In this document: positions 1 through 64,000 of the stretch, piece after piece | Position numbering within the stretch: position 1 is the first letter of the stretch | Layout: each line of letters opens with the position of its first letter | Assembly: GCF_011067135.1 (NCBI RefSeq) | Contig: NZ_JAAMOW010000001.1 | Coordinates: forward strand, 496,001 to 560,000 | Direction: 5' to 3' | DNA length: 64,000 nucleotides | Source of the DNA: Solimonas terrae | GTDB lineage: Bacteria; Pseudomonadota; Gammaproteobacteria; Nevskiales; Nevskiaceae | The notes under the pieces: generated by a model | Told to the model about the DNA's origin: nothing | What the model saw: the letters and a program-made list of their open reading frames with translations, nothing else | The model's database searches: none | Translations under genes and position numbers: made by a program

Positions 1-177
1 CTGCGGCGGAATGTGCAGTGCCGAAGGCGAGTCGGGCACGGTCAGTCCGGGAATCGCGCCGGGTGTCGGCAGAGTCTCCGCAGTCTGATAGGCCTGCTCG
101 CCTTCGCAACGCTTGGTGTTGCTGCAGCCGGCGAGCAGAGCGCCCCCAACCAGAACGCTGGCAATGACGAGGCGCAT
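1..177 (-). CDS. Lipoprotein, BamC-like (3' part outside window)
   Basis: Only the first 59 codons lie in the window; the gene runs off the left edge. The N-terminus is a lipoprotein signal peptide: MRLVIAS, a hydrophobic stretch, then the lipobox LAGC with the lipidated Cys near residue 18. The mature part has the spaced Leu/Pro pattern (ETLPTPGAIPGLTVP, then ALHIPP) seen after the lipobox in BamC/NlpB. Its ATG shares one base with the dapA stop (TGATG), so translation is probably coupled. dapA followed by bamC is the usual order in pseudomonads and enterics, and BamC is a lipoprotein of the outer-membrane beta-barrel assembly machine. Lipoprotein status is clear; the BamC identity rests on context and a short sequence. 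Confidence 0.6.
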   Translation of the reverse strand, partial: MRLVIASVLVGGALLAGCSNTKRCEGEQAYQTAETLPTPGAIPGLTVPDSPSALHIPPQ

Positions 178-1055
178 CAGATCGCTCCGCCGGTGCGCAG
201 GGCGGCGCGCACGACGTCCTGGTTTGCGGAGTCCATCGCGACCAGCGGCAGACGCAGACCGGCGGGAATCTTGTTCATTTCGTTGAGTGCCCACTTGACG
301 GGAATTGGATTGGGTTCCACGAACAGATGCTTGTGCAGCGGCTGAAGTTCCGCATCGATGCGCTCGGCCCTGGCGCGGTCGCCGGCGAGCGCGGCCGCAC
401 AAAGCTCGTGCATCTTGCGCGGCGCGACATTGGCCGTCACCGAAATGTCGCCATGACAGCCGAGCAGGATCGATTCGCAGGCGGTCGCATCGTCGCCGCT
501 GTAGATCGCGAAATCACGCGGCAGGCCGAGCGCCAGCAGCTCGTTGATGCGCTCGATCTCGCCCTTGGCTTCCTTGAGGCCGATGATGTTCTTCAGCTTC
601 GCCAGCCGCGCGACGGTCGCGGGCTGCATGTCGCAGCCGGTACGGCCCGGCACGTTGTAGAGAATGATCGGAATGTCGACCGCTTCGGCCACCGCCTTGT
701 AGTGGCGATACAGGCCTTCCTGCGGCGGCTTGTTGTAGTAAGGCGTTACCAGCAGCGCGGCATCGGCACCGGCTTCCTTGCCTGCCCGCGTCAGTTCGAT
801 GGCTTCGGAGGTCGAGTTCGCGCCGGTGCCGGCAATGACCGGTACGCGCTTCTTCGACAGCTTGACGACACGGCGGATGACTTCGATGTGCTCGTCGACA
901 TCGAGCGTCGCCGATTCGCCGGTCGTGCCGACCGCGACGATGCCGTCGGTGCCTTCCGAGATATGCCATTCGACGAGCGCCGACAGGCTGTCCCAGTCCA
1001 CCGCACCGTCCGGGAACATGGGAGTAACGATGGCAACGATGCTGCCCTTGATCAT
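177..1055 (-). CDS. dapA: 4-hydroxy-tetrahydrodipicolinate synthase
   Basis: DapA condenses pyruvate with aspartate semialdehyde, the first committed step to diaminopimelate and lysine, in the cytoplasm. The 292 residues match the family length. Visible active-site elements are GTTGESATL (Thr44/Thr45), YYNKPPQEG, Tyr133 in YNVPGRTG, and the Schiff-base Lys161 in GLKEAKGE. The start ATG follows a promoter-like sequence in the divergent region shared with gcvR. The stop overlaps the ATG of the downstream lipoprotein gene by one base. The assignment is secure. Confidence 0.97.
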   Translation of the reverse strand: MIKGSIVAIVTPMFPDGAVDWDSLSALVEWHISEGTDGIVAVGTTGESATLDVDEHIEVIRRVVKLSKKRVPVIAGTGANSTSEAIELTRAGKEAGADAALLVTPYYNKPPQEGLYRHYKAVAEAVDIPIILYNVPGRTGCDMQPATVARLAKLKNIIGLKEAKGEIERINELLALGLPRDFAIYSGDDATACESILLGCHGDISVTANVAPRKMHELCAAALAGDRARAERIDAELQPLHKHLFVEPNPIPVKWALNEMNKIPAGLRLPLVAMDSANQDVVRAALRTGGAI

Positions 1056-1089
1056 GCGCTGTGCGAAAACCGGATTTGCGGGGGGCGCA

Positions 1090-1118
1090 AGTATAGCGGC
1101 TGCATCTGCCGTGGCGAA
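1090..1118 (-). promoter_or_regulatory. Candidate dapA promoter
   Basis: On the minus strand, TTCGCC is followed after 17 bases by TATACT, about 35 bases upstream of the dapA ATG. The -10 box is good and the -35 box is weak. It is back to back with the candidate gcvR promoter. Confidence 0.45.
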
Positions 1119-1137
1119 CTGGCCGTCTCGCCAGCGG

Positions 1138-1167
1138 CTGACGCCGCCCGGCCGCGGCCACTACAAT
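1138..1167 (+). promoter_or_regulatory. Candidate gcvR promoter
   Basis: CTGACG, an 18-base spacer and TACAAT lie 28 bases before the gcvR ATG. They fit a sigma-70 promoter with a short leader. Confidence 0.45.
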
Positions 1168-1194
1168 AGCGAGCTAATCCGCCGTGCAGCACTC

Positions 1195-1734
1195 ATGTCC
1201 GCCAACGATAACCTGCTCACCGTCTCCGTCATCGGCAAGCCCAAGGGCAATGTGCCGCTGGAGCTTTTCAAGGCGATCCGCGAACGCGGCGGTGAAGTCG
1301 AGGACTGCCGGATCGCGCAGATCGGCGATCGGCTGACCGCCAACCTGCTGGTGTCCGGCAACTGGAGCACGCTCGGCCGGCTGGAGACGGCCCTGCCGGG
1401 AATCGCCGAGAAGCTCGAACTGCAGGTTCGTTTCGAGCGCTGCGAGCTGCGCCCGGTCAACCCGGAGTTCCGGCCCTACGCGGCGGAAGTGATTGCACCG
1501 CAGGACCCGAACCTGCTCGTCAACATCCTCGAGTTCTTCCAGCACCAGGATGTCGAGGTCGTCGAAATCTCGACGCAGAAGTACCAGTCCACCTACACCG
1601 GCGCCGACATGGCGAACGTGCAGATGGTGCTGCACGTGCCGGTCAACCAGCATCCGCAGGCACTGCGCGAGTCGTTCATGGACCTGTGCGACGACCTCAA
1701 TGCCGACGGCATGCTCGATCCGATCAAGACCTGA
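1195..1734 (+). CDS. gcvR: GcvR-type ACT-domain regulator
   Basis: The product is 179 residues with two ACT-like halves: residues about 8-85 (NLLTVSVIGKPKGNVPLELF onward) and about 95-175 (PNLLVNILEFFQHQDVEVVEIS). This is the GcvR layout, and GcvR modulates the glycine-cleavage activator GcvA by direct contact. The ATG was chosen because the ACT fold begins directly after it and a TACAAT box lies just upstream. The order dapA (divergent), gcvR, bcp is common in Gammaproteobacteria. The stop is 9 bases from the bcp start, so the two genes are probably co-transcribed. It could be a different ACT-domain regulator. Confidence 0.85.
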   Translation: MSANDNLLTVSVIGKPKGNVPLELFKAIRERGGEVEDCRIAQIGDRLTANLLVSGNWSTLGRLETALPGIAEKLELQVRFERCELRPVNPEFRPYAAEVIAPQDPNLLVNILEFFQHQDVEVVEISTQKYQSTYTGADMANVQMVLHVPVNQHPQALRESFMDLCDDLNADGMLDPIKT

Positions 1735-1743
1735 GATCGCACC

Positions 1744-2199
1744 ATGAAAGTCGGCGACAAGCTCCCGGACCTGCAACTGGCTGCCAGCGGCGGCCGGACC
1801 GTCGCGCTGCGTTCGCACAAGCAGCCGCTGGTGATCTATTTCTATCCGAAGGACAACACGCCGGGCTGCACGCAGGAAGGCCAGGATTTCCGCGACCTGC
1901 ACGCGCAGTTCGTCAAGGCCGGTGCCGTGGTGTTCGGCGTTTCGCGCGACAGCGTGAAGTCGCACGACAATTTCGCCGCCAAATACGAATTTCCATTCGT
2001 GCTGCTGTCGGACGGCGACGAAGCGATGTGCAAGGCTTTCGACGTCATCAAGGAAAAGAGCCTGTACGGCCGCAAGTATCTGGGCGTCGATCGCAGCACG
2101 TTCCTGTTCGATGCCAGGGGTGTGCTGAAGCGCGAGTGGCGCGGTGTGAAGGTCAAGAACCACGCGGCCGAAGTGCTCGGGGCCCTGCGCGAAATCTGA
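1744..2199 (+). CDS. bcp: Thioredoxin-dependent peroxiredoxin, Bcp/PrxQ family
   Basis: This cytoplasmic thiol peroxidase reduces hydrogen peroxide and organic hydroperoxides using thioredoxin. The 151 residues are typical of the family. The peroxidatic Cys42 sits in YPKDNTPGCTQEG. The usual helix-2 resolving Cys, five residues downstream in E. coli Bcp, is absent here (the segment reads TQEGQDF), so this is a PrxQ lacking that resolving Cys. It is the second gene after gcvR. Confidence 0.95.
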   Translation: MKVGDKLPDLQLAASGGRTVALRSHKQPLVIYFYPKDNTPGCTQEGQDFRDLHAQFVKAGAVVFGVSRDSVKSHDNFAAKYEFPFVLLSDGDEAMCKAFDVIKEKSLYGRKYLGVDRSTFLFDARGVLKREWRGVKVKNHAAEVLGALREI

Positions 2200-2466
2200 T
2201 TTTCCGGCGCTGCGAGCGTTCGTCACAGTAGCGGGAATCGGCGTCGCTGAAAAGCACTTTTTTCTGCAGCCCGGCTGCGCTAGATTGGGGTCGGTCGCCG
2301 GCAGCTCGGCGTGGCGTTTCCAGCCTCAGCAGCACCTCAAAATCATCAAGCACCGCTTCAGCGCAAGCCGATCCCGCCGGGTTCCCAACGGAGCCGGCCG
2401 GTCTTCCCTTACGACACCAGACAGCACCGTGAGCTCCGGTCACGCGTGCAGGGCCTCCCATTGCCG

Positions 2467-3897
2467 ATGAGCAAGCGCAAGATCTTCGTCCTCGATACCA
2501 ACGTCCTCCTTCACGATCCGTCCTCGCTGTTCCGTTTCGAAGAACACGATTTGTTCATTCCGATGGTGGTGCTCGAAGAACTCGATGCCGCCAAGAAGGG
2601 CACCAGCGAAATCGCCCGCAATGCGCGTCAGGTCAGCCGTTTCCTCGACGAGATGATGCATGACAAGAATCATGCGCAGATCGAAAAGGGACTGCCGCTG
2701 CCGGGCACACGCGCCAACGGCAACGGCCACGGGCATGGCAAGAGCGACGAGCCGGCCACCGGCAAGCTGTTCTTCCAGACCCGGCCGACGGAAGCCGTGC
2801 TGCCCGGCCTGATGCCCGGCAACAAGCCGGACAACAGCATTCTGATCAACGCACTGGATCTGCAGACCAAGCATCCGGGACGGCATGTCGCGCTGGTCAG
2901 CAAGGACATCAACCTTCGCATCAAGGCGGCGATCGTCGGCGTCCATACCGAGGACTATCACAACGATCAGGTCCTCGACGACCTCGATCTGCTGTACACC
3001 GGCTACAAGGAGCTGCCGGGGGACTTCTGGCAGACGCACGGCGAGAAGATGGACAGCTGGCAGGACGCGCGTGGCCGCGCCTGCTACCGGATCAGGGGTC
3101 CGCTCGCGAAGGACTGGTACGTCAACCAGTTTCTCTACATCCCGGACGACGACAACGACAAGGGCCTGGAACTGATCGTCAGCAAGGTCGAGGATTCGAT
3201 GGCCGAGCTGCGCGTGGTACGCGACTACCGCGCCGCCAAGACCAGCGTCTGGGGCATCCACGCCAAGAATCGCGAACAGAACTTCGCGCTGAACCTGCTG
3301 CTCGATCCGGACGTCGATTTCGTCACCGTGCTCGGCACCGCCGGCACCGGCAAGACCTTGCTTACCCTGGCAGCGGGTCTCGCGCAGACCATGGACGAGC
3401 AGCGTTATCGCGAAATCATCATGACCCGTGTCACTGTGCCGGTCGGCGAAGACATCGGCTTCCTGCCGGGCACCGAAGAGGAAAAGATGGCGCCGTGGAT
3501 GGGTGCGCTGATGGACAACCTCGAAGTGCTGACGCAGAACGGCTCGGGCGGCGACTGGGAGCGTCAGGCAACCAATGACATTCTCGCCAAGCGCATCAAG
3601 ATCCGCTCGCTGAACTTCATGCGCGGCCGTACCTTCCTGAACCGCTACATCATCATCGACGAGGCGCAGAATCTGACCGCCAAGCAGATGAAGACGCTGA
3701 TCACGCGCGTCGGCCCCGGCTCGAAGATGATCTGTCTCGGCAATCTCGGCCAGATCGACACGCCATATCTGTCGGAAACCACCTCCGGCCTGACCTACGT
3801 CGTCGACCGCTTCCAGGGTTGGCCGCACGGCGGTCACGTCACGCTGGCGCGCGGCGAACGTTCGCGCCTCGCCGCCTACGCTTCGGATATTCTCTAG
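2467..3897 (+). CDS. PhoH family ATPase with N-terminal PIN domain
   Basis: The 476 residues form a two-domain protein. An N-terminal PIN nuclease domain opens with KIFVLDTNVLLHDPSSL (acidic residues D9 and D15), and a C-terminal PhoH P-loop domain carries Walker A GTAGTGKTLL and Walker B IIIDEAQN. This PIN-PhoH (PhoH2/YlaK) architecture is associated with RNA unwinding and cleavage. The ATG at 2467 was chosen because the PIN domain starts there. About 265 bases separate it from bcp, including a leader with no recognisable gene. Biochemical activity is inferred from the domains only. Confidence 0.92.
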   Translation: MSKRKIFVLDTNVLLHDPSSLFRFEEHDLFIPMVVLEELDAAKKGTSEIARNARQVSRFLDEMMHDKNHAQIEKGLPLPGTRANGNGHGHGKSDEPATGKLFFQTRPTEAVLPGLMPGNKPDNSILINALDLQTKHPGRHVALVSKDINLRIKAAIVGVHTEDYHNDQVLDDLDLLYTGYKELPGDFWQTHGEKMDSWQDARGRACYRIRGPLAKDWYVNQFLYIPDDDNDKGLELIVSKVEDSMAELRVVRDYRAAKTSVWGIHAKNREQNFALNLLLDPDVDFVTVLGTAGTGKTLLTLAAGLAQTMDEQRYREIIMTRVTVPVGEDIGFLPGTEEEKMAPWMGALMDNLEVLTQNGSGGDWERQATNDILAKRIKIRSLNFMRGRTFLNRYIIIDEAQNLTAKQMKTLITRVGPGSKMICLGNLGQIDTPYLSETTSGLTYVVDRFQGWPHGGHVTLARGERSRLAAYASDIL

Positions 3898-3931
3898 GGC
3901 TGACCACACCATATTCGACGGAGACGCCGGG

Positions 3932-4264
3932 ATGCTCGGACGCCTGGGGAAATCAATGAAGGAAGGCGCGCTTGCGGTGGCGCTGCGTGCCTACGTGAAC
4001 GATCGCTTCAAGGAATACGGCGAGGTGCTCGATTGCCAGGTCGACACCAAGGAAAACCGCCTGACGTTCCGCGTCATGCTGCGCGGCGAGAAGGAGCCGG
4101 CGAGCGCGTCGATCGATCGCTACGAGATCGAGAACGAAGGTGACGATGTCTACCTGAAGCTGCGCAGCTTCTCCACGTCGCGCGAATGGATCACCTTGCT
4201 GTTGAACCAGCTGCTGGCCGGCAAGCGCTTCAAGATTCCGTCGAAGGTCGCCGGCCTGCTGTAA
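3932..4264 (+). CDS. Conserved hypothetical protein (110 aa)
   Basis: I do not recognise a family. The 110-residue protein is soluble, charged and has no signal peptide or membrane segment. It starts with a basic amphipathic stretch (MLGRLGKSMKEG), continues with beta-rich sequence (RLTFRVMLRG), and ends in a helical hydrophobic and basic tail (WITLLLNQLLAGKRFKIP). It lies 34 bases after the PhoH gene and 14 bases before the MmcQ-like gene on the same strand, so it is probably in one transcript. Codon use matches the neighbours, which supports a real gene. Confidence 0.75.
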   Translation: MLGRLGKSMKEGALAVALRAYVNDRFKEYGEVLDCQVDTKENRLTFRVMLRGEKEPASASIDRYEIENEGDDVYLKLRSFSTSREWITLLLNQLLAGKRFKIPSKVAGLL

Positions 4265-4278
4265 AGCGCAAACGCGAC

Positions 4279-4644
4279 ATGGCGATCAGCGAGGCGCAGT
4301 TCCGCAATCGGGTCGAAGCCTGGCCCGGCGTCACGCTCGACGTGAAGTGGGGCGACCATCTGGTTGCCTCGGTCGACGCGAAGATGTTCGCAATGTTCAA
4401 CCGCGCCGACAGCGCGCGTGCCGGCCAGCTGCATTTCAAGGTCGAGGACGAGTTGTTTCTGGCGCTGACCGAGCAGCCGGGCATCGCGCCGGCGATGTAC
4501 CTGGCGCGCGCGAAATGGGTCACGGTCGTCGAGCCGAAGCGCTATCCGATGAGCTGGTACGGCGAACGCCTGCGCGGCGCCTACGAGATCATCGCCGGCA
4601 AATTGTCGAAAAAGCGCCAGCGTGAACTCGGCCTGACAAGTTGA
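4279..4644 (+). CDS. MmcQ/YjbR family protein
   Basis: The 121 residues match the MmcQ/YjbR (CyaY-like fold) family: GVTLDVKWGDHLVASVDAKM near the N-terminus, then FKVEDELFLALTEQPG, and the conserved tail (WVTVVEPKRYP, then a helical region with YEIIAGKLSKKRQ). Family members are small cytoplasmic proteins described as possible DNA-binding proteins, with no firm physiological role. The stop is one base before the GTG start of the TSUP gene. Confidence 0.85.
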   Translation: MAISEAQFRNRVEAWPGVTLDVKWGDHLVASVDAKMFAMFNRADSARAGQLHFKVEDELFLALTEQPGIAPAMYLARAKWVTVVEPKRYPMSWYGERLRGAYEIIAGKLSKKRQRELGLTS

Positions 4645-4645
4645 G

Positions 4646-5422
4646 GTGAGCGAGCTCCTGCCGACATTGGCGGCACTGTGCGGCTTCGCGTTCCTGGCCG
4701 GCTTCGTCGATTCGGTGGTCGGCGGCGGCGGCCTGGTGCAAGTGCCGGCGCTGTTCGTGCTGCTGCCGGATACCGCGCCGGTCACGATCCTCGGCACCAA
4801 CAAGCTCGTCAGCAGTTGCGGCACGGCAGCCGCTGCGGTGCAGTACTCGCGGCGCGTCTCGATCGAATGGCGCGCCACGCTGCCGACGATCGGCGCGGCG
4901 TTGCTGTTCGGCTTCATCGGCGCCCGCACGGCCGCGCAGATTCCGAGCGACTGGTTCCGCCCCCTGGTCGTCGCCCTCCTGCTCGGCGTGCTCGCATACA
5001 CGCTGTGGAAGAAAGATCTCGGCGCGCTGCACGCACCGCGCCTGAGCCGCGAACACACATTCTGGTTCGGCCTCGCGACCGGCAGCGCCGTCGGCTTCTA
5101 CGACGGCTTCTTCGGTCCCGGCACTGGCTCCTTTCTGATCTTCGCGTTCGTCGGCCTGTTCGGTTTCAGCTTTCTCGCAGCGTCGGCGTCCGCGAAGCTG
5201 ATCAACCTGACGACCAATCTCGCCGCCCTCGCCTACTTCGTCACGCATGCTTTCGTGCGCTATGAAATTGCCCTGCCGATGGCGATTTTCAACATCGCCG
5301 GCAGCCTGGTCGGTTCGCGGCTCGCGATCCGGCGGGGCAGCGGTTTCGTGCGGGCGCTGTTCATCGCCATCGTCAGCCTGCTGATTGCGCGCCTGCTATG
5401 GGACATCGTGCGGCCCGGCTGA
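4646..5422 (+). CDS. TSUP/TauE-SafE family membrane permease
   Basis: The product has 258 residues and about eight hydrophobic segments, with the family's two Gly-rich repeats: GFVDSVVGGGGLVQVPALF near residue 20 and GFYDGFFGPGTGSFL near residue 150. TSUP proteins move small organic or sulfur-containing anions across the inner membrane; the substrate here is unknown. Start is a GTG directly after the upstream stop, probably translationally coupled. It is convergent with epmA, separated by 7 bases. A second TSUP gene at 25257 sits in the sulfur cluster and is the better candidate for sulfite or sulfate export. Confidence 0.9.
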   Translation: MSELLPTLAALCGFAFLAGFVDSVVGGGGLVQVPALFVLLPDTAPVTILGTNKLVSSCGTAAAAVQYSRRVSIEWRATLPTIGAALLFGFIGARTAAQIPSDWFRPLVVALLLGVLAYTLWKKDLGALHAPRLSREHTFWFGLATGSAVGFYDGFFGPGTGSFLIFAFVGLFGFSFLAASASAKLINLTTNLAALAYFVTHAFVRYEIALPMAIFNIAGSLVGSRLAIRRGSGFVRALFIAIVSLLIARLLWDIVRPG

Positions 5423-5429
5423 GCGGTAT

Positions 5430-6395
5430 TCAGGCGCGATCGGCGGGAAACGCCATGACCTCGTCGATACACGACTTGCCAAGCAACATCATCAACAGGC
5501 GCTCGACGCCGATCGCGACGCCGGCGCAGGCCGGCAAACCCGACTGCAGCGCGGCGATCAGTTCGCGATCATGGGGCGGCACGACGCGGCCACGCTGCCG
5601 GCGCCAGACCTGATCGGCCTCGAAGCGGTTCCGCTGCTCGACGGCGTCGGTCAATTCGTGAAAACCGTTGGCGAGTTCGATGCCGTGCCAGAACAGTTCG
5701 AAGCGTTCGGCGACCGGTGGCAGCTCGTCGCGCACGCGCGCCAGTGCGGCCTGCGAAGCCGGGAAGTCGTACAGAAATGCCGGGGCGCCCCGCCCGAGCT
5801 GCGGGCCGACGACATGCGACATCCACAGGTCCAGCCAGAAGTCGCGATCGGCGCCTTCGTCGGCCGACAAGTCGTCCGGTCCGGCGACGCCGCGCTCGCG
5901 CAGACGCGCGCGCAGAGCGGACGCATCGAGCGTGTGCGGATCAAAGCCGGCATGGAGTTCGAAGGCCTCGCGGTAGCTGAAACGGCGCCAGCCGGACTCC
6001 GGCGCATCGCAACTGCGCAGCAGTGATTCGACTTCGTCCATCAAGCGTCGATGATCGAATCCCGGACGGTACCACTCCAGCATCGTGAATTCGCAATTGT
6101 GATGACGGCCCTGCTCGTCGAGCCGGAACACCGGTGCGAGCTGCCAGATCGGTCCGCTGCCGGCGGCCAGCAGCCGTTTCATCGCAAATTCCGGCGAGGT
6201 CTGCAGCCAGCGACCGTCGACGGTCGCGAAGCTGTCGATATGCCGATCGACCGTCGCGTGGCGCGACAGTACCGGCGTCGTTACCTCCAGCACCTCGCGT
6301 TCGGCGAAGAATTGGCGAATCCTTGCCAGCAGCGCAGCGCGCGCGCGCAAAGTATCGAAGCTTGCGGTCGGCTTCCAGTTCATCGATGCGTTCAT
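5430..6395 (-). CDS. epmA: EF-P--(R)-beta-lysine ligase
   Basis: EpmA (GenX/PoxA/YjeA) is a truncated class II lysyl-tRNA synthetase paralogue that ligates (R)-beta-lysine to a lysine of EF-P. The 321 residues lack the anticodon-binding domain, as expected. Class II motifs are visible: motif 2 region with FRLDEQGRHHNCEFTMLEWY, and motif 3 in GVAIGVERLLMMLLG. It lies downstream of efp on the same strand behind a strong terminator hairpin, with epmB divergent, so all components of the pathway except hydroxylase EpmC are in 3 kb. Confidence 0.96.
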   Translation of the reverse strand: MNASMNWKPTASFDTLRARAALLARIRQFFAEREVLEVTTPVLSRHATVDRHIDSFATVDGRWLQTSPEFAMKRLLAAGSGPIWQLAPVFRLDEQGRHHNCEFTMLEWYRPGFDHRRLMDEVESLLRSCDAPESGWRRFSYREAFELHAGFDPHTLDASALRARLRERGVAGPDDLSADEGADRDFWLDLWMSHVVGPQLGRGAPAFLYDFPASQAALARVRDELPPVAERFELFWHGIELANGFHELTDAVEQRNRFEADQVWRRQRGRVVPPHDRELIAALQSGLPACAGVAIGVERLLMMLLGKSCIDEVMAFPADRA

Positions 6396-6399
6396 GTCG

Positions 6400-6434
6400 T
6401 GAAAATAACAAAGGCCGCACGAGGCGGCCTTTGT
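6400..6434 (-). terminator. Rho-independent terminator after efp
   Basis: A perfect 11-bp stem (arms 6408-6418 and 6424-6434) encloses a 5-base loop and is followed on the minus strand by TATTTTC. A second short stem (CCCGCGT/ACGCGGG) lies between it and the efp stop. It should limit read-through from efp into epmA. Confidence 0.8.
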
Positions 6435-6470
6435 CCGGACCCGCGTCGGAACGCGGGCGATCGATATCGA

Positions 6471-7040
6471 CTACTTGCCGGCGCGGTTCAGATACTCGCC
6501 GGTACGGGTATCCACCTTGATCTTCTCGCCTTCGGTGACGAACAGCGGCACCTTGACCACGGCGCCGGTTTCGAGCTTGGCCGGCTTGGTGCCGCCGGTC
6601 GCGGTGTCGCCGCGCAGTCCGGGATCGGTCTCGGTGATCGTCAGCTCGACCGTATTCGGCGCCGCGACGCTCAGCGGCACGCCGTTCCAGAGCGTGACGC
6701 GAACGGTCTCCTCGCCCTTGAGCCACTGCGCGGCATCGGCCATCGCCGCTTCGCCGGCCTGGATCTGTTCGTAGCTGCTCGGATCCATCAGGGTCCAGAA
6801 CTGGCCGTCGTTGTACAGGTACTGCATATCGGTGTCTTCCACGTCGGCCGCTTCCCAGCTGTCGCCCGAACGCAGGGTCTTTTCCAGCACGCGGCCGGTC
6901 TTGAGGTTGCGGATCTTGATCGAGTTGGTCGCCTGCCCTTTGCCCGGCTTGCGATACTCGTTCTCGATCACGGAATACGGCTCGCCGTCGATCAGGACCT
7001 TGGTCCCGGATTTCATTTCATTGGTGCTGACAGACGCCAT
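6471..7040 (-). CDS. efp: Elongation factor P
   Basis: EF-P relieves ribosomes stalled at polyproline motifs. The 189 residues comprise the KOW-like N-domain and two OB domains. The residue to be modified is Lys34 in RKPGKGQ, exactly where E. coli EF-P is beta-lysylated, which agrees with epmA and epmB flanking the gene. The ATG at 7040 gives [20 protein letters not shown], the normal N-terminus; upstream in-frame codons are not family-like. The intergenic region with epmB is about 90 bases and probably holds divergent promoters. Confidence 0.98.
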
Positions 7041-7130
7041 AACGGTCTCGCAGAAGGTCGGTTCAAATGGATGACTGGACTGAAGATTCCAGTTGCCGCG
7101 CCTTGAAGCAGCGGCGAAAATTGGCCGCGA

Positions 7131-8165
7131 ATGATACCGCCCCAACCCCAAAACGGCCAGAGAGCCCCACTCTGGCAGCACGAGCTGCGCAAGGCCTTCA
7201 GCCGGCCGCTGGATCTGCTCGCCTATCTCGAACTCGATCCGACCACCGCCGGCCTGGACGCCGGGTCGTTGCGCGATTTTCCGCTGCGGGTCCCGCGCGG
7301 TTTTGCCGCCCGCATGCGCAAGGGCGACGCGCACGATCCGCTGTTCCTGCAGGTCTGGCCGTCGGCGCAGGAGCGCGCGGCGACGCCAGGTTATGTCGTC
7401 GATGCAGTCGGCGATCTGCAGCGCGTCCGAGAAGCGGGGCTGATCCACAAATACCAGGGTCGTGTCCTGCTGGTCGCAACCGGGGCCTGCGCGGTTCACT
7501 GCCGCTACTGTTTCCGGCGCCACTTCCCGTATTCGGAGCAGCTCGCCGCGCGCGATCGCTGGTCGCCGGCACTGTCCGACATTGCCGGCGACGCCAGCAT
7601 CGAGGAAGTGATCCTGTCCGGTGGCGACCCCTTGTCATTGTCCGATGACAAGCTGGCGGAACTGGTGGCCGCGCTCGACGCCATCCCCCATCTGAAACGG
7701 CTGCGCCTCCACACGCGCCAGCCGATCGTGCTGCCGGAACGGATCGACGAACGCCTGCTGGCCTGGCTCGACCGCACGCGCCTGCAAACCGTATTCGTGC
7801 TGCATGCCAATCACGCCGCCGAGCTGGACGAACAGGTCCGCACCGCCCTGCTGCCGCTGCGCCAGCGTGGCATCATGCTGCTCAACCAGTCGGTCCTGCT
7901 GCGCGGCATCAACGATGACGCGCAGACGCTGGCCAGGCTGTCGGAACGGCTGTTTGCCTGCGGCATCCTGCCCTACTACCTGCATCTGCTGGATCGTGTG
8001 CAGGGCGCCGCGCATTTCGACCTGCCGGAGGACGAGGCGCAAGCCCTGATGCGCGTGCTATCGTCGCGTCTGCCCGGCTACCTGCTGCCGAAGCTGGTCC
8101 GGGAGGTTGCCGGGGCACCGGCCAAGACCTGGATCGCGTGGGAACGGTCCGCGCCGTCGTCATGA
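7131..8165 (+). CDS. epmB: EF-P beta-lysylation protein, lysine 2,3-aminomutase-like
   Basis: EpmB is a radical-SAM, PLP-dependent aminomutase converting L-lysine to (R)-beta-lysine for EpmA. The 344 residues carry the iron-sulfur cluster motif at Cys120, Cys124 and Cys127 ([18 protein letters not shown]) and the GGDPLSLSD segment of the aminomutase family. Its length is close to E. coli EpmB (YjeK). It is divergent from efp, with the start ATG about 90 bases from the efp ATG. Confidence 0.96.
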
Positions 8166-8321
8166 ACCGGCGGACACCAGGCGCAACGACAGACGACAAT
8201 GGAGGACCTGTGCCGGAACTGCCATCGCAATATCATGACGCCGGGTTTGCCGCCGCCGGTCGCCGATGCGGCCACGTCTGTTCCATGAACAAGGTTTCCG
8301 GCAGATGAACGGAGCATCCTG

Positions 8322-10442
8322 ATGGCATCTGTTGCCGTAGCCTCGCAAATGCCGAACGAAGCCACCTTGATCACCCCCGCCGCCAATCAGGCGGCCGGTC
8401 ATGTGGTGCTGGTTGTCGCCGACTCGGAAAGCATCACCAAACGCATTGAAAGCTATCTGCGCAACGCCGGCCATCCGGTCCGCACGGCGTGGGTGAACGA
8501 CATCGAGGATGTCGAGGAAGCCCTGCGCCGCGGCGCACCTGACCTGGTCCTGTGCGCCGACAATCTGCCGGCCGCACCGCTGCGCGACGTCATCGATCTG
8601 TGCAAGCGGCTCGCCAAGGATCTGCCCGTCGTCCTCCTGAGCCCCCGCTTCGTGCCGGAAGACACCGTGTCCGCGATGGCCGGCGGCGCACGCGATCATG
8701 TCTCCTACGACGACCTGCGACACATGCGCCATCTGGAGCTGGTCGCCCTGCGCGAGTTCTCCGTGCACCAGCATCTGCGCGAGTTGCGTGCCACGCAGAA
8801 GCGTCTCGAGATCTTCGAATCGCGGCACCAGGAACTGATCAGCGGCACCAATGATGCCGTCGCGCACATCCAGGAAGGCATCCTGTCCGACGCCAACCCT
8901 GCGTTCGCGCATCTGCTCGGTTACGAGGATGCCGGTCCGCTGGTCGGCGTGCCGCTGATGGATCTGGTCGGGTCCGACTTCGTGCCCAAGGTCAAGGAGC
9001 AGCTCAAGCTGCTGCTGCGCGGCAAGACCGACAAGCGTGCCCTCGACTGCTGTCTGGTACATCAGGACGGACGGCCGGTCGCGATCAGTGCACGCCTGAC
9101 GGTCACCGAAGTCGAAGGCGAACAGCTGATTGAAATGCTGATCCGCGCCGAGGCCGCGCAGGCGGCGCCTGCCAGCGGTTCCGCGGCACCCAGCGGCCGG
9201 CTGCAGTTCTTCGAAAGCCTGGGCGCGGCAATTGCCGGCGCCAGCCAGCAGAAGCAGCAGCGCACCGCCTTGCTGCTGGCGGTCGATGCCTATGCCGCAC
9301 TCGAGGAACGGCTCGGCCTGCACGATGCCGAACAGGCTGTCCTGGAATTGTTGAAGTGGGCGCAGGAACGACTCCAGCCCGGCGACCAGATCTTCCGTTT
9401 TTCGACGCACGAACTGGCGGTGCTGGCGACGTTCAAGGACGGCGGCAGCGTGCAGAGCTGGGGCGAGGCCATCGTTGACGAGGCGCGCAAGCAGATCTTC
9501 AGTACCGCCGGCCATGAGGCACAGCTGAGCCTGACCGTCACGGCCTATCCATTCAGCGGCAGCGAACAGACGAGCGCAATTGTCGCCGAGCTCAGCAGCA
9601 CCGCACGCCAGCTGTCGGCCAAGGGCGGCAAGCAGTTCGCCAATCTGGGCGCGACCGCCGAAACCTCGCTGCAGGAACGCGAAGACCAGCGGCGCGCGGA
9701 GATGGTCCGCAAGGCCATCGACGACAACCGACTGAAGCTCGCCTACCAGTCGATTGCCAGCCTCGAAGGCGATTCACGGCAGCACTTCGACGTGCTGCTG
9801 CGCATGATCGACGAGGAAGGCCACGAACAGCACGCATCCGAATTCCTGCGCGCCGCGGAAAAGGCCGGTCTGATGTGCGCGATCGATCGCTGGGTCACGG
9901 CGCGCGCCTTGAAGATGCAGGCCAAGCGCGACGGCGCGCAGCAGGCCTCGAGCCTGTTCGTCAAACTCTCGGAAGACACTCTCAAGGACAGCGAGAATTT
10001 CGTCGCCTGGCTGCAGGAACAGCTCAAGGCACGGCCGCTGCGCCCGGGCGAGATCGTCTTCGAAGCGCAGGAGCGCATCCTGCAGAATCATATTCGCAAG
10101 GCCAAGCTGCTGACCAAGAGCCTGGTCGATCTCGGCGCACAGGTGGCGATCGAGCACTTCGGCATCGGCTCGAACTCGGCGCAGATGATCGAGCACATTC
10201 CTGCGCAATTCGTGAAATTCCATCAGTCGTTCGCCAAGGACTTCGCGATCAAGGAAACCCAGAAGCACATGTCGTCGCTGATGGAAGTGGCCAAGCAACG
10301 CAACATCAAGGTGATCGTCAGCCACATCGAAGACGCCAACGTCATGGCGCGCCTCTGGCAGATGGGCGTCAACTTCATCCAGGGCTACCACGTGCAGGAG
10401 CCCGAGGTCGTGCTGCTGTCGGCGGAAGTCGGCACGCGCTGA
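8322..10442 (+). CDS. FimX-like REC-PAS-GGDEF-EAL protein, all enzymatic motifs degenerate
   Basis: The 706-residue cytoplasmic protein shows four domains: a receiver-like domain (about 27-145), a PAS domain (about 175-270), a GGDEF-like domain (about 300-440) and an EAL-like domain (about 465-700). The receiver phospho-acceptor Asp is replaced (DLVLCADNLP). The GGDEF site reads STHEL. The EAL motif reads DVLLR and the usual DDFG loop reads EHFGIGSNS. Such a protein should bind c-di-GMP without making or cleaving it. This is the FimX pattern; FimX controls type IV pilus assembly in Pseudomonas and Xanthomonas, with similar length (about 690 aa). No pilus gene is nearby, so the role is inferred from architecture. 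Confidence 0.8.
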   Translation: MASVAVASQMPNEATLITPAANQAAGHVVLVVADSESITKRIESYLRNAGHPVRTAWVNDIEDVEEALRRGAPDLVLCADNLPAAPLRDVIDLCKRLAKDLPVVLLSPRFVPEDTVSAMAGGARDHVSYDDLRHMRHLELVALREFSVHQHLRELRATQKRLEIFESRHQELISGTNDAVAHIQEGILSDANPAFAHLLGYEDAGPLVGVPLMDLVGSDFVPKVKEQLKLLLRGKTDKRALDCCLVHQDGRPVAISARLTVTEVEGEQLIEMLIRAEAAQAAPASGSAAPSGRLQFFESLGAAIAGASQQKQQRTALLLAVDAYAALEERLGLHDAEQAVLELLKWAQERLQPGDQIFRFSTHELAVLATFKDGGSVQSWGEAIVDEARKQIFSTAGHEAQLSLTVTAYPFSGSEQTSAIVAELSSTARQLSAKGGKQFANLGATAETSLQEREDQRRAEMVRKAIDDNRLKLAYQSIASLEGDSRQHFDVLLRMIDEEGHEQHASEFLRAAEKAGLMCAIDRWVTARALKMQAKRDGAQQASSLFVKLSEDTLKDSENFVAWLQEQLKARPLRPGEIVFEAQERILQNHIRKAKLLTKSLVDLGAQVAIEHFGIGSNSAQMIEHIPAQFVKFHQSFAKDFAIKETQKHMSSLMEVAKQRNIKVIVSHIEDANVMARLWQMGVNFIQGYHVQEPEVVLLSAEVGTR

Positions 10443-10515
10443 GAACAGGGCGGCGGCGCGTGAAGCCGCAAGCGACTCGCCGCTTCGCCGTCGTGAAACA
10501 TCCGGCGGGCGCTCG

Positions 10516-11724
10516 ATGAGCCAGCTTGCCAACCTGGTCGTTGCGGCCGGCATGGTCGCCACCGCAACCGTGGTCCTGCGTCGACGACTGCGCGACGCGC
10601 CTTGGTGGCGCGCCTGTCTGACGCCCCTGGCGTCGATCATCGGCAGCGGCTTTCTGGTCCTTGCACCGATCCTGATGCGCGAGTTCGGGCGGGCGGCGCC
10701 GCTGGTGATGCTGGCGCTGTGCATCGTCGCCTACGGCTTCGGCGCCGTCATGCGCTACAACATCGCGCACTTCGAATCGCAGCCTTGCCCGCCGCGCATC
10801 GTGCGCGGCTTCGAGTCGCTGTCGAGCTGGGCGCTGTGCTTCGCCTATGTCATCTCGGTCTGCTACTACCTGAAACTGTTCGGTGCGTTCGCGATGGCCC
10901 TGACACCATGGCCCGGCGAAGCGAGCGGCCGCGTCGTCAGTACCGCGGTGCTGATCACGATCGGCGCGGTCGGCTGGCGCGGCGGCCTGCGCCGGCTCGA
11001 ACACCTGGAAACGATCGCGGTCAGCTTCAAACTGATCGTGATCGGCGGCCTGCTCTGCGGTCTGGCACTGCACGCCGGCCAGACCGTACCGAAAACCGGC
11101 CTGGTCAGCGACGCCGCGCATTTCGATCGCTGGTCGCAACTGGCACTCGCCTTCGGGCTGATCATCACCGTCCAGGGCTTCGAGACGTCCCGCTACCTCG
11201 GCGCCGCCTACGATGCGCCGACGCGCATCCGCACGATGCGCTACGCACAGTGGATTTCGACACTGATCTACGTCGCCTATGTGGGTTTCGCCGCGGCGAG
11301 CATTCCGGCCGCCAATCTCGGCCACTCGGAAACGGCGGTCATCGACATGAGCGCTGTGGTGTCGAACTGGCTGCCTTCGCTGCTGGTCGCCGCCGCGCTG
11401 GCCGCCCAGTTCAGTGCCGCCGTCGCCGACGCGCTCGGTTGTGGCGGCCTCGCCGAAGAGATCAGCGGTCGACGCCTGCAGGACCGCATGGTCTATGTGC
11501 TGATCGCGGCCGCCGGCATCGCCCTGACCTGGGCCGTCGATGTTTTCGGCATCATCGCCTGGGCGTCACGCGCGTTCGCGCTCTACTACGCCCTGCAATC
11601 GGGGCTGGCCGCCCGCCTGGCCTGGAATGCCGGGACCACGGGCGAACGCTGGCGCAGCGTCGGCTTCTGCGCACTGGGCAGTCTGGGGGCACTGATCGTC
11701 CTCAGCGGGCAGCCGGCCGAATGA
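10516..11724 (+). CDS. Multi-spanning membrane protein, APC amino-acid transporter-like
   Basis: The 402 residues contain about 10-12 hydrophobic helices. The segment PLASIIGSGFLVLAPILMRE resembles the TM1 unwound Gly motif of APC-superfamily permeases (xxGxGxF), and the later segments FGLIITVQGFETSRYLG and DVFGIIAWASRAFALYYALQ fit that fold. Substrate is unknown. It starts 73 bases after the FimX-like gene and ends before a bidirectional terminator shared with htpX. Confidence 0.7.
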   Translation: MSQLANLVVAAGMVATATVVLRRRLRDAPWWRACLTPLASIIGSGFLVLAPILMREFGRAAPLVMLALCIVAYGFGAVMRYNIAHFESQPCPPRIVRGFESLSSWALCFAYVISVCYYLKLFGAFAMALTPWPGEASGRVVSTAVLITIGAVGWRGGLRRLEHLETIAVSFKLIVIGGLLCGLALHAGQTVPKTGLVSDAAHFDRWSQLALAFGLIITVQGFETSRYLGAAYDAPTRIRTMRYAQWISTLIYVAYVGFAAASIPAANLGHSETAVIDMSAVVSNWLPSLLVAAALAAQFSAAVADALGCGGLAEEISGRRLQDRMVYVLIAAAGIALTWAVDVFGIIAWASRAFALYYALQSGLAARLAWNAGTTGERWRSVGFCALGSLGALIVLSGQPAE

Positions 11725-11743
11725 GCCTCGCCCGCGGCTGAAC

Positions 11744-11773
11744 GAAAAAGGCGGCCCGTGGGCCGCCCTTTCC
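11744..11773. terminator. Bidirectional terminator between transporter gene and htpX
   Basis: An A-rich left flank, a stem of CGGCCC/GGGCCG extended by AAAGG/CCCTTT with one bulged base, and a short loop lie between two convergent genes, 20 bases after one stop and about 30 bases after the other. Confidence 0.7.
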
Positions 11774-11800
11774 AACATCGTCAATCGCCCGGTCGATCGC

Positions 11801-12685
11801 TCAGGCCGTCTGTGCCTGCTGCAGCGCCGCGATGCGGACCTCCAGCGGCGGATGCGAAGCAAACAGCCTGGCGAGCTGACCGCCGGTAATGCCCATCGCC
11901 GTCATGTTCTGCGGCAGCGACGATTCACCGTGCGCGGCCTGCAGGCGCTGCAGGGCGGCAATCATCTTGCGCTTGCCGGCCAGATGCGCACCACCGGCGT
12001 CGGCGCGGAACTCACGCCGGCGCGAGAACCAGGCGACGATCATGCTGGCGAGAATGCCGAACACGAGTTGCAGGATCATCACCGTGAAGAAGTAGCCGAT
12101 GCCCGGGCCACGATCGTCGGCACCGCGACGAAACACGGCCTGGTCGATGGCATAGCCGATCACGCGCGCGAGGAACATCACGAAGGTATTGAGCACGCCC
12201 TGGATCAGCGTCAGGGTCACCATGTCGCCGTTGGCGATGTGACTCATCTCGTGGCCGAGCACGGCTTCGACCTCGTCCTGACTCATGCTGTGCAGCAAGC
12301 CGGTCGACACGGCCACCAGCGAATTGTTGCGGCTCATGCCGGTGGCAAACGCATTGGGTTCCGGCGCATCGAAGATCGCGACCTCCGGCATGCCAACGCC
12401 GGCCGCGCGCGCCTGTCGTTCGACGGTCTGCAGCAGCCACATTTCCGAAGAGCTGCGCGGTTCCTTGAGCACCCTGGCGCCGGTCGTCCACTTGGCGATC
12501 GGCTTGGACAAGGCCAGCGAAATGAAGGCACCGCCCATGCCGAACACGAAACAGAACACCAGCAACGCGGAGTAGTTCAGGCCATTGGCCATCAGCCAGT
12601 GGTTGACGCCGAGCAGCGAGGTGACAACGCTGAGGATCAGAACGATCGCAAGGTTGGTTGCGAGAAACAGCAGGACGCGTTTCAT
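11801..12685 (-). CDS. htpX: Membrane zinc metalloprotease HtpX
   Basis: HtpX is an inner-membrane M48 peptidase that cleaves misfolded membrane proteins alongside FtsH. The 294 residues match the family. Two N-terminal TM helices (about 5-25 and 35-55) precede the zinc motif HEMSH, two further TM segments, and a third-ligand Glu region ([14 protein letters not shown]). The N-terminus [15 protein letters not shown] is typical. The C-terminal [14 protein letters not shown] is conserved. Confidence 0.97.
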
Positions 12686-12766
12686 GGACGTACGATTTGC
12701 CTTTTCGGTCGGGACTCAGCTCAGACAGCTGGGGACGGCCCTGGTTCTTTCAAGGCCGTACCGAAG

Positions 12767-15019
12767 TCATTTTCCTTCCGGATAAACGCTGTCGACGCGC
12801 TGGAACCCGCGCGGCAGATGGCTGCCGCGGCTGGCACGCGAGCCGACGTAGTGCGCCAGGTCGGCCGCCTTCAGCGTCAGCGTGCGCTTGCCGCAGACCA
12901 GCGTCAGGCTGGCGTCAGCCGGCAGTACGCAGGACGCCAGAATCCGGTCCTCGCCTTTCAAGGCCACCAGCTTGTTGCCCTTGCCTTTCGCCAGCTCCGG
13001 CAGCTCGGCGAGCGGGAACACGAGCAGGCGACCTTCGGCGGTGATCAGTGCGTAGCGATCATTGCCGACATCGCCGACGCGCGCCGGCACCAGCACGTTT
13101 GCCGTCGCCCCGACATTGATCACGGCCTTGCCGGCCTTCTGACGCGATTCCAGGTCGCCGAGCCGGGCGACGAAGCCGTAGCCCTCGTCGCTGCCGAGCA
13201 CCAGACGTTCGCTGGGCTCGCCCATCATCACGCCGGTGATGCGGCCGCCATCCTGGATGTCGAGGCGCGTCGTGACCGGCTCGCCCTGCGAGCGCGCCGA
13301 CGGCAGCTCGCGCGGATTGAGGGTGTAACAACGCCCCTTGTGATCGAGCAGCACCAGGAGCTGGTTGGTCTTGCCCTGCACCGCAAAACCGAATTCGTCG
13401 CCCGACTTGTAGCTCAGCGCGGTCGGGTCGAGTTCGTGGCCCTTGCCGGCGCGAATCCAGCCCGCCTTCGAGAGCACCACGGTGACCGGTTCCGCCGGCA
13501 GGATTTCGGTGGCCTCCATGGCTGCTGCCGGTGGTCGGGCATTGATCGCGCAGCGACGCTCGTCGCCGTACTTCTTCGCGTCTTCCTTGAGTTCCTCGCC
13601 GATCAGTTTCTTCATCTTGTCGTCGTCGCCGAGCAGCTCATCCAGCCGCGCGGCTTCGGCCGCGAGCTCTTCCTGCTCGCCCCTGATCTTCATTTCCTCG
13701 AGCTTCTGCAAGTGCCGCAGTTTGAGGTCGAGGATCCATTCGGCCTGCGCATCGGACAACGCGAAGGTGCTGATCAGCTTGGCCTTGGGATCATCTTCGA
13801 AGCGGATGATGCGAATCACCTCGTCGATGTTGAGGTAGGCGATCAACAGACCTTCGAGGATATGCAGGCGCTCGTTGACCTTGGCGAGCCGATGATTGAC
13901 GCGCCTGGTGACCGTCGCAAAGCGATAGTCCAGCCATTCGCCGAGAATCTCCTTGAGATTCTTCACGCGCGGCCGGCCATCGAGGCCGATCATGTTGAGA
14001 TTGACGCGGTAGCTGCGCTCGAGATCGGTGGTCGCGAACAGATGTGCCATCAGCGCGTCGGCATCGACGCGATTCGAGCGCGGCACGATCACCAGCCGCG
14101 TCGGGTTCTCGTGGTCGGATTCGTCGCGCAGATCCTCGACCAGCGGCAGCTTCTTTGCGCGCATCTGCTCGGCGATCTGCTCGAGGATTTTCGCCGGCGA
14201 TACCTGATGCGCAAGATGCGTGACGATGATGTTGCCATCCTCGTCCCGTTCCCAGCGCGCGCGCGCGCGAACCTGGCCATAGCCGGTCTGGTAGATCTTC
14301 AGCAGATCGTGCGGCTCGGACACGATCTCGCAGCCGGTCGGATAGTCCGGCGCGGGCACGAACTCGCAAAGCTTTTCGATGTGTGCATTCGGGTGCTTGA
14401 GCAGATGCAGACAGGCCGCGACCAGCTCGCGCAGATTGTGAGGCGGCACGTCGGTTGCCATGCCGACCGCGATGCCGGTGGTGCCGTTGACGAGGATGTT
14501 CGGCAGACGGGCTGGCAGCAGGCGCGGCTCGTCGCGCGAACCGTCGAAGGTCGGCAGCCAGTCGACCGTGCCCAGACCCACTTCGGCGAGCAAGGTCTGC
14601 GCATACGGCGTCAGCCGCGACTCGGTATAGCGATAGGCGGCGAAGGACTTCGGATCGTCCTGCGAACCCCAGTTGCCCTGACCGTCGACCAGCGGATAGC
14701 GATACGAAAACGGCTGTGCCATCGTCACCATCGCCTCGTAGCAGGCGCTGTCGCCATGCGGATGGTATTTGCCGATCACGTCGCCGACCGTCAGCGCCGA
14801 CTTGCGCGGCTTGGACGCGGCATTGATGCCGAGTTCCGACATCGCGTAGATGATGCGTCGCTGCACCGGCTTGAGGCCGTCGGCGACATGCGGCAGCGCG
14901 CGGTCGAGCACGACATACATCGAGTAGTCGAGATAGGCCTTCTCGGCGAACACGCGCAGTGGCACGCGCTCGCTGTCGAGATTTTCGGTCGGGCCGTTTT
15001 GCGTCGGTGTGTCGGTCAT
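12767..15019 (-). CDS. parC: DNA topoisomerase IV subunit A
   Basis: ParC is the DNA-cleaving subunit of topoisomerase IV, which decatenates daughter chromosomes. The 750 residues match ParC rather than the longer GyrA. The breakage-reunion domain starts with [20 protein letters not shown], and the catalytic Tyr lies in [11 protein letters not shown] near residue 118. The C-terminal region is a six-bladed beta-pinwheel without the GyrA box. recQ separates it from parE on the same strand, so all three may be transcribed together. Confidence 0.97.
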
Positions 15020-15056
15020 GGATTTCCTGCCAATGTTCGTCCGGGCCTGCGCCCGG

Positions 15057-16964
15057 TCATGAATTCAGATATTCGGCGTTCTCGGCATCGGCGTAAGTGC
15101 GGATCGCCGCGACGAACGCCTGACCGTATTGTTCGAGCTTGCGCACGCCGACGCCGGTGATCTCGGCGAAAGCATCGAGAGTGCGCGGCTGGCGTTCGGC
15201 CATCTCGCGCAGACTGGCGTCGTTGAACACCACATAAGGCGGCACATTCTGCGCGTCGGCGAGCTGTTTGCGCAGCGTTCGCAGCTGGCCGAACAGCGAT
15301 TGGTCTCCGGGCCGCAGGCCGGCGCGCTCGGCACGCTTCTTCGCCTTGCGCATCGCCGCGGTCTCGCGCTTCGGCGGCGGCACGACCAGCACGCTCCGTT
15401 CACCCTTGAGTACCTCGCGACTGGCAGCCGCGAGCTTGAGTACCGGATAACCGTCGCTGGTTTCGTCGAGCAGGCCCTGATGCAACAGTGTGCGCACCAG
15501 CGTCCTCCATTCGTCGAGCGAACGTGCCTTGCCGATGCCGTAGGTCGACAATTGCTGATGGCCGCGGTCGATCAGTTTCTGGGCTTCGGAGCCGCGCAGG
15601 ATATCGATGACATGGGCGCTACCGAAACGCTCGCCGCGCTGCGCGAGTCGCGCGACGCAGGACAGGAGCTGCTGCGCCTCCAGCGTCCAGTCCTCGGTGA
15701 CCTTCGTTTCCAGGCAGTTGTCGCAGGCGCCGCAGTTGTCCTCGAAGACTTCGCCGAAATAGCGCAACTGGATCGCGCGACGACATTCGCCGGACTCGGC
15801 GTAGTCGACGACCTGGCGCAACTGCTGGCGCGCCAGCCGCTGCTCCTGCTCCAGCGGCAGATTCGTTTCCGGATGGGTCTTCTGGCCGATCAGGAATTCC
15901 GCCGTGCGAATGTCGCCGAGCCCGAAGAACAGGATACAGCGCGAGGCCTCGCCGTCACGGCCGGCGCGGCCGGCTTCCTGGTAATAGCCTTCCATGGTGC
16001 GCGGCAGATCGTAGTGCGCGACCCAGCGCACATCCGGCTTGTTGATGCCCATGCCGAATGCGACGGTGGCGACGATCACCTGCGCATCATCGCGTATGAA
16101 GCGCTCCTGATTGTCGCGCCGTGTATCGGCGTCGAGGCCGGCGTGATAGGGCGCGACGCGAACATCGTCGGCGGCCAGCTTCGCGGCAATCTCGTCGACG
16201 CGTTTGCGCGACAGGCAGTAGACGATCCCGGCCCCGCCTTCGCGCGCCAGCGCCAGCAACTGCGCGTAGGTCTGCTGGGTCTTCGGCCGTACCGCGTAAT
16301 ACAGGTTCGGGCGATTGAAACTGGCAATGTGGACAGACGCATCCTGCAGCCGCAGCTGCGCGACGATGTCGCCGCGCACGCGCGCCGTTGCGGTCGCCGT
16401 AAACGCCCAGAAAGGTATCCGGGCCGGCACGTCGGCAAACTGTTCGCGCAGGCTGCCGAGCTGGCGATACTCGGGGCGAAAATCATGCCCCCATTCGGAC
16501 ACGCAGTGCGCTTCGTCAACCGTGATCGCGGAAATGCCCGGGTCTTGCGCCAGACGTGCCAGCAGGCCGTCGCGAAACTCCGGCAGCAGCAGCCGCTCGG
16601 GCGCCAGGTACAGCAGGCGGTACTCGCCGCGCAGCAATGCCGCGCTGCGCGCCGACGCTTCGGCCGCACTCAATGACGAGTTCAGGAATGTCGCGGCAAT
16701 GCCCATCTCGCCGAGCAGGCGCACCTGATCCTGCATCAGCGCGATCAGCGGCGAGACGACGATCATCAGGCCGGGCTTGAGCAGGGCCGGCAACTGGAAG
16801 CACAAGGACTTGCCACCACCGGTCGGCATGATCGCCAGCAGATCCCGACCTGCCAGCGCGTCGCGCACGACGGCCTCCTGACCCGGCCGGAAGTGATCGA
16901 AGCCGAACCAGCGCTTGAGGGCCTCCCTCAGATCGAGAGCCTGCGCCTTATCGTGCCCCATCAT
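15057..16964 (-). CDS. recQ: ATP-dependent DNA helicase RecQ
   Basis: RecQ is a 3'-5' helicase in RecF-pathway repair and fork processing. The 635 residues show Walker A ([12 protein letters not shown]), a DEAH box ([19 protein letters not shown]), motif VI ([12 protein letters not shown]), a zinc-binding RQC region (Cys cluster ending NCGACDNC) and a C-terminal HRDC domain. Two adjacent ATGs (16964 and 16961) are possible starts; conserved helicase sequence begins about 20 codons later. The frame stays open upstream through an intergenic inverted repeat, but that extension looks non-coding. Confidence 0.95.
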
Positions 16965-17040
16965 CCATTGCCTGAAGCTCGTGAAGTTTTCGTCGCGAGC
17001 GACGGCAGGTCGCGTTTTGCCCGAGCACAGCAACCGCAGC

Positions 17041-17102
17041 GTACTGAAGTACGTGAGGGTGAGGGCTGGTTCGGGCCAAGCAACGCTTCGGCAAGCCCGA
17101 AC
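17041..17102. repeat. Nested inverted repeat between parE and recQ
   Basis: Two dyads lie side by side. GTACT-GA-AGTAC spans 17041-17052. An outer pair GTTCGGGC/GCCCGAAC (17069-17076 and 17095-17102) encloses an inner pair AAGC-AAC-GCTT (17078-17088). There is no T-run, so it is not a simple terminator. It resembles a dispersed intergenic repeat unit, but no second copy was seen in this window. Confidence 0.5.
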
Positions 17103-17154
17103 GAGCACCGCCAGAACGCGAGATGTCGAGCGCAGCAGGAAAATTCATGAGCTT

Positions 17155-19080
17155 TCAAACCTCGGCGCGATTGCCCTCGCGCTCCAGCCATTCCTTGCGA
17201 TCGCCGGAACGCTTCTTCGCGAGCAGCATGTCCATCAGCAGATCGGCGGCGTTGATCTGATCGGGAATGTCGTCGTCGAGCGTCAGCTGCACGAGGCGCC
17301 GCGTGTCGCGCGCCATCGTCGTTTCGCGCAGCTGCAGCGGATTCATCTCGCCCAGACCCTTGAAGCGCGTGACCTGCGGCTTGGCGCGGCTGCCTTCGGC
17401 GATCAGGCGATCGAGGATGCCGTTCTTCTCGGCTTCGTCGAGTGCGTAGAACACCTGCTTGCCGGCGTCGATGCGGAACAGCGGCGGCATCGCGATGAAG
17501 ATGTTGCCGGCGGCCACCAAAGGTCGGAAATGCTTGAGGAACAACGCGCACAGCAGCGTCGCGATATGCAGGCCGTCGGAATCGGCGTCGGCCAGTACGC
17601 AAACCTTGCCGTAGCGCAGGCTGGCGATCTCGGCACTGCCCGGATCGACGCCGATCGCCACCGAGATGTCGTGGATTTCCTGCGAGCCGAGCGCCTCGTT
17701 GGCGTCGACTTCCCAGCTGTTGAGGATCTTGCCGCGCAGCGGCATCACCGCCTGGTATTCGCGATCGCGCGCCTGCTTGGCCGAGCCGCCGGCCGAATCG
17801 CCTTCGACCAGAAACAATTCGGTGAGCTTGGCATCGCTGGACACGCAATCGGCGAGCTTGCCGGGCAGCGCCGGGCCACTGGTCACTTTCTTGCGGACCA
17901 CCTGCTTGGCGAGCTTGAGCCGCGCATTGGCATTGGCGATCACCAGCTGTGCGATCTGCTCGCCGGCCTCGGTGTGCTGGTTCAGCCACAGGCTGAACGA
18001 GTCGTGCACGACACCCTGCACGAACGCGGCTGTCTCGCGCGACGACAGGCGCTCCTTGGTCTGGCCGGCGAACTGCGGATCCTGCATCTTGACGCTGAGC
18101 ACGTAGGCGCAGCCATTCCAGACATCTTCCGGCGTCAGCTTCATGCCGCGTGGCAGCAGATTGCGGAATTCGCAGAATTCGCGAATCGCTTCGGTCAGGC
18201 CGGTGCGCAAGCCATTGACGTGCGTGCCGCCCTGCGCGGTGGGAATCAGGTTGACGTAGCTCTCGGCGACCGGCTCCAGGCGGCCGCCGTCGGCATTGAG
18301 CCAGACCAGCGCCCACTCGGCTTCCTCGCGCGTCGCCCGGAACTGGCCGACGAAGGGTTCGGCCGGCAAGGTTTCGGCGCCCTGCAGCGCATCCTTCAGA
18401 TAATCCGTCAGGCCGTTTTCGTACTGCCACACGATCTCCTCACCATGAGCCTTGTCGAGCAAGGTCACGCGCAGGTTCGGGCACAGCACGGCCTTGGCAC
18501 GCAGCACCTGCTTGAGGCGCGGCATCGAGAACTTCGGCGAGTCGAAATACCTGGGATCCGCCCAGAAGCGCACGGTCGTGCCGCGCTTGTTCTTCGCCAC
18601 CGGGCCGACCGGCTTCAGCGGCTGCGTGACCTCGCCATTCTGGAACTCGATCAGATGTTCGGTGCCGTCGCGGAATACGCGGACTTCGAGCTTGCTCGAC
18701 AGCGCGTTGACGACAGAGACGCCGACGCCGTGCAGGCCGCCCGAGAACTGATACTGCTTGTTCGAGAACTTGGCGCCGGAGTGCAGCTTGGTCAGGATCA
18801 GCTCGACGCCGGTGACCTTGTGCACCGGATGAATGTCGACCGGCATGCCGCGACCGTCGTCGCCGACTTCGAGCGAACCGTCTTCGTGAACCGTGACCAG
18901 AATGTTCTTGCAGTGACCGGCGAGCGCCTCGTCGACCGCGTTGTCGATCACTTCCTGCGCGAGATGATTCGGCCGGGTAGTGTCGGTATACATGCCCGGG
19001 CGCTTGCGCACCGGGTCGAGGCCCTGAAGAACTTCAATTGCTTCAGCGCTGTAGGAACTATTGTTTGAGTTTGCTGCCAT
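17155..19080 (-). CDS. parE: DNA topoisomerase IV subunit B
   Basis: ParE is the ATPase subunit of topoisomerase IV. The 641 residues include the GHKL ATPase (DNAVDEALAGH; FSGGLHGVGVSVVNALSSK), the transducer region, and the TOPRIM domain (EGDSAGGSAKQARDREYQAV; DADSDG). The ATG at 19080 gives MAANSNNSSYSAEAIEVLQG, close to known ParE N-termini. It heads the parE-recQ-parC strand. Confidence 0.97.
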   Translation of the reverse strand: MAANSNNSSYSAEAIEVLQGLDPVRKRPGMYTDTTRPNHLAQEVIDNAVDEALAGHCKNILVTVHEDGSLEVGDDGRGMPVDIHPVHKVTGVELILTKLHSGAKFSNKQYQFSGGLHGVGVSVVNALSSKLEVRVFRDGTEHLIEFQNGEVTQPLKPVGPVAKNKRGTTVRFWADPRYFDSPKFSMPRLKQVLRAKAVLCPNLRVTLLDKAHGEEIVWQYENGLTDYLKDALQGAETLPAEPFVGQFRATREEAEWALVWLNADGGRLEPVAESYVNLIPTAQGGTHVNGLRTGLTEAIREFCEFRNLLPRGMKLTPEDVWNGCAYVLSVKMQDPQFAGQTKERLSSRETAAFVQGVVHDSFSLWLNQHTEAGEQIAQLVIANANARLKLAKQVVRKKVTSGPALPGKLADCVSSDAKLTELFLVEGDSAGGSAKQARDREYQAVMPLRGKILNSWEVDANEALGSQEIHDISVAIGVDPGSAEIASLRYGKVCVLADADSDGLHIATLLCALFLKHFRPLVAAGNIFIAMPPLFRIDAGKQVFYALDEAEKNGILDRLIAEGSRAKPQVTRFKGLGEMNPLQLRETTMARDTRRLVQLTLDDDIPDQINAADLLMDMLLAKKRSGDRKEWLEREGNRAEV

Positions 19081-19196
19081 CGTCGGGGTCGCTCTGCGGA
19101 CGCGCGAAGGTAGCCAATGCATCGCCTGTCGGCAAGATTGCCGACAGCGCCGGATTCAGGCACGCAGGCGCGTGCCTTTGAATCGGCCACCGCGGA

Positions 19197-19571
19197 TCAA
19201 TCCTCGAGCAGGGTCGCACCCGCCAGATACAGGGCCAGCAGCGGCGCCAGCAGGCTCAACAGCGACCCCGGCGTCGGTTGCGCCAGAACCAGCGAAAAGT
19301 GCTCGACCGTGCGATCGGCCATACCGGCCAGTGGCGTCTGCAGCAGCCCGACGAGATACAACAGACCGGAGCCGAGCGCGGCGACAATGACCAGCCCGCT
19401 CAGGCCCTCCAGCCAGCGACGCCGAGGCGGCGGCAGTGCTTGCAGGACACGGGCGCTGAAACCCGCGTCGTCGAGATACGGCATCCGTTCGGCATCGTCG
19501 TGCAGCAGGCTCTGCAGCCATACCGCATCGGCAGCGTCGTCGTGAAGATCGGATTCGATGCGGCGGTTCAT
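19197..19571 (-). CDS. Small two-TM membrane protein, putative anti-sigma factor
   Basis: The 124-residue protein has an acidic N-terminal cytoplasmic part (MNRRIESDLHDDAADAVWLQ) followed by two hydrophobic segments (about residues 60-80 and 100-120). Its ATG overlaps the stop of the sigma-factor gene (ATGA), the usual arrangement for an anti-sigma factor. It has no zinc-binding HxxxCxxC motif, so it is not a ZAS-type anti-sigma. I know of no close family. Function is inferred from coupling and topology only. Confidence 0.6.
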   Translation of the reverse strand: MNRRIESDLHDDAADAVWLQSLLHDDAERMPYLDDAGFSARVLQALPPPRRRWLEGLSGLVIVAALGSGLLYLVGLLQTPLAGMADRTVEHFSLVLAQPTPGSLLSLLAPLLALYLAGATLLED

Positions 19572-20125
19572 GGTGCAAGCTCCCAGGCCTGCAGACAGGC
19601 CTTGAGTTTCTGCTTGCCGCGCGCGATGTGCGACTTCAGCGTGCCGATCGGGCAGCGCAGCGCGGCGGCGGCTTCTTCGTGACTCATGTCGAGATGGTAG
19701 CACTGCAACAGCGCCGCTCTTTCCGCCGGCGAGAGCACGGCGAACGCGCGTGCCATATCGAGCTGCAGATCGGCATCCGGCACTTCGTCATCGACCGCAT
19801 CGGCCGCGATCGCGGGGATTTCATCGAGCGACAACTCGATGCGGCGTGCGCGCAGATACTGCAGATACGCGTTGGTGGCGATGCGGTGCAGCCATGTCGA
19901 GAATTGCGCATCCGCCCGAAACTGGCCGAGCTTGCGCCAGGCCTGCAGGAAGGTTTCCTGCGCGAGGTCGTCGGCAAGGGCGTGCTGGCCGGCGGTCAAT
20001 CGGCGCAGCAGATTGCGCACCGGCGACTGGTGGCGGCGCACGAGCGCGGCAAATGCCTGGCGATCGTCACCCGCGAGCACACGGGCGATCAGCACAGCGT
20101 CGGCAGGATCGGCGGAACTCGACAA
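19568..20125 (-). CDS. ECF-type RNA polymerase sigma factor
   Basis: The 185 residues have sigma region 2 (DDLAQETFLQAWRKLGQF, then STWLHRIATNAYLQYLRARR) and region 4 (LSPAERAALLQCYHLDMSHE, then GTLKSHIARGKQKLK). There is no region 1 or 3, as in extracytoplasmic-function sigmas. The acidic linker (IPAIAADAVDDEVPDADL) is typical. The gene lies 12 bases after a DUF6249 membrane gene and overlaps the next gene by 4 bases, forming a three-gene operon. Confidence 0.92.
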   Translation of the reverse strand: MSSSADPADAVLIARVLAGDDRQAFAALVRRHQSPVRNLLRRLTAGQHALADDLAQETFLQAWRKLGQFRADAQFSTWLHRIATNAYLQYLRARRIELSLDEIPAIAADAVDDEVPDADLQLDMARAFAVLSPAERAALLQCYHLDMSHEEAAAALRCPIGTLKSHIARGKQKLKACLQAWELAP

Positions 20126-20137
20126 GTGCGTGTCCGG

Positions 20138-20560
20138 CTAGCGGTCCTGCGGCTGCCTGCGGTCTTCGATCGCCCAGGCCACCAACCGCGCGACGCCGAC
20201 GAATATCGGAATCAGCGCATAGGGCCAGGCGTGATTGCCGGTCAGGTAGAAGGCCAGGGTCAGCGCCACACCGACCGACAGCATGACGAGGCCGCGATTG
20301 AGGTTCGAGCGCCGGCACGACATGGCCTGGAACAACTCCGGCGGGATCGGCTGTCCCGCGGCGGCGAGCTTGGCAATGATCTCGTTCTGCAGACGCTGAC
20401 GGCGCAGGCGGAAGATCATCACGGTGATGACGATCACCGCCGGCAGTGCGAACGCCATGATGATGGTGGTCAGACCGGTGATGTCCAGATGATGCGCATC
20501 GAGCGAATCGAGGCCGTCGACCTGAAAGCTGGCGGCGGCGGTGGAAAGCAGGTTCAGCAT
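20138..20560 (-). CDS. DUF6249-type membrane protein
   Basis: The 140-residue protein has a short N-terminal periplasmic part, a TM helix (about 30-50, IIMAFALPAVIVITVMIFRL), a basic cytoplasmic segment (RRQRLQNEIIAKLAAAGQPI) and two C-terminal TM helices (about 88-125). The layout and the AAGQPIPPELF stretch fit proteins annotated DUF6249, which often precede ECF sigma genes. It has a good Shine-Dalgarno (AGGAG) eight bases before ATG. Its function is unknown; it may take part in signal input for the sigma factor. Confidence 0.75.
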   Translation of the reverse strand: MLNLLSTAAASFQVDGLDSLDAHHLDITGLTTIIMAFALPAVIVITVMIFRLRRQRLQNEIIAKLAAAGQPIPPELFQAMSCRRSNLNRGLVMLSVGVALTLAFYLTGNHAWPYALIPIFVGVARLVAWAIEDRRQPQDR

Positions 20561-20585
20561 GGCAGTGGCTCCTTGAAACGTCCCG

Positions 20586-20607
20586 TGACGATCGGATTGA
20601 CGATCGG
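20586..20607. promoter_or_regulatory. Direct repeat upstream of the DUF6249-sigma operon
   Basis: TGACGATCGG occurs twice with a 12-base period, 26 to 47 bases upstream of the first ATG of the operon. It could be an operator or part of an autoregulated promoter. No clear ECF -35 (GGAAC-type) was seen. Confidence 0.35.
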
Positions 20608-20689
20608 CTCATGGACTTGGATGCGGCGACCACCCGTTTTGGATGCACGCGCCGGCGATTACACTACGCGCCCCAGCCGACGACCCGCC

Positions 20690-20950
20690 ATGTCCCCGAA
20701 AAACCCGGTTGCCAAGCCCGATCCGAGCACGCCCTCGGCCGCAGATGCGGTCGGCCAGTTCGAAGACGCGATGAAGGAGCTTGAAACCATCGTCCAGTCG
20801 CTCGAACGCGGCGAGCTGCGGCTCGACGAGTCGCTGCGGCTGTTCGAGCGCGGTGTTGCGCTCGCGCGTCAGTGCCGCGGCTCGCTCGAAGGCGCCGAGC
20901 TGAAGGTCCACGAACTGCTGGCGACGGACGACGAGGACGACGCGGCGTGA
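20690..20950 (+). CDS. xseB: Exodeoxyribonuclease VII small subunit
   Basis: XseB is the small helical subunit of ExoVII, which degrades single-stranded DNA. The 86 residues contain the family signature FEDAMKELETIVQSLERGEL followed by LDESLRLFERGVALARQC. A TACACT box lies about 22 bases before the ATG. The stop overlaps the ispA start (TGATG), the standard xseB-ispA-dxs order. Confidence 0.96.
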   Translation: MSPKNPVAKPDPSTPSAADAVGQFEDAMKELETIVQSLERGELRLDESLRLFERGVALARQCRGSLEGAELKVHELLATDDEDDAA

Positions 20951-21840
20951 TGCCGCCATTTGCCGAGCGGGTCGACACCTACCAGCAACGCCTGCGCGCG
21001 AGTTTCGAGCGCTGGCTGCCGTCGGCGACCACCTACCCCGCCCGCCTCCACGAAGCGCTGCGCTATGCCTGCGACGGCGGCAAGCACCTGCGCCCGCTGC
21101 TGGTCTATGCCGCCGGCGAGGTGCTCGGTCTGCCGGCGCGGCGGCTCGACGCGGCGGCCTGCGCGGTCGAGATGATTCACGTCTATTCGCTGGTGCACGA
21201 CGATCTGCCGGCGATGGACGACGACGATCTGCGCCGCGGGCGGCCGACCACGCACAGGGCCTTCGACGAAGCGACCGCGATTCTGGTCGGCGACGCACTG
21301 CAGGCGCTGGCGTTTCACGTCCTGGCCGCCGATCACGACTCGGGCCTCGACGCGAGTCGGCGTTTGCAGATGGTCGAACGCCTCGCCCAGGCGGCAGGCT
21401 CGCGCGGCATGGTCGGCGGCCAGGCCGTCGATCTCGCGGCCGAGGGCCAGCAGCTGACACTGGCCGAACTCGAAGCCCTGCACATTCACAAGACCGGCGC
21501 GATGATCCGCGCCTGCCTGCAGCTGGCCTGCCTCGCGGCGCCCGATCTGCCGGCCGAGCAGGCCGAGGCGCTCGATCACTACGGCAAGACCATCGGCCTG
21601 GCCTTCCAGATCCAGGACGACGTGCTCGACATCGAATCCAGTTCGGCAGCGCTCGGCAAGACCGCCGGCAAGGACGAGGCGCATCTGAAATCCACGTACC
21701 CGTCGGTGATGGGCCTGCCGGCCGCCAAGCTGCGGGCCGCCGAACTGTTCGCTTCGGCACGGGATGTGCTCGGCCCGTTCAATGACGCTGCAGAGCCGCT
21801 GTTGTGGCTGACGCGCCATATCGAAGGTCGCGACCACTGA
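20950..21840 (+). CDS. ispA: Farnesyl diphosphate synthase
   Basis: IspA condenses dimethylallyl or geranyl diphosphate with isopentenyl diphosphate to make farnesyl diphosphate, in the cytoplasm. The 296 residues have both Asp-rich motifs: DDLPAMDDDDLRRG (first, near residue 83) and QIQDDVLDIE (second, near residue 222), and the GGKHLRPLL substrate motif. The ATG overlaps the xseB stop. It is followed by dxs after 94 bases. Confidence 0.97.
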   Translation: MPPFAERVDTYQQRLRASFERWLPSATTYPARLHEALRYACDGGKHLRPLLVYAAGEVLGLPARRLDAAACAVEMIHVYSLVHDDLPAMDDDDLRRGRPTTHRAFDEATAILVGDALQALAFHVLAADHDSGLDASRRLQMVERLAQAAGSRGMVGGQAVDLAAEGQQLTLAELEALHIHKTGAMIRACLQLACLAAPDLPAEQAEALDHYGKTIGLAFQIQDDVLDIESSSAALGKTAGKDEAHLKSTYPSVMGLPAAKLRAAELFASARDVLGPFNDAAEPLLWLTRHIEGRDH

Positions 21841-21934
21841 GCCACAGTGCCGCCATGCACTGGTTCGGGGCGCGGCATTTCGCCGATAATCCCGGTTTAA
21901 TCATTCCCTTGGTGCCGATGGCACCGGACATTTC

Positions 21935-23818
21935 ATGACCGATATCCCCGGTTACGCCCTGCTCGGGCGGATCCAGACGCCGGATGACCTGCGCAAGCTG
22001 CCTGTCGGCGAATTGCCGGGTCTCGCCGTCGAAATGCGCCGCTATCTGATCGAAACCCTGGGCCGCATCGGCGGCCACTTCGCCGCGAATCTCGGCACCG
22101 TCGAGCTGTCACTGGCGTTGCACCACTGCTTCGAGACGCCGCGCGACCGCATCGTCTGGGACGTCGGTCATCAGGCCTATCCGCACAAGATTCTCACCGG
22201 CCGTCGTGCGCAGCTGGAGACGATCCGTCGGCTCGGGGGTCTGGCGCCGTTCTGCCTGCGGGCGGAAAGCGAATACGACAGCTTCGGCGTCGGGCATTCG
22301 TCGACATCGATCTCCGCCGCCGCCGGCATGGCGGCCGGTGCGCGCGTCAAGGGCGAGCCGCGACGCGTCGTCGCCGTCATCGGCGATGGCGGCATGACGG
22401 CCGGCATGGCGTTCGAAGCGCTCAATCACGCCGGCCACCTCGGCCTCGACATGCTCGTCATCTACAACGACAACGACATGTCGATCTCGGAAAACGTCGG
22501 CGCATTGCGCGACCATTCCGCGCGCCTGATGCAGAAGCTCGGGCTGAATACGCCGCACGCCGCGCGCGCGCCGCAGGCCGAACACAACGAGGCGCACCTC
22601 GATCACCCGGGGGCGATGTTCGAAACCTTCGGCTTCCGTTATTCCGGCCCGATCGACGGCCACGATCTGCCGGTGCTGATGGCGGAATTCGACCGCCTGA
22701 AGGACAGCAAGGGGCCGCAGCTGTTGCATGTGGTGACGACCAAGGGCAAGGGCTTCGAGCCGGCCGAGGCCGATCCGATCAAGTATCACGGCATCACCCA
22801 GTTCGACCCGGTCACCGGCGCGTTTCCCGCCAAGAAAGGCGGTGGCGCGCCAAGCTACACGCAGGTGTTCGGTGACTGGCTGTGTCGCGCCGCCGAACAC
22901 GATCCGCTGATCGTCGGCATCACGCCGGCGATGCGTGAAGGTTCCGGCCTGGTCGAATTCTCGAAGCGCTTCCCCGATCGCTATTTCGATGTCGGCATTG
23001 CCGAACAGCATGCCGTCACGCTCGCCGCCGGCCTTGCCTGCGAAGGCCTGAAGCCGGTCTGCGCGATCTACTCGACCTTCCTGCAGCGCGGTTACGACCA
23101 GCTCATCCACGACGTCGCGATCCAGAACCTGCCGGTCGTGTTCGCGATCGATCGCGGCGGCCTGGTCGGCGCCGACGGCGCAACGCATCACGGCGCTTTC
23201 GATCTTTCGTATCTGCGCTGCATTCCGAACATGGTGGTGATGGCGCCATCCGACGAAAACGAATGCCGGCGCATGCTCGCCACCGGCGTCTCGCTGAACC
23301 AGCCCAGCGCCGTGCGCTATCCGCGCGGCAACGGCAACGGGCTGGCCGCCGAGCTCGATCCCAAACCGCTGCCGGTCGGGCGTGGTCGCATCGTTCGCGA
23401 AGCGCATGGCCGGCGGCGTCCGCGCGTCGCGATCCTCGCATTCGGGGCGATGGTGCAGCCGGCGATCGAAGCCGCCGAAATTCTCGACGCCGTGGTCGCC
23501 GACATGCGTTTCGTCAAGCCGCTGGACGCCGAGCTGATTCTCGATCTGGCCAATGAAAACGATCTGCTGGTGACGATCGAGGACAATGCCCGCCTCGGCG
23601 GCGCCGGCTCCGGCGTCAACGAAGTGCTGGTCGCCCAGCATCACACGGTCCCGGTGCTCAACCTTGGCCTGCCCGACCAGTTCGTCGAGCACGGCACGCG
23701 CGAGGAACTGCTTGCCCAGGTCGGCCTCGATACCGCCGGCATCCTGCGCGCGATCCAGAAACGCCTGCGCAGCCGCGATCTCGACGTATCGGCGCGCACC
23801 ACCAATCGCGGTGCCTGA
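21935..23818 (+). CDS. dxs: 1-deoxy-D-xylulose-5-phosphate synthase
   Basis: Dxs makes DXP from pyruvate and glyceraldehyde 3-phosphate, the entry step of the MEP isoprenoid pathway. The 627 residues show the ThDP-binding motif ([18 protein letters not shown] and [14 protein letters not shown]), the transketolase-like centre ([15 protein letters not shown]) and [22 protein letters not shown] sequence at 21885-21890 may be its own -10 box. It follows ispA on the same strand. Confidence 0.98.
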
Positions 23819-23835
23819 GAGCCACCGGCGATGAT

Positions 23836-25230
23836 CTAGCCGCCGGCCGCGCCTTCAAACCAGGCCAGCTTGTCGCGCAGCTTCACGACTTCGCCGACGA
23901 TCAGCAGGGTCGGCCCCTTGATGTTCGCCTCGATCACGCGCTGCGGCAGATCGTCGAGCGTGGCGCCGAGCACCCGCTGTCGCACCGACGTGCCGTCCTC
24001 GATCACGGCAGCCGGCCAATCGCGCGGCAGGCCGTGTTCGATCAGCGCCGTGCAGATCTGCGGCAGCGTCTGCAGGCCCATGTAGAACACCACGGTCTGG
24101 CCGCGTCGCGCGAGCTGGTCCCAGTGCAGTTCCAGCTGGCCGTCCTTGCGCGCATGACCGGTAACGAACACGCAGGCCTGCGCATAGTCGCGATGCGTCA
24201 GCGGAATGCCGGCGTAGGCGGCACAACCGCTCGCCGCGGTGACGCCCGGCACGACCTGGAACCTCACGCCGTGGGCCATCAAGGTTTCGATCTCTTCGCC
24301 GCCGCGGCCGAAAATGAAAGGGTCTCCGCCTTTCAGACGCAAGACGCGCTTGCCCGCCTGCGCGTGACGGACCAGCTCCTGATTGATCTCGTCCTGCGGC
24401 ACCGCGTGGTCGCTGCGCGCCTTGCCGACGTAGAGCCGCTCGGCGTCGCGCCGCACCAGTTCCATGATCGCCGGCGACACCAGACGGTCGTAGAGCACGA
24501 CATCGCACTGCTGCATCAAGCGCAACGCACGAAATGTCAGCAGATCCGGATCGCCGGGCCCGGCGCCGACCAGATAGACCTCGCCGCGTTGCGGCCCGTT
24601 CACCAGCAAGCCGGCCAGTGCCTGTGCTGCCGCGGCGTCGTCGCCACGCAATGCCGCTTCGGCGCCCGGGCCATCGATGAAGCGCTCCCAGATCGCCCGC
24701 GGCGAAACGCCGGCTTGCGCTTTCACCTGCTCGCGCAAACGATGCATGAATGCCGCCAGTCGCCCGTACGCGGCCGGCAACATGGCCTCGATGCGCTCGC
24801 GCACGCGGCGCGCCAGGACCGGCGCCGCCGCGCCGCTGGAAATCGCGACCAGCATCGGACTGCGATCGACGATGGCCGGCACGATGAAACTGCTGCGCTC
24901 GGCGTCGTCGACGACGTTGACGGGAATATTGGCGGTATGCGCCGCGGCCGCGATCCTTGCGTTGAGCACGGCGTCGTCGGTGGCCGCCACGATCAGGCGC
25001 TGCCGGTCGACGAGATCGGACGAGAACTCCGCGGCAAGGTGCGTGGCGGCGTTGTCATCCACCGCGGCACGAACTTCATCGTTCAACTCGCGCGCGACGA
25101 TTTGCACGCGGGCACCGGCGCGCCGCAGCAGGCGCAGCTTGCGCGCGGCCACGTCGCCGGCGCCGACCAGCAACACCGGCTCATCACGCAGGCGCAGGAA
25201 CAGCGGAAAGTAAGGCCACTCGCTCGTCAT
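23836..25230 (-). CDS. cysG: Siroheme synthase (multifunctional)
   Basis: CysG makes siroheme, the cofactor of sulfite reductase. The 464 residues fuse two enzymes. The N-terminal dehydrogenase/ferrochelatase half begins YFPLFLRLRDEPVLLVGAG (residues about 6-200). The C-terminal uroporphyrinogen-III methyltransferase half has VYLVGAGPGDPDLLTFRALR and LRLKGGDPFIFGRGGEE (about 215-455). The ATG at 25230 gives the usual N-terminus MTSEWPYFPLFL. It is 26 bases downstream of a TSUP gene and next to cysB and cysI homologues. Confidence 0.97.
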   Translation of the reverse strand: MTSEWPYFPLFLRLRDEPVLLVGAGDVAARKLRLLRRAGARVQIVARELNDEVRAAVDDNAATHLAAEFSSDLVDRQRLIVAATDDAVLNARIAAAAHTANIPVNVVDDAERSSFIVPAIVDRSPMLVAISSGAAAPVLARRVRERIEAMLPAAYGRLAAFMHRLREQVKAQAGVSPRAIWERFIDGPGAEAALRGDDAAAAQALAGLLVNGPQRGEVYLVGAGPGDPDLLTFRALRLMQQCDVVLYDRLVSPAIMELVRRDAERLYVGKARSDHAVPQDEINQELVRHAQAGKRVLRLKGGDPFIFGRGGEEIETLMAHGVRFQVVPGVTAASGCAAYAGIPLTHRDYAQACVFVTGHARKDGQLELHWDQLARRGQTVVFYMGLQTLPQICTALIEHGLPRDWPAAVIEDGTSVRQRVLGATLDDLPQRVIEANIKGPTLLIVGEVVKLRDKLAWFEGAAGG

Positions 25231-25256
25231 GACGCGCAGTTCAGCACGAACATCGC

Positions 25257-27132
<1,876 letters not shown>

Positions 27133-27165
27133 TCATTCGGCATGAGCTTAGAACCGGCGAAACGC

Positions 27166-27194
27166 TTCATTGCGTGAGGGAAAACCCGGATAAT
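27166..27194 (+). promoter_or_regulatory. Candidate promoter for sulfite reductase operon
   Basis: TTCATT, a 17-base spacer and GATAAT lie 25 bases before the cysI ATG. The -35 is weak, as expected for an activator-dependent promoter; no clear CysB operator could be defined by eye. Confidence 0.35.
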
Positions 27195-27218
27195 GACGCC
27201 CCCGCGCCAGTGACTGCC

Positions 27219-28889
27219 ATGTACAAGTACGATTCCTACGACCAGAAGCTCGTCGACGAACGTGTCGCCCAATATCGCGATCAGACGCAGCGCTTTCTTG
27301 CCGGCCAGATCCCGGACGACGAGTTCCGCGCGCTGCGCCTGCGCAACGGGCTTTACATCCAGCGCTTCGCGCCGATGCTGCGCGTGTCGATCCCGTACGG
27401 GCTGCTTGCGAGCCGCCAGCTGCGCATGCTCGGCCACATCGCGCGCGAATACGACAAGGGTTTCGGTCATTTCACGACGCGCCAGAATATCCAGTACAAC
27501 TGGCCGCAACTGGAGCGCGTGCCGGACATCCTCGCCGATCTCGCCAGCGTGCAGATGCACGCGATCCAGACCTCCGGCAACTGCATACGCAACATCACCT
27601 CCGATCACCTCGCCGGCGTCGCGCGCGACGAGCTGGTCGATCCGCGGCCGTACTGCGAACTGACGCGTCAGTGGGCGACCTTCCATCCGGAATTCAACTG
27701 GCTGCCGCGCAAGTTCAAGATCGCGTTCTCGGCCACGACCTCGGATCGCGCCGCGACCAAGGTGCATGACATCGGCGTCCACATCATCCGCAACGACAAG
27801 GGCGAACTCGGTTACGCGATCTACGTCGGCGGCGGCCTCGGCCGCATGCCGATGATCGCGCACCGCATCCGCGACTTCCTGCCGGAACTCGATCTGCTGT
27901 CGTACCTCGAAGCGGTGCTGCGCATCTACAACCGCCTCGGTCGCCGCGACAACATTCATCGTGCGCGCATCAAGGTGCTGGTCAAGGAAACCGGTCCGGC
28001 CAAATTCACCGAAATGGTCGAGGCCGAGTGGGCCCTGATTCGCGACGGCGATCTGCGCCTGCAGCCCGGCGACATCGACATCATCAAATCGCACTTCGAC
28101 GAGCATCCGTACGAAAGCGATGCAGCGGCCGACACCAGCTTCGATGCGATGCTGAAATCCGATTCCGGATTCGCGAGCTTCGTGCGGCGCAACGTGCACC
28201 TGCATCGCGCCGACGGCTATCGCGTCGTGTTCGTTTCGCTCAAGCCGCTGGGCGGCGTGGCCGGCGACGCCTCGGCAGAGCAGCTCGACGTGCTCGCCGA
28301 CCTCGCCGATCGCTACAGCTTCGGCGAAGCGCGTGTGACCCACGACCAGAACATCGTGCTCGCCGAAGTCAGACAGAAGGACGTGTACGCGCTCTGGCAG
28401 GCGCTCTGCGAACACGGGCTGGCGACGCCGAACATCGGCCTGCTGACCGATCTGATCTGCTGCCCCGGCCTCGACTACTGCTCGCTCGCCAACGCCGGCT
28501 CGATCGGCGTGTCGCAGGACATCGCCGACCGCTTCGAGTCGCTCGACTACCTCTACGACATCGGCGACATCAAGATCAAGATGTCCGGCTGCATGAACGG
28601 CTGCGGCCATCACAGCGTCGGTCATATCGGCATCCTCGGCGTCGACAAGCATGGCGAGGAGTGGTATCAGGTCACGCTCGGTGGCTCGGCCGAAAACGAT
28701 GCCAGCCTCGGCGACCGCACCGGCCCGGCGATCAGCCGCGCCAATATCGCCGAAGCCGTCGAACGCATCATCAGCGTCTACATGGAGCAGCGTCAGTCCG
28801 AGGACGAATCGTTCCTTCGCTGCTATCGCCGCATCGGCATGCCGCCGTTCAAGGCCCGCATCTACGCCGAACCGGAAGTGACCGCATGA
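27219..28889 (+). CDS. cysI: Sulfite reductase hemoprotein (nitrite/sulfite reductase family)
   Basis: This enzyme reduces sulfite to sulfide with siroheme and a [4Fe-4S] cluster. The 556 residues carry the cluster/siroheme signature: CCPGLDYCSLANAGS followed by SGCMNGCGHH. The substrate-binding Arg/Lys segments in FGHFTTRQNIQYNWP are present. It is the single-subunit type found beside DUF934 in pseudomonads and relatives, so electrons may come from ferredoxin or an NADPH flavoprotein elsewhere. The stop overlaps the DUF934 start (ATGA). Confidence 0.93.
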   Translation: MYKYDSYDQKLVDERVAQYRDQTQRFLAGQIPDDEFRALRLRNGLYIQRFAPMLRVSIPYGLLASRQLRMLGHIAREYDKGFGHFTTRQNIQYNWPQLERVPDILADLASVQMHAIQTSGNCIRNITSDHLAGVARDELVDPRPYCELTRQWATFHPEFNWLPRKFKIAFSATTSDRAATKVHDIGVHIIRNDKGELGYAIYVGGGLGRMPMIAHRIRDFLPELDLLSYLEAVLRIYNRLGRRDNIHRARIKVLVKETGPAKFTEMVEAEWALIRDGDLRLQPGDIDIIKSHFDEHPYESDAAADTSFDAMLKSDSGFASFVRRNVHLHRADGYRVVFVSLKPLGGVAGDASAEQLDVLADLADRYSFGEARVTHDQNIVLAEVRQKDVYALWQALCEHGLATPNIGLLTDLICCPGLDYCSLANAGSIGVSQDIADRFESLDYLYDIGDIKIKMSGCMNGCGHHSVGHIGILGVDKHGEEWYQVTLGGSAENDASLGDRTGPAISRANIAEAVERIISVYMEQRQSEDESFLRCYRRIGMPPFKARIYAEPEVTA

Positions 28890-29389
28890 GCGCCCTGCTT
28901 CGCGGTCATCAGATTGCGACCGACGACTACGTCGCGCTGGCCGATGACGAAAGCGGCAGCGAGGGTTCTCGTGTCATCGTCTCGCTGGCGCGCTGGCTGG
29001 AACAGGGCGAAGCCCTGGCCGGTCGCTTTGACCAGGTCGGTGTCCGGCTGCCGAACACCGTGGAGCTGTCGACGATCTGGGCCGGACTGGCGAGCCGGCC
29101 CCTGATCGAGCTCGACTTTCCGGCGTTCGCCGATGGGCGTGCCTACAGTCAGGCGCGGCTGCTGCGCGACCGCTACGGCTTCAGCGGGGAAATTCGCGCA
29201 TCCGGCATGGCCGTCGTACGAGATCAGATGCAGAGCATGGCGCGCGCCGGCATCGACAGTTTCGTCCTGCGCGCCGATCAGGACGCGAATTCGTGCCTGG
29301 CGGCGCTGCGCGATTTCAATCTCGCATATCAGCCGGCTGCCGACCGGCTGCCGATCGTGTCGGCCCTGCGCCGTTCCGCAGGTCCGTGA
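28886..29389 (+). CDS. DUF934 family protein
   Basis: The 167-residue protein matches DUF934, which nearly always follows a CysI-type sulfite reductase gene and is annotated as a putative oxidoreductase or sulfite reductase partner. Conserved parts are DYVALADDES, LVRLPNTVEL-like VGVRLPNTVELS, and IELDFPAFADGRAYSQARLL. The start overlaps the upstream stop by 4 bases. Its precise biochemical role is not established. Confidence 0.88.
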   Translation: MSALLRGHQIATDDYVALADDESGSEGSRVIVSLARWLEQGEALAGRFDQVGVRLPNTVELSTIWAGLASRPLIELDFPAFADGRAYSQARLLRDRYGFSGEIRASGMAVVRDQMQSMARAGIDSFVLRADQDANSCLAALRDFNLAYQPAADRLPIVSALRRSAGP

Positions 29390-29576
29390 AGTGCGCTGGA
29401 TCACGGTTTTCGAACCCGAACTGGCGTACAGTCGGCAAGTTGCCGCCAGTCGAATTCAGCCGGCGATTCGTCGCCCGTAGCGCCTTGTATTTGTAGAGAT
29501 GAACTAATAGAGTGTTTCGCGGCGACGCAACATATTTCGGGCGTGCCGCACGAGCCAACCATAGGGGAATCACGGT

Positions 29577-30350
29577 ATGAAGGGAAAGAACAAAGCGGTT
29601 CTGGTGACAGGCGCACTGATGTTGGCGAGCGCACCGGCCTGGGCCCAGAGCAACACGGCCGCCAGCACCGCCGCCAGCGACATGAAAGGCTTCGCCGCCC
29701 CCGCCCTGCAGGCCCCCGTCGCATATGGCGCTCGCTGGGGCACGGTTGGTGTCGGCGCCTACGGTCAGACCTGCAACTGCAACAAGCAGAATGAAGACGG
29801 CTCGGTCGGTCTCGCGTTCGGTCTCGGCGATCCGGACAAGTATGCGGCGCTCGAAGTCGCCGTTTCGTCGTCCTCGCTGTTCGGCGACACCGGCAGCGGC
29901 GACAGCTTCGGCGATGCCGGCTCGGTCGGTCTGAAGCTGCACACCAACGTTCCGGGTTATGCCTCGTTCGCGGTCGGTGTCAACGGCACCGGCAAGTGGG
30001 GCAGCGACAACTTCAAGAAGGCCAACCCTGCGAGCGTCTACGCGGTGGCCACCAAGATGGTGCCGGTCGGCCAGTACGCGGCGATCCTGAATCTCGGCAT
30101 CGGCGACGAGCTCTACAACGAGCCGAACAAGGACGGCGCCGGCGTGTTCGGATCGGCCGCCTTCTACTTCACGCAGCAGATTTCGGTGCTCGCCGAATAC
30201 ACCGGCCGCTTCACGAACGCCGGCGTGTCGGTCGCGCCGTTCCGTTCATTCCCGTTGACGGTGACGCTCGGCGCCAGCAATCTCGGCAAGCGCTATGGTG
30301 GCGACGTCGAGTTTGCCGGATCGATCGGCATGGGCTTTGCGTTCAATTAA
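29577..30350 (+). CDS. Secreted or outer-membrane beta-rich protein, unknown function
   Basis: I do not recognise the family. The 257 residues start with a Sec signal peptide (MKGKNKAVLVTGALMLASAP, cleavage near AWAQ). The mature part alternates Gly with aromatic and small residues (YGARWGTVGVGAYGQ, YASFAVGVNGTGKWG) and ends in IGMGFAFN, consistent with a small beta-barrel. A CNC pair near residue 64 could form a disulfide. The Shine-Dalgarno AGGGGA lies about nine bases before ATG. A second secreted gene follows after 30 bases. Confidence 0.7.
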   Translation: MKGKNKAVLVTGALMLASAPAWAQSNTAASTAASDMKGFAAPALQAPVAYGARWGTVGVGAYGQTCNCNKQNEDGSVGLAFGLGDPDKYAALEVAVSSSSLFGDTGSGDSFGDAGSVGLKLHTNVPGYASFAVGVNGTGKWGSDNFKKANPASVYAVATKMVPVGQYAAILNLGIGDELYNEPNKDGAGVFGSAAFYFTQQISVLAEYTGRFTNAGVSVAPFRSFPLTVTLGASNLGKRYGGDVEFAGSIGMGFAFN

Positions 30351-30380
30351 TCGCGCCAACACTCAGTCAGGAGCACCACG

Positions 30381-30641
30381 ATGCGTAATTTCATGATCAA
30401 GATGTCGCTAGCGGCGCTGGTCGTCGCGGTTTCCGCCCCGGTCGCGATGGCCGCACCGTCCGGCACCAGCGGCGTCAGCGGTAGCGCGGGCCTCGGCATC
30501 GATGTCGGCGCCAACATCGCCGCCAGCGGTTCCGGCGATCCGTATCTCTCGGTGCCGCCGGGCGGCCAGGCCGACGGCACCCTCGGTGGTCCGGTCGCAG
30601 GCCTGATCGACAAGTTCTCCAAGAAGGAAGACGACAAATAG
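30381..30641 (+). CDS. Small secreted Gly/Ser-rich protein
   Basis: The 86-residue product has a clear signal peptide (MRNFMIKMSLAALVVAVSAP, cleavage after VAMA). The mature part is about 60 residues, rich in Gly, Ser and Pro (SGTSGVSGSAGLGIDVGANI) with a charged C-terminus (KFSKKEDDK). I know of no family. It has a Shine-Dalgarno (CAGGAG) and ends 20 bases before a strong terminator, so it is a real small gene, likely co-transcribed with the barrel-like gene. Confidence 0.7.
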   Translation: MRNFMIKMSLAALVVAVSAPVAMAAPSGTSGVSGSAGLGIDVGANIAASGSGDPYLSVPPGGQADGTLGGPVAGLIDKFSKKEDDK

Positions 30642-30660
30642 TCGGACGCGCGTCGACGAA

Positions 30661-30690
30661 AATGCCCCCGGACATCGGGGGCATTTTTTT
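30661..30690. terminator. Strong terminator after the secreted gene pair
   Basis: A perfect 10-bp stem (AATGCCCCCG/CGGGGGCATT) with a 5-base loop is followed by seven T. A-rich sequence on the left side means it may also serve the convergent amidase gene. Confidence 0.9.
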
Positions 30691-30726
30691 GTTCGTCTTC
30701 CGTGTCGATGCCGCGTCGCGTATTCG

Positions 30727-31995
30727 TCAGTTGCTGAACGCAGCGTCTTGCAAGCTTCCACCACCGGCCGAGGCGCTGACCTGCTGCAGGTGCGGCGCTT
30801 CCTTGTCGACGATCTGCTGCCGCGGCCGATAACCGTGGAAGTAGCCTTTGACCCCGTCGAGAATGCCCGACGCCAGCTTGCCCTGGTAGTCGTCGCTGCC
30901 CAGCAGCTTTTCTTCATGCGGATTGGTGATGAAGGCCGTCTCGACGAGCACCGACGGAATGTCCGGCGCCTTCAGGACGACAAAGGCAGCCTGCTGCACG
31001 TCGCGCCGTTGCAGCGTGTTGATCTCCCCCATCGAGTGCAGAATGCGCGAGCCGACGTCGAAGCTCGCCTCCATCGTCGCACTCTGTGACAGATCGAGCA
31101 GCACGGTGGCTAGATCATTGTCCTTGCCCTGCAGTTCCACGCCGCCGACCAGGTCGGCCGCGTTCTCGCGATTGGCCAGCCAGCGCGCCTGCTCGGTATT
31201 CACGCCGCGATCGCTGAGCACGTAGACGGCGGTGCCGTGCATGTCGCGCTTGGTAAACGCATTGCAGTGTATCGACACGAACATGTCGGCCTGCTGCTTG
31301 CGGGCGATCTCGACGCGCTGACGCAAGCCGACGTAGTAATCACCGTCACGCGTCAGCACGGCCCTCATGTTCGGCTGCGTGTTGATCAGCAGCGCCAGCT
31401 TGCGGGCGATGGCCAGCGACACGTTCTTTTCCAGCAGACCGGACGGACCGTGTGCGCCCGGATCCTCGCCGCCGTGCCCGGCATCGACGGCGATCACGAT
31501 CTGCTTGTCCTGAAGACGCCCGGTGCCGGGCAGCACGGGGGCCGTTACCGACTGCGGCGCGGATTGCGGCGTGGCTGTGGCCGCACTGGCGCCGACGGCC
31601 GCGTTGTCGACCACTGTCTTGCGCCCGAGATCGACAACCACGCGGTTGCCGTAATCGTCGTTGGGCGCAAGATCGAAAGCATTGGTCGTCACCGGCTCGT
31701 CGACATCGAGCACGATGCGTACGCCGTCGCCGTGCACGCCGGCGCGCACGTTCCTGACGATACCCTTGGCTTCGGTCTGATTGGCTTTGCGGACACCAGC
31801 AGCATCGATGCCGTCGAGATCGATCACGACGCGATCGGGCTTCGTCAAAGTGAATACGTGCGACTTCGCCGCGTTGCTGACATCCAGCACGACACGCGTC
31901 GAGTCCGGTGCGTCCCAGACGCGCACGTCGCGCAATTCAGCCGCCTGCGCCAACGGCAATAGCAGCATCAAAATCAGGCCGATTCCCCAACGCAT
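30727..31995 (-). CDS. N-acetylmuramoyl-L-alanine amidase (AMIN + Amidase_3)
   Basis: This periplasmic enzyme splits septal peptidoglycan during cell separation. The 422 residues have a signal peptide (MRWGIGLILMLLLPLAQA), an AMIN localisation domain (about 22-125) and a zinc amidase domain (about 165-385). Zinc ligands are in VDAGHGGEDPGAHG, the Glu of SGLLEKNVSLA and SIHCNAFT. There is no C-terminal LysM, unlike many AmiB proteins, so AmiB or AmiC naming is open. It follows tsaE by 94 bases, the usual order. Confidence 0.93.
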   Translation of the reverse strand: MRWGIGLILMLLLPLAQAAELRDVRVWDAPDSTRVVLDVSNAAKSHVFTLTKPDRVVIDLDGIDAAGVRKANQTEAKGIVRNVRAGVHGDGVRIVLDVDEPVTTNAFDLAPNDDYGNRVVVDLGRKTVVDNAAVGASAATATPQSAPQSVTAPVLPGTGRLQDKQIVIAVDAGHGGEDPGAHGPSGLLEKNVSLAIARKLALLINTQPNMRAVLTRDGDYYVGLRQRVEIARKQQADMFVSIHCNAFTKRDMHGTAVYVLSDRGVNTEQARWLANRENAADLVGGVELQGKDNDLATVLLDLSQSATMEASFDVGSRILHSMGEINTLQRRDVQQAAFVVLKAPDIPSVLVETAFITNPHEEKLLGSDDYQGKLASGILDGVKGYFHGYRPRQQIVDKEAPHLQQVSASAGGGSLQDAAFSN

Positions 31996-32089
31996 CGGTC
32001 ATTCCCGAAGGAAAACGTGTCCGGACAGTAGCTCAATCTCAATGTCAATGCAAACTTTTTTTTCTCAAACAGGGAGATAGAGCGTACTT

Positions 32090-32599
32090 CTAAGGTTGAT
32101 AGTGGCGATTGTGGACAAGCCCTTCCTCAAGCAGGGAAAACAGCCGTGAATATTCCGCTTCGCCCAAGCGACCGGCCTGCACTCGCAGACGGCGACCCTG
32201 GCCTTGCACCGAAGCCGACAGATGCAGCCACAAATCCGGCTTCGGTAGATAACCCTGCCCCCGCTCGGGCCACTCGACCAGCCACCACACCCGTCCCGTG
32301 CTGAAATCGCGAAGTCCGAGCCCGTCCAGCTCATCCGGATCGCGCAAGCGATAGAGATCCATGTGCAGCACCGATGCGCCGTCGCATTCGTAGGGTTCCA
32401 CGAGGGTATAGCTCGGACTGCGCACCGGTCCGCCGACCCCCAGCGCGCGCAGCAAACCCCGTGCAAGACTGGTTTTGCCGGCACCGAGCGCGCCGGACAG
32501 GAAGATCACACCGCCCTGATGCTTCGTCATCCAGCAGGCGATCAAGGCACCGGCGCGTTCACTGGCGGCAAGATCGACCAGCTCGAACTCGGACGCCAT
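32090..32599 (-). CDS. tsaE: tRNA t6A biosynthesis ATPase TsaE
   Basis: TsaE works with TsaB, TsaC and TsaD to make N6-threonylcarbamoyladenosine at position 37 of ANN-decoding tRNAs. The 169 residues contain Walker A (LSGALGAGKTSLARGLL), SPSYTLVEPYE and LHMDLYRLRDPDELD with the conserved Asp. The ATG shares one base with the upstream nnr stop (TGATG). Confidence 0.96.
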   Translation of the reverse strand: MASEFELVDLAASERAGALIACWMTKHQGGVIFLSGALGAGKTSLARGLLRALGVGGPVRSPSYTLVEPYECDGASVLHMDLYRLRDPDELDGLGLRDFSTGRVWWLVEWPERGQGYLPKPDLWLHLSASVQGQGRRLRVQAGRLGEAEYSRLFSLLEEGLVHNRHYQP

Positions 32600-34089
32600 C
32601 AGTGATCGCCCCGATTGACCAGCGCACGCAGGCGGTCGATGACGTCACTCGGCAGCAGGCCACGTTCGCCCTGCACTGCGGCGTGATCGGCAGCGAGTGC
32701 ATGGACCAGCACCCCGATTTGCGCCGCTTCGCAGACATCGAGACCCTGCCCCCGCAGGGCCGCGACGATACCGGTCAGCGCGTCTCCCATGCCAGCCACG
32801 GCCATGCCGGGATTTCCATACGGACAGAGCACCGGCGTCTGCCGTCCGCTGATCAAGCTGCCAGCACCCTTGAGCACGACCGTCGCACCGTAGCGGCGCT
32901 CGATGGCGTGCAGCGCGGCGAGGCGATCTGCCTGCACTTCGGCCGTGCGGCAACCAAGCAACCGCGCCGCCTCGCCGGGATGCGGCGTCAGAATCGCGTC
33001 GGTCGGCGTCGTCGGTTCGATCGCCAGCAGGTTCAAGGCATCCGCATCGATCACCGATGGCTTGCAGCTGTCGAGCACACTCGACCACAGCGCCCGCGCC
33101 CAGCTGTCCGTCCCCAGACCCGGACCAATCGCGACCACATCGGCCGTGTGCAGCAGCGGGCGCAACGGCGTTGCATCGTCGCAGCCATGACACATCAGTT
33201 CCGGTTGCGCGGCCGTGATCGCGGCCACGTGCTCCTGGCGTGTCGCGACCATCACCAGGCCAGCACCGGCGCGCAGAGCGGCGCGCGCAGCGATCAGCAC
33301 GGCGCCCATCATGCCGTGATTGCCACCGACGATCAGCACGCGGCCATGATCACCCTTGTGCGCCACGCGCGAGCGCGGCCTCAGCTGCGTCTGCAACTCC
33401 GATTCGGCCAGCAGTCGCGCAACAGGCTGGATATCGCCGTCCTGATTCTGCGGCTCCACCAGCGCATCGAAATGCCGCGCACCGCTGACCGCCGGCCCTT
33501 GCCCCGTGAACAACCCCAACTTCCGGGCAATGAAACTGACGGTGACGTCCGCCTGCACCGCCTCGCCGGACGGTACGTCGCCGGTGCTGGCGTCGAGCCC
33601 GCTCGGAACGTCGACCGCAAGCACACGCGCACCGTGTTGCCGGGCCGCACGAGTTGCAGCCACCGCGGCCAGCGCTTCCCCCGAGAGCTTGCGCGACAGT
33701 CCGGTGCCGAACAGGGCATCGACGACCCAGTCGCAGTCCGGCAGAACGCCCGCGAACGCGGCAACCGCTCCGCCATCTCCCAACCATGCGGCATGAGCAT
33801 GCCCGGCATCGCCGCCCTGTGGCACTCCCTCGACCGCACAGACGTGCACGACGTGACCATCCGCCATCGCAAGACGCGCGATCTCGTAACCGTCACCACC
33901 GTTGTTGCCAGATCCGCAGAGGACGACGATCACGCTGGCGGGGCGGCAATGGCCGGCTATCTCGCGCCAGCAGGCCCGCGCCGCACGCTGCATCAAGTCG
34001 TACCCGCTGATGCCCATGCTCGCAACGGCACGCCGATCCAGCTCACGGACCTGGGCGGCGGTGTAGAGGAAAAGACTCGAATCAGGCAT
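32599..34089 (-). CDS. nnr: Bifunctional NAD(P)H-hydrate epimerase / ADP-dependent dehydratase
   Basis: This YjeF-type enzyme repairs hydrated NAD(P)H. The 496 residues join an N-terminal epimerase domain (about 1-215; VVLCGSGNNGGDGYEIARLA, VDALFGTGLSR) and a C-terminal ribokinase-like dehydratase domain (about 225-490; LTPHPGEAARLLG and GMAVAGMGDALTGIVAAL). The ATG at 34089 gives MPDSSLFLYTAAQVRELDRR, a normal start. It is upstream of tsaE in the usual nnr-tsaE-amidase order and 111 bases downstream of pgi. Confidence 0.96.
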   Translation of the reverse strand: MPDSSLFLYTAAQVRELDRRAVASMGISGYDLMQRAARACWREIAGHCRPASVIVVLCGSGNNGGDGYEIARLAMADGHVVHVCAVEGVPQGGDAGHAHAAWLGDGGAVAAFAGVLPDCDWVVDALFGTGLSRKLSGEALAAVAATRAARQHGARVLAVDVPSGLDASTGDVPSGEAVQADVTVSFIARKLGLFTGQGPAVSGARHFDALVEPQNQDGDIQPVARLLAESELQTQLRPRSRVAHKGDHGRVLIVGGNHGMMGAVLIAARAALRAGAGLVMVATRQEHVAAITAAQPELMCHGCDDATPLRPLLHTADVVAIGPGLGTDSWARALWSSVLDSCKPSVIDADALNLLAIEPTTPTDAILTPHPGEAARLLGCRTAEVQADRLAALHAIERRYGATVVLKGAGSLISGRQTPVLCPYGNPGMAVAGMGDALTGIVAALRGQGLDVCEAAQIGVLVHALAADHAAVQGERGLLPSDVIDRLRALVNRGDH

Positions 34090-34200
34090 TCGACGAGTAT
34101 AAGAGCCGGCGTTTGCGGAATGATGCCGGAGCAGCGATGTGCCTGGTGCCGAGACGGGCCTGCCTCGGTGCGCCGGCGTCATGCTGCCGAGCGAATCCGC

Positions 34201-35841
34201 TCAGCGTGCGTGGAACTGCACCTTGCGCATCAATTCATCGGTCGACGGATCAAGTGCGACGGCTTGCTGATCGTCGAGAATACGGTTGGCAAGCTGCTTG
34301 CCGAATTCGACGCCCCACTGGTCGAAGGCATTGATCCCCCACAGCACGCTTTCGACGAACGTGCGGTGCTCGTAGAGCGCCAGCAGCGCCCCGAGATGGA
34401 AAGCGTCGACACGCGGCAACAGCAGGGTATTGCTTGGCCGATCACCAGGAAACACGCGATGCGGAATCGCCGCCTGCAGCGCGTCGCCCTCCATGCCCTT
34501 GCTCTGCAGCTCGGCACGAACCTCGTCCGCCGTCTTGCCTCGCATCAAGGCGGAAGCCTGGGCGAGGCAGTTCGCCACCAGTTTGCGATGCATGTCGCGG
34601 AACGGATGATCGGCGAATACCGGCAGGATGAAGTCGACCGAGTGCACCGCCGGCCCCTGGTGCAACATCTGGAAATATGCATGCTGGGCATTGGTACCCA
34701 CATGCCCCCACAACACCGGCGTGGTCCGGTAGTCGACGGCAAAGCCGTCGCGCGTGACGCCCTTGCCGTTCGATTCCATCTCCAGCTGTTGTGCCCAGCC
34801 GCCGAACAAGGACAGGCGCTGCGCGTACGGCGCCAGAACATGGCTCGCACAACCCATGAAATTGTTGTTCCAGATCGCGAGCAGCCCCATCAGCACCGGC
34901 AGATTGTGTTCGAGCGGCGCGCGTCGGAAGTGCGTATCCAGCGCGTGTGCGCCGCGCAACAGATCGTCGAAGCGCTGCGGGCCGAGCGCCAGCATTGCGA
35001 TGAGACCCACCGCACCCCAGAGCGAATAGCGCCCGCCGACCCAGTCCCAGAAGCCGAACATGTGATCGGCCGCGATACCGAATGCCTCGACCGCTTCCCG
35101 ATTGGTCGAAACCGCGACGAAGTGCTTCGACACCGCGTCGATATCGAGCGAAGAGATCAGCCAGGCCCGTGCGTGCAGGGCATTGGCCAGTGTCTCCTGG
35201 GTTGCGAAGGTCTTGCTGACAACCACGAACAGTGTGGTCTCGGGACGCAGACGCGCCAGCACGGCGTGAAGTTCGGCACCGTCGACATTGGCGACGAAAT
35301 GCGGGCGCGGCCCGTCGATCTGCGGCGCGAGTGCCGTGCAAAGCAGTCGCGGCCCCAGGTCGGAACCGCCGATACCGATATTGACGACATCGGTGATCCG
35401 CTTGCCGGTCGCCCCACGCCAGTCGCCCTCACGCACCCGTTCGGCGAAGGCGCGCATGCGCTGTCGAACCTGATGAATCTCGTCACCGACACGGCGTCCG
35501 TCATCGCGGAAATCGGCCACTCTCGGTGCGCGCAAGGCCATGTGCAGCGCCGCGCGATTCTCCGTGTTGTTGACGTGCTCGCCCGAGAACAGCCGGTTGC
35601 GCCACTGATCGAGACCCTGCTGTCGCGCCAGCGACTGAAGCAGGCTCATGGTCTGTCCGTTGACGCGTTGCTTGGAGTAGTCCAGATAAAAGCCGACGTC
35701 CTCGCAGACAAAGCGCCTGTGCCGTTCGGCGTCGCGCTCGAACAGATCCATGATGCGCGTCGGCATCATTTCGGCCGCGTGCACGTTCAAGGCCCGCCAG
35801 GCCGGACTGGCGGTCAACGACTGAGGTATTGGAGCGTTCAT
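34201..35841 (-). CDS. pgi: Glucose-6-phosphate isomerase
   Basis: Pgi interconverts glucose 6-phosphate and fructose 6-phosphate. The 546 residues include NIGIGGSDLGPRLLCTAL, VSKTFATQETLANA, WDWVGGRYSLWGAVG, the active-site MESNGKGV and the C-terminal INAFDQWGVEFGKQLA. It lies downstream of the pan genes, as in many pseudomonads, but with a 2OG-oxygenase-like gene in between. Confidence 0.98.
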   Translation of the reverse strand: MNAPIPQSLTASPAWRALNVHAAEMMPTRIMDLFERDAERHRRFVCEDVGFYLDYSKQRVNGQTMSLLQSLARQQGLDQWRNRLFSGEHVNNTENRAALHMALRAPRVADFRDDGRRVGDEIHQVRQRMRAFAERVREGDWRGATGKRITDVVNIGIGGSDLGPRLLCTALAPQIDGPRPHFVANVDGAELHAVLARLRPETTLFVVVSKTFATQETLANALHARAWLISSLDIDAVSKHFVAVSTNREAVEAFGIAADHMFGFWDWVGGRYSLWGAVGLIAMLALGPQRFDDLLRGAHALDTHFRRAPLEHNLPVLMGLLAIWNNNFMGCASHVLAPYAQRLSLFGGWAQQLEMESNGKGVTRDGFAVDYRTTPVLWGHVGTNAQHAYFQMLHQGPAVHSVDFILPVFADHPFRDMHRKLVANCLAQASALMRGKTADEVRAELQSKGMEGDALQAAIPHRVFPGDRPSNTLLLPRVDAFHLGALLALYEHRTFVESVLWGINAFDQWGVEFGKQLANRILDDQQAVALDPSTDELMRKVQFHAR

Positions 35842-35910
35842 GAGCCGACAAGACTAACGACTTGCCGCACGAACGAAAATAGCCAGGACGGCAGGTGGCA
35901 ATCCCGGCGA

Positions 35911-36531
35911 TCAACGCCAGTGATAGTTGAAGCTGATGCTCACCCGTTCGGCGTCGATGCGGCTGGCCGGCACCTCGTGACGCAACCAGCTTTCGAACAG
36001 GATCAAGTGCCCGGCTCTGGCCGGATACAGGATATGTGGGCGCATTCCCGGTGCCGCGCCGGCCTTGCGCGATGGCGCCGCCATCAGCCGCGACAAGCGC
36101 GGGTCTTCGAACTTCAGACCGCTGGCGCCACGCGGTGTCCGCACGTAGTACGTACCGCTGACCACCGACTGCGGGTGCAGATGAAAACTGTGGGCACAGC
36201 CCTTCGGCATGATGTTGATCCAGCAATCCGTCATCTGCAGGCGACCCCCTCGCAGATCCCAGTGCTGGGTGCGTGCGTAGCGCTTGACGTGGGTATCGAT
36301 GCGGTGACGCAAGGCATCGAAGGTCGACGAAAACAGATGCAGGCGATCAAGAGAGCCGTAGCTGGTGTATCCCAGCGGATAGTTCGGCTCCGACCATTTG
36401 CGACCGGCGATGTCGTGGTCGCGAATCCGCAGGCATTCGTCCAGCAGTTCAGCGTTGAACGCCCGCAGGCCTTCGGCCTGCAGGCGTTCGCTGTAGATCA
36501 GCGTGGGAAACCACGCCTGCGTGCTCTTCAC
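35911..36531 (-). CDS. TIGR02466-type protein, putative 2OG-Fe(II) oxygenase
   Basis: The 206 residues match the TIGR02466 family: N-terminal AWFPTLIYSERL, then WDLRGGRLQMTDCWINIMPK, the HxH-like SFHLHPQSVVSGTYYVRTP, and a C-terminal HLILFESWLRHEVPASR with the second His, followed by RVSISFNYHW. These would be the iron-binding His and the 2OG-binding Arg of a double-stranded beta-helix dioxygenase. No in-frame ATG is well placed. The GTG at 36531, four bases after the panD stop, is the best start. The substrate is unknown, and it is unusual between panD and pgi. Confidence 0.8.
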   Translation of the reverse strand: MKSTQAWFPTLIYSERLQAEGLRAFNAELLDECLRIRDHDIAGRKWSEPNYPLGYTSYGSLDRLHLFSSTFDALRHRIDTHVKRYARTQHWDLRGGRLQMTDCWINIMPKGCAHSFHLHPQSVVSGTYYVRTPRGASGLKFEDPRLSRLMAAPSRKAGAAPGMRPHILYPARAGHLILFESWLRHEVPASRIDAERVSISFNYHWR

Positions 36532-36535
36532 ACGC

Positions 36536-36922
36536 TCAGGCGCCGACAGCCTGAACCGGAATCGTGTTGGCCGTGCGCTGCACGCGGTTTTTTTCGTCGA
36601 GATAGACCAGGTGCGGCTTGTACACTCGTGCCGCGGATGCGTCCATCGACGAATACGCACAGATGATCACGCGATCACCGACACCAGCCTTGTGCGCCGC
36701 CGCGCCGTTGACCGAGATGATGCCGGAACCCGGTTCCGCCCGGATCGCATAAGTCGTGAAACGTTCGCCGTTGGTGACGTTGTAGATCTGGATCTGTTCG
36801 AACTCGAGAATATTGGCCAGTTCGAGCAGCTTCGAATCGATCGCGCAGGACCCTTCGTAGTCGAGCTCAGCGTGGGTCACACAAGCACGATGCAGCTTGC
36901 ATTTCAGCATGTGCAATTGCAT
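36536..36922 (-). CDS. panD: Aspartate 1-decarboxylase
   Basis: PanD makes beta-alanine from aspartate for pantothenate synthesis. The 128-residue proenzyme self-cleaves between Gly24 and Ser25 (DYEGSCAID) to form the pyruvoyl group. [20 protein letters not shown] and [18 protein letters not shown] are conserved. The gene has its own candidate promoter just behind panC and a tandem-hairpin leader. Shine-Dalgarno AGAGG lies about seven bases before the ATG. Confidence 0.97.
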
Positions 36923-36948
36923 GGATAGCCTCTTGGATTTTTAAGCAG

Positions 36949-37024
36949 TGCGCGGCCCAATAAGACATACGCGCAGGGCTTCTCAGGTCTGAAAAGGCGG
37001 GTGGCCCACTAAGACATGCACCCG
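36949..37024 (-). ncRNA. Tandem hairpin leader of panD (candidate cis-regulatory RNA)
   Basis: On the transcribed strand two hairpins precede panD. Hairpin A (37024-36998) has a 6-bp stem CGGGTG/CACCCG and the 15-nt loop CATGTCTTAGTGGGC. Hairpin B (36975-36949) has a 6-bp stem TGCGCG/CGCGCA and the loop TATGTCTTATTGGGC. Within each loop GTC can pair with GGC, leaving a 3-nt 5' bulge and a 6-nt apex. The stems differ fully in sequence yet keep pairing while the loops are nearly identical, which is the mark of a conserved RNA fold. Hairpin B ends 26 bases before the ATG. The same element precedes panB. Confidence 0.75.
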
Positions 37025-37055
37025 GCGCCGGTGGCAAACCATCGGCAAGGGTCGA

Positions 37056-37083
37056 AGTTTAGCTGATTTCCGCGCTGGATCAA
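37056..37083 (-). promoter_or_regulatory. Candidate panD promoter
   Basis: On the minus strand TTGATC, a 16-base spacer and TAAACT directly follow the panC stop codon. Predicted transcription starts near 37049, giving a leader of about 128 bases that contains both hairpins. Confidence 0.6.
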
Positions 37084-37088
37084 ATCAT

Positions 37089-37934
37089 TCAGGCAGAAGC
37101 CGGAATGTTGTCAATCAACCTCGTATTGCCGAGAAATGCCGCCAAAAGTATGCGAAATTCGTTATCGGCGATGTCGGCACGCTGCAGGTCCGGGCGCCTC
37201 ACAACCAGATACTGCGGACGAAACCCCGAATCGCGGAGCACTGACAAGCCACGTTCGCAGAGCGGATCGAAATCGCGCGCGCCGGCACGCAACTCGGCGG
37301 CCAGCTGCACCAGTACCTGGTGCAGTACCGACGCCCGCTTGCGTTCCTCCGCGGAGAGGTACTGATTGCGTGATGACAAGGCCAGACCATTGACCTCGCG
37401 CTCGGTCGGCACGCCGAGAATGTCGACAGGCAGATGCAGATCGGCCGCCATCTGCCGGATCACCAGCAACTGCTGGTAATCCTTTTCGCCGAACAGGGCG
37501 ACGTCCGGCCGCACGATGTTCAGCAGCAGATTGACGACCGTCGCCACGCCGTCGAAGTGCCCCGGACGGAACTCGCCCTCGAGGATGTGCGCGTAGCGCG
37601 GCACGCTGATGACCGTGAAGCCTTCCCGGCCATGCGGATACATTTCCGCCACCGAGGGCGCAAACAGAAGATCGCACCCGGCCTGTACCAGCTGCTCGGC
37701 GTCGGCATCGAGCGTGCGCGGATAACGATCGAAGTCTTCGTTCAAGCCGAATTGCAGGGGATTGACGAACACGCTGGTGACGACGCGCTGCGCCTGCGCA
37801 TGCCCCGCCTCGACCAGACGCAGGTGGCCGCGATGCAGATTGCCCATCGTCGGCGTCAGCGCAACCCGTTCGCCAGCCTTGCGCCAGGCGGCAACCTGTT
37901 CCCGCACCTCGGCGATCGTGTGAACGGTCTTCAT
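37089..37934 (-). CDS. panC: Pantothenate synthetase
   Basis: PanC ligates pantoate and beta-alanine with ATP. The 281 residues show the nucleotide-binding TPTMGNLHRGHLRLVEAG (a HxGH motif with Arg at the second position), SVFVNPLQFG, EKDYQQLLVIRQMAADL and the mobile-loop equivalent LALSSRNQYLS. The ATG overlaps the panB stop (ATGA), so panB and panC are translationally coupled. Confidence 0.97.
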   Translation of the reverse strand: MKTVHTIAEVREQVAAWRKAGERVALTPTMGNLHRGHLRLVEAGHAQAQRVVTSVFVNPLQFGLNEDFDRYPRTLDADAEQLVQAGCDLLFAPSVAEMYPHGREGFTVISVPRYAHILEGEFRPGHFDGVATVVNLLLNIVRPDVALFGEKDYQQLLVIRQMAADLHLPVDILGVPTEREVNGLALSSRNQYLSAEERKRASVLHQVLVQLAAELRAGARDFDPLCERGLSVLRDSGFRPQYLVVRRPDLQRADIADNEFRILLAAFLGNTRLIDNIPASA

Positions 37935-38863
37935 CGCGAGCGCGTTTTCTTCGGCGATCCCGTCTTCACGATCGGCTGCCGATCGGCTGGCGCGCCGATC
38001 GCGGCCGCCGATCCGGATTTCAGCGCCTTGGGCGCGGGCGCCGCATCCGCGAAGCCGTGCTCGGGGGCCGGATACGCACCGGACTTCACTTCGTCGACGT
38101 AGTTGCGAATGGCCGATTCGATGTCGGCCGCGCCCTGCATGTAGTTCTTCACGAAGCGCGGCGTGTGCCCCACCGTCACCATCGGTGAAATATTGAGGAT
38201 GTCCTGGAGCACGAGAATCTGGCCGTCGGTATGTGGGCCGGCGCCGATGCCGATCACCGGCACCGACGAAATCTCGGTGATGCGCTGACCCAGCGACGAC
38301 GGTATGCACTCCAGCACCAGCAGGTCGGCACCGGCGTCCGCGAGCACCTTGGCATCGTGCAGCATCGCCTCGGCTGCGAGATCATCGCGCCCCTGCACCT
38401 TGAACGCACCGAGCTTGTGGACGAACTGCGGCTGCAGCCCGAGATGCGCGCAAACCGGCACGCCCCGTACGGCCAGATACTCGACGATGCTCGCCTGCTC
38501 GCGTCCGCCTTCGAGCTTGACCATCTTCGCGCCGCCTTCCTGCATCAGGCGCTGCGAGGCATCGAGTGCGCGCTCGAGCGTCGCATACGAAAGAAACGGC
38601 AGATCGGCGACCAGAAAGGCGCGCTGCAGATGTGGCGCCACGCAGCGGCTGTGATAGGCAATGTCGGCCACTGTCACCGGCGTGGTGGTCGTGCCGCCCT
38701 GGATCACCATGCCCAGCGAATCGCCGACCAGAATCAGGTCGACGCCGGCACGATCCTCGAGCATCGCGAAGCTCGCGTCGTAACACGTCAGGCACGCAAT
38801 CTTCTCGCCGGCAGCGCGCATGCGGCGCAGTTCGGCAACATTGACCGGTTTGGTCAGGTTCAT
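37931..38863 (-). CDS. panB: 3-methyl-2-oxobutanoate hydroxymethyltransferase (C-terminal extension)
   Basis: PanB makes ketopantoate from 2-oxoisovalerate and methylene-tetrahydrofolate. The core matches the family: CLTCYDASFAMLEDRAGVDL, VGDSLGMVIQG, KLEGG, and PVIGIGAGPHTDGQILVLQD. The ATG at 38863 has a Shine-Dalgarno GGGAG seven bases upstream. The product is 310 residues, longer than the usual 260-270; the extra tail after NYVDEVKSGAYPAPEHGF is Ala/Pro/Lys/Arg-rich and looks disordered. Its leader carries a tandem-hairpin element. Confidence 0.96.
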   Translation of the reverse strand: MNLTKPVNVAELRRMRAAGEKIACLTCYDASFAMLEDRAGVDLILVGDSLGMVIQGGTTTTPVTVADIAYHSRCVAPHLQRAFLVADLPFLSYATLERALDASQRLMQEGGAKMVKLEGGREQASIVEYLAVRGVPVCAHLGLQPQFVHKLGAFKVQGRDDLAAEAMLHDAKVLADAGADLLVLECIPSSLGQRITEISSVPVIGIGAGPHTDGQILVLQDILNISPMVTVGHTPRFVKNYMQGAADIESAIRNYVDEVKSGAYPAPEHGFADAAPAPKALKSGSAAAIGAPADRQPIVKTGSPKKTRSR

Positions 38864-38933
38864 ATCAGGACTCCCGGAAAACGGCGCGGCCTCCATGTCG
38901 CACACGGAGGAAAGAGCACGTTTTCGATAGGAA

Positions 38934-39011
38934 AACGCCGGCGGCCCACCAAGACATACGCGCGACGTTCACGGGTCAGATAGAAAGGGCGGCCCACTAA
39001 GGCAGACACCC
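38934..39011 (-). ncRNA. Tandem hairpin leader of panB (candidate cis-regulatory RNA)
   Basis: Hairpin C (39011-38987) has stem GGGTG/CGCCC, with one G-U wobble, and the 15-nt loop TCTGCCTTAGTGGGC. Hairpin D (38969-38934) has the loop TATGTCTTGGTGGGC on a longer stem (AACGTCG/CGGCGTT plus two GC pairs, with a small internal bulge). Loop length and content match the two panD hairpins, while the stems differ. In hairpin C the inner loop pair becomes GCC/GGC, a compatible change from GUC/GGC. Hairpin D ends 70 bases before the panB ATG. No T-run follows, so an intrinsic terminator is not obvious. Confidence 0.75.
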
Positions 39012-39055
39012 GCTGGCAGATGCCGGAAGCGGCCGACATCGGCGAAGTGCGGCGA

Positions 39056-39083
39056 AGTGTAGCCGTTCCCGGCGTACCGTCAA
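39056..39083 (-). promoter_or_regulatory. Candidate panBC promoter
   Basis: TTGACG, a 16-base spacer and TACACT overlap the end of folK on the minus strand. Predicted start near 39049 gives a leader of about 186 bases holding both hairpins C and D. Confidence 0.65.
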
Positions 39084-39565
39084 TCCGCGTCCCGCCACGG
39101 CCACAAACCAGTGGCACCGATCAGCGCCGCGAGCTCGCCGATGCAGCCGACCCCCGGCACGACCAGGTCCGCCGCAATCTGTGCCCACGGCACCAGCACG
39201 AAATTGCGTTGGCCGATGCCGGGATGCGGCAGCTGCAATTCGGCCGTCTGCAAGGCGACGCCGTCGACATGCAGGAGATCGAGGTCGAGGGTGCGTGGCC
39301 CCCAACGCTGCTCGCGCACCCGACCAGCAGTCCGTTCGAGGTCGAGCAGGGCACGCATCAGCTCGAGCGGTGACAGCGCCGTGCGCAATATGCAGACGGC
39401 ATTGCAGAAATCCGGCTGTTCGCGCGGCCCCATCGGTGCGCTGCGAAACAAGGCCGAACTCGCCTCGATTTCGCCCAGTCCGGACAAGGCCGCGAGCGCC
39501 CATCGCAATCGCCGGGCCGGCGCCTCGAGATTCGCGCCCAGGCCGATGTGGGCGCGAAAGTTCAC
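39080..39565 (-). CDS. folK: HPPK, 2-amino-4-hydroxy-6-hydroxymethyldihydropteridine diphosphokinase
   Basis: FolK pyrophosphorylates the pterin precursor of folate. The 161 residues begin with HIGLGANLEAPARRLRWAL and hold SSALFRSAPMGPREQPDFCN, RWGPRTLDLDLLHVDG and LPHPGIGQRNFVLVPW. Start is a GTG overlapping the pcnB stop (GTGA). Folate supplies the methylene donor for PanB, so this neighbourhood is metabolically coherent. Confidence 0.96.
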   Translation of the reverse strand: MNFRAHIGLGANLEAPARRLRWALAALSGLGEIEASSALFRSAPMGPREQPDFCNAVCILRTALSPLELMRALLDLERTAGRVREQRWGPRTLDLDLLHVDGVALQTAELQLPHPGIGQRNFVLVPWAQIAADLVVPGVGCIGELAALIGATGLWPWRDAD

Positions 39566-40908
39566 GCGTTCGACGGTGAGGTCGGCTGATCGGCGCGACG
39601 ACGGCCGCGGCCGCCACGACGACGGCGCCGCTTGCGCGGTTCGCCGCTCTCGCCATCCGGCGCGACCGGCGCCAGCGGCGGCAAACCTTCACCGATCTGT
39701 GCCTGCGTCCACCAGTCCGCCAGTTCCTGCGGCACCTCGCCAGCCTGGGCGCGCAGCAAGAGGAAGTCGTAGGCGGCGCGAAAGCGCGGATGCGTCAGCA
39801 AGCGCTGGGCACGTCCGCCGCGGCGCATGTCGAAACGTGGCTGCAGCGCCCAGATTTCGCGCATCGGCACCGAGAAGCGCTTGGGGATGACGATGTACTT
39901 TGCCGACTGCGCGAGGACTTCATCGGAAGCCTGCGCGATCGCCGCGTTGACCTGCACCACATCCTCGCCGCCCAGCTTCTTCTGCCGGGCATTGACCGCC
40001 GGCCACAACAGCGCGGCGTACAGAAACGCCGGGCTTACGGTTTGCTCGCCGGCGATGCGATCCGCCGTGTTGGCCAGTGCGGCTTCGATGAACACCCGTG
40101 TCTGCGGCTGCGCCAGCGCAGCATCGGTCTGCGGCAACAGCTGCGCAAGCAGACCATATTCATTCAGGCCATTGAGATTCGCGACCGCGTCGCGACACTG
40201 CAGCAGCTTGATGACCTCGTCGAACAGCCGCGCCGGCGGAATCTCCCGCAGCAGCGGCGCAAGCCTGCGGATCGGCGCCGCCGTGTCCTTGTCGATCCGG
40301 AACCTCAGCTTGTTGGCGATACGGACGGCGCGCAGCATGCGCACCGGGTCTTCGCGATAGCGCAACTCCGGGTCACCGATCATTCGCACGACGCCAGCCT
40401 TGACGTCTTCCAGCCCGCCGGCGAAATCGACGATCGAGAAGTCGCGGATGTCGTAGTACATCGCGTTGACCGTGAAATCGCGCCGGAATGCGTCGGATTC
40501 CAGGGTGCCGTACTCGTTGTCGGAGAGGATGCGTCCGGTCTCGTCACGCTCGTGACTGTCGGTGATCTGGCCGCGGAACGTCGTGACCTCGCTGATCTCG
40601 TCACCGAAGCGCACATGCGCAATGACGAAGCGACGACCGATCAGGCGGCAGGAGCGGAACACGCGGCGAATTTCCTCGGGCCGCGCATCGGTGGCGATGT
40701 CGAAGTCCTTGGGTTCCATGCCGGCGAGCAGATCGCGCACACCGCCGCCCACCACGTACGCCTGGAAACCGGCGTCCTTCAGGCCATAGAGGACCTTGAG
40801 CGTACCGCTCGGAAATTGTGAGCGCGAGATCGGATGTTCCGCGCGCGGCACCCTTCGGGTCGCTGGGATTTTCTTGTTGCGCGGAAACAGAGTCTTGAGC
40901 CAATTCAT
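39562..40908 (-). CDS. pcnB: Poly(A) polymerase I
   Basis: PcnB adds 3' poly(A) tails that promote RNA decay. The 448 residues contain the nucleotidyltransferase core (AYVVGGGVRDLLAGMEPKDF, then DIATDARPEEIRRVF and RLIGRRFVIAHVRFG) and the RNA-binding region. The tail is very basic (RKRRRRRGGRGRRR). The ATG at 40908 gives MNWLKTLFPRNKK. A predicted -10 lies so close that the mRNA could be nearly leaderless. E. coli PcnB often starts at a non-ATG codon, so an upstream TTG is possible. Confidence 0.94.
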   Translation of the reverse strand: MNWLKTLFPRNKKIPATRRVPRAEHPISRSQFPSGTLKVLYGLKDAGFQAYVVGGGVRDLLAGMEPKDFDIATDARPEEIRRVFRSCRLIGRRFVIAHVRFGDEISEVTTFRGQITDSHERDETGRILSDNEYGTLESDAFRRDFTVNAMYYDIRDFSIVDFAGGLEDVKAGVVRMIGDPELRYREDPVRMLRAVRIANKLRFRIDKDTAAPIRRLAPLLREIPPARLFDEVIKLLQCRDAVANLNGLNEYGLLAQLLPQTDAALAQPQTRVFIEAALANTADRIAGEQTVSPAFLYAALLWPAVNARQKKLGGEDVVQVNAAIAQASDEVLAQSAKYIVIPKRFSVPMREIWALQPRFDMRRGGRAQRLLTHPRFRAAYDFLLLRAQAGEVPQELADWWTQAQIGEGLPPLAPVAPDGESGEPRKRRRRRGGRGRRRADQPTSPSNA

Positions 40909-40946
40909 GGGCCGCGTATAATACGCGGCCTCTTGCGCTATCAAAA
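40895..40946. promoter_or_regulatory. Overlapping divergent promoters of tRNA-Glu and pcnB sharing a -10 palindrome
   Basis: A perfect 21-base palindrome at 40910-40930 contains TATAAT on the plus strand and TATTAT on the minus strand. For the tRNA: TTGAGC (40895), 16 bases, TATAAT (40917-40922). For pcnB: TTTTGA (40946-40941), 17 bases, TATTAT (40923-40918). The two promoters cannot be occupied at once. Confidence 0.55.
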
Positions 40947-40967
40947 GCTCGGGAGGACACGCATTCA

Positions 40968-41043
40968 GCTCCTATCGTCTAGAGGCCTAGGACGGAGCCC
41001 TCTCAAGGCTTAAACCCGGGTTCGAATCCCGGTAGGAGCGCCA
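40968..41043 (+). tRNA. tRNA-Glu (anticodon CTC)
   Basis: A 76-nt cloverleaf was read by eye: acceptor stem GCTCCTA/TAGGAGC, encoded CCA at 41041-41043, T-arm with GGTTCGAATCC, D-arm with the Glu-type GTCTAGAGGCCTAGGAC, and anticodon loop CTCTCAA giving CTC for GAG codons. Promoter upstream and terminator downstream make it a single-gene unit. Glu-CTC is less common than Glu-TTC in bacteria; high GC explains it. Confidence 0.95.
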
Positions 41044-41084
41044 ATCACCGGTTCGCCGCGATTGACGGTCGGCGTCTCGGCAGC

Positions 41085-41109
41085 AAGCCCGCCCGACGCG
41101 GGCTTTTTT
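41085..41109 (+). terminator. Terminator after tRNA-Glu
   Basis: An 8-bp stem (AAGCCCGC/GCGGGCTT) with a 5-base loop is followed by a run of T ending at 41109. Confidence 0.88.
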
Positions 41110-41152
41110 GTTGACTCGACAACATCCGCACACGGCCACGCGCGCCGCGCGT

Positions 41153-42121
41153 CTAGCGTCCCGAAACGGACCGTGCCGGCTGCTCAGCCGCACCGGCCAT
41201 CCAGGCCTGCGTTTGATCCCACAGTCGGGCGGCGACCTGCCGGTTGCCCGCTTCCGCGCCGGTCATCGCCGGCGCGCAGCGCCGGAAGTAACGCCCGCCA
41301 CCGAGGGCCGGTTTCGTTGCGCAGTGAATCGACGTCTGCGCGCCCTCCTCCGCCGTCAACAGGAAGTAGCGCTCGACCGGCGCGAAGCGGTGGCGAATCG
41401 CTTCAAGTCGCGGATTGCCGGCAAGCCCTCTGGTGGCGATATTGCTGAATACCGCTCCGGGATGCAGACAGTACGCCTGCAATCCGGCGCCGGCGTGGTG
41501 ACGCTGCAATTCGAAGCTGGCGTGCATCAGCGCCAGTTTCGAGGTGCCGTACGCCACCCACGAGTCGTAGGGTGCGATCGGCGCAAACAGGAATGCGTTG
41601 CGGCCGCGTGCGTGCAGCATCGAGACGACATTGACGATGCGGGCGTCGCCGCTGCGCCCGCCCGCCTCGAGCAGCAGCGGCAGCAGAACGTCGGTCAGCT
41701 GCATCGTGCCCAGATAGTTCGTTCGCCAATGAATCTCGGCGCCGTCGACCTGATGCGGCTCGCGCCACTGCGACAGCAGATCGAGATGAATGCCGGCATT
41801 GTTGATCAGGACGTCGAGCCGGCCGTGTCGTGACCCGTAGGCGTCCGCGAAACGCGACACGGAGCTGCGGTCGGCAAGATCGAGCGTGTCGGCGTCGATC
41901 TCGCCACTGCCGGCCGGCAGTGCGGCGCGCAAGGCTTGCGCCAGCAGTCGTGGATCGGATCGCGTGGTGACCGTGACATCGGCGCCCCAGCTCGCCAGCG
42001 TCGACGCCGTCGCAAAACCGATGGAGCCCGGCGCCGCACCGGTCACGATCATGCGGCGGCCGCGCAAATCGACCTTTTGCGCCTGCGGCGCGCGAACGAT
42101 CAGGCGACGGAGTGCAGCCAC
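41153..42121 (-). CDS. Short-chain dehydrogenase/reductase
   Basis: The 322 residues fit the SDR fold: a nucleotide-binding Gly motif (VTGAAPGSIGFATA), NNAG in LDVLINNAGIHLD, the catalytic Ser in NVVSMLHARG, and YGTSK as the YxxxK motif. The overall look resembles retinol-dehydrogenase-like/WWOX-type SDRs. Substrate is unknown. Start is a GTG one base after the VOC gene stop with GGAG eight bases upstream, so the two genes are coupled. Confidence 0.88.
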   Translation of the reverse strand: MAALRRLIVRAPQAQKVDLRGRRMIVTGAAPGSIGFATASTLASWGADVTVTTRSDPRLLAQALRAALPAGSGEIDADTLDLADRSSVSRFADAYGSRHGRLDVLINNAGIHLDLLSQWREPHQVDGAEIHWRTNYLGTMQLTDVLLPLLLEAGGRSGDARIVNVVSMLHARGRNAFLFAPIAPYDSWVAYGTSKLALMHASFELQRHHAGAGLQAYCLHPGAVFSNIATRGLAGNPRLEAIRHRFAPVERYFLLTAEEGAQTSIHCATKPALGGGRYFRRCAPAMTGAEAGNRQVAARLWDQTQAWMAGAAEQPARSVSGR

Positions 42122-42122
42122 T

Positions 42123-42653
42123 TCAGGCTCCAAGATCGAAGGTCTCGATGATCCGCGTCCGACCATCCCATTGCCGCGACGCCGCGACGCCGGTCGCGAA
42201 TCCATCCAGCACTGCCGGCGACGCTTCGATCAACTCCAGCAGCAGGCCCGGCTCGCGCGCCGACTCCAGATAGGCAACCTGCACGACCCCGTTGCCGGCC
42301 GCGAATGCCGTGCACAGGCCGCGTGCCTGTGCAGCCGCGACATCCGCCTCGAGATTCGTCGAATGCCGCGCGACATGGTGCATGCCGATGAGCGGCTGCC
42401 CGGCTGCACCCTGATATGGCGACGGCGTGCGGCTGACGACCTGGATCAATTCGATCTGTAGTTCGTCCTGATAGGACAGCCCCACGTGCATGCTCACCGT
42501 GGTCGGCGTGCCGCGGTACCGGCCCTGCATGATCGTGTTGCGGTAAACCGTCCACGGACCGACGCCGACGAATCGGGTCCAGTGCTCGATGCTGGCGTCG
42601 AGATCCTCGACGACGTACGCGAGTTGCTTGATCGGACCGAATCCTGCTTGCAT
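42123..42653 (-). CDS. VOC (glyoxalase/bleomycin resistance fold) family protein
   Basis: The 176 residues start with PIKQLAYVVEDLDASIEHWT, the first beta-alpha-beta unit of a Glyoxalase_4-type VOC domain, followed by GMHHVARHSTNLEADVAAAQ for the second unit and a Glu near LLLELIEAS as a metal ligand. Members are methylmalonyl-CoA epimerase-like or dioxygenase-like; the substrate is not predictable. It is coupled to the SDR gene, suggesting a small catabolic or detoxifying pair. Confidence 0.85.
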   Translation of the reverse strand: MQAGFGPIKQLAYVVEDLDASIEHWTRFVGVGPWTVYRNTIMQGRYRGTPTTVSMHVGLSYQDELQIELIQVVSRTPSPYQGAAGQPLIGMHHVARHSTNLEADVAAAQARGLCTAFAAGNGVVQVAYLESAREPGLLLELIEASPAVLDGFATGVAASRQWDGRTRIIETFDLGA

Positions 42654-42750
42654 GGGCGCCTGCCGAACGAGGATGCAGGGCGCATGATCGCGGTCCGCGA
42701 CGGCGCCGGCCTCGTCCATCGGAACGAGCCGGATGGCGGCCCGCCGCAGC

Positions 42751-43662
42751 TCAGGTGGCCGCTTTGCCGGCCGTTCCGCCCATGGCCTTTTCCAGATCGG
42801 CCAGCAGCGCGACCAGCTCGCCGGACATCAATGCAAATTCGGCGTCGAACTGCTCCTCGGGGCTTTCGGTCGCGACATCCTCGCGCGCCTTCTCGATGTC
42901 CTCGAAACGCAGTTTCTTGACCTCGAACTTGTCGGTCAGCACGAAACTCGCGCGGTTGTTCCAGCGCAGACCGAGCCGGGTCGCCAACTTGCCTTCAGCG
43001 ATATGCTTGCGAACCTCGGCGCCTTCCAGCGAGTGCCGCAGGTAGCGCACGGTCGGCTTGCTCTGATCATTGCCGCGCAACTCGCACTCCTGATCGAGTT
43101 CGAAGGTGCCGGGTGCGTCACCGCCCGCCAGCCATGCCGTCATCGCCGTCGCCGGCGACTGCGCGAGTTCGGGCAGTTCGAGGCTGAGGCCTTCGACCTC
43201 GTCGCGCAGGACTTCCAGCAATTCCTCCGCCCGCGCCGGCGAGGCTGCATCAACGACAATCCAGCCGCTGACCGGGTCGATCCAGGCGCGCGTCGAACGG
43301 CGTTTGGCGAACGCGCGCGGCATCAACTCGGCGGTCACCTGATCCTTGAGGTCCCGCAACTGCTTGCGGCCGGGCTTGAAGCCCTGGCGCTGCTCCAGCT
43401 CGTCGGCACGTTCGTCGACGGTCTGCCTGACGACTGACGACGGCAGCAGCTTCTGTTCGACGCCAAGCGCGATCAGCATCTGCCGCCCCTGGGCATAGAC
43501 CAGTTGCGCCGTATTCGTGCCGGGCCCGACCCAGCCGCGGCTCTGCGGATTGAGGCCGATGCAAGGGTGAAGCGGATGACGGGCGAGACGTTCTTCAAAG
43601 GCGCCTGGCGCGAGCGTCCACTCGCCTGCCAGACGATAGGTCTGCAGATTCTTGAACCACAT
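42751..43662 (-). CDS. rdgC: Recombination-associated protein RdgC
   Basis: RdgC forms a DNA-binding ring that limits RecA activity and is associated with the nucleoid. The 303 residues begin MWFKNLQTYRLAGEWTL and contain WVGPGTNTAQLVYAQGRQML, RAWIDPVSGWIVVDAASPAR and the C-terminal LTDKFEVKKLRFEDI segment. The length matches the family. Confidence 0.96.
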   Translation of the reverse strand: MWFKNLQTYRLAGEWTLAPGAFEERLARHPLHPCIGLNPQSRGWVGPGTNTAQLVYAQGRQMLIALGVEQKLLPSSVVRQTVDERADELEQRQGFKPGRKQLRDLKDQVTAELMPRAFAKRRSTRAWIDPVSGWIVVDAASPARAEELLEVLRDEVEGLSLELPELAQSPATAMTAWLAGGDAPGTFELDQECELRGNDQSKPTVRYLRHSLEGAEVRKHIAEGKLATRLGLRWNNRASFVLTDKFEVKKLRFEDIEKAREDVATESPEEQFDAEFALMSGELVALLADLEKAMGGTAGKAAT

Positions 43663-43895
43663 ATGGAGAAAAACCGGTTGTCGCGGCCAGCAGCGGCCGC
43701 CGATGGAATGACGTCCGCGCAAGTTTAGCAATTCACCCGCGCCTCCGATGTCGGGCGGGCGGTCGCTGCGGCCCGGCAAACGGCCTTCAGCGGATCGCCG
43801 TCCGATGACCGGCATCGGTCAACGGAGCAGCGGCATCGCGCAGCCCGGCGACGATGCCGCATGCTTGCAGCTGAACCCGCAGACAGAGAACTGCC

Positions 43896-44534
43896 TTGAG
43901 CATCCTTGCAGCCAGCGGCGGCCACGGCGTCGAGCTGATGATAGTTGCCGGCCTCGTCGTTGCCGCGCTTGCCGGGTATTACGCGAACGCTCGGCGGCAA
44001 TCGCGGCAACGCGACGATCACAGCCAGCGAGAACAAGCCGACCGGGCACGTACACTGAACCTGCACGACCCCGAAACCATGCTGCGCAATCGGCCGTCGT
44101 TCCAGCAGGAAGCCGTGAGCTTCATCCAGCGCTGCTCGCGCAATCGCACGCGATTCGATCTGTTCTACGGCACGCTCCGCGTCGAAGGCGACGACACCCG
44201 GGCGATGATCGTCGTTGCCGGGCGCCTGCAGCAGCTGGTCCGGCCGCAGGACTTTCTCGCGCGCTACGGCCGTTTCGAGTTCGCGCTGCTGCGCATGCGC
44301 GAACCGATGGAAGGTGCGCCGCAACTCTTGCGCGACCAGTTGCTGTCCGCGTGCACACTGCCGATGGAGATCGACGGCAAGCGGATCAATCCGCAGGCGC
44401 ACGTCGGCTGCGGCACGTTTCCCGACGACGGCCAGAGCCCGAGACAGCTGTTGATGGCCGCCGCCCGCACCGCCAACATCAGCCAGACCGCCGCAGCACC
44501 CGGCAAGCGCAGCATCCGCCACCTCGCGGCCTGA
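43896..44534 (+). CDS. Membrane-anchored degenerate GGDEF-like protein
   Basis: The 212 residues have one N-terminal TM helix (VELMIVAGLVVAALAGYYAN), a basic stretch, then a diguanylate-cyclase-like domain: DPETMLRNRPSFQQEA, FDLFYGTLRVEG, a site reading RYGRFEFALL in place of RxGGDEF, and GCGTFPDDGQSPRQLLMAAA as the final helix. The GGDEF catalytic motif is missing, so it cannot be an active cyclase. Start is TTG at 43896; an ATG at 43935 would remove part of the helix. The target is unknown. Confidence 0.7.
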   Translation: MSILAASGGHGVELMIVAGLVVAALAGYYANARRQSRQRDDHSQREQADRARTLNLHDPETMLRNRPSFQQEAVSFIQRCSRNRTRFDLFYGTLRVEGDDTRAMIVVAGRLQQLVRPQDFLARYGRFEFALLRMREPMEGAPQLLRDQLLSACTLPMEIDGKRINPQAHVGCGTFPDDGQSPRQLLMAAARTANISQTAAAPGKRSIRHLAA

Positions 44535-44610
44535 TCCCGCGCACCCTCGCCGCCGCTCTTTCCTTTTGGCGTCGGCTGGCTATCCTGAGCGCCCCTTGCC
44601 GGCCGCGCTC

Positions 44611-45138
44611 ATGATCGAATCGCTTCCTCCCGCCCCGTTGTGGCGACGCCTGATCGCCGCCACTTACGACGGCCTGCTGATGCTCGCGCTGTGGATGGTC
44701 ACCGTTCTGATCGACGCCGTGCTGCGCGAACTGGCCGGCGCCTCGCGCAGCTGGGGCAGCCTGCAGCTGTATGTGTTTGTCGTCTGGCTCGGATTTTTCG
44801 GCTGGTTCTGGACGCATGGCGGGCAGACGCTCGGCATGCGCGTGTGGCGCCTGCGCGTCCTGCGCGACAACGGCGACACGCTCAACATGGTCAGCGCGGC
44901 GGTCCGCTATGCCGGCATGCTGCTGGTCTGGGGGGTGGCGCTGACGCCCTTGCTGGCGCTGACGCCGCCGCTGCGTGTCGAACCGCATGCGGCGATCGCT
45001 TCCATGATCTGCGGCGGACTGACCATGGCCATGCTGGCCTTGATGCTGTTCGATCGCCGGCTGCGGGCGCCGCACGACTGGCTCAGCGGCAGCCATCTGG
45101 TATTGCTGCCGAAGCCCGCCGCAAAATCAATCGGATGA
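44611..45138 (+). CDS. RDD family membrane protein
   Basis: The 175 residues have four TM segments. The Arg/Asp/Asp signature is visible: LWRRLIAATYDGLLMLALWM at the start, WTHGGQTLGMRVWRLRVL in the middle, and LFDRRLRAPHDWLSGSHLVL at the end. RDD proteins are small inner-membrane proteins of mostly unknown role, some acting as Na+/H+ antiporters. The ATG at 44611 precedes the conserved motif directly. Confidence 0.88.
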   Translation: MIESLPPAPLWRRLIAATYDGLLMLALWMVTVLIDAVLRELAGASRSWGSLQLYVFVVWLGFFGWFWTHGGQTLGMRVWRLRVLRDNGDTLNMVSAAVRYAGMLLVWGVALTPLLALTPPLRVEPHAAIASMICGGLTMAMLALMLFDRRLRAPHDWLSGSHLVLLPKPAAKSIG

Positions 45139-45151
45139 ACGCGCGGCGGCG

Positions 45152-45670
45152 CTAGCTTTTCGGGACCGGCCGCACAATCGACGGCTCGAGGTTCTTGCGT
45201 ACTTCGCGCGCATCAAATGCCTGCACGTCGCTCTCCTTTTTCTGCCCCGTGAACATCACGACGTTGGCCTGCGCGACATACTGAGTCACCGGTGTCGCCG
45301 TCGACGCACCAAGGCCACCGAAGGCGCTGCGCGGCCCCCAATAGTAATGGCCCCAGCCGTAGAAACCGTCGAAGTTCTGAAGGTAGGTCGTGCTGGCATC
45401 GGTGCTGTCGGACGCCAGCACGAAGTAGTCGTAACCGGACTTCAGGGTCAACTCGGCGGCGCGGAACAGCAGATAGGTTTCAACCGTCTGCTTCGGCGTG
45501 TCGGAATTGCCGGCAAAGCTGACCCGGAAGCGGTTCTTTTCGATCTGCTGCTCCGAATAGCCGTAGCCCTTGTCGACCGGCTGATATGGCGTGACGCTGG
45601 CACATCCGGCGGCACCGGCCAGCAGGGCCAGAGCGGCGATTCGCGGGAGTCGTGACGGGATGTTGAACAT
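45152..45670 (-). CDS. CC0125/CC1285-type lipoprotein
   Basis: The 172 residues begin with a lipoprotein signal (LALLAGAAGC, lipobox AAGC near residue 23). The mature part has the family pattern FRVSFAGNSDTPKQTVETYL followed by LLFRAAELTLKSGYDYFVLA, then a Tyr/Gly/Trp-rich stretch (FYGWGHYYWGPRSAFGG). The family has no established function. It is convergent with the RDD gene and on the same strand as lptG and lptF, 80 bases upstream of it. Confidence 0.85.
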   Translation of the reverse strand: MFNIPSRLPRIAALALLAGAAGCASVTPYQPVDKGYGYSEQQIEKNRFRVSFAGNSDTPKQTVETYLLFRAAELTLKSGYDYFVLASDSTDASTTYLQNFDGFYGWGHYYWGPRSAFGGLGASTATPVTQYVAQANVVMFTGQKKESDVQAFDAREVRKNLEPSIVRPVPKS

Positions 45671-45750
45671 GTAAAGTCCTCGGCGCAGATCCGGAACGGG
45701 CTCCGGCAGTACTTGGATCAAATTTAGCGGACAAAGTTTTCCGTGTCGCC

Positions 45751-46815
45751 TCAGCTCGCACGCCGCAGGCGCAAAATCGCCAGACCTGCCAGAGCCGCGG
45801 TCGGCGAACCCGCTGCCAGCAGCGGCGGCCAGTCGTAGATCTGCCCCATGCTGGCCGTCACCTCGTTGACCACGTAGAACACGAGGCCAACGAGAATACC
45901 GACCAGCAGTCGCTGTCCGGCACCGCCACCGCGCTGCGAGCCGAGTATGAACGGAACCGCGAACAGCATCATCGCCACCACGGTCAGCGGCGCCACCAGC
46001 TTGCGCCACAGCGACAGCCGGTAAGCGCTGGCGTCCAGGCCGTTACGTTCCAGATAGCGGATCAGACGCACGAGGCCCGGCGTCGTCAGGCTGTCGGCCT
46101 CCAGCACGAACAGGCGCAGGACCTCCGGCGACAGATGACCGTCCACATCCAGGGAGGGCAGCTTCTCGGCCAGCGTGCGATCGGTCTCGAAACGGGTGCG
46201 CGTGATGCCGCTCAGGTGCCAGTGGCCGTCGACGAACTCGCCACGATCCGCGTGCAGCGCGCTTTGCAGCGACAGATCGTCACCCAGTTCGTAGACCTCG
46301 ACATTTTCGATCTGCCGCTCCGACTTCAGCGTGCCGATGTGCACGACCGACTGCCCGTCACGCAACCACAGCGGCCGCGCCACCAGTCCGGCCGGCACAC
46401 CGTCGCGCGTTTCGCTGCGGAAGCTGCGGGCCGCCTGCGTGCCGGCCGGCGCCAGTACATCGCCGAGCACGATGTCCAGACCACCGAGAAGCACGCCGGC
46501 CATCAGTGTCGCCAGGCCGAGTTGCATGACGGTCATGCCGGCGGCGCGCATCGCCGTGACCTCGTTCTGCGCTGCCAGCGCACCCAGGCCCATCAAGGTC
46601 CCGAGCAGCGCGATGACCGGCATCAGCGTGTAGAGGCCGGTCGGGATCATCATCAGCGTGTAGTACAGCAACTGCGCAATGCCGAACTCGCCCTGCCCGG
46701 TCTGGTCGATGTCCGAGACAAAGCTGATGAAGGTGTAGATCGCCACAAGCGCCAGGCCGATGATGGCCGAGAAGCCGGCAATATGGGACACCAGATGCCG
46801 CGACAGGCGCCTCAT
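45751..46815 (-). CDS. lptG: LPS export ABC transporter permease LptG
   Basis: LptG, with LptF and LptB2, extracts LPS from the inner membrane and feeds the Lpt bridge. The 354 residues have three N-terminal TM helices (LSRHLVSHIAGFSAIIGLAL; TLMMIPTGLYTLMPVIALLG), a large periplasmic beta-jellyroll and three C-terminal TM helices (LLVGILVGLVFYVVNEVTAS). The ATG overlaps the lptF stop (ATGA). Confidence 0.96.
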   Translation of the reverse strand: MRRLSRHLVSHIAGFSAIIGLALVAIYTFISFVSDIDQTGQGEFGIAQLLYYTLMMIPTGLYTLMPVIALLGTLMGLGALAAQNEVTAMRAAGMTVMQLGLATLMAGVLLGGLDIVLGDVLAPAGTQAARSFRSETRDGVPAGLVARPLWLRDGQSVVHIGTLKSERQIENVEVYELGDDLSLQSALHADRGEFVDGHWHLSGITRTRFETDRTLAEKLPSLDVDGHLSPEVLRLFVLEADSLTTPGLVRLIRYLERNGLDASAYRLSLWRKLVAPLTVVAMMLFAVPFILGSQRGGGAGQRLLVGILVGLVFYVVNEVTASMGQIYDWPPLLAAGSPTAALAGLAILRLRRAS

Positions 46816-47894
46816 GCGCGCACCCGGCGCAGCCAGTTCTGCTGGCGGGCAATCAACAGCAGCGCCCAGCCGAGCATCAGCACATGCACCCACCACAGGC
46901 CGTAGTGCCCCAGCGGCCTGTCCTTGGCGACCCAGCTTTGTGCGATGCCGAGCAGCTGTGAATAGACCAGATAGGCGAGGATGCCGATCACCAGTTTGCC
47001 GTAACGGCCCTGACGCGGACGGACGTACGACAGCGGTACGGCCAGCAGGGTCAGCACGAGCACGGCGATCGGCGCGCCGATCCGCCACTGCAACTCGGCA
47101 CGATCCTGCGGATCACCGGTACCGAGCAGGCGACCGGTCGGCTCGATCTTGCGTTTCGACGAGCTGTACATGAATTGTGGCGGCTTCACGTTGGTGGTCA
47201 GCGTGTCGAAGCTGACGACGTCGAATTGCGCGGAACCCGGCTCACCGACATAGCGATGCCCCTGCCGCAGCACGATCGTGCGGTCGCCGGTTTGCGCATC
47301 GACCGACTGCGTGCCGCTGCGAGCGGTCACGAAGCTGGTCGCCTTGTTTTCGTGTATCTGCGCGACCACGTTCTCCAGCTGATCACCGCTGGCATTCATC
47401 TTTTCGGTGAACACGACCGCACGATCATCGCCGATCGACTTGAAGCGGCCTTCCTCGAACGGGTTGTACTTGATGAAGCGCGCGGCATCCTTGACCAGAT
47501 AGTCCGACGTGCGGCCCGCCCAGGGGCCGATCTGGAACGCGAGCAGTGCGGTCAGCACCGCAAGCGCGGCGCCAAGCAGCAGGAACGGGCGATACAGCGT
47601 CCACAGGCTGACGCCGCAGCCGGTCATCGCCGCGACTTCGTTGTCCTGGTACAAGCGGCCGAGCGCCATCATGATGGCCAGCAGTAGCGAGACCGGAATC
47701 AGCAACACCAGATACTGCAGGCTCGACAGACCGGCCACCTGCAACAGCAGGTCCTGCGGCAGATCGCCGGCCGCGGCTTCGGCCAGAAAGCGCGCGAAAC
47801 GCGTCGACACCATGATCGCCAGCAGCACCAGCGTCACGCCGAACCAGGCGACACCGGCTTCCCGCAGTAGATACCGTCCGAGTACGCCTCTCAT
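46812..47894 (-). CDS. lptF: LPS export ABC transporter permease LptF
   Basis: The partner permease of LptG. The 360 residues start MRGVLGRYLLREAGVAWFGV, hold LSSLQYLVLLIPVSLLLAIM and LYQDNEVAAMTGCGVSLWTL in the first membrane half, a periplasmic domain (about 125-265) and three C-terminal TM helices. The gene is divergent from pepA across 272 bases, the standard arrangement. Confidence 0.96.
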   Translation of the reverse strand: MRGVLGRYLLREAGVAWFGVTLVLLAIMVSTRFARFLAEAAAGDLPQDLLLQVAGLSSLQYLVLLIPVSLLLAIMMALGRLYQDNEVAAMTGCGVSLWTLYRPFLLLGAALAVLTALLAFQIGPWAGRTSDYLVKDAARFIKYNPFEEGRFKSIGDDRAVVFTEKMNASGDQLENVVAQIHENKATSFVTARSGTQSVDAQTGDRTIVLRQGHRYVGEPGSAQFDVVSFDTLTTNVKPPQFMYSSSKRKIEPTGRLLGTGDPQDRAELQWRIGAPIAVLVLTLLAVPLSYVRPRQGRYGKLVIGILAYLVYSQLLGIAQSWVAKDRPLGHYGLWWVHVLMLGWALLLIARQQNWLRRVRA

Positions 47895-48018
47895 TGTCCT
47901 TGTTCGTCATGTGCGGCGGATCGCGCGATCCGCTGCCGGGGGCGGCGATTATCGCGCGAACCGCCCTGAATATTTGCTTGCCCTGTCCGGCGCGCGCGAA
48001 CCCGGGGTTTGTCGTGGC

Positions 48019-48046
48019 TTGTCGCGGCAGATCGAGCGGCTAGAAT
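48019..48046 (+). promoter_or_regulatory. Candidate pepA promoter
   Basis: TTGTCG, a 16-base spacer and TAGAAT lie upstream of pepA and predict a leader of about 115 bases. The leader has GC-rich dyads around 48090-48120 but no defined element. Confidence 0.5.
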
Positions 48047-48167
48047 GTGAAATCCCCCGTACTCCTCGAGAATTGCCAGCCCGCATTGTTCGACGCCGCC
48101 CGGCGGACGGCCGCCGGCGACGGACGATTTCAGGAAAACCGGGGCATCTCCCACGCACGAGTACCTC

Positions 48168-49679
48168 ATGGAATATTTCGTAAAAAGCGGAAGTCCCGAA
48201 AAACAGCGCGTTGCCTGCATCATTGTCGGCATTTTCGATCGACGCTCGCCGACCGAGGCCGCGGAAAAAATCGACAAGGTCAGCGACGGTGCGATCGGCG
48301 CGGTGATGCGTCGTGGCGACATGGACGGCAAGCTCGGCTCGACGCTGATCCTGCACAATGTCGCCGGCAGTTTCGCCGATCGCGTGATGCTCGTCGGGCT
48401 CGGCCGCGAGCGCAACTTCGACGAGGCAGCGTTCCGCAAGGTCCAGGCTGCCGCCGCACGGGCGCTGCGCCAGACCGGCGCGATCGACGCGGTGTCCTAT
48501 CTGACGCACCTGGCGCTCAAAGGCCGCGATTACCAGTGGAATGTCGCGCAGGCGTTGCTCGCCACGGAAGATGTCTTCTACCGCTTCGATGACTGCCGCG
48601 GCGCCAAGGCGCGCGAGGACATCAGCGCGGCCAAGCTCGAGCGTTACACCTTCGATGTGCCGCGCCGTTCCGATCTGCCTGCCGGCGAACGCGGACTGAA
48701 GGAATCGCTGGCGACCGCCAAGGGCGTGAAGCTGGCCAAGGACCTCGGCAATCTGCCCGGCAACATCTGCACGCCCAGCTATCTTGCCGAACAGGCCAGG
48801 AAGCTGGCGACGCAGCTGCCGATCAAGACCCGGATTCTCGAAAAGGCCGACATGGAGAAGCTCGGCATGGGCTCGCTGCTGTCGGTCGCCAAGGGTTCCA
48901 GCGAGCCGCCGAAGCTGATCATCATGGAGTATCTGAAGGGGCCGAAAAACGAAAAGCCGATCGCCCTGGTCGGCAAGGGCCTGACTTTCGACGCCGGCGG
49001 CATCTCGATCAAGCCGGCAGCGAAGATGGACGAGATGAAGTTCGACATGTGCGGCGGCGCCTCGGTATTCGGCACCCTGACGGCGATCGCTGAACTCAAA
49101 CTGCCGATCAATGTCGTCGGCGTAGTCGCCGCCAGCGAAAACCTGATCAACGGCGAAGCCAACAAGCCGGGCGACGTCGTCACCAGCATGTCCGGCATCA
49201 CCATCGAAATACTCAACACCGACGCCGAGGGCCGCCTGATCCTCTGCGACGCACTCACCTACGTCGAACAGACCTACGAGCCCAGCTTCTGCGTCGACAT
49301 GGCGACCCTGACCGGCGCCTGCGTCGTCGCGCTCGGCAGCGTCGCGACCGGCCTGTTCAGCAACACCCCGGCGCTCGCGCGAGCCTTGCTCGGCGCCGGC
49401 GAACAGAGCGGTGACCGGGCCTGGGAACTGCCGATGTGGTCGGATTACGACGACAACATCAAGAGCGAGTGCGCCGATATCGCCAACATCGCGACGCGCG
49501 GCGCCGGCGAAGCCGGGGCGACGATCGGCGCCGTGTTCCTGCACCGGTTCACGCGCAAGATGAAATGGGCGCATCTGGACATCGCCGGCACCGCCTGGGT
49601 CGGCAAGAAGTCGACCGGCCGACCGGTGCCGATGCTGGTTCAGTACCTGCTCAACGTCGCCGCGAAGAAGCACGATTGA
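48168..49679 (+). CDS. pepA: Leucyl (cytosol) aminopeptidase
   Basis: PepA is a hexameric M17 metallo-aminopeptidase, in some species also a DNA-binding recombination and regulatory protein. The 503 residues show the metal-binding LVGKGLTFDAGGISIKPA, KFDMCGGASV and the signature NTDAEGRLILCDAL. Length and N-terminus (MEYFVKSGSPEKQRVACIIV) are normal. It is followed by holC and valS. Confidence 0.97.
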   Translation: MEYFVKSGSPEKQRVACIIVGIFDRRSPTEAAEKIDKVSDGAIGAVMRRGDMDGKLGSTLILHNVAGSFADRVMLVGLGRERNFDEAAFRKVQAAAARALRQTGAIDAVSYLTHLALKGRDYQWNVAQALLATEDVFYRFDDCRGAKAREDISAAKLERYTFDVPRRSDLPAGERGLKESLATAKGVKLAKDLGNLPGNICTPSYLAEQARKLATQLPIKTRILEKADMEKLGMGSLLSVAKGSSEPPKLIIMEYLKGPKNEKPIALVGKGLTFDAGGISIKPAAKMDEMKFDMCGGASVFGTLTAIAELKLPINVVGVVAASENLINGEANKPGDVVTSMSGITIEILNTDAEGRLILCDALTYVEQTYEPSFCVDMATLTGACVVALGSVATGLFSNTPALARALLGAGEQSGDRAWELPMWSDYDDNIKSECADIANIATRGAGEAGATIGAVFLHRFTRKMKWAHLDIAGTAWVGKKSTGRPVPMLVQYLLNVAAKKHD

Positions 49680-49688
49680 TCCGCCTTG

Positions 49689-49721
49689 CATGCGCGGCAT
49701 TCGCATAGAATGCCGCGCATG
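49689..49721. promoter_or_regulatory. 14-bp inverted repeat overlapping holC start codon
   Basis: Arms 49689-49702 and 49708-49721 pair perfectly around the 5-base loop GCATA. The right arm contains the holC ATG, and TAGAAT (49706-49711) in the centre could be a -10 box. In RNA the hairpin would mask the start codon; in DNA it may be an operator. Confidence 0.5.
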
Positions 49722-50156
49722 ACGCGTATCGATTTCTACATCCTGCCGGACGGCGCCGGTCCGGCAGCCGGCCCCGTGATGACGGCGTGCAAGCTCTGCG
49801 ACAAGGCGACGGCCGGCGGCCATCGCGTCTACGTCAACTCGCCGGACGAAGCGATCGCCGAAGATCTCGACGGCGCGTTGTGGAGCTTTCAGCAGGGCGG
49901 CTTCCTGGCGCACGAACGCTATGACGGCGAACCGCTCGACGAGCCGCTGCCGTCGGTCTTGATCGGTGCGGTCGAACCGCCGGAGTCGCATCATGGCGTG
50001 ATGCTCAATCTCGGCCTCGACGTACCGGACTGGTTCAGCCGCTTCGAACGCGTGCTCGAAATCGTCGCCGCCGACGCCGAAGCGCGCGCCAGATCGCGCG
50101 AGCGCTACAAGTTTTATCGTGACCGCGGCTACGAACTGAGTACACACAAACTGTGA
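49719..50156 (+). CDS. holC: DNA polymerase III subunit chi
   Basis: HolC joins the clamp loader to SSB. The 145 residues start TRIDFYILPDGAGPAAGPVM and contain ACKLCDKATAGGHRVYVNSP, LDGALWSFQQGGFLAHERYD and the C-terminal YKFYRDRGYELSTHKL. The ATG at 49719 is preferred over an ATG nine bases upstream because the beta strand begins there. The stop overlaps the next start (GTGA). Confidence 0.94.
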   Translation: MTRIDFYILPDGAGPAAGPVMTACKLCDKATAGGHRVYVNSPDEAIAEDLDGALWSFQQGGFLAHERYDGEPLDEPLPSVLIGAVEPPESHHGVMLNLGLDVPDWFSRFERVLEIVAADAEARARSRERYKFYRDRGYELSTHKL

Positions 50157-50524
50157 ACATCAAAACGCTTGCCGCCGCTTTTGCCACGGCCGCACTGCTC
50201 GGCGGCTGCAGCCTGTTCAGCCTGACCCCGGATGCCGATGTCGTCGCCCAGGTGCATCGGCAGGTTCCGGTCGGCGCCAGCCTCGACACCGCAGAAGCGA
50301 ATCTCGCCAGCCTGGGTTTCAGCTGCAGTCCGCAGCGCGGTGCCTATACCGACGAGCGCGGCAACGACCACGAGAATGCGCACTTCCTGCAATGTGCGCG
50401 GCGCCCCGGCACGATCAGCTTCGCCTGCGAAAATCGCGATCAGGTCGTGGTCGTGCCCGGCGACACCGGCAAGGTGGCCGCCGTCGAAGTCAGCCACGGA
50501 CCGGATTGCGGCGCCCGCCAGTAG
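50153..50524 (+). CDS. Small lipoprotein between holC and valS
   Basis: The 123-residue product starts at GTG overlapping the holC stop. Signal peptide with lipobox LLGGC (Cys near residue 19), then a mature domain of about 100 residues with four further Cys (SLGFSCSPQ, HFLQCARRPGTISFACENR, GPDCGARQ), suggesting two disulfides. I do not recognise the family. The inserted position in the tight holC-valS pair is unusual. Confidence 0.75.
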   Translation: MNIKTLAAAFATAALLGGCSLFSLTPDADVVAQVHRQVPVGASLDTAEANLASLGFSCSPQRGAYTDERGNDHENAHFLQCARRPGTISFACENRDQVVVVPGDTGKVAAVEVSHGPDCGARQ

Positions 50525-50615
50525 CCACCCGCACGGGATTCGTCCCGTGCCCGTAAAATAGCCGCCCGCTCGCGCCCAGCCACGGCGCGCCAGCCCTGCA
50601 AGATCAAAAAACGCC

Positions 50616-53543
50616 ATGGACAAGACATTCGAGCCGCGCGACGTTGAGGCGCGCTGGCGGGACCGCTGGGAACAAACAGGCTGCTACGCGCCATCGGGCA
50701 AGGGCGAGCCGTACAGCATCATGATCCCGCCGCCGAACGTCACCGGCACCTTGCACATGGGTCACGCCTTCCAGCACACGGTGATGGATGCGCTGACCCG
50801 CCACGCGCGCATGTCGGGCAAGGACACGCTGTGGCAGCCGGGCACCGATCACGCCGGCATCGCCACGCAGATGGTCGTCGAGCGCAATCTCAAGCTCGCC
50901 GGCGAACCGGCGCGGCTCGAGCTGGGGCGCGAGAAATTCGTCGAGAAGGTCTGGGAGTGGAAGCAATACTCGGCCGGCACGATCGGCGGGCAAATCCGCC
51001 GCATGGGTTCGAGCGTCGACTGGTCGCGTGAAGCATTCACGATGGACCCGTCGTATTCGAAGGCGGTCATCGAGCACTTCGTCAGACTCTACGACGCCGG
51101 CCTGATCTATCGCGGCAAGCGCCTCGTCAACTGGGACCCGGTGCTGCTGACGGCGATCTCCGATCTCGAAGTCGTCAGCGAGGAAGAGAACGGCAAGCTC
51201 TGGCACTTCCGCTATCCGCTCGCGAACGGGGCAAAAACCGCCGACGGCAAGGACTACATCGTCGTCGCGACCACGCGCCCGGAAACGATGCTCGGTGACA
51301 CCGCCGTGGCGGTGCATCCGGACGACGAGCGCTACGCGCACCTCGTCGGCAAAAGCGTGCTGCTGCCGCTGACGAATCGCGGGATTCCGATCGTTGCCGA
51401 CGATTACGTCGACCGCGAATTCGGCACCGGCTGCGTGAAAATCACGCCGGCTCACGACTTCAACGACTATGCGCTCGGCCAGCGCCACGGTCTGCCGATT
51501 TTCAATATTTTCACGAAGACAGCAACGATTATTTCGTCTGCCAATGACAGTCCGATCGTAGATGAAATTCGGCGAAGAGCTGAGGTGCGTCCAGGCGTTA
51601 AGTCAGTCACGATGTGGACGTCGGTCTATGACTACACGCTAATACCCGAGAAGTACCGGGGCCTAGACCGATTTGTCGCGCGCAGGCAGATCGTCGCCGA
51701 CCTCGAAGCGCTGGGTCTCGTCGACAAGATCGACGATCACAAGCTGAAGGTGCCGCGCGGTGACCGTAGCGGCGCGGTCGTCGAGCCTTACCTGACCGAT
51801 CAATGGTTCGTCGACCTGACGCGCGAGACACGCCACGACGGCCAGCCCGGTCCGGGCGGTCTGACGGCGATCACCAGGCCCGCGATCGACGCCGTCGAGT
51901 CCGGCCGCATCCGCTTCGTGCCGGACAACTGGAAGACCACCTACTTCCAGTGGCTGCACAACATCCAGGACTGGTGCATCAGCCGCCAGCTGTGGTGGGG
52001 TCACCGCATCCCGGCCTGGTTCGACGATGCGGGCAATGTCTATGTCGGCCGCGACGAGGCCGAAGTCCGTATCAAGCACGGGCTTGCTGCCGATCTGTCG
52101 CTGCGCCAGGACGAGGACGTGTTCGACACCTGGTTCTCGTCGGACATCTGGCCGATGGCAACGCTCGGCTGGCCCGAGCAGACCGAAGCGCTGAAGAAGT
52201 GGTATCCGTCGAGCGTGCTGGTGACCGGCTTCGACATCATCTTCTTCTGGGTCGCACGCATGGTGATGATGGGCCAGTACTTCCAGAATGATGTGCCGTT
52301 CCGCGAGGTCTACATCACCGGCCTGGTCCGCGATCCGGAAGGCAACAAGATGTCGAAGTCCAAGGGCAATGTCCTCGACCCGCTCGACGTCGTCGACGGC
52401 ATCGCGCTCGAAGACCTGGTGAAGAAGCGCACGACCGGCCTGATGAAGCCGGAAACGGCGCCGAAGATCGAGGCCAAGACGCGCAAGGACTATCCGCAGG
52501 GCATCGCTGCAGTCGGTGTCGACGCGCTGCGCTTCACGTTCGCCGCGCTGGCGACACAGGGGCGCGATATCCGTTTCGATGCCGGCCGCGCCGCCGGTTA
52601 CCGCAACTTCTGCAACAAGATCTGGAACGCGGCGCGTTACGTGCTGATGAGCTGTGAGGATCAGGATTGCGGGCGGGACGGCAAGCTGCCCGTCGAACTG
52701 TCCGACGCGGACCGCTGGATCATCTCGAAGCTGCAGAAGCTCGAAGCGGAAGCGGCCGAACACTTTGCGGGCTATCGCTTCGATCTGTTGTCGACCGCGC
52801 TCTACCAGTTCATCTGGAACGAGTACTGCGACTGGTATCTGGAGCTGTCGAAGCCGGCGCTGCAACAGGGCTCGGCCGCGCAGCAGCGCGGCACGCGCCG
52901 CACGCTGCTGCGCGTGCTGGAAGCCGCGCTGCGCCTGCTGCATCCGCTGATGCCATTCATCACCGAGGAAGTGTGGCAGCGCATCGCGCCGCTGGCCGGC
53001 ATCACCGGCGACACGATCATGCTGCAGGTCTACCCGCGCGCCGAGCCGGCGAAGATCGACGAAGCCGCAGAGGCCGACATCGAGTGGCTCAAGGCCTTCA
53101 TCCTCGGCGTGCGGCAGATCCGCGGCGAAATGAACATCGCGCCGGGCAAGCCGCTGCCGCTGCTGCTGCAGGAGGGCTCGGCCGAGGACATCGCCCGACT
53201 GGCACGCATGCGGAACGCCATCGAATTCCTTGCACGAGTCGAGACGCCACGCGTGCTCGAAGCCGGTGACAGCGCACCGCAGTCGGCGACGGCGCTGCTC
53301 GGCACCGCGCGCCTGCTGGTGCCGATGGCCGGCCTGATCGACAAGGATGCGGAACTCGCACGCCTCGGCAAGCAGATCGCCAAGCTCGAAACCGACGTGA
53401 TGAAGACGCAGAGCCGCATCGACAACCCGAACTTCGGCAAGGCCCCCGCCAACGTCCAGGATCAGGCCCGCCAGCATCTGGCGAAGCTGCAGGCCGAGCT
53501 GCAAATCCTGCAGCGGCAATCCACCGACATCGCCGCGCTGTGA
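50616..53543 (+). CDS. valS: Valyl-tRNA synthetase
   Basis: Class I synthetase charging tRNA-Val. The 975 residues show HIGH ([16 protein letters not shown]), KMSKS ([17 protein letters not shown]), the editing domain between them, an anticodon-binding domain and a C-terminal coiled-coil arm ([20 protein letters not shown]). The reading frame is intact. In the editing domain, between NIFTK and [11 protein letters not shown], about 35 residues appear extra compared with typical ValS, and this stretch has lower GC and different codon use; it is listed separately. Confidence 0.97.
51510..51665 (+). other. Atypical low-GC in-frame segment inside valS
   Basis: This stretch is near 50% GC against about 65% around it. 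It uses codons rare elsewhere in the gene: ACA, TCT, AGT, GTA, AGA, GCT, CCA, TCA, CTA (twice), ATA and CGA, within about 50 codons. The frame is kept. It codes for about 35 residues more than expected at this point in the editing domain ([20 protein letters not shown] and following). It looks like an insertion or a recombined patch rather than sequencing error. Confidence 0.6.
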
Positions 53544-53580
53544 TGCCCGGCACCGGCGATCGGGGCCGCTATACTCGCGC

Positions 53581-55362
53581 ATGCGCCACGCCTTGCCGCG
53601 CGCCCTTCTATTCGTCATGACCGAGTCTCCCAAGCGCCACGGCGCAGCCCTGATCTGGCGCATCGTCACGACCGTGTCGGCCGGCCGCAATCTGCTCGTC
53701 GCGTTCGCCATCACGTTCGCCGGCGCCGCGGAAGGCATCGGCATCGCGACGATCCTGCCGCTGGTGGCCGTACTCGGTGACAACGCATCGAAAGCCAATG
53801 CGCTGAGCCGCACGATCCTGGGGGTGCTCGACAAGCTCGGCATGCCGCATGATCCGGTGCTGCTGCTGTTCATCATCGGCGGCGGGCTGCTGACCAAAGC
53901 CGCCGTGACCTTGCTGGCGCTGCGTCTGGTCGGCCGCACCGTTGCCGAAGTGGTCGCCCGGCTGCGGCTCGACATGATCGATGCCGTCATGCATGCCCGC
54001 TGGGGCTTTTACGTGCGGCAGCCGGTGGGGCGGTTTTCGAGCGCGTTGAGTGGCGAAGCGCAGAAGGCCGGTGAAGCCTACAACTCGATGACGCAGATGT
54101 TCTCGCAATCGATGCAGGCGCTGATCTATCTGGTGATCGCCGCGATCGCCAGCTGGCAACTGGCCGTGCTCGCCATCCTCGTCAGCGCCGTGATGATCGT
54201 GTCGCTGAACCGCCTGATCCTGGCGTCCAAGAACAGCGCGCGCATCCAGACCAACCGCATGCGCTCTTTGGTGTCACGCCTCACCGACGTGCTGGTCGGC
54301 ATCAAGCCGATGAAGGCGATGGCGCGGCAGGCACGTTTCAACGCGCTGTTCACCGAAGATCTGAAAGCGATCAAGAAAGCCATCCGCCGCCAGGTTTTCG
54401 CAAAAAACACCAACAAGGCACTGCAGGAGCCGATCCTCGCGCTGTGCCTGCTGATCGGCATCTATTTCGCGCTGAAAGTCTTTGCGATGCCGGTCGGCGA
54501 AGTCATCGTCATGGGCCTGCTGCTGACCAAGACGGTCAACGTCGTCGGCAAGGCGCAGCAGGAACTGCAGACGATCTATGCCAACGAAAGCGGCTTCACC
54601 GCGGTCTACGAGGTCACCGACGAAGCACGCGCAGAACGCGAGACCGCGAGCGGCCGCGGCGCGCCGACCTTCGATCGCGGATTCGCATTCAGCGATGTCT
54701 CGTTTTCGTTCGGTGCGCACGACATTCTCAAACACGCCAGCTTCTCGGTGAACAGCGGCGAAATCGTCGCCTTGACCGGGGCTTCGGGAGCCGGCAAGAC
54801 GACCCTGGTCGATCTGCTGCTCGGCCTGCAGGTTCCCGCGCACGGTGACATCCGCGTCGATGGCACCGCCTTGCGCGATATCGATCTGCTGCAGTGGCGC
54901 GGCCGTACCGGTTATGTACCGCAGGAACTGATGCTGTTCCACGATTCGATCTTCGCCAACATCACGCTCGGCCAGCCGGAATTTTCGCGGGACGACGCCG
55001 CACGCGCCCTGCGCCAGGCCGGCGCCTGGGACTTCATCGCCAGGCTCCCGGATGGCATCGACACCATTGCCGGCGAGCGGGGGGCACTGCTGTCAGGCGG
55101 TCAACGACAGCGCATCGCCGTGGCGCGCGCGCTCGTGCATCAACCCAAGCTGCTGATCCTCGACGAGGCGACCAGCGCACTCGATCCGCAAACCGAGCAG
55201 CTGATCGTGGGCAATGTCTGCAGGCTGGCGCGCGAGACGGGGCTGACCGTGCTGGCGATTTCGCACCACCCGGCCTGGATCGACGCGGCGGACCGTGTGC
55301 TGCGCCTGGAGGGCGGTTACGTTCAGGAGCGGCAGCAGGAAACGCGCCGCGAAGCGGTCTGA
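53581..55362 (+). CDS. ABC exporter (fused TM and ATPase domains), MsbA-like
   Basis: The 593 residues have a six-helix type-IV exporter membrane domain (about 30-320) and a C-terminal ATPase domain: Walker A (LTGASGAGKTTLVDLLLG), signature LLSGGQRQRIAVARAL, Walker B (KLLILDEATSALD) and the switch His (ISHHPAWI). Such half-transporters work as dimers and flip lipids, lipid-linked sugars or peptides. It heads a region of glycosyltransferase and sphingolipid-type genes, so a lipid or glycolipid substrate is plausible. A TATACT box ends five bases before the first ATG, so the mRNA may be leaderless; an ATG at 53617 is the alternative start. Confidence 0.88.
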   Translation: MRHALPRALLFVMTESPKRHGAALIWRIVTTVSAGRNLLVAFAITFAGAAEGIGIATILPLVAVLGDNASKANALSRTILGVLDKLGMPHDPVLLLFIIGGGLLTKAAVTLLALRLVGRTVAEVVARLRLDMIDAVMHARWGFYVRQPVGRFSSALSGEAQKAGEAYNSMTQMFSQSMQALIYLVIAAIASWQLAVLAILVSAVMIVSLNRLILASKNSARIQTNRMRSLVSRLTDVLVGIKPMKAMARQARFNALFTEDLKAIKKAIRRQVFAKNTNKALQEPILALCLLIGIYFALKVFAMPVGEVIVMGLLLTKTVNVVGKAQQELQTIYANESGFTAVYEVTDEARAERETASGRGAPTFDRGFAFSDVSFSFGAHDILKHASFSVNSGEIVALTGASGAGKTTLVDLLLGLQVPAHGDIRVDGTALRDIDLLQWRGRTGYVPQELMLFHDSIFANITLGQPEFSRDDAARALRQAGAWDFIARLPDGIDTIAGERGALLSGGQRQRIAVARALVHQPKLLILDEATSALDPQTEQLIVGNVCRLARETGLTVLAISHHPAWIDAADRVLRLEGGYVQERQQETRREAV

Positions 55363-55380
55363 TCGTGGCGACGGCGGTGA

Positions 55381-56529
55381 TCAGCTGGCTGCAGTGGCAG
55401 CACCGACGCGCGTGCGCCTGATTTGCGCATCGAGGAAATCGGCTATCAGCTGCGCACGCCGATCCCAGGTGTAACGGGCAGACAGCTCGGCCTGCGCAGC
55501 GGTCGCCAGGCTGCGACGCAGATCCGCGTCGGCGGCCAGACGGCGAACCGCGGCAGCGAGGGACTCGGCATCATCCGGCGTACTGAGCAGGGCCGTACGA
55601 CCATCGTCCAGAACTTCGCGCAGCACCGCCAGATCGGAGGTCACGATCGGCAGGCCGACCGCCATGTATTCGAAGATCTTGATCGGCGACATCCATTTCG
55701 CGAGATTCGCCCCGCCCGGCTTGCGTCGTGCGCCGTGCACGACCTGCCCGTACGGCGCCAGCGCGATGTCGAACTCGCGCAGCTTCTCCATGGCGCGCAC
55801 GTGCGGCATCTGGCCATGCATCACGACGTTCGCGGGCAGCTCGCCCAGCGCGGCCAGCTGGGCGGGATTGCCACCGATGACGTGGAATTCGACCCCTGGC
55901 ACCATCGTCGCCGCGCGCAGCAGCGTCTCGACGCCCTTGCCCGGCAGCACGCTGCCGCAATACACCGCGCGCACGCGGCTCCCCTCGCCGACGTGCACCG
56001 GCCGGATCGCCGTGCTCGGCGCGCCGTCATACGCCAGCAACAGATCGGCAGGATCGAGCTCCGGATAAAGCCTCAGGATCTCGTTGCGAAGCTCGCCCGA
56101 GATGGCGACGATGCCGCAGAATCCCGACGAGCGGATGAGGTCGCGAATCTGCTGGTACCGCTGGGCATTGCGGGGCGGTGAATGCAGCTCGATCGCGACC
56201 GGGTAGCGCGCCCGGGCCAGCAGCGCGAGCGCACTGATCTGGCGCCCGAAGAAAACCTCGTCCGTGCGTGCGCGCCGGCAGAGCCAGCGCCATGCCAGCC
56301 AGATCGCCGACTGCAGTTTCGTGTCGAATGCGATATGCAGCCGATGCCGCAGCGCGTAGTGCGCGTGCGGCGACGCTTCAACAGGGCCGCGGCGCGCGCG
56401 CAGCCTGATGTCGTAGCCTGCTTCGGCAAAGGCATCGCACATCATCATGACGTTGACCGCGCTGGCCTGGTGAGACGGAACACTGGCCTGGGAAATATAA
56501 TGAATGCTCTTCAGCTGCTTCGGCGCCAT
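55381..56529 (-). CDS. Glycosyltransferase family 4 protein
   Basis: The 382 residues have the GT-B fold pattern of GT4: N-terminal HYISQASVPSHQASAVNVMM, central RAVYCGSVLPGKGVETLLRA, and the donor-binding PIKIFEYMAVGLPIVTSDL with Glu as the EX7E element. It probably transfers a sugar to a lipid or glycan. It faces away from the exporter gene and lies convergent to it, 18 bases apart. The ATG at 56529 is chosen; an upstream GTG at 56562 is possible. Confidence 0.85.
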   Translation of the reverse strand: MAPKQLKSIHYISQASVPSHQASAVNVMMMCDAFAEAGYDIRLRARRGPVEASPHAHYALRHRLHIAFDTKLQSAIWLAWRWLCRRARTDEVFFGRQISALALLARARYPVAIELHSPPRNAQRYQQIRDLIRSSGFCGIVAISGELRNEILRLYPELDPADLLLAYDGAPSTAIRPVHVGEGSRVRAVYCGSVLPGKGVETLLRAATMVPGVEFHVIGGNPAQLAALGELPANVVMHGQMPHVRAMEKLREFDIALAPYGQVVHGARRKPGGANLAKWMSPIKIFEYMAVGLPIVTSDLAVLREVLDDGRTALLSTPDDAESLAAAVRRLAADADLRRSLATAAQAELSARYTWDRRAQLIADFLDAQIRRTRVGAATAAS

Positions 56530-56618
56530 GAGGTCTAGCGTGGAAATCGGGTAAGGGATCACAAGGGTCGTTGGTCACTGCCCGGCACGGGCACACGAAA
56601 AACATCCGCGAGCCATCT

Positions 56619-57563
56619 ATGAATACCGTCTTCATTCATACTAATCCAAAGCAGCGGATCGGCGCCGAAGTCGCCCGCTTCTGCCTGAAGCGCAACAGCG
56701 GCAACCCCGACGCCTTCGACGTCCGCATCATCAGCACTGCCGACACGCGCTTTCTGCTGGACTACGAAGGCCGCGAATATCTTCGCGAGGGTCGCCGTGC
56801 GGTCTGGCGCAACGACGATCTGCAGTCGTTCACGCCGCTGCGCTTCGCGGTACCGGAGCTGATGGACTACAGCGGCCGTGCGATCGTCATGGACCCGGAC
56901 GTGTTCGCGATCGGCGACATCAACGAGCTTCTGAACACCGACATGGGCGGCGCCGCCATCATGGCGCGGCGCATGGAAGCCGATTTCCGGCGTCCCGGGC
57001 ACTACGCATCGAGCGTGATGCTGCTCGACTGCGCGCGACTTCGGCACTGGCAGCTGGAGGCGGACTTCGCAAAGCTGTTCGCGTTCGAACGCGACTACCG
57101 GGACTGGATGTGGCTGCTGCTGGAGCCCGAAGGCAGCGTCGCCGCCTTCGCGTCGGTATGGAACGATTTCGATCGTCTTGCGGCGGACACCCGTCTGCTG
57201 CACAACACGCACCGCCGCACGCAACCCTGGAAAACCGGCCTGCCCGCCGACTTCACGCCGCGCGGCACGACGGTCCGCTCGAGGCTGGGCCTGCTCGGCC
57301 GGAGTATCGGCAAGCTCGTGACCGGCAAGGCCGGTCGCGGCCACTATCGCCGGCACCCGGATATCGCGCAGGAGCGCTTCTTCTTTGCGCGGCTTGGCGA
57401 ATGCATGGAGAACGGCATCGTGTCGCCGGCACTGATCGAACAGGAGATCGGCCTCGGCCATCTGCGCAAGGATGCGCTGCAGCTCGCGTATCGGACAATG
57501 TCCGCCACGCCGCAGGCTTCGTCGACGACGACGTCACTCGGTCGCGCATCGACGCCGCTATAA
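56619..57563 (+). CDS. Glycosyltransferase-like protein, possibly GT8-type
   Basis: The 314 residues are soluble, starting MNTVFIHTNPKQRIGAEVAR. AIVMDPDVFAIGDINELLN has the DxD-like DPD that in GT8 enzymes binds Mn2+ and nucleotide sugar, and HYASSVMLLDCARL is the following acceptor-side strand. The assignment to a GT-A glycosyltransferase is moderate; the acceptor is unknown. It is divergent from the GT4 gene across 89 bases. Confidence 0.6.
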   Translation: MNTVFIHTNPKQRIGAEVARFCLKRNSGNPDAFDVRIISTADTRFLLDYEGREYLREGRRAVWRNDDLQSFTPLRFAVPELMDYSGRAIVMDPDVFAIGDINELLNTDMGGAAIMARRMEADFRRPGHYASSVMLLDCARLRHWQLEADFAKLFAFERDYRDWMWLLLEPEGSVAAFASVWNDFDRLAADTRLLHNTHRRTQPWKTGLPADFTPRGTTVRSRLGLLGRSIGKLVTGKAGRGHYRRHPDIAQERFFFARLGECMENGIVSPALIEQEIGLGHLRKDALQLAYRTMSATPQASSTTTSLGRASTPL

Positions 57564-57659
57564 AGTCATGGCGGCCGCTCCTGCACGGCTCGGGATTCGA
57601 GCCGGGCGGAAGCCGGTCCTGATCCACCTCACTCTCTGCGCACCCGTCACGGCAAGACC

Positions 57660-58802
57660 ATGCTGCACGTCGAGCACAGCTCACCACGCTCATCGCGGCC
57701 CGTCTGGGTCTTGCTCGGCAAACACCATGGTGACAATCAGCAACTGATCGCGCTCGCCGAATCGCTGGAACGACCGGTGCTGACCATCCAGCTGCACTAC
57801 GGCAAGCTCATCAGCCGCCTGCCCGCCGTCTTGCTTGGCCGCCGCCTCTTGCCCCTCAGTGAACCCGTCGCATGGCCGTCACCCTGGCCGGAAATCGTGC
57901 TGGCGTCCGGACGCCGTGTGGTACCGGTCGTGCGCTGGATCCAGGCCCGGGCGGCGCGCAGCGGCATCGCCACGCACCTGATTCACCTCGGGCGGCCGCG
58001 GGCACCACTGCGCTGGTTCGATCTGATCGTCACGACTGCTCAATACGGTCTGCCGGACCGCGACAACGTGATCCGCAATCTGCTGCCGCTGAGAAACGAA
58101 CCGGCACCCGGCAGCGCGCCGCCCGACAGCTCTTCGCTGGCAGCGTTTTCCCGGCTACCGCGGCCCTGGACCGTGGCGCTGGTCGGCGGCAACAGTCGTC
58201 CGTACTGCTTCGATCGCGAGGCCGCGCAGCGGCTGGCGCTGGAGATCGACGGGCAAGTCCGCGCGAATGGCGGCAGCGCCATCATCCTCGGTGCGCCGAG
58301 AACCGTGCCCGAACGCCTTGACGAGATCGAGCGCGGGCTGCAGGTCGAGCACGTGATCTGGCGCTGGTCGGCGCGCGACAACCCGTATCGAGCTCTGCTG
58401 CGCCAGGGCGATCGATTCATCGTGACCAGCGACAGCCTTGCAATGCTCGGCGACGCCCTGTCCAGCGGCCGGCCCGTTCAATTGTTCGAACTGCCGCAGC
58501 GGCTCGACATCGCGGCACGGATCGCGATTTTCGCCAAACGGGCCGGTACCCGCTCGCCATGGCTGCACGCCGTCCACGCGTGGCTGATCGATGCCGGCCT
58601 GATCTTCTCGCTGCGCGATCTTGCCGAGTGCCATCGGCAACTGCGCGAGGCCGGCGTATTCGGCCAACCGGACCGCGCCCTGAGCTTTGTCGCACAGCAA
58701 CGCGAACGGACGGTCGCGCGCGCGCGCGCACTGGTCGATCGCGCCGATCCGGCCGGTGAAATCGCGGCGGCGCCGGGTGGCGACGATTCGACTTCGAACT
58801 GA
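57660..58802 (+). CDS. ELM1/GtrOC1-type putative glycosyltransferase
   Basis: The 380 residues match the family annotated mitochondrial fission ELM1-like: VWVLLGKHHGDNQQLIALAE at the start, HLIHLGRPRAPLRWFDLIVT and AQYGLPDRDNVIRN centrally, VALVGGNSRPYCFD, and DRFIVTSDSLAMLGDALSSG late, giving a GT-B-like outline. Bacterial members are often found in LPS or lipid-glycosylation loci. It lies 97 bases after the GT8-like gene and 79 before the acyl-AMP ligase gene on the same strand, so a single unit is possible. Confidence 0.75.
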   Translation: MLHVEHSSPRSSRPVWVLLGKHHGDNQQLIALAESLERPVLTIQLHYGKLISRLPAVLLGRRLLPLSEPVAWPSPWPEIVLASGRRVVPVVRWIQARAARSGIATHLIHLGRPRAPLRWFDLIVTTAQYGLPDRDNVIRNLLPLRNEPAPGSAPPDSSSLAAFSRLPRPWTVALVGGNSRPYCFDREAAQRLALEIDGQVRANGGSAIILGAPRTVPERLDEIERGLQVEHVIWRWSARDNPYRALLRQGDRFIVTSDSLAMLGDALSSGRPVQLFELPQRLDIAARIAIFAKRAGTRSPWLHAVHAWLIDAGLIFSLRDLAECHRQLREAGVFGQPDRALSFVAQQRERTVARARALVDRADPAGEIAAAPGGDDSTSN

Positions 58803-58881
58803 ACGTGGCCGGGTGACGCGACGGAGTCGTGTCGTCACGAGCCGACGGTCGTCACAGTCCGGCGCCGCGGAAGTATCATAG

Positions 58882-60675
58882 ATGGCTGGCGCGGGGGCGC
58901 AGGCAGGGACGCCAACCTACAAAATGAGCGATTTCAGATTGTCGATGACCAATATTGCTGCCGCGGCGAGCGGCGACACGCTTGTCGGCCCGCAAGGCTA
59001 CTGCACTTTGACCGGTGCACTTGACTACGCGGCCGGCAGCGCGAACGCGATGAATTTCTACTCGGGCAAGGGCGAGCTGCAGGAAGCTCTCAGCTACCCG
59101 GACCTGCGCGAGCAGTCGATGACGCTGGCGCGGCACCTGCTCGCAAGCGGCCTGAAAGCGGGGGACCGGGTCGGCGTCGTCGCCGAGACCGACGGTGATT
59201 TCGCGCGCGCGTTCTTTGCCTGCCAGTACGCCGCTCTGGTGCCGGCGCCACTGCCGCTGCCGGCAGCGCTTGGTGGTCGCAGCCAGTACGTCGAGCATGT
59301 ACACGGCATGCTCGCCAGCATCGGCGCGACCGCATTGCTGGCGCCAGCGACGCTGATCGACTGGCTGGAAGAGCCCTGCAGCGATCTGCCGCTGCGCTTC
59401 TGCGGGACCTTGGCGCAGCTGCGGACTTTGCCTGCCGGCAGTGACGATCTGCCGGAAGTGGACGCAAACGCCCTCGCCTACCTGCAATTTTCGTCCGGCA
59501 GCACCCGCTTTCCTCAGGGCGTCGCCGTCACGCATCGAGCCGTCATCGCCAACATCGGCGCCATCGCCCGGTACGGGCTTGAAATCGGCCCGGACGACCG
59601 CTGCGTATCCTGGCTGCCGTTCTATCACGACATGGGACTGGTCGGCTTCCTGCTGACACCGCTGTGCTGCGCGATCCCGGTCGATTTCATCGCCACCCGC
59701 GAGTTTGCGCGTCGGCCGCTGACCTGGCTGCAACTGATCAGCCGCAATCGCGGCACGCTGTCCTACAGTCCCAGCTTCGGCTACGAGCTTTGCGCGCGGC
59801 GTGCCGAAAACGGCGCGCCGGACGGCCTTGACCTGTCGAGCTGGCGTGCGGCCGGCATCGGCGGCGACATGGTGCGCCCGGCACCGCTGCACGCGTTTGC
59901 CGAGCGTTTCGCCGGCAGCGGTTTCCGTGCCGATGCCTTCGTGCCGAGCTACGGCATGGCGGAGGCGGCCCTGGCCCTGTCGTTTTCGCCGGCTGGCCGT
60001 GCGCTGCGCGTCGATGTGCTCGATATCGATGCGCTCGAGCGCAATGACCGCGCGGAACCGGCGGCTGCCGATGCCACCCGCAGTCGCAGCTTCGTATTCT
60101 GCGGGCCGATCCTGCCGGGCCACGCCGTCGAAGTGCGTGGTGAAAACGGCGAAGCCCTGGCGGAACGTCAGATCGGCCGCATCCTCGTGCGCGGACCGAG
60201 TCTGATGAAGGAATACTTCGCACGGCCCGATGAGACGGAACGGGTGATGCTGGCCGGTGGCTGGCTGGACACCGGCGATCTCGGCTATCTGGCCGACGGC
60301 GAGATCGTGATCACCGGTCGCGCCAAGGATCTGATCATCGTCAACGGCCGCAACATCCTGCCGCAGGACCTGGAGTGGACGGCGGAGGGCGAAGTCGCCG
60401 CACTGCGCAGCGGCGACGTCGCGGCGTTTTCCGTCAACGACGAGGCCGGCGAGCGCGTGGTCGTGCTGTTTGAATGCCGCAGCAACGACCCGGACTTGCG
60501 CGACGCCATCGGCGCCGAAGTCGCCGGCGTGCTGCGCACACGTCACGGCGTGCATGCCGATGTGGTGCCGGTGCCGCCACGCGCGCTGCCGCAGACCTCG
60601 AGCGGCAAACTCAGCCGCGCGAAGGCGCGTCAGCTTTATCTGAAAGGTGCGTTCGAGAGCGTGCGTGCCGCCTGA
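58882..60675 (+). CDS. Fatty acyl-AMP ligase / acyl-ACP synthetase-like
   Basis: The 597 residues belong to the adenylate-forming family: YLQFSSGSTRFPQGVAVTHR (P-loop), WLPFYHDMGLVGFLLTPLCC as in FAAL enzymes, YGMAEAALALSF, DTGDLGYLADGEIVITGRAK, and C-terminal Lys in SSGKLSRAKARQL. FAAL enzymes load fatty acids as acyl-AMP onto ACP. In Caulobacter the homologous gene next to spt and acp supplies the acyl-ACP for sphingoid-base synthesis. Alternative starts exist at 58924 and 58945; a TATCAT box at 58875 may favour a later one. The stop overlaps the next gene by 11 bases. Confidence 0.88.
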   Translation: MAGAGAQAGTPTYKMSDFRLSMTNIAAAASGDTLVGPQGYCTLTGALDYAAGSANAMNFYSGKGELQEALSYPDLREQSMTLARHLLASGLKAGDRVGVVAETDGDFARAFFACQYAALVPAPLPLPAALGGRSQYVEHVHGMLASIGATALLAPATLIDWLEEPCSDLPLRFCGTLAQLRTLPAGSDDLPEVDANALAYLQFSSGSTRFPQGVAVTHRAVIANIGAIARYGLEIGPDDRCVSWLPFYHDMGLVGFLLTPLCCAIPVDFIATREFARRPLTWLQLISRNRGTLSYSPSFGYELCARRAENGAPDGLDLSSWRAAGIGGDMVRPAPLHAFAERFAGSGFRADAFVPSYGMAEAALALSFSPAGRALRVDVLDIDALERNDRAEPAAADATRSRSFVFCGPILPGHAVEVRGENGEALAERQIGRILVRGPSLMKEYFARPDETERVMLAGGWLDTGDLGYLADGEIVITGRAKDLIIVNGRNILPQDLEWTAEGEVAALRSGDVAAFSVNDEAGERVVVLFECRSNDPDLRDAIGAEVAGVLRTRHGVHADVVPVPPRALPQTSSGKLSRAKARQLYLKGAFESVRAA

Positions 60676-61639
60676 GGCGGGGCCCGCCGCGAATGCGCCG
60701 GTCGTCGCCGTCACCGGCGCCACCGGCTTCATCGGCCGGCATCTGGTTCCGGCGCTGGCCCGCGCCGGCTGGCAGGTCCGCATCCTGGTCAGGCGCGATC
60801 CGGCGGGCACCGACTGGCGCGATCTGGGGATCGAGTCCGTCGCCGGGGATCTGCGCGATCGAGAAGCCCGGCGACAGCTGGTGCGGGGCGCCGACGCGGT
60901 CGTCCATCTCGCCGGCTTGATCAAGGCCCCGGACACCGCGGGTTACATGGCGGTCAACCGCGACGCGACGCGTGCGCTCTGCGAATCGATCCGTGAACAC
61001 ACAGCGGACTGCCCGGCGTTCTACATCTCCAGCCTCGCTGCGCGCGAGCCGGCACTGTCGTCGTACGCCGCGAGCAAACGTGCCGGCGAAGACGAAATGC
61101 TGCACATCCTCGGCGCAAAGGCCGAGGTACTGCGACCCGCCGCGGTGTACGGCCCGGGCGACCGGGAAACCCTGATCTTCTTTCAACTGGCGCGTCTGGC
61201 CCGGGTCCCGCTGCTCGGCAGCGACCGTGCCCGGATCAGCGTCATCCAGGTCGAGGACCTCTGCGCCGCAATCGTCTCTGCCCTGCAACTCGGCCCGCAC
61301 GGCCGCGTCAGCACGATTTGCGATGCGCGAGCCGAAGGCTATTGCTGGCGCGAATTGATGCAGGCGGCAGCGGCGGCGATCGGACGTGCGGATGCGGGTT
61401 ACTTCCGCCTGCCGCCTGCCGTCCTGCAGGGCCTCGCCCTGATCGGCGACATTGGCCATCGCTTCGGCAGCCACCAGATGCTCGGCTCGGAAAAGCTCCG
61501 CGAACTCCTGTTCGAAGACTGGACGGTACCCGTCGAGCAGCGTTTCACCGCCCCCCGGTGGCAGGCCCGGTTCGCGCTGGCGGACGGCTTTGCCCACGCC
61601 GCTGCGTGGTATCGTCAGGCTGGTTGGCTGGCTGCTTGA
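60665..61639 (+). CDS. NAD-dependent epimerase/reductase, CerR-like
   Basis: The 324 residues are an extended SDR: VTGATGFIGRHLVPALARAG binds nucleotide, VVHLAGLIKAPDTAGYMAVN, and SSYAASKRAGEDEML carries the YxxxK motif. The GTG start lies inside the acyl-AMP ligase gene end (11-base overlap), so translation is coupled. In the Caulobacter sphingolipid locus the gene at this place encodes ceramide reductase CerR, which reduces the 3-oxo group. The assignment here is by family and position, not by test. Confidence 0.8.
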   Translation: MPPEAGPAANAPVVAVTGATGFIGRHLVPALARAGWQVRILVRRDPAGTDWRDLGIESVAGDLRDREARRQLVRGADAVVHLAGLIKAPDTAGYMAVNRDATRALCESIREHTADCPAFYISSLAAREPALSSYAASKRAGEDEMLHILGAKAEVLRPAAVYGPGDRETLIFFQLARLARVPLLGSDRARISVIQVEDLCAAIVSALQLGPHGRVSTICDARAEGYCWRELMQAAAAAIGRADAGYFRLPPAVLQGLALIGDIGHRFGSHQMLGSEKLRELLFEDWTVPVEQRFTAPRWQARFALADGFAHAAAWYRQAGWLAA

Positions 61640-61688
61640 AGGCGGAAAACGGCTTGCGCAAGGGGGCTTGGCGCTCGTGACAGCTTCG

Positions 61689-61717
61689 TTGCATATTTCT
61701 TGCAGCTTCCCTAATAT
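61689..61717 (+). promoter_or_regulatory. Candidate promoter of acp-spt
   Basis: TTGCAT, a 17-base spacer and TAATAT form a good sigma-70 promoter in an AT-rich island. Predicted leader to the acp ATG is about 105 bases, with a T/A-rich tract (ATTTAACAA) just after the -10. Confidence 0.6.
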
Positions 61718-61828
61718 TTAACAACGACTTACTCGCGATTCTCCGGCTCCCTCCCCCAAACGGCACCGCATTTGCAGCAGCGGTTCCGTGCCGAAGTGCC
61801 CGCGACACACTTGATCGATGGACCCACG

Positions 61829-62080
61829 ATGCAGCTTTCCGAGATTCGCGAACAGATCATTGCCGGCCTGCATCAGGCCCGTCCCGATGTGCCGGACATC
61901 GGCGGCGCGACGCGCATCGTCCAGGATCTGGAACTGGATTCGGTCGCCGTCATGGACTTCATCCTTTCGGTCGAAGACCGCTTCGACATCTCGATTCCGC
62001 TCGATCGCGTCGCCGACATCGTTACCGTTGACGATCTCGCGCAGGTCGTGGAGCGCTTGGGGAACGCGGAACGCGCATGA
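61829..62080 (+). CDS. Acyl carrier protein, sphingolipid-associated
   Basis: The 83-residue protein is a canonical ACP: acidic four-helix sequence with the phosphopantetheine Ser38 in ELDSVAVMDF. It overlaps spt by ATGA, and the ligase and reductase lie upstream, so it is probably the dedicated carrier delivering the acyl chain to serine palmitoyltransferase. The main fatty-acid ACP would be elsewhere, next to fab genes. The ATG at 61829 is chosen because conserved helix I begins there. Confidence 0.9.
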   Translation: MQLSEIREQIIAGLHQARPDVPDIGGATRIVQDLELDSVAVMDFILSVEDRFDISIPLDRVADIVTVDDLAQVVERLGNAERA

Positions 62081-63315
62081 GCATCTTCGACAAATTCGAT
62101 CACCTTCGTCAGACCTATGACAGCCTTGGCGACAGGGCGCACAATCCGTTCTCGGTCAGTTTCGATCGCATCGAATCGGCGACCGAAGGCGTCCTCGGCG
62201 GCCGTCGCGTCATCCTGCTCGGCACCAACAACTATCTCGGCCTGACCTTCGATCAGCACGGCATCGACGAGGCCGTGCGCGCCGTGCAGACGCTGGGCAC
62301 CGGCACCACCGGCTCGCGTGTCGCCAATGGCAGCTATGCCGGCCACGGCGCACTCGAACGCGATCTCGCGGCCTTCTTCGGACGCCGTCACTGCATGGTG
62401 TTCAGTACCGGCTATCAGGCCAACCTCGGCATGCTGTCGACGATCGTCGGCCGCGGCGATCACCTGATCCTCGATTCCGACAGCCACGCCAGCATCTACG
62501 ACGGCGCGCGTCTCGGCCATGCCGAGGTGATCCGCTTCCGCCACAGCGATCCGGATGATCTGTACAAACGCCTGCGCCGTCTCAAGGACGTGCCGGGCAG
62601 CAAACTGATCGTCGCCGAAGGCATCTATTCGATGCTTGGCGATGTTGCGCCACTGCGCGAGATCGCGGCCGTGAAGCGCGAGATGGGCGCCTATCTGATG
62701 GTCGACGAGGCACACTCGATGGGCGTGCTCGGCGAGCACGGCCGCGGTCTGGCCGAAGCCGCAGGGGTCGAGGCCGACGTCGATTTCATCGTCGGCACCT
62801 TCTCGAAAAGCCTCGGCAGCGTCGGCGGCTTCTGCGTCGCCGATCTCGACGGCTTCGACATTCTGCGCGTCGCCTGCCGTCCGTACATGTTCACCGCCTC
62901 GTTGCCGCCATCGATCATCGCCTCGACACGCAGCGCGCTGCAGCGTCTCGATCGCGACAAGGGCCTGCGTACGCAACTGATGGCCAATGCCACGCAATTG
63001 CATGGCGGTCTGCGGGCGCTGGGGCTGGAAGTCGGCCCGCACATCAGTCCGGTCGTATCGGTCGCACTCGACGAACCGGAGGTTGCCGTCCGTTTCTGGA
63101 ACGCACTGGTCGAAGGCGGCGTCTATCTCAATCTGGCGCTGCCGCCGGCAACACCTTCGAGCCGACCGTTGCTGCGCGCAAGCGTCAGCGCAGCGCACAG
63201 TCCGCGGCAGATTCAGAAGGCCGTCGACCTGTTCGGCGAGATCGGTCGCGAACTGGGCATCCTGCCGGCCGAACCGTTCGTCGAATTGCCGCGCATCGCG
63301 GTCGGCGCCGTCTGA
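62077..63315 (+). CDS. spt: Serine palmitoyltransferase-like alpha-oxoamine synthase
   Basis: This PLP enzyme condenses serine with an acyl thioester to give 3-ketosphinganine. The 412 residues show NPFSVSFDRIESATEGVLGG, LGTNNYLGLTFD, TGTTGSRVANGSYAGHGALE, His137 in DSDSHASIYDG stacking on the cofactor, Asp210 in LMVDEAHSMGVLGEHGRGL and the PLP Lys244 in GTFSKSLGSVGG. The sequence resembles the Caulobacter spt product more than KBL or BioF, and its ACP, reductase and ligase neighbours match that locus. A BioF-like or other alpha-oxoamine product is the alternative. Confidence 0.88.
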   Translation: MSIFDKFDHLRQTYDSLGDRAHNPFSVSFDRIESATEGVLGGRRVILLGTNNYLGLTFDQHGIDEAVRAVQTLGTGTTGSRVANGSYAGHGALERDLAAFFGRRHCMVFSTGYQANLGMLSTIVGRGDHLILDSDSHASIYDGARLGHAEVIRFRHSDPDDLYKRLRRLKDVPGSKLIVAEGIYSMLGDVAPLREIAAVKREMGAYLMVDEAHSMGVLGEHGRGLAEAAGVEADVDFIVGTFSKSLGSVGGFCVADLDGFDILRVACRPYMFTASLPPSIIASTRSALQRLDRDKGLRTQLMANATQLHGGLRALGLEVGPHISPVVSVALDEPEVAVRFWNALVEGGVYLNLALPPATPSSRPLLRASVSAAHSPRQIQKAVDLFGEIGRELGILPAEPFVELPRIAVGAV

Positions 63316-63340
63316 AGCCGAGCGCAGCTGCGGGCTCGTT

Positions 63341-64000
63341 CTAGCGCAGCACACCACGACGCCAGAGTCGCCAGAGCAGACGTGGCGCGGCGATGACCGG
63401 GTGACGTCGCTGCCAATCGCTCAGTTCCAGGCGAAAGCCGGAATGCCGCTCGATCTTCCACGCCAGATAGTCGGCACCGTTGTCGAAGGTGAACGCGGCC
63501 TTTGCCAGCCGCAGTATATTCAGCGGCTTGCCGGCGAGACGGCGCAGCGACCAGGCCGCTTGTGCCGAACGCCTCGCGTCGGCGCTCAGGGCCGGCGTCA
63601 ACAGTTCTCCCGCCTCGCGATAGGCGATCCCCGCCGCCCGCCACGCCAGGGGCAGCAGCTGCGCATACCTGCCGCCGCCGTACGCGAGCAGCGACTGCGC
63701 ACGCGCGCCGCCCCGTTCGACGCGCAATTCCACCGCGTAAGTGTGCTGGTACAGCAGCTGCCAGTAGTCGGCGGCGGTGCCGGACTCGGGCCCCAGCAGC
63801 GCCGCCCATCGCGCCGCCGTCACCACCGCCTGCATCACATCGGCATCGATCGCGTCTTGTGCTGCCGCATCACGCACCCAGACACAGGCCGCCGGCTGTG
63901 AAAAGCGCGCCCAGATCGTCGTATCGATCGCGGCCGGCCGCATGCCGGCGCGCAGCTGCGCCGGACTGAGGACAGCCACCTTGGCGCGCAAGGTCTGTCC
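63341..64000 (-). CDS. Conserved hypothetical protein (N-terminus outside window)
   Basis: At least 219 codons are open to the right edge, so the true start is outside. No signal peptide or TM segment is seen in the visible part. Notable segments are AIDTTIWARFSQPAACVWVR, ADYWQLLYQHTYAVELRVER, GGGRYAQLLPLAWRAAGIAY and a C-terminal basic helix (DYLAWKIERHSGFRLELSDW then RRHPVIAAPRLLWRLWRRG). I do not know its family with confidence. It is convergent with spt, 25 bases from its stop, and may take part in head-group addition to the sphingolipid; this is speculation from position. Confidence 0.65.
   Translation of the reverse strand, partial: GQTLRAKVAVLSPAQLRAGMRPAAIDTTIWARFSQPAACVWVRDAAAQDAIDADVMQAVVTAARWAALLGPESGTAADYWQLLYQHTYAVELRVERGGARAQSLLAYGGGRYAQLLPLAWRAAGIAYREAGELLTPALSADARRSAQAAWSLRRLAGKPLNILRLAKAAFTFDNGADYLAWKIERHSGFRLELSDWQRRHPVIAAPRLLWRLWRRGVLR

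Follow-up and report, generated by a model that had tools for sequence, protein, structure and literature searches.

The pan motif (Rfam RF01749) has in common with the element described here both its association with pan genes and its tandem arrangement, which we found in 48 distinct panD and 16 distinct panB leaders. The two differ in structure, in that the pan motif carries single-base bulges on both sides whereas the present hairpins have one 3-nt bulge on the 5' side (YAU) and no conserved bulge on the 3' side. They also differ in distribution, pan RNAs having been reported from three phyla (PMC2864571, in excerpt) and the present element occurring in one gammaproteobacterial family and a neighbour. 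The guanidine-II (mini-ykkC) riboswitch likewise consists of two short tandem hairpins in a leader; in contrast to it, the spacing here is tight and complementarity between the loops is not conserved. The guanidine-II loop also differs from the loop of this element. In E. coli and its kin PanZ controls PanD, the same enzyme step, but at the level of the protein (PMC4410942, in excerpt). No match to PanZ (PF12568) was obtained in any of 21 genomes searched, and the E. coli control was found. According to the summary of PMC4410942, no regulation of pantothenate synthesis had been identified before the PanZ work, and an excerpt of PMC9971707 calls the absence of CoA-binding riboswitches puzzling; control of pantothenate synthesis is poorly known. 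A literature search, with most subscription journals lying outside it, turned up no description of the element. Pantothenate, panB and panD all go unmentioned in the main text of PMC6429828, as do riboswitches and RNA motifs in the main text of PMC11487621, which deals with CoA synthesis in B. subtilis.

We analyzed a stretch of 64,000 nucleotides from Solimonas terrae (the window). A first-pass annotation of its sequence had proposed two hairpins in the panB leader and two further ones before panD with a common loop, as well as a promoter of the form TTGACG-N16-TACACT at 39083-39056. Four hairpins, each an exact match to one loop pattern, were confirmed on the minus strand, and the promoter is present as claimed. 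The 15-nt loops lie at 39006-38992 and 38958-38944 in the panB leader and at 37018-37004 and 36969-36955 in the panC-panD gap; all four fit the pattern TGYCTTRKTGGGC, their cores are near-identical, and they are paired, with one pair in each leader. The features are given below in the order of transcription, with bit scores from R1, a covariance model built from 51 copies of the hairpin.

39056 to 39083, minus strand: panB promoter, predicted sigma-70, TTGACG-N16-TACACT, read and scanned; the same shape recurs in all 3 relatives that were scanned
39019 to 39040, minus strand: P0 hairpin of variable sequence between the panB promoter and hairpin 1, read and folded
38987 to 39011, minus strand: hairpin 1 of the panB leader, GGGTG-TCT-GCCT-TAGT-GGGC-CGCCC, read and folded; 35.4 bits
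38934 to 38969, minus strand: hairpin 2 of the panB leader, with its core loop at 38944-38958 and an outer stem prolonged beyond a bulged C, read and folded; 40.6 bits
38860 to 38919, minus strand: possible short upstream ORF with a GTG start, a poor Shine-Dalgarno sequence and a TGA overlapping the panB ATG; doubtful in the window's genus, as it fails the strict test
37931 to 38863, minus strand: panB, ketopantoate hydroxymethyltransferase, an ORF with a PF02548 match in the own-genome search
37089 to 37934, minus strand: pantothenate synthetase gene, which from its sequence we take to be panC; its start overlaps the panB stop
37056 to 37083, minus strand: predicted panD promoter, TTGATC-N16-TAAACT, read, with the geometry of the panB promoter and a -10 box conserved in relatives; below the promoter-scan threshold
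37026 to 37047, minus strand: P0 hairpin of the panD leader, of variable sequence, folded
36999 to 37023, minus strand: hairpin 1 of the panD leader, GGGTG-CAT-GTCT-TAGT-GGGC-CACCC, read, and folded in the shorter slice; 49.8 bits
36950 to 36974, minus strand: hairpin 2 of the panD leader, GCGCG-TAT-GTCT-TATT-GGGC-CGCGC, read and folded; 41.3 bits
36929 to 36934, minus strand: panD Shine-Dalgarno sequence AAGAGG, read
36536 to 36922, minus strand: panD, aspartate 1-decarboxylase, with a PF02261 match in the own-genome search

An alternative in-frame upstream start of panB is possible at 38896 or 38905. No Rfam family matches the window's leaders. Within the window TGYCTTRKTGGGC has four perfect occurrences, one with two mismatches and 34 with three, a total of 39 against 35 expected, and only the perfect class is special. 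Across the 4.42-Mb genome the four perfect occurrences all lie in pan leaders; there are 11 sites with one mismatch, two of which (L005 and L007) would suit the wider core TGYCTTNNTGGGC, and the reversed control gave 20 sites at up to one mismatch. In this genome R1 scores nothing but the four copies in the leaders.

The annotation had drawn the conserved unit as a 15-nt loop with an internal GYC/GGC pairing and a 6-nt apex on outer stems that change by compensatory or wobble pairs. The conserved loop stands, and the whole unit is better drawn in four parts: an outer stem of five base pairs, a bulge of three nucleotides on the 5' side (YAU, in some copies UCU), an inner helix GYCU/GGGC of four base pairs, and UNNU at the apex. 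Given 51 copies and no structure, RNAalifold returned this redrawn fold with four of the five outer pairs. The apex is variable in letters and length (TTTCGT in one form, a variant in L176, CTC replacing CTT in L182), which is expected of a loop end. As to the outer stems, the claim held: the covariation score of the 51 copies (0.159) was reached by none of 500 shuffles and exceeded all structures slid along the alignment (0.017-0.121), and that of 83 distinct model-aligned copies was likewise above every one of 500 shuffles and every slid structure. Counted from the loop, the second outer pair is UA in 21 of the 51 copies, CG in 20, UG in nine and something else in one, and hairpins 1 and 2 of the same leader differ in letters at this pair in 46 of 64 leaders. 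Of five covariation measures run with shuffles and slid controls, one, the number of pair types, was not above chance, being reached by 212 of 500 shuffles for the 51 copies and 47 of 500 for the 83, with slid structures equal or higher. Kinship among the genomes inflates all such counts, and because the inner helix is nearly invariant, covariation cannot test it. Alignment A3 comprises the best 150 of 207 matches from 91 loci, fitted to the model, and two window rows of alignment A2 have shifted ends. A conserved, covarying tandem pair of RNA hairpins tied to panD and panB is supported by these data.

Thermodynamic folding was examined for the hairpins alone and in context, with shuffles of leaders and 25-mers that keep single-base composition only. 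Isolated 25-mers gave a mean z of -1.47, with 105 of 128 below -1 and 11 above 0. Three of four slices of the window fold singly as described and the fourth, with longer flanks, folds otherwise (z -0.5 to -1.6, modest relative to shuffles). The panB hairpins of the window are missing from the best fold of one long slice and have outer-stem probabilities of 0.77 and 0.44 in another; the panD hairpins are both in the best fold of one slice, and hairpin 1 falls to 0.03 in a longer one. A mean outer-stem pair probability of at least 0.5 was reached in whole panD leaders by hairpin 1 in 20 of 48 and hairpin 2 in 29 of 48, and in whole panB leaders by 3 of 16 and 1 of 16, respectively. Folding of whole leaders, as modeled, supports the hairpins weakly, above all before panB, and the dependence of the window's own leaders on slice ends slightly lowers our confidence in the explanation preferred below. 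For P0, the mean z was -1.48 over 48 panD leaders, 16 of which lay below -1.5, and -0.85 over 16 panB leaders, where support is weak (single-base shuffles in both).

To follow the element beyond the window, R1 was searched in 85 genomes of the order. Matches were found in 58 genomes, including 56 of the 58 in the window's family (f1) and the single genome of a neighbouring family (f5). Among the matches listed, which for weak matches delimit the searches of both order and class, family f6 gave one weak match (E 0.0097) in 17 genomes, and f2, f3 and f4 gave none in one, four and four genomes. A gene for panD was detected in 80 of the 85 genomes. In the window's family the pair stands before panD in the same 56 genomes that have a detectable panD, and G067 and G035 have neither; it also stands before panB in 18 of the 58, namely nine of 11 in the window's own genus (g1) and nine of 18 in genus g3 (Nevskia and kin). 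Linkage to both genes was established by matching the coordinates of two tables by eye. Throughout the window's family, which comprises Solimonas, Nevskia, Hydrocarboniphaga and kin, the pair is a fixed feature. The expectation that matches would lie upstream of pan genes in relatives is borne out by these 56 genomes. The annotation had also raised the possibility of a mobile repeat. A mobile or dispersed repeat was rejected, as the four exact pattern matches in the own genome are all in pan leaders with none outside, and each family genome has few matches (one to five among the matches listed, G023 and G079 each having one extra weak match elsewhere).

Wider searches gave the same picture. 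A search with the tandem pattern matched 30 of 61 genomes (the own genome and 60 relatives) against one in the reversed control; one of the 30 (L038 in G052) is chance-like and has neither panB nor panD alongside. In 369 genomes of the class, R1 found the own genome and, among the matches listed, two weak matches at loci with neither gene. In 84,980 species the tandem pattern returned 76 stretches, 44 of which adjoin panB or panD. Of these, 37 are named Solimonas, Nevskia, Hydrocarboniphaga, Sinimarinibacterium, Fontimonas, Panacagrimonas, Stagnimonas, Stenotrophobium, Polycyclovorans, Algiphilus, Nevskiaceae, Nevskiales or Sinobacteraceae; three are labeled Gammaproteobacteria only, and four carry the labels Rhodospirillales (one contig, twice), Verrucomicrobia and Lysobacteraceae. 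Three loci labeled Verrucomicrobia or Rhodospirillales (L134, L117 and L140, from MOSS_genome_mining) combine the motif with panB/panD that resemble those of Nevskia and share 72-80% identity with the genes of the window; given this combination, their labels are probably wrong. None of the remaining 32 stretches scored better than E 0.07 with R1, and the 29 inspected resemble repeats or coding sequence. Two stretches from Robertmurraya kyonggiensis (L101 and L113) are arrays of a repeat of about 52 bp with GTGTCTTCATGGGC and have no R1 match at E ≤ 1. With search filters off, 16 panD leaders (from 23 panD genes found) and three panB leaders of f2, f3, f4 and f6 gave no convincing match (best E 0.067), and an f1 leader searched alongside (L176) gave a convincing one. 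Before pan genes, these searches found no copy of the element beyond the window's family and one neighbouring family.

We then compared leader anatomy in the 64 distinct leaders (48 panD and 16 panB, identical sequences collapsed), each of which has the pair. All 64 have a TANA(C/A)T box, placed 40-89 nt 5' of the first core, against 5.3 expected, and panD therefore seems to own a promoter after panC. The box, like the upstream ORF described below, was first spotted by eye; the leaders that suggested it also served for its test against single-base shuffles, and the expected numbers should not be taken as blind p-values. A further hairpin, variable in sequence, often separates the box from hairpin 1. 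In four panD leaders (L109, L134, L049 and L063) a TGTGA-N6-TCAC palindrome lies between the -10 box and hairpin 1; it can fold as an RNA hairpin, and it also resembles a CRP-type operator. The cores of the pair are 46-53 nt apart, at 49 or 50 in 41 of the 64 leaders. From the second GGGC to the panD start there are 29-38 nt in 47 of 48 leaders and 45 in one, and Shine-Dalgarno-like words of four bases (33 of 48) or three bases (14 more) bring the total to 47 of 48. This gap leaves scant room for a terminator and places hairpin 2 next to the ribosome site.

Before panB the arrangement is looser. The gene starts 61-144 nt after the hairpin 2 core in the 16 distinct panB leaders (61-90 nt in the window's genus). 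In genus g3 a short ORF starts 31-33 nt after that core, behind a Shine-Dalgarno-like word, and ends in a stop codon that overlaps the start of panB in all eight distinct leaders tested, against 0.08 expected from shuffles. A second panB codon starting with A gives an overlapping stop for free in one frame. The ORF begins with ATGCAA, usual for panD, in six of the eight, and the distances from its start to panB take six different lengths in a single frame. A ninth leader, L182, when read by eye has ATGCAA at 29 nt and a stop overlapping a GTG. The strict form of this test was passed by none of eight leaders of g1. We read the g3 leader as a probable copy of the panD leader together with its start codon, set before panB in a frame that would allow coupled translation of panB. 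The spacing of hairpin 2 to panD and the g3 upstream ORF both point to translational control.

On this sequence evidence we judge the element a candidate for a new class of cis-regulatory RNA, and it is probably a tandem leader RNA of Nevskiaceae and close kin that controls translation of panD and panB through occupancy of the pair. The RNA structure, tandem layout, spacing, gene linkage and position after a promoter are supported by the computations; we infer that translation is the controlled step, that the pair is recognized as a unit and that feedback comes from the pantothenate/CoA pathway. Each promoter would give a short 5' UTR with two bulged hairpins about 49 nt apart, the second ending at a near-fixed short distance 5' of the panD ribosome-binding site. 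The pair would be recognized as one unit, its occupancy setting how readily ribosomes load on panD and also, either directly or by way of a coupled upstream ORF, on panB, and the supply of beta-alanine and ketopantoate, hence of pantothenate and CoA, would be adjusted jointly. The most likely reader of the pair, at slightly better than even chances, is a dimeric RNA-binding protein; direct sensing of a ligand is appreciably less probable, and any other reader is unlikely. The tight spacing and small hairpins lean toward a protein, and the restriction of the element to one pathway keeps a ligand in play. Three pairings were tried and rejected. By eye, the core has no common complement with the varied Shine-Dalgarno words that it could sequester; likewise by eye, pairing between the two 3' strands (GGGCCRCCC) is lost where hairpin 2 has another stem; and a kiss between bulges, YAUG being self-complementary in many copies, is broken by UCUG in 5 of 64 first hairpins, so that conserved kissing is not supported.

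Ligand sensing would make the tandem pair itself a translational riboswitch, comparable to the two-hairpin guanidine-II switch and responding to pantothenate, beta-alanine, CoA or a related compound. We hold this special case of the leader-RNA model only tentatively. The short leaders, all of one pathway, each with two small hairpins whose cores hardly vary and whose apices do, would suit it, and the missing CoA riboswitch has been termed a notable gap (PMC9971707, in excerpt). The pocket offered by a 25-nt hairpin whose apex is 4 nt and whose bulge is 3 nt is nevertheless small, the unsupported kissing interaction tells against it, and the tight spacing suits a bound protein dimer at least equally. 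A more specific version, rather doubtful to us, is a natural translational riboswitch of two 25-nt hairpins for CoA or an intermediate of the pantothenate pathway, with a portable cassette of leader and start codon copied from panD to panB.

The other readings fare worse. If the repeats were DNA operators of a transcription factor, their direct repetition near a promoter and near-invariant core would be natural, the prevailing 49- or 50-bp spacing would be compatible with a fixed helical face, and the palindrome between promoter and hairpin 1 in several panD leaders would fit. The near-invariant core cannot discriminate between DNA and RNA, but the outer stem varies in sequence with pairing kept, and its wobbles fall mostly in the mRNA sense (11 against two on the opposite strand over outer pairs 1-5; nine against one at pair 2 alone), although the mostly unpaired sixth outer pair reverses the count (two against 12). 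The full range of spacing, moreover, covers two thirds of a helical turn, and g3 keeps a start codon and reading frame after hairpin 2. The annotation had preferred RNA to an operator on the behavior of the stems, and the stem and wobble counts agree; an operator is very unlikely. Transcription attenuation by a terminator/antiterminator in the leader is, if anything, less likely still. In the window, a hairpin resembling a terminator (38938-38918) overlaps panB hairpin 2 in its 3' stem, and the region has five terminator-like sites against 1.8 expected; yet the G-C pairs of that hairpin number three and its T run is broken, the three congener panB leaders scanned contain no site of this kind, and in nearly all panD leaders the gap after hairpin 2 gives a terminator scant room. 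The annotation had left undecided whether the element is a divergent pan motif. The genes, tandem layout and short hairpins are the same, and a dimeric protein has also been proposed for pan RNAs (PMC2864571, in excerpt). The RF01749 model, however, finds nothing in the window at its gathering threshold (36.2 bits), nothing in the window's leaders at E ≤ 10 and nothing in 21 genomes at E ≤ 1, with a positive B. subtilis control, and its consensus, bulged on both sides, has other conserved letters. By model score and structure the element is not a divergent member of that family, a membership to which we give hardly any credence.

For the leader-RNA model as preferred here, what is at stake is a small element that accompanies all 56 detected panD genes of a family in which Solimonas and Hydrocarboniphaga have named species in culture. 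Should the element really be unrelated to the pan motif, tandem hairpins would have arisen at least twice for the same genes, a striking convergence, and a riboswitch for CoA or a pathway intermediate, if that is what it is, would be a cofactor sensor missing from the riboswitch list. The gene after panD (35911-36535 in the window) encodes a product with WFPTLIY, and similar proteins are encoded 3' of panD in many of the family's loci that were read. Nine family genomes (G005, G011, G013, G014, G017, G025, G072, G079 and G081) have a second PanB-like match elsewhere.
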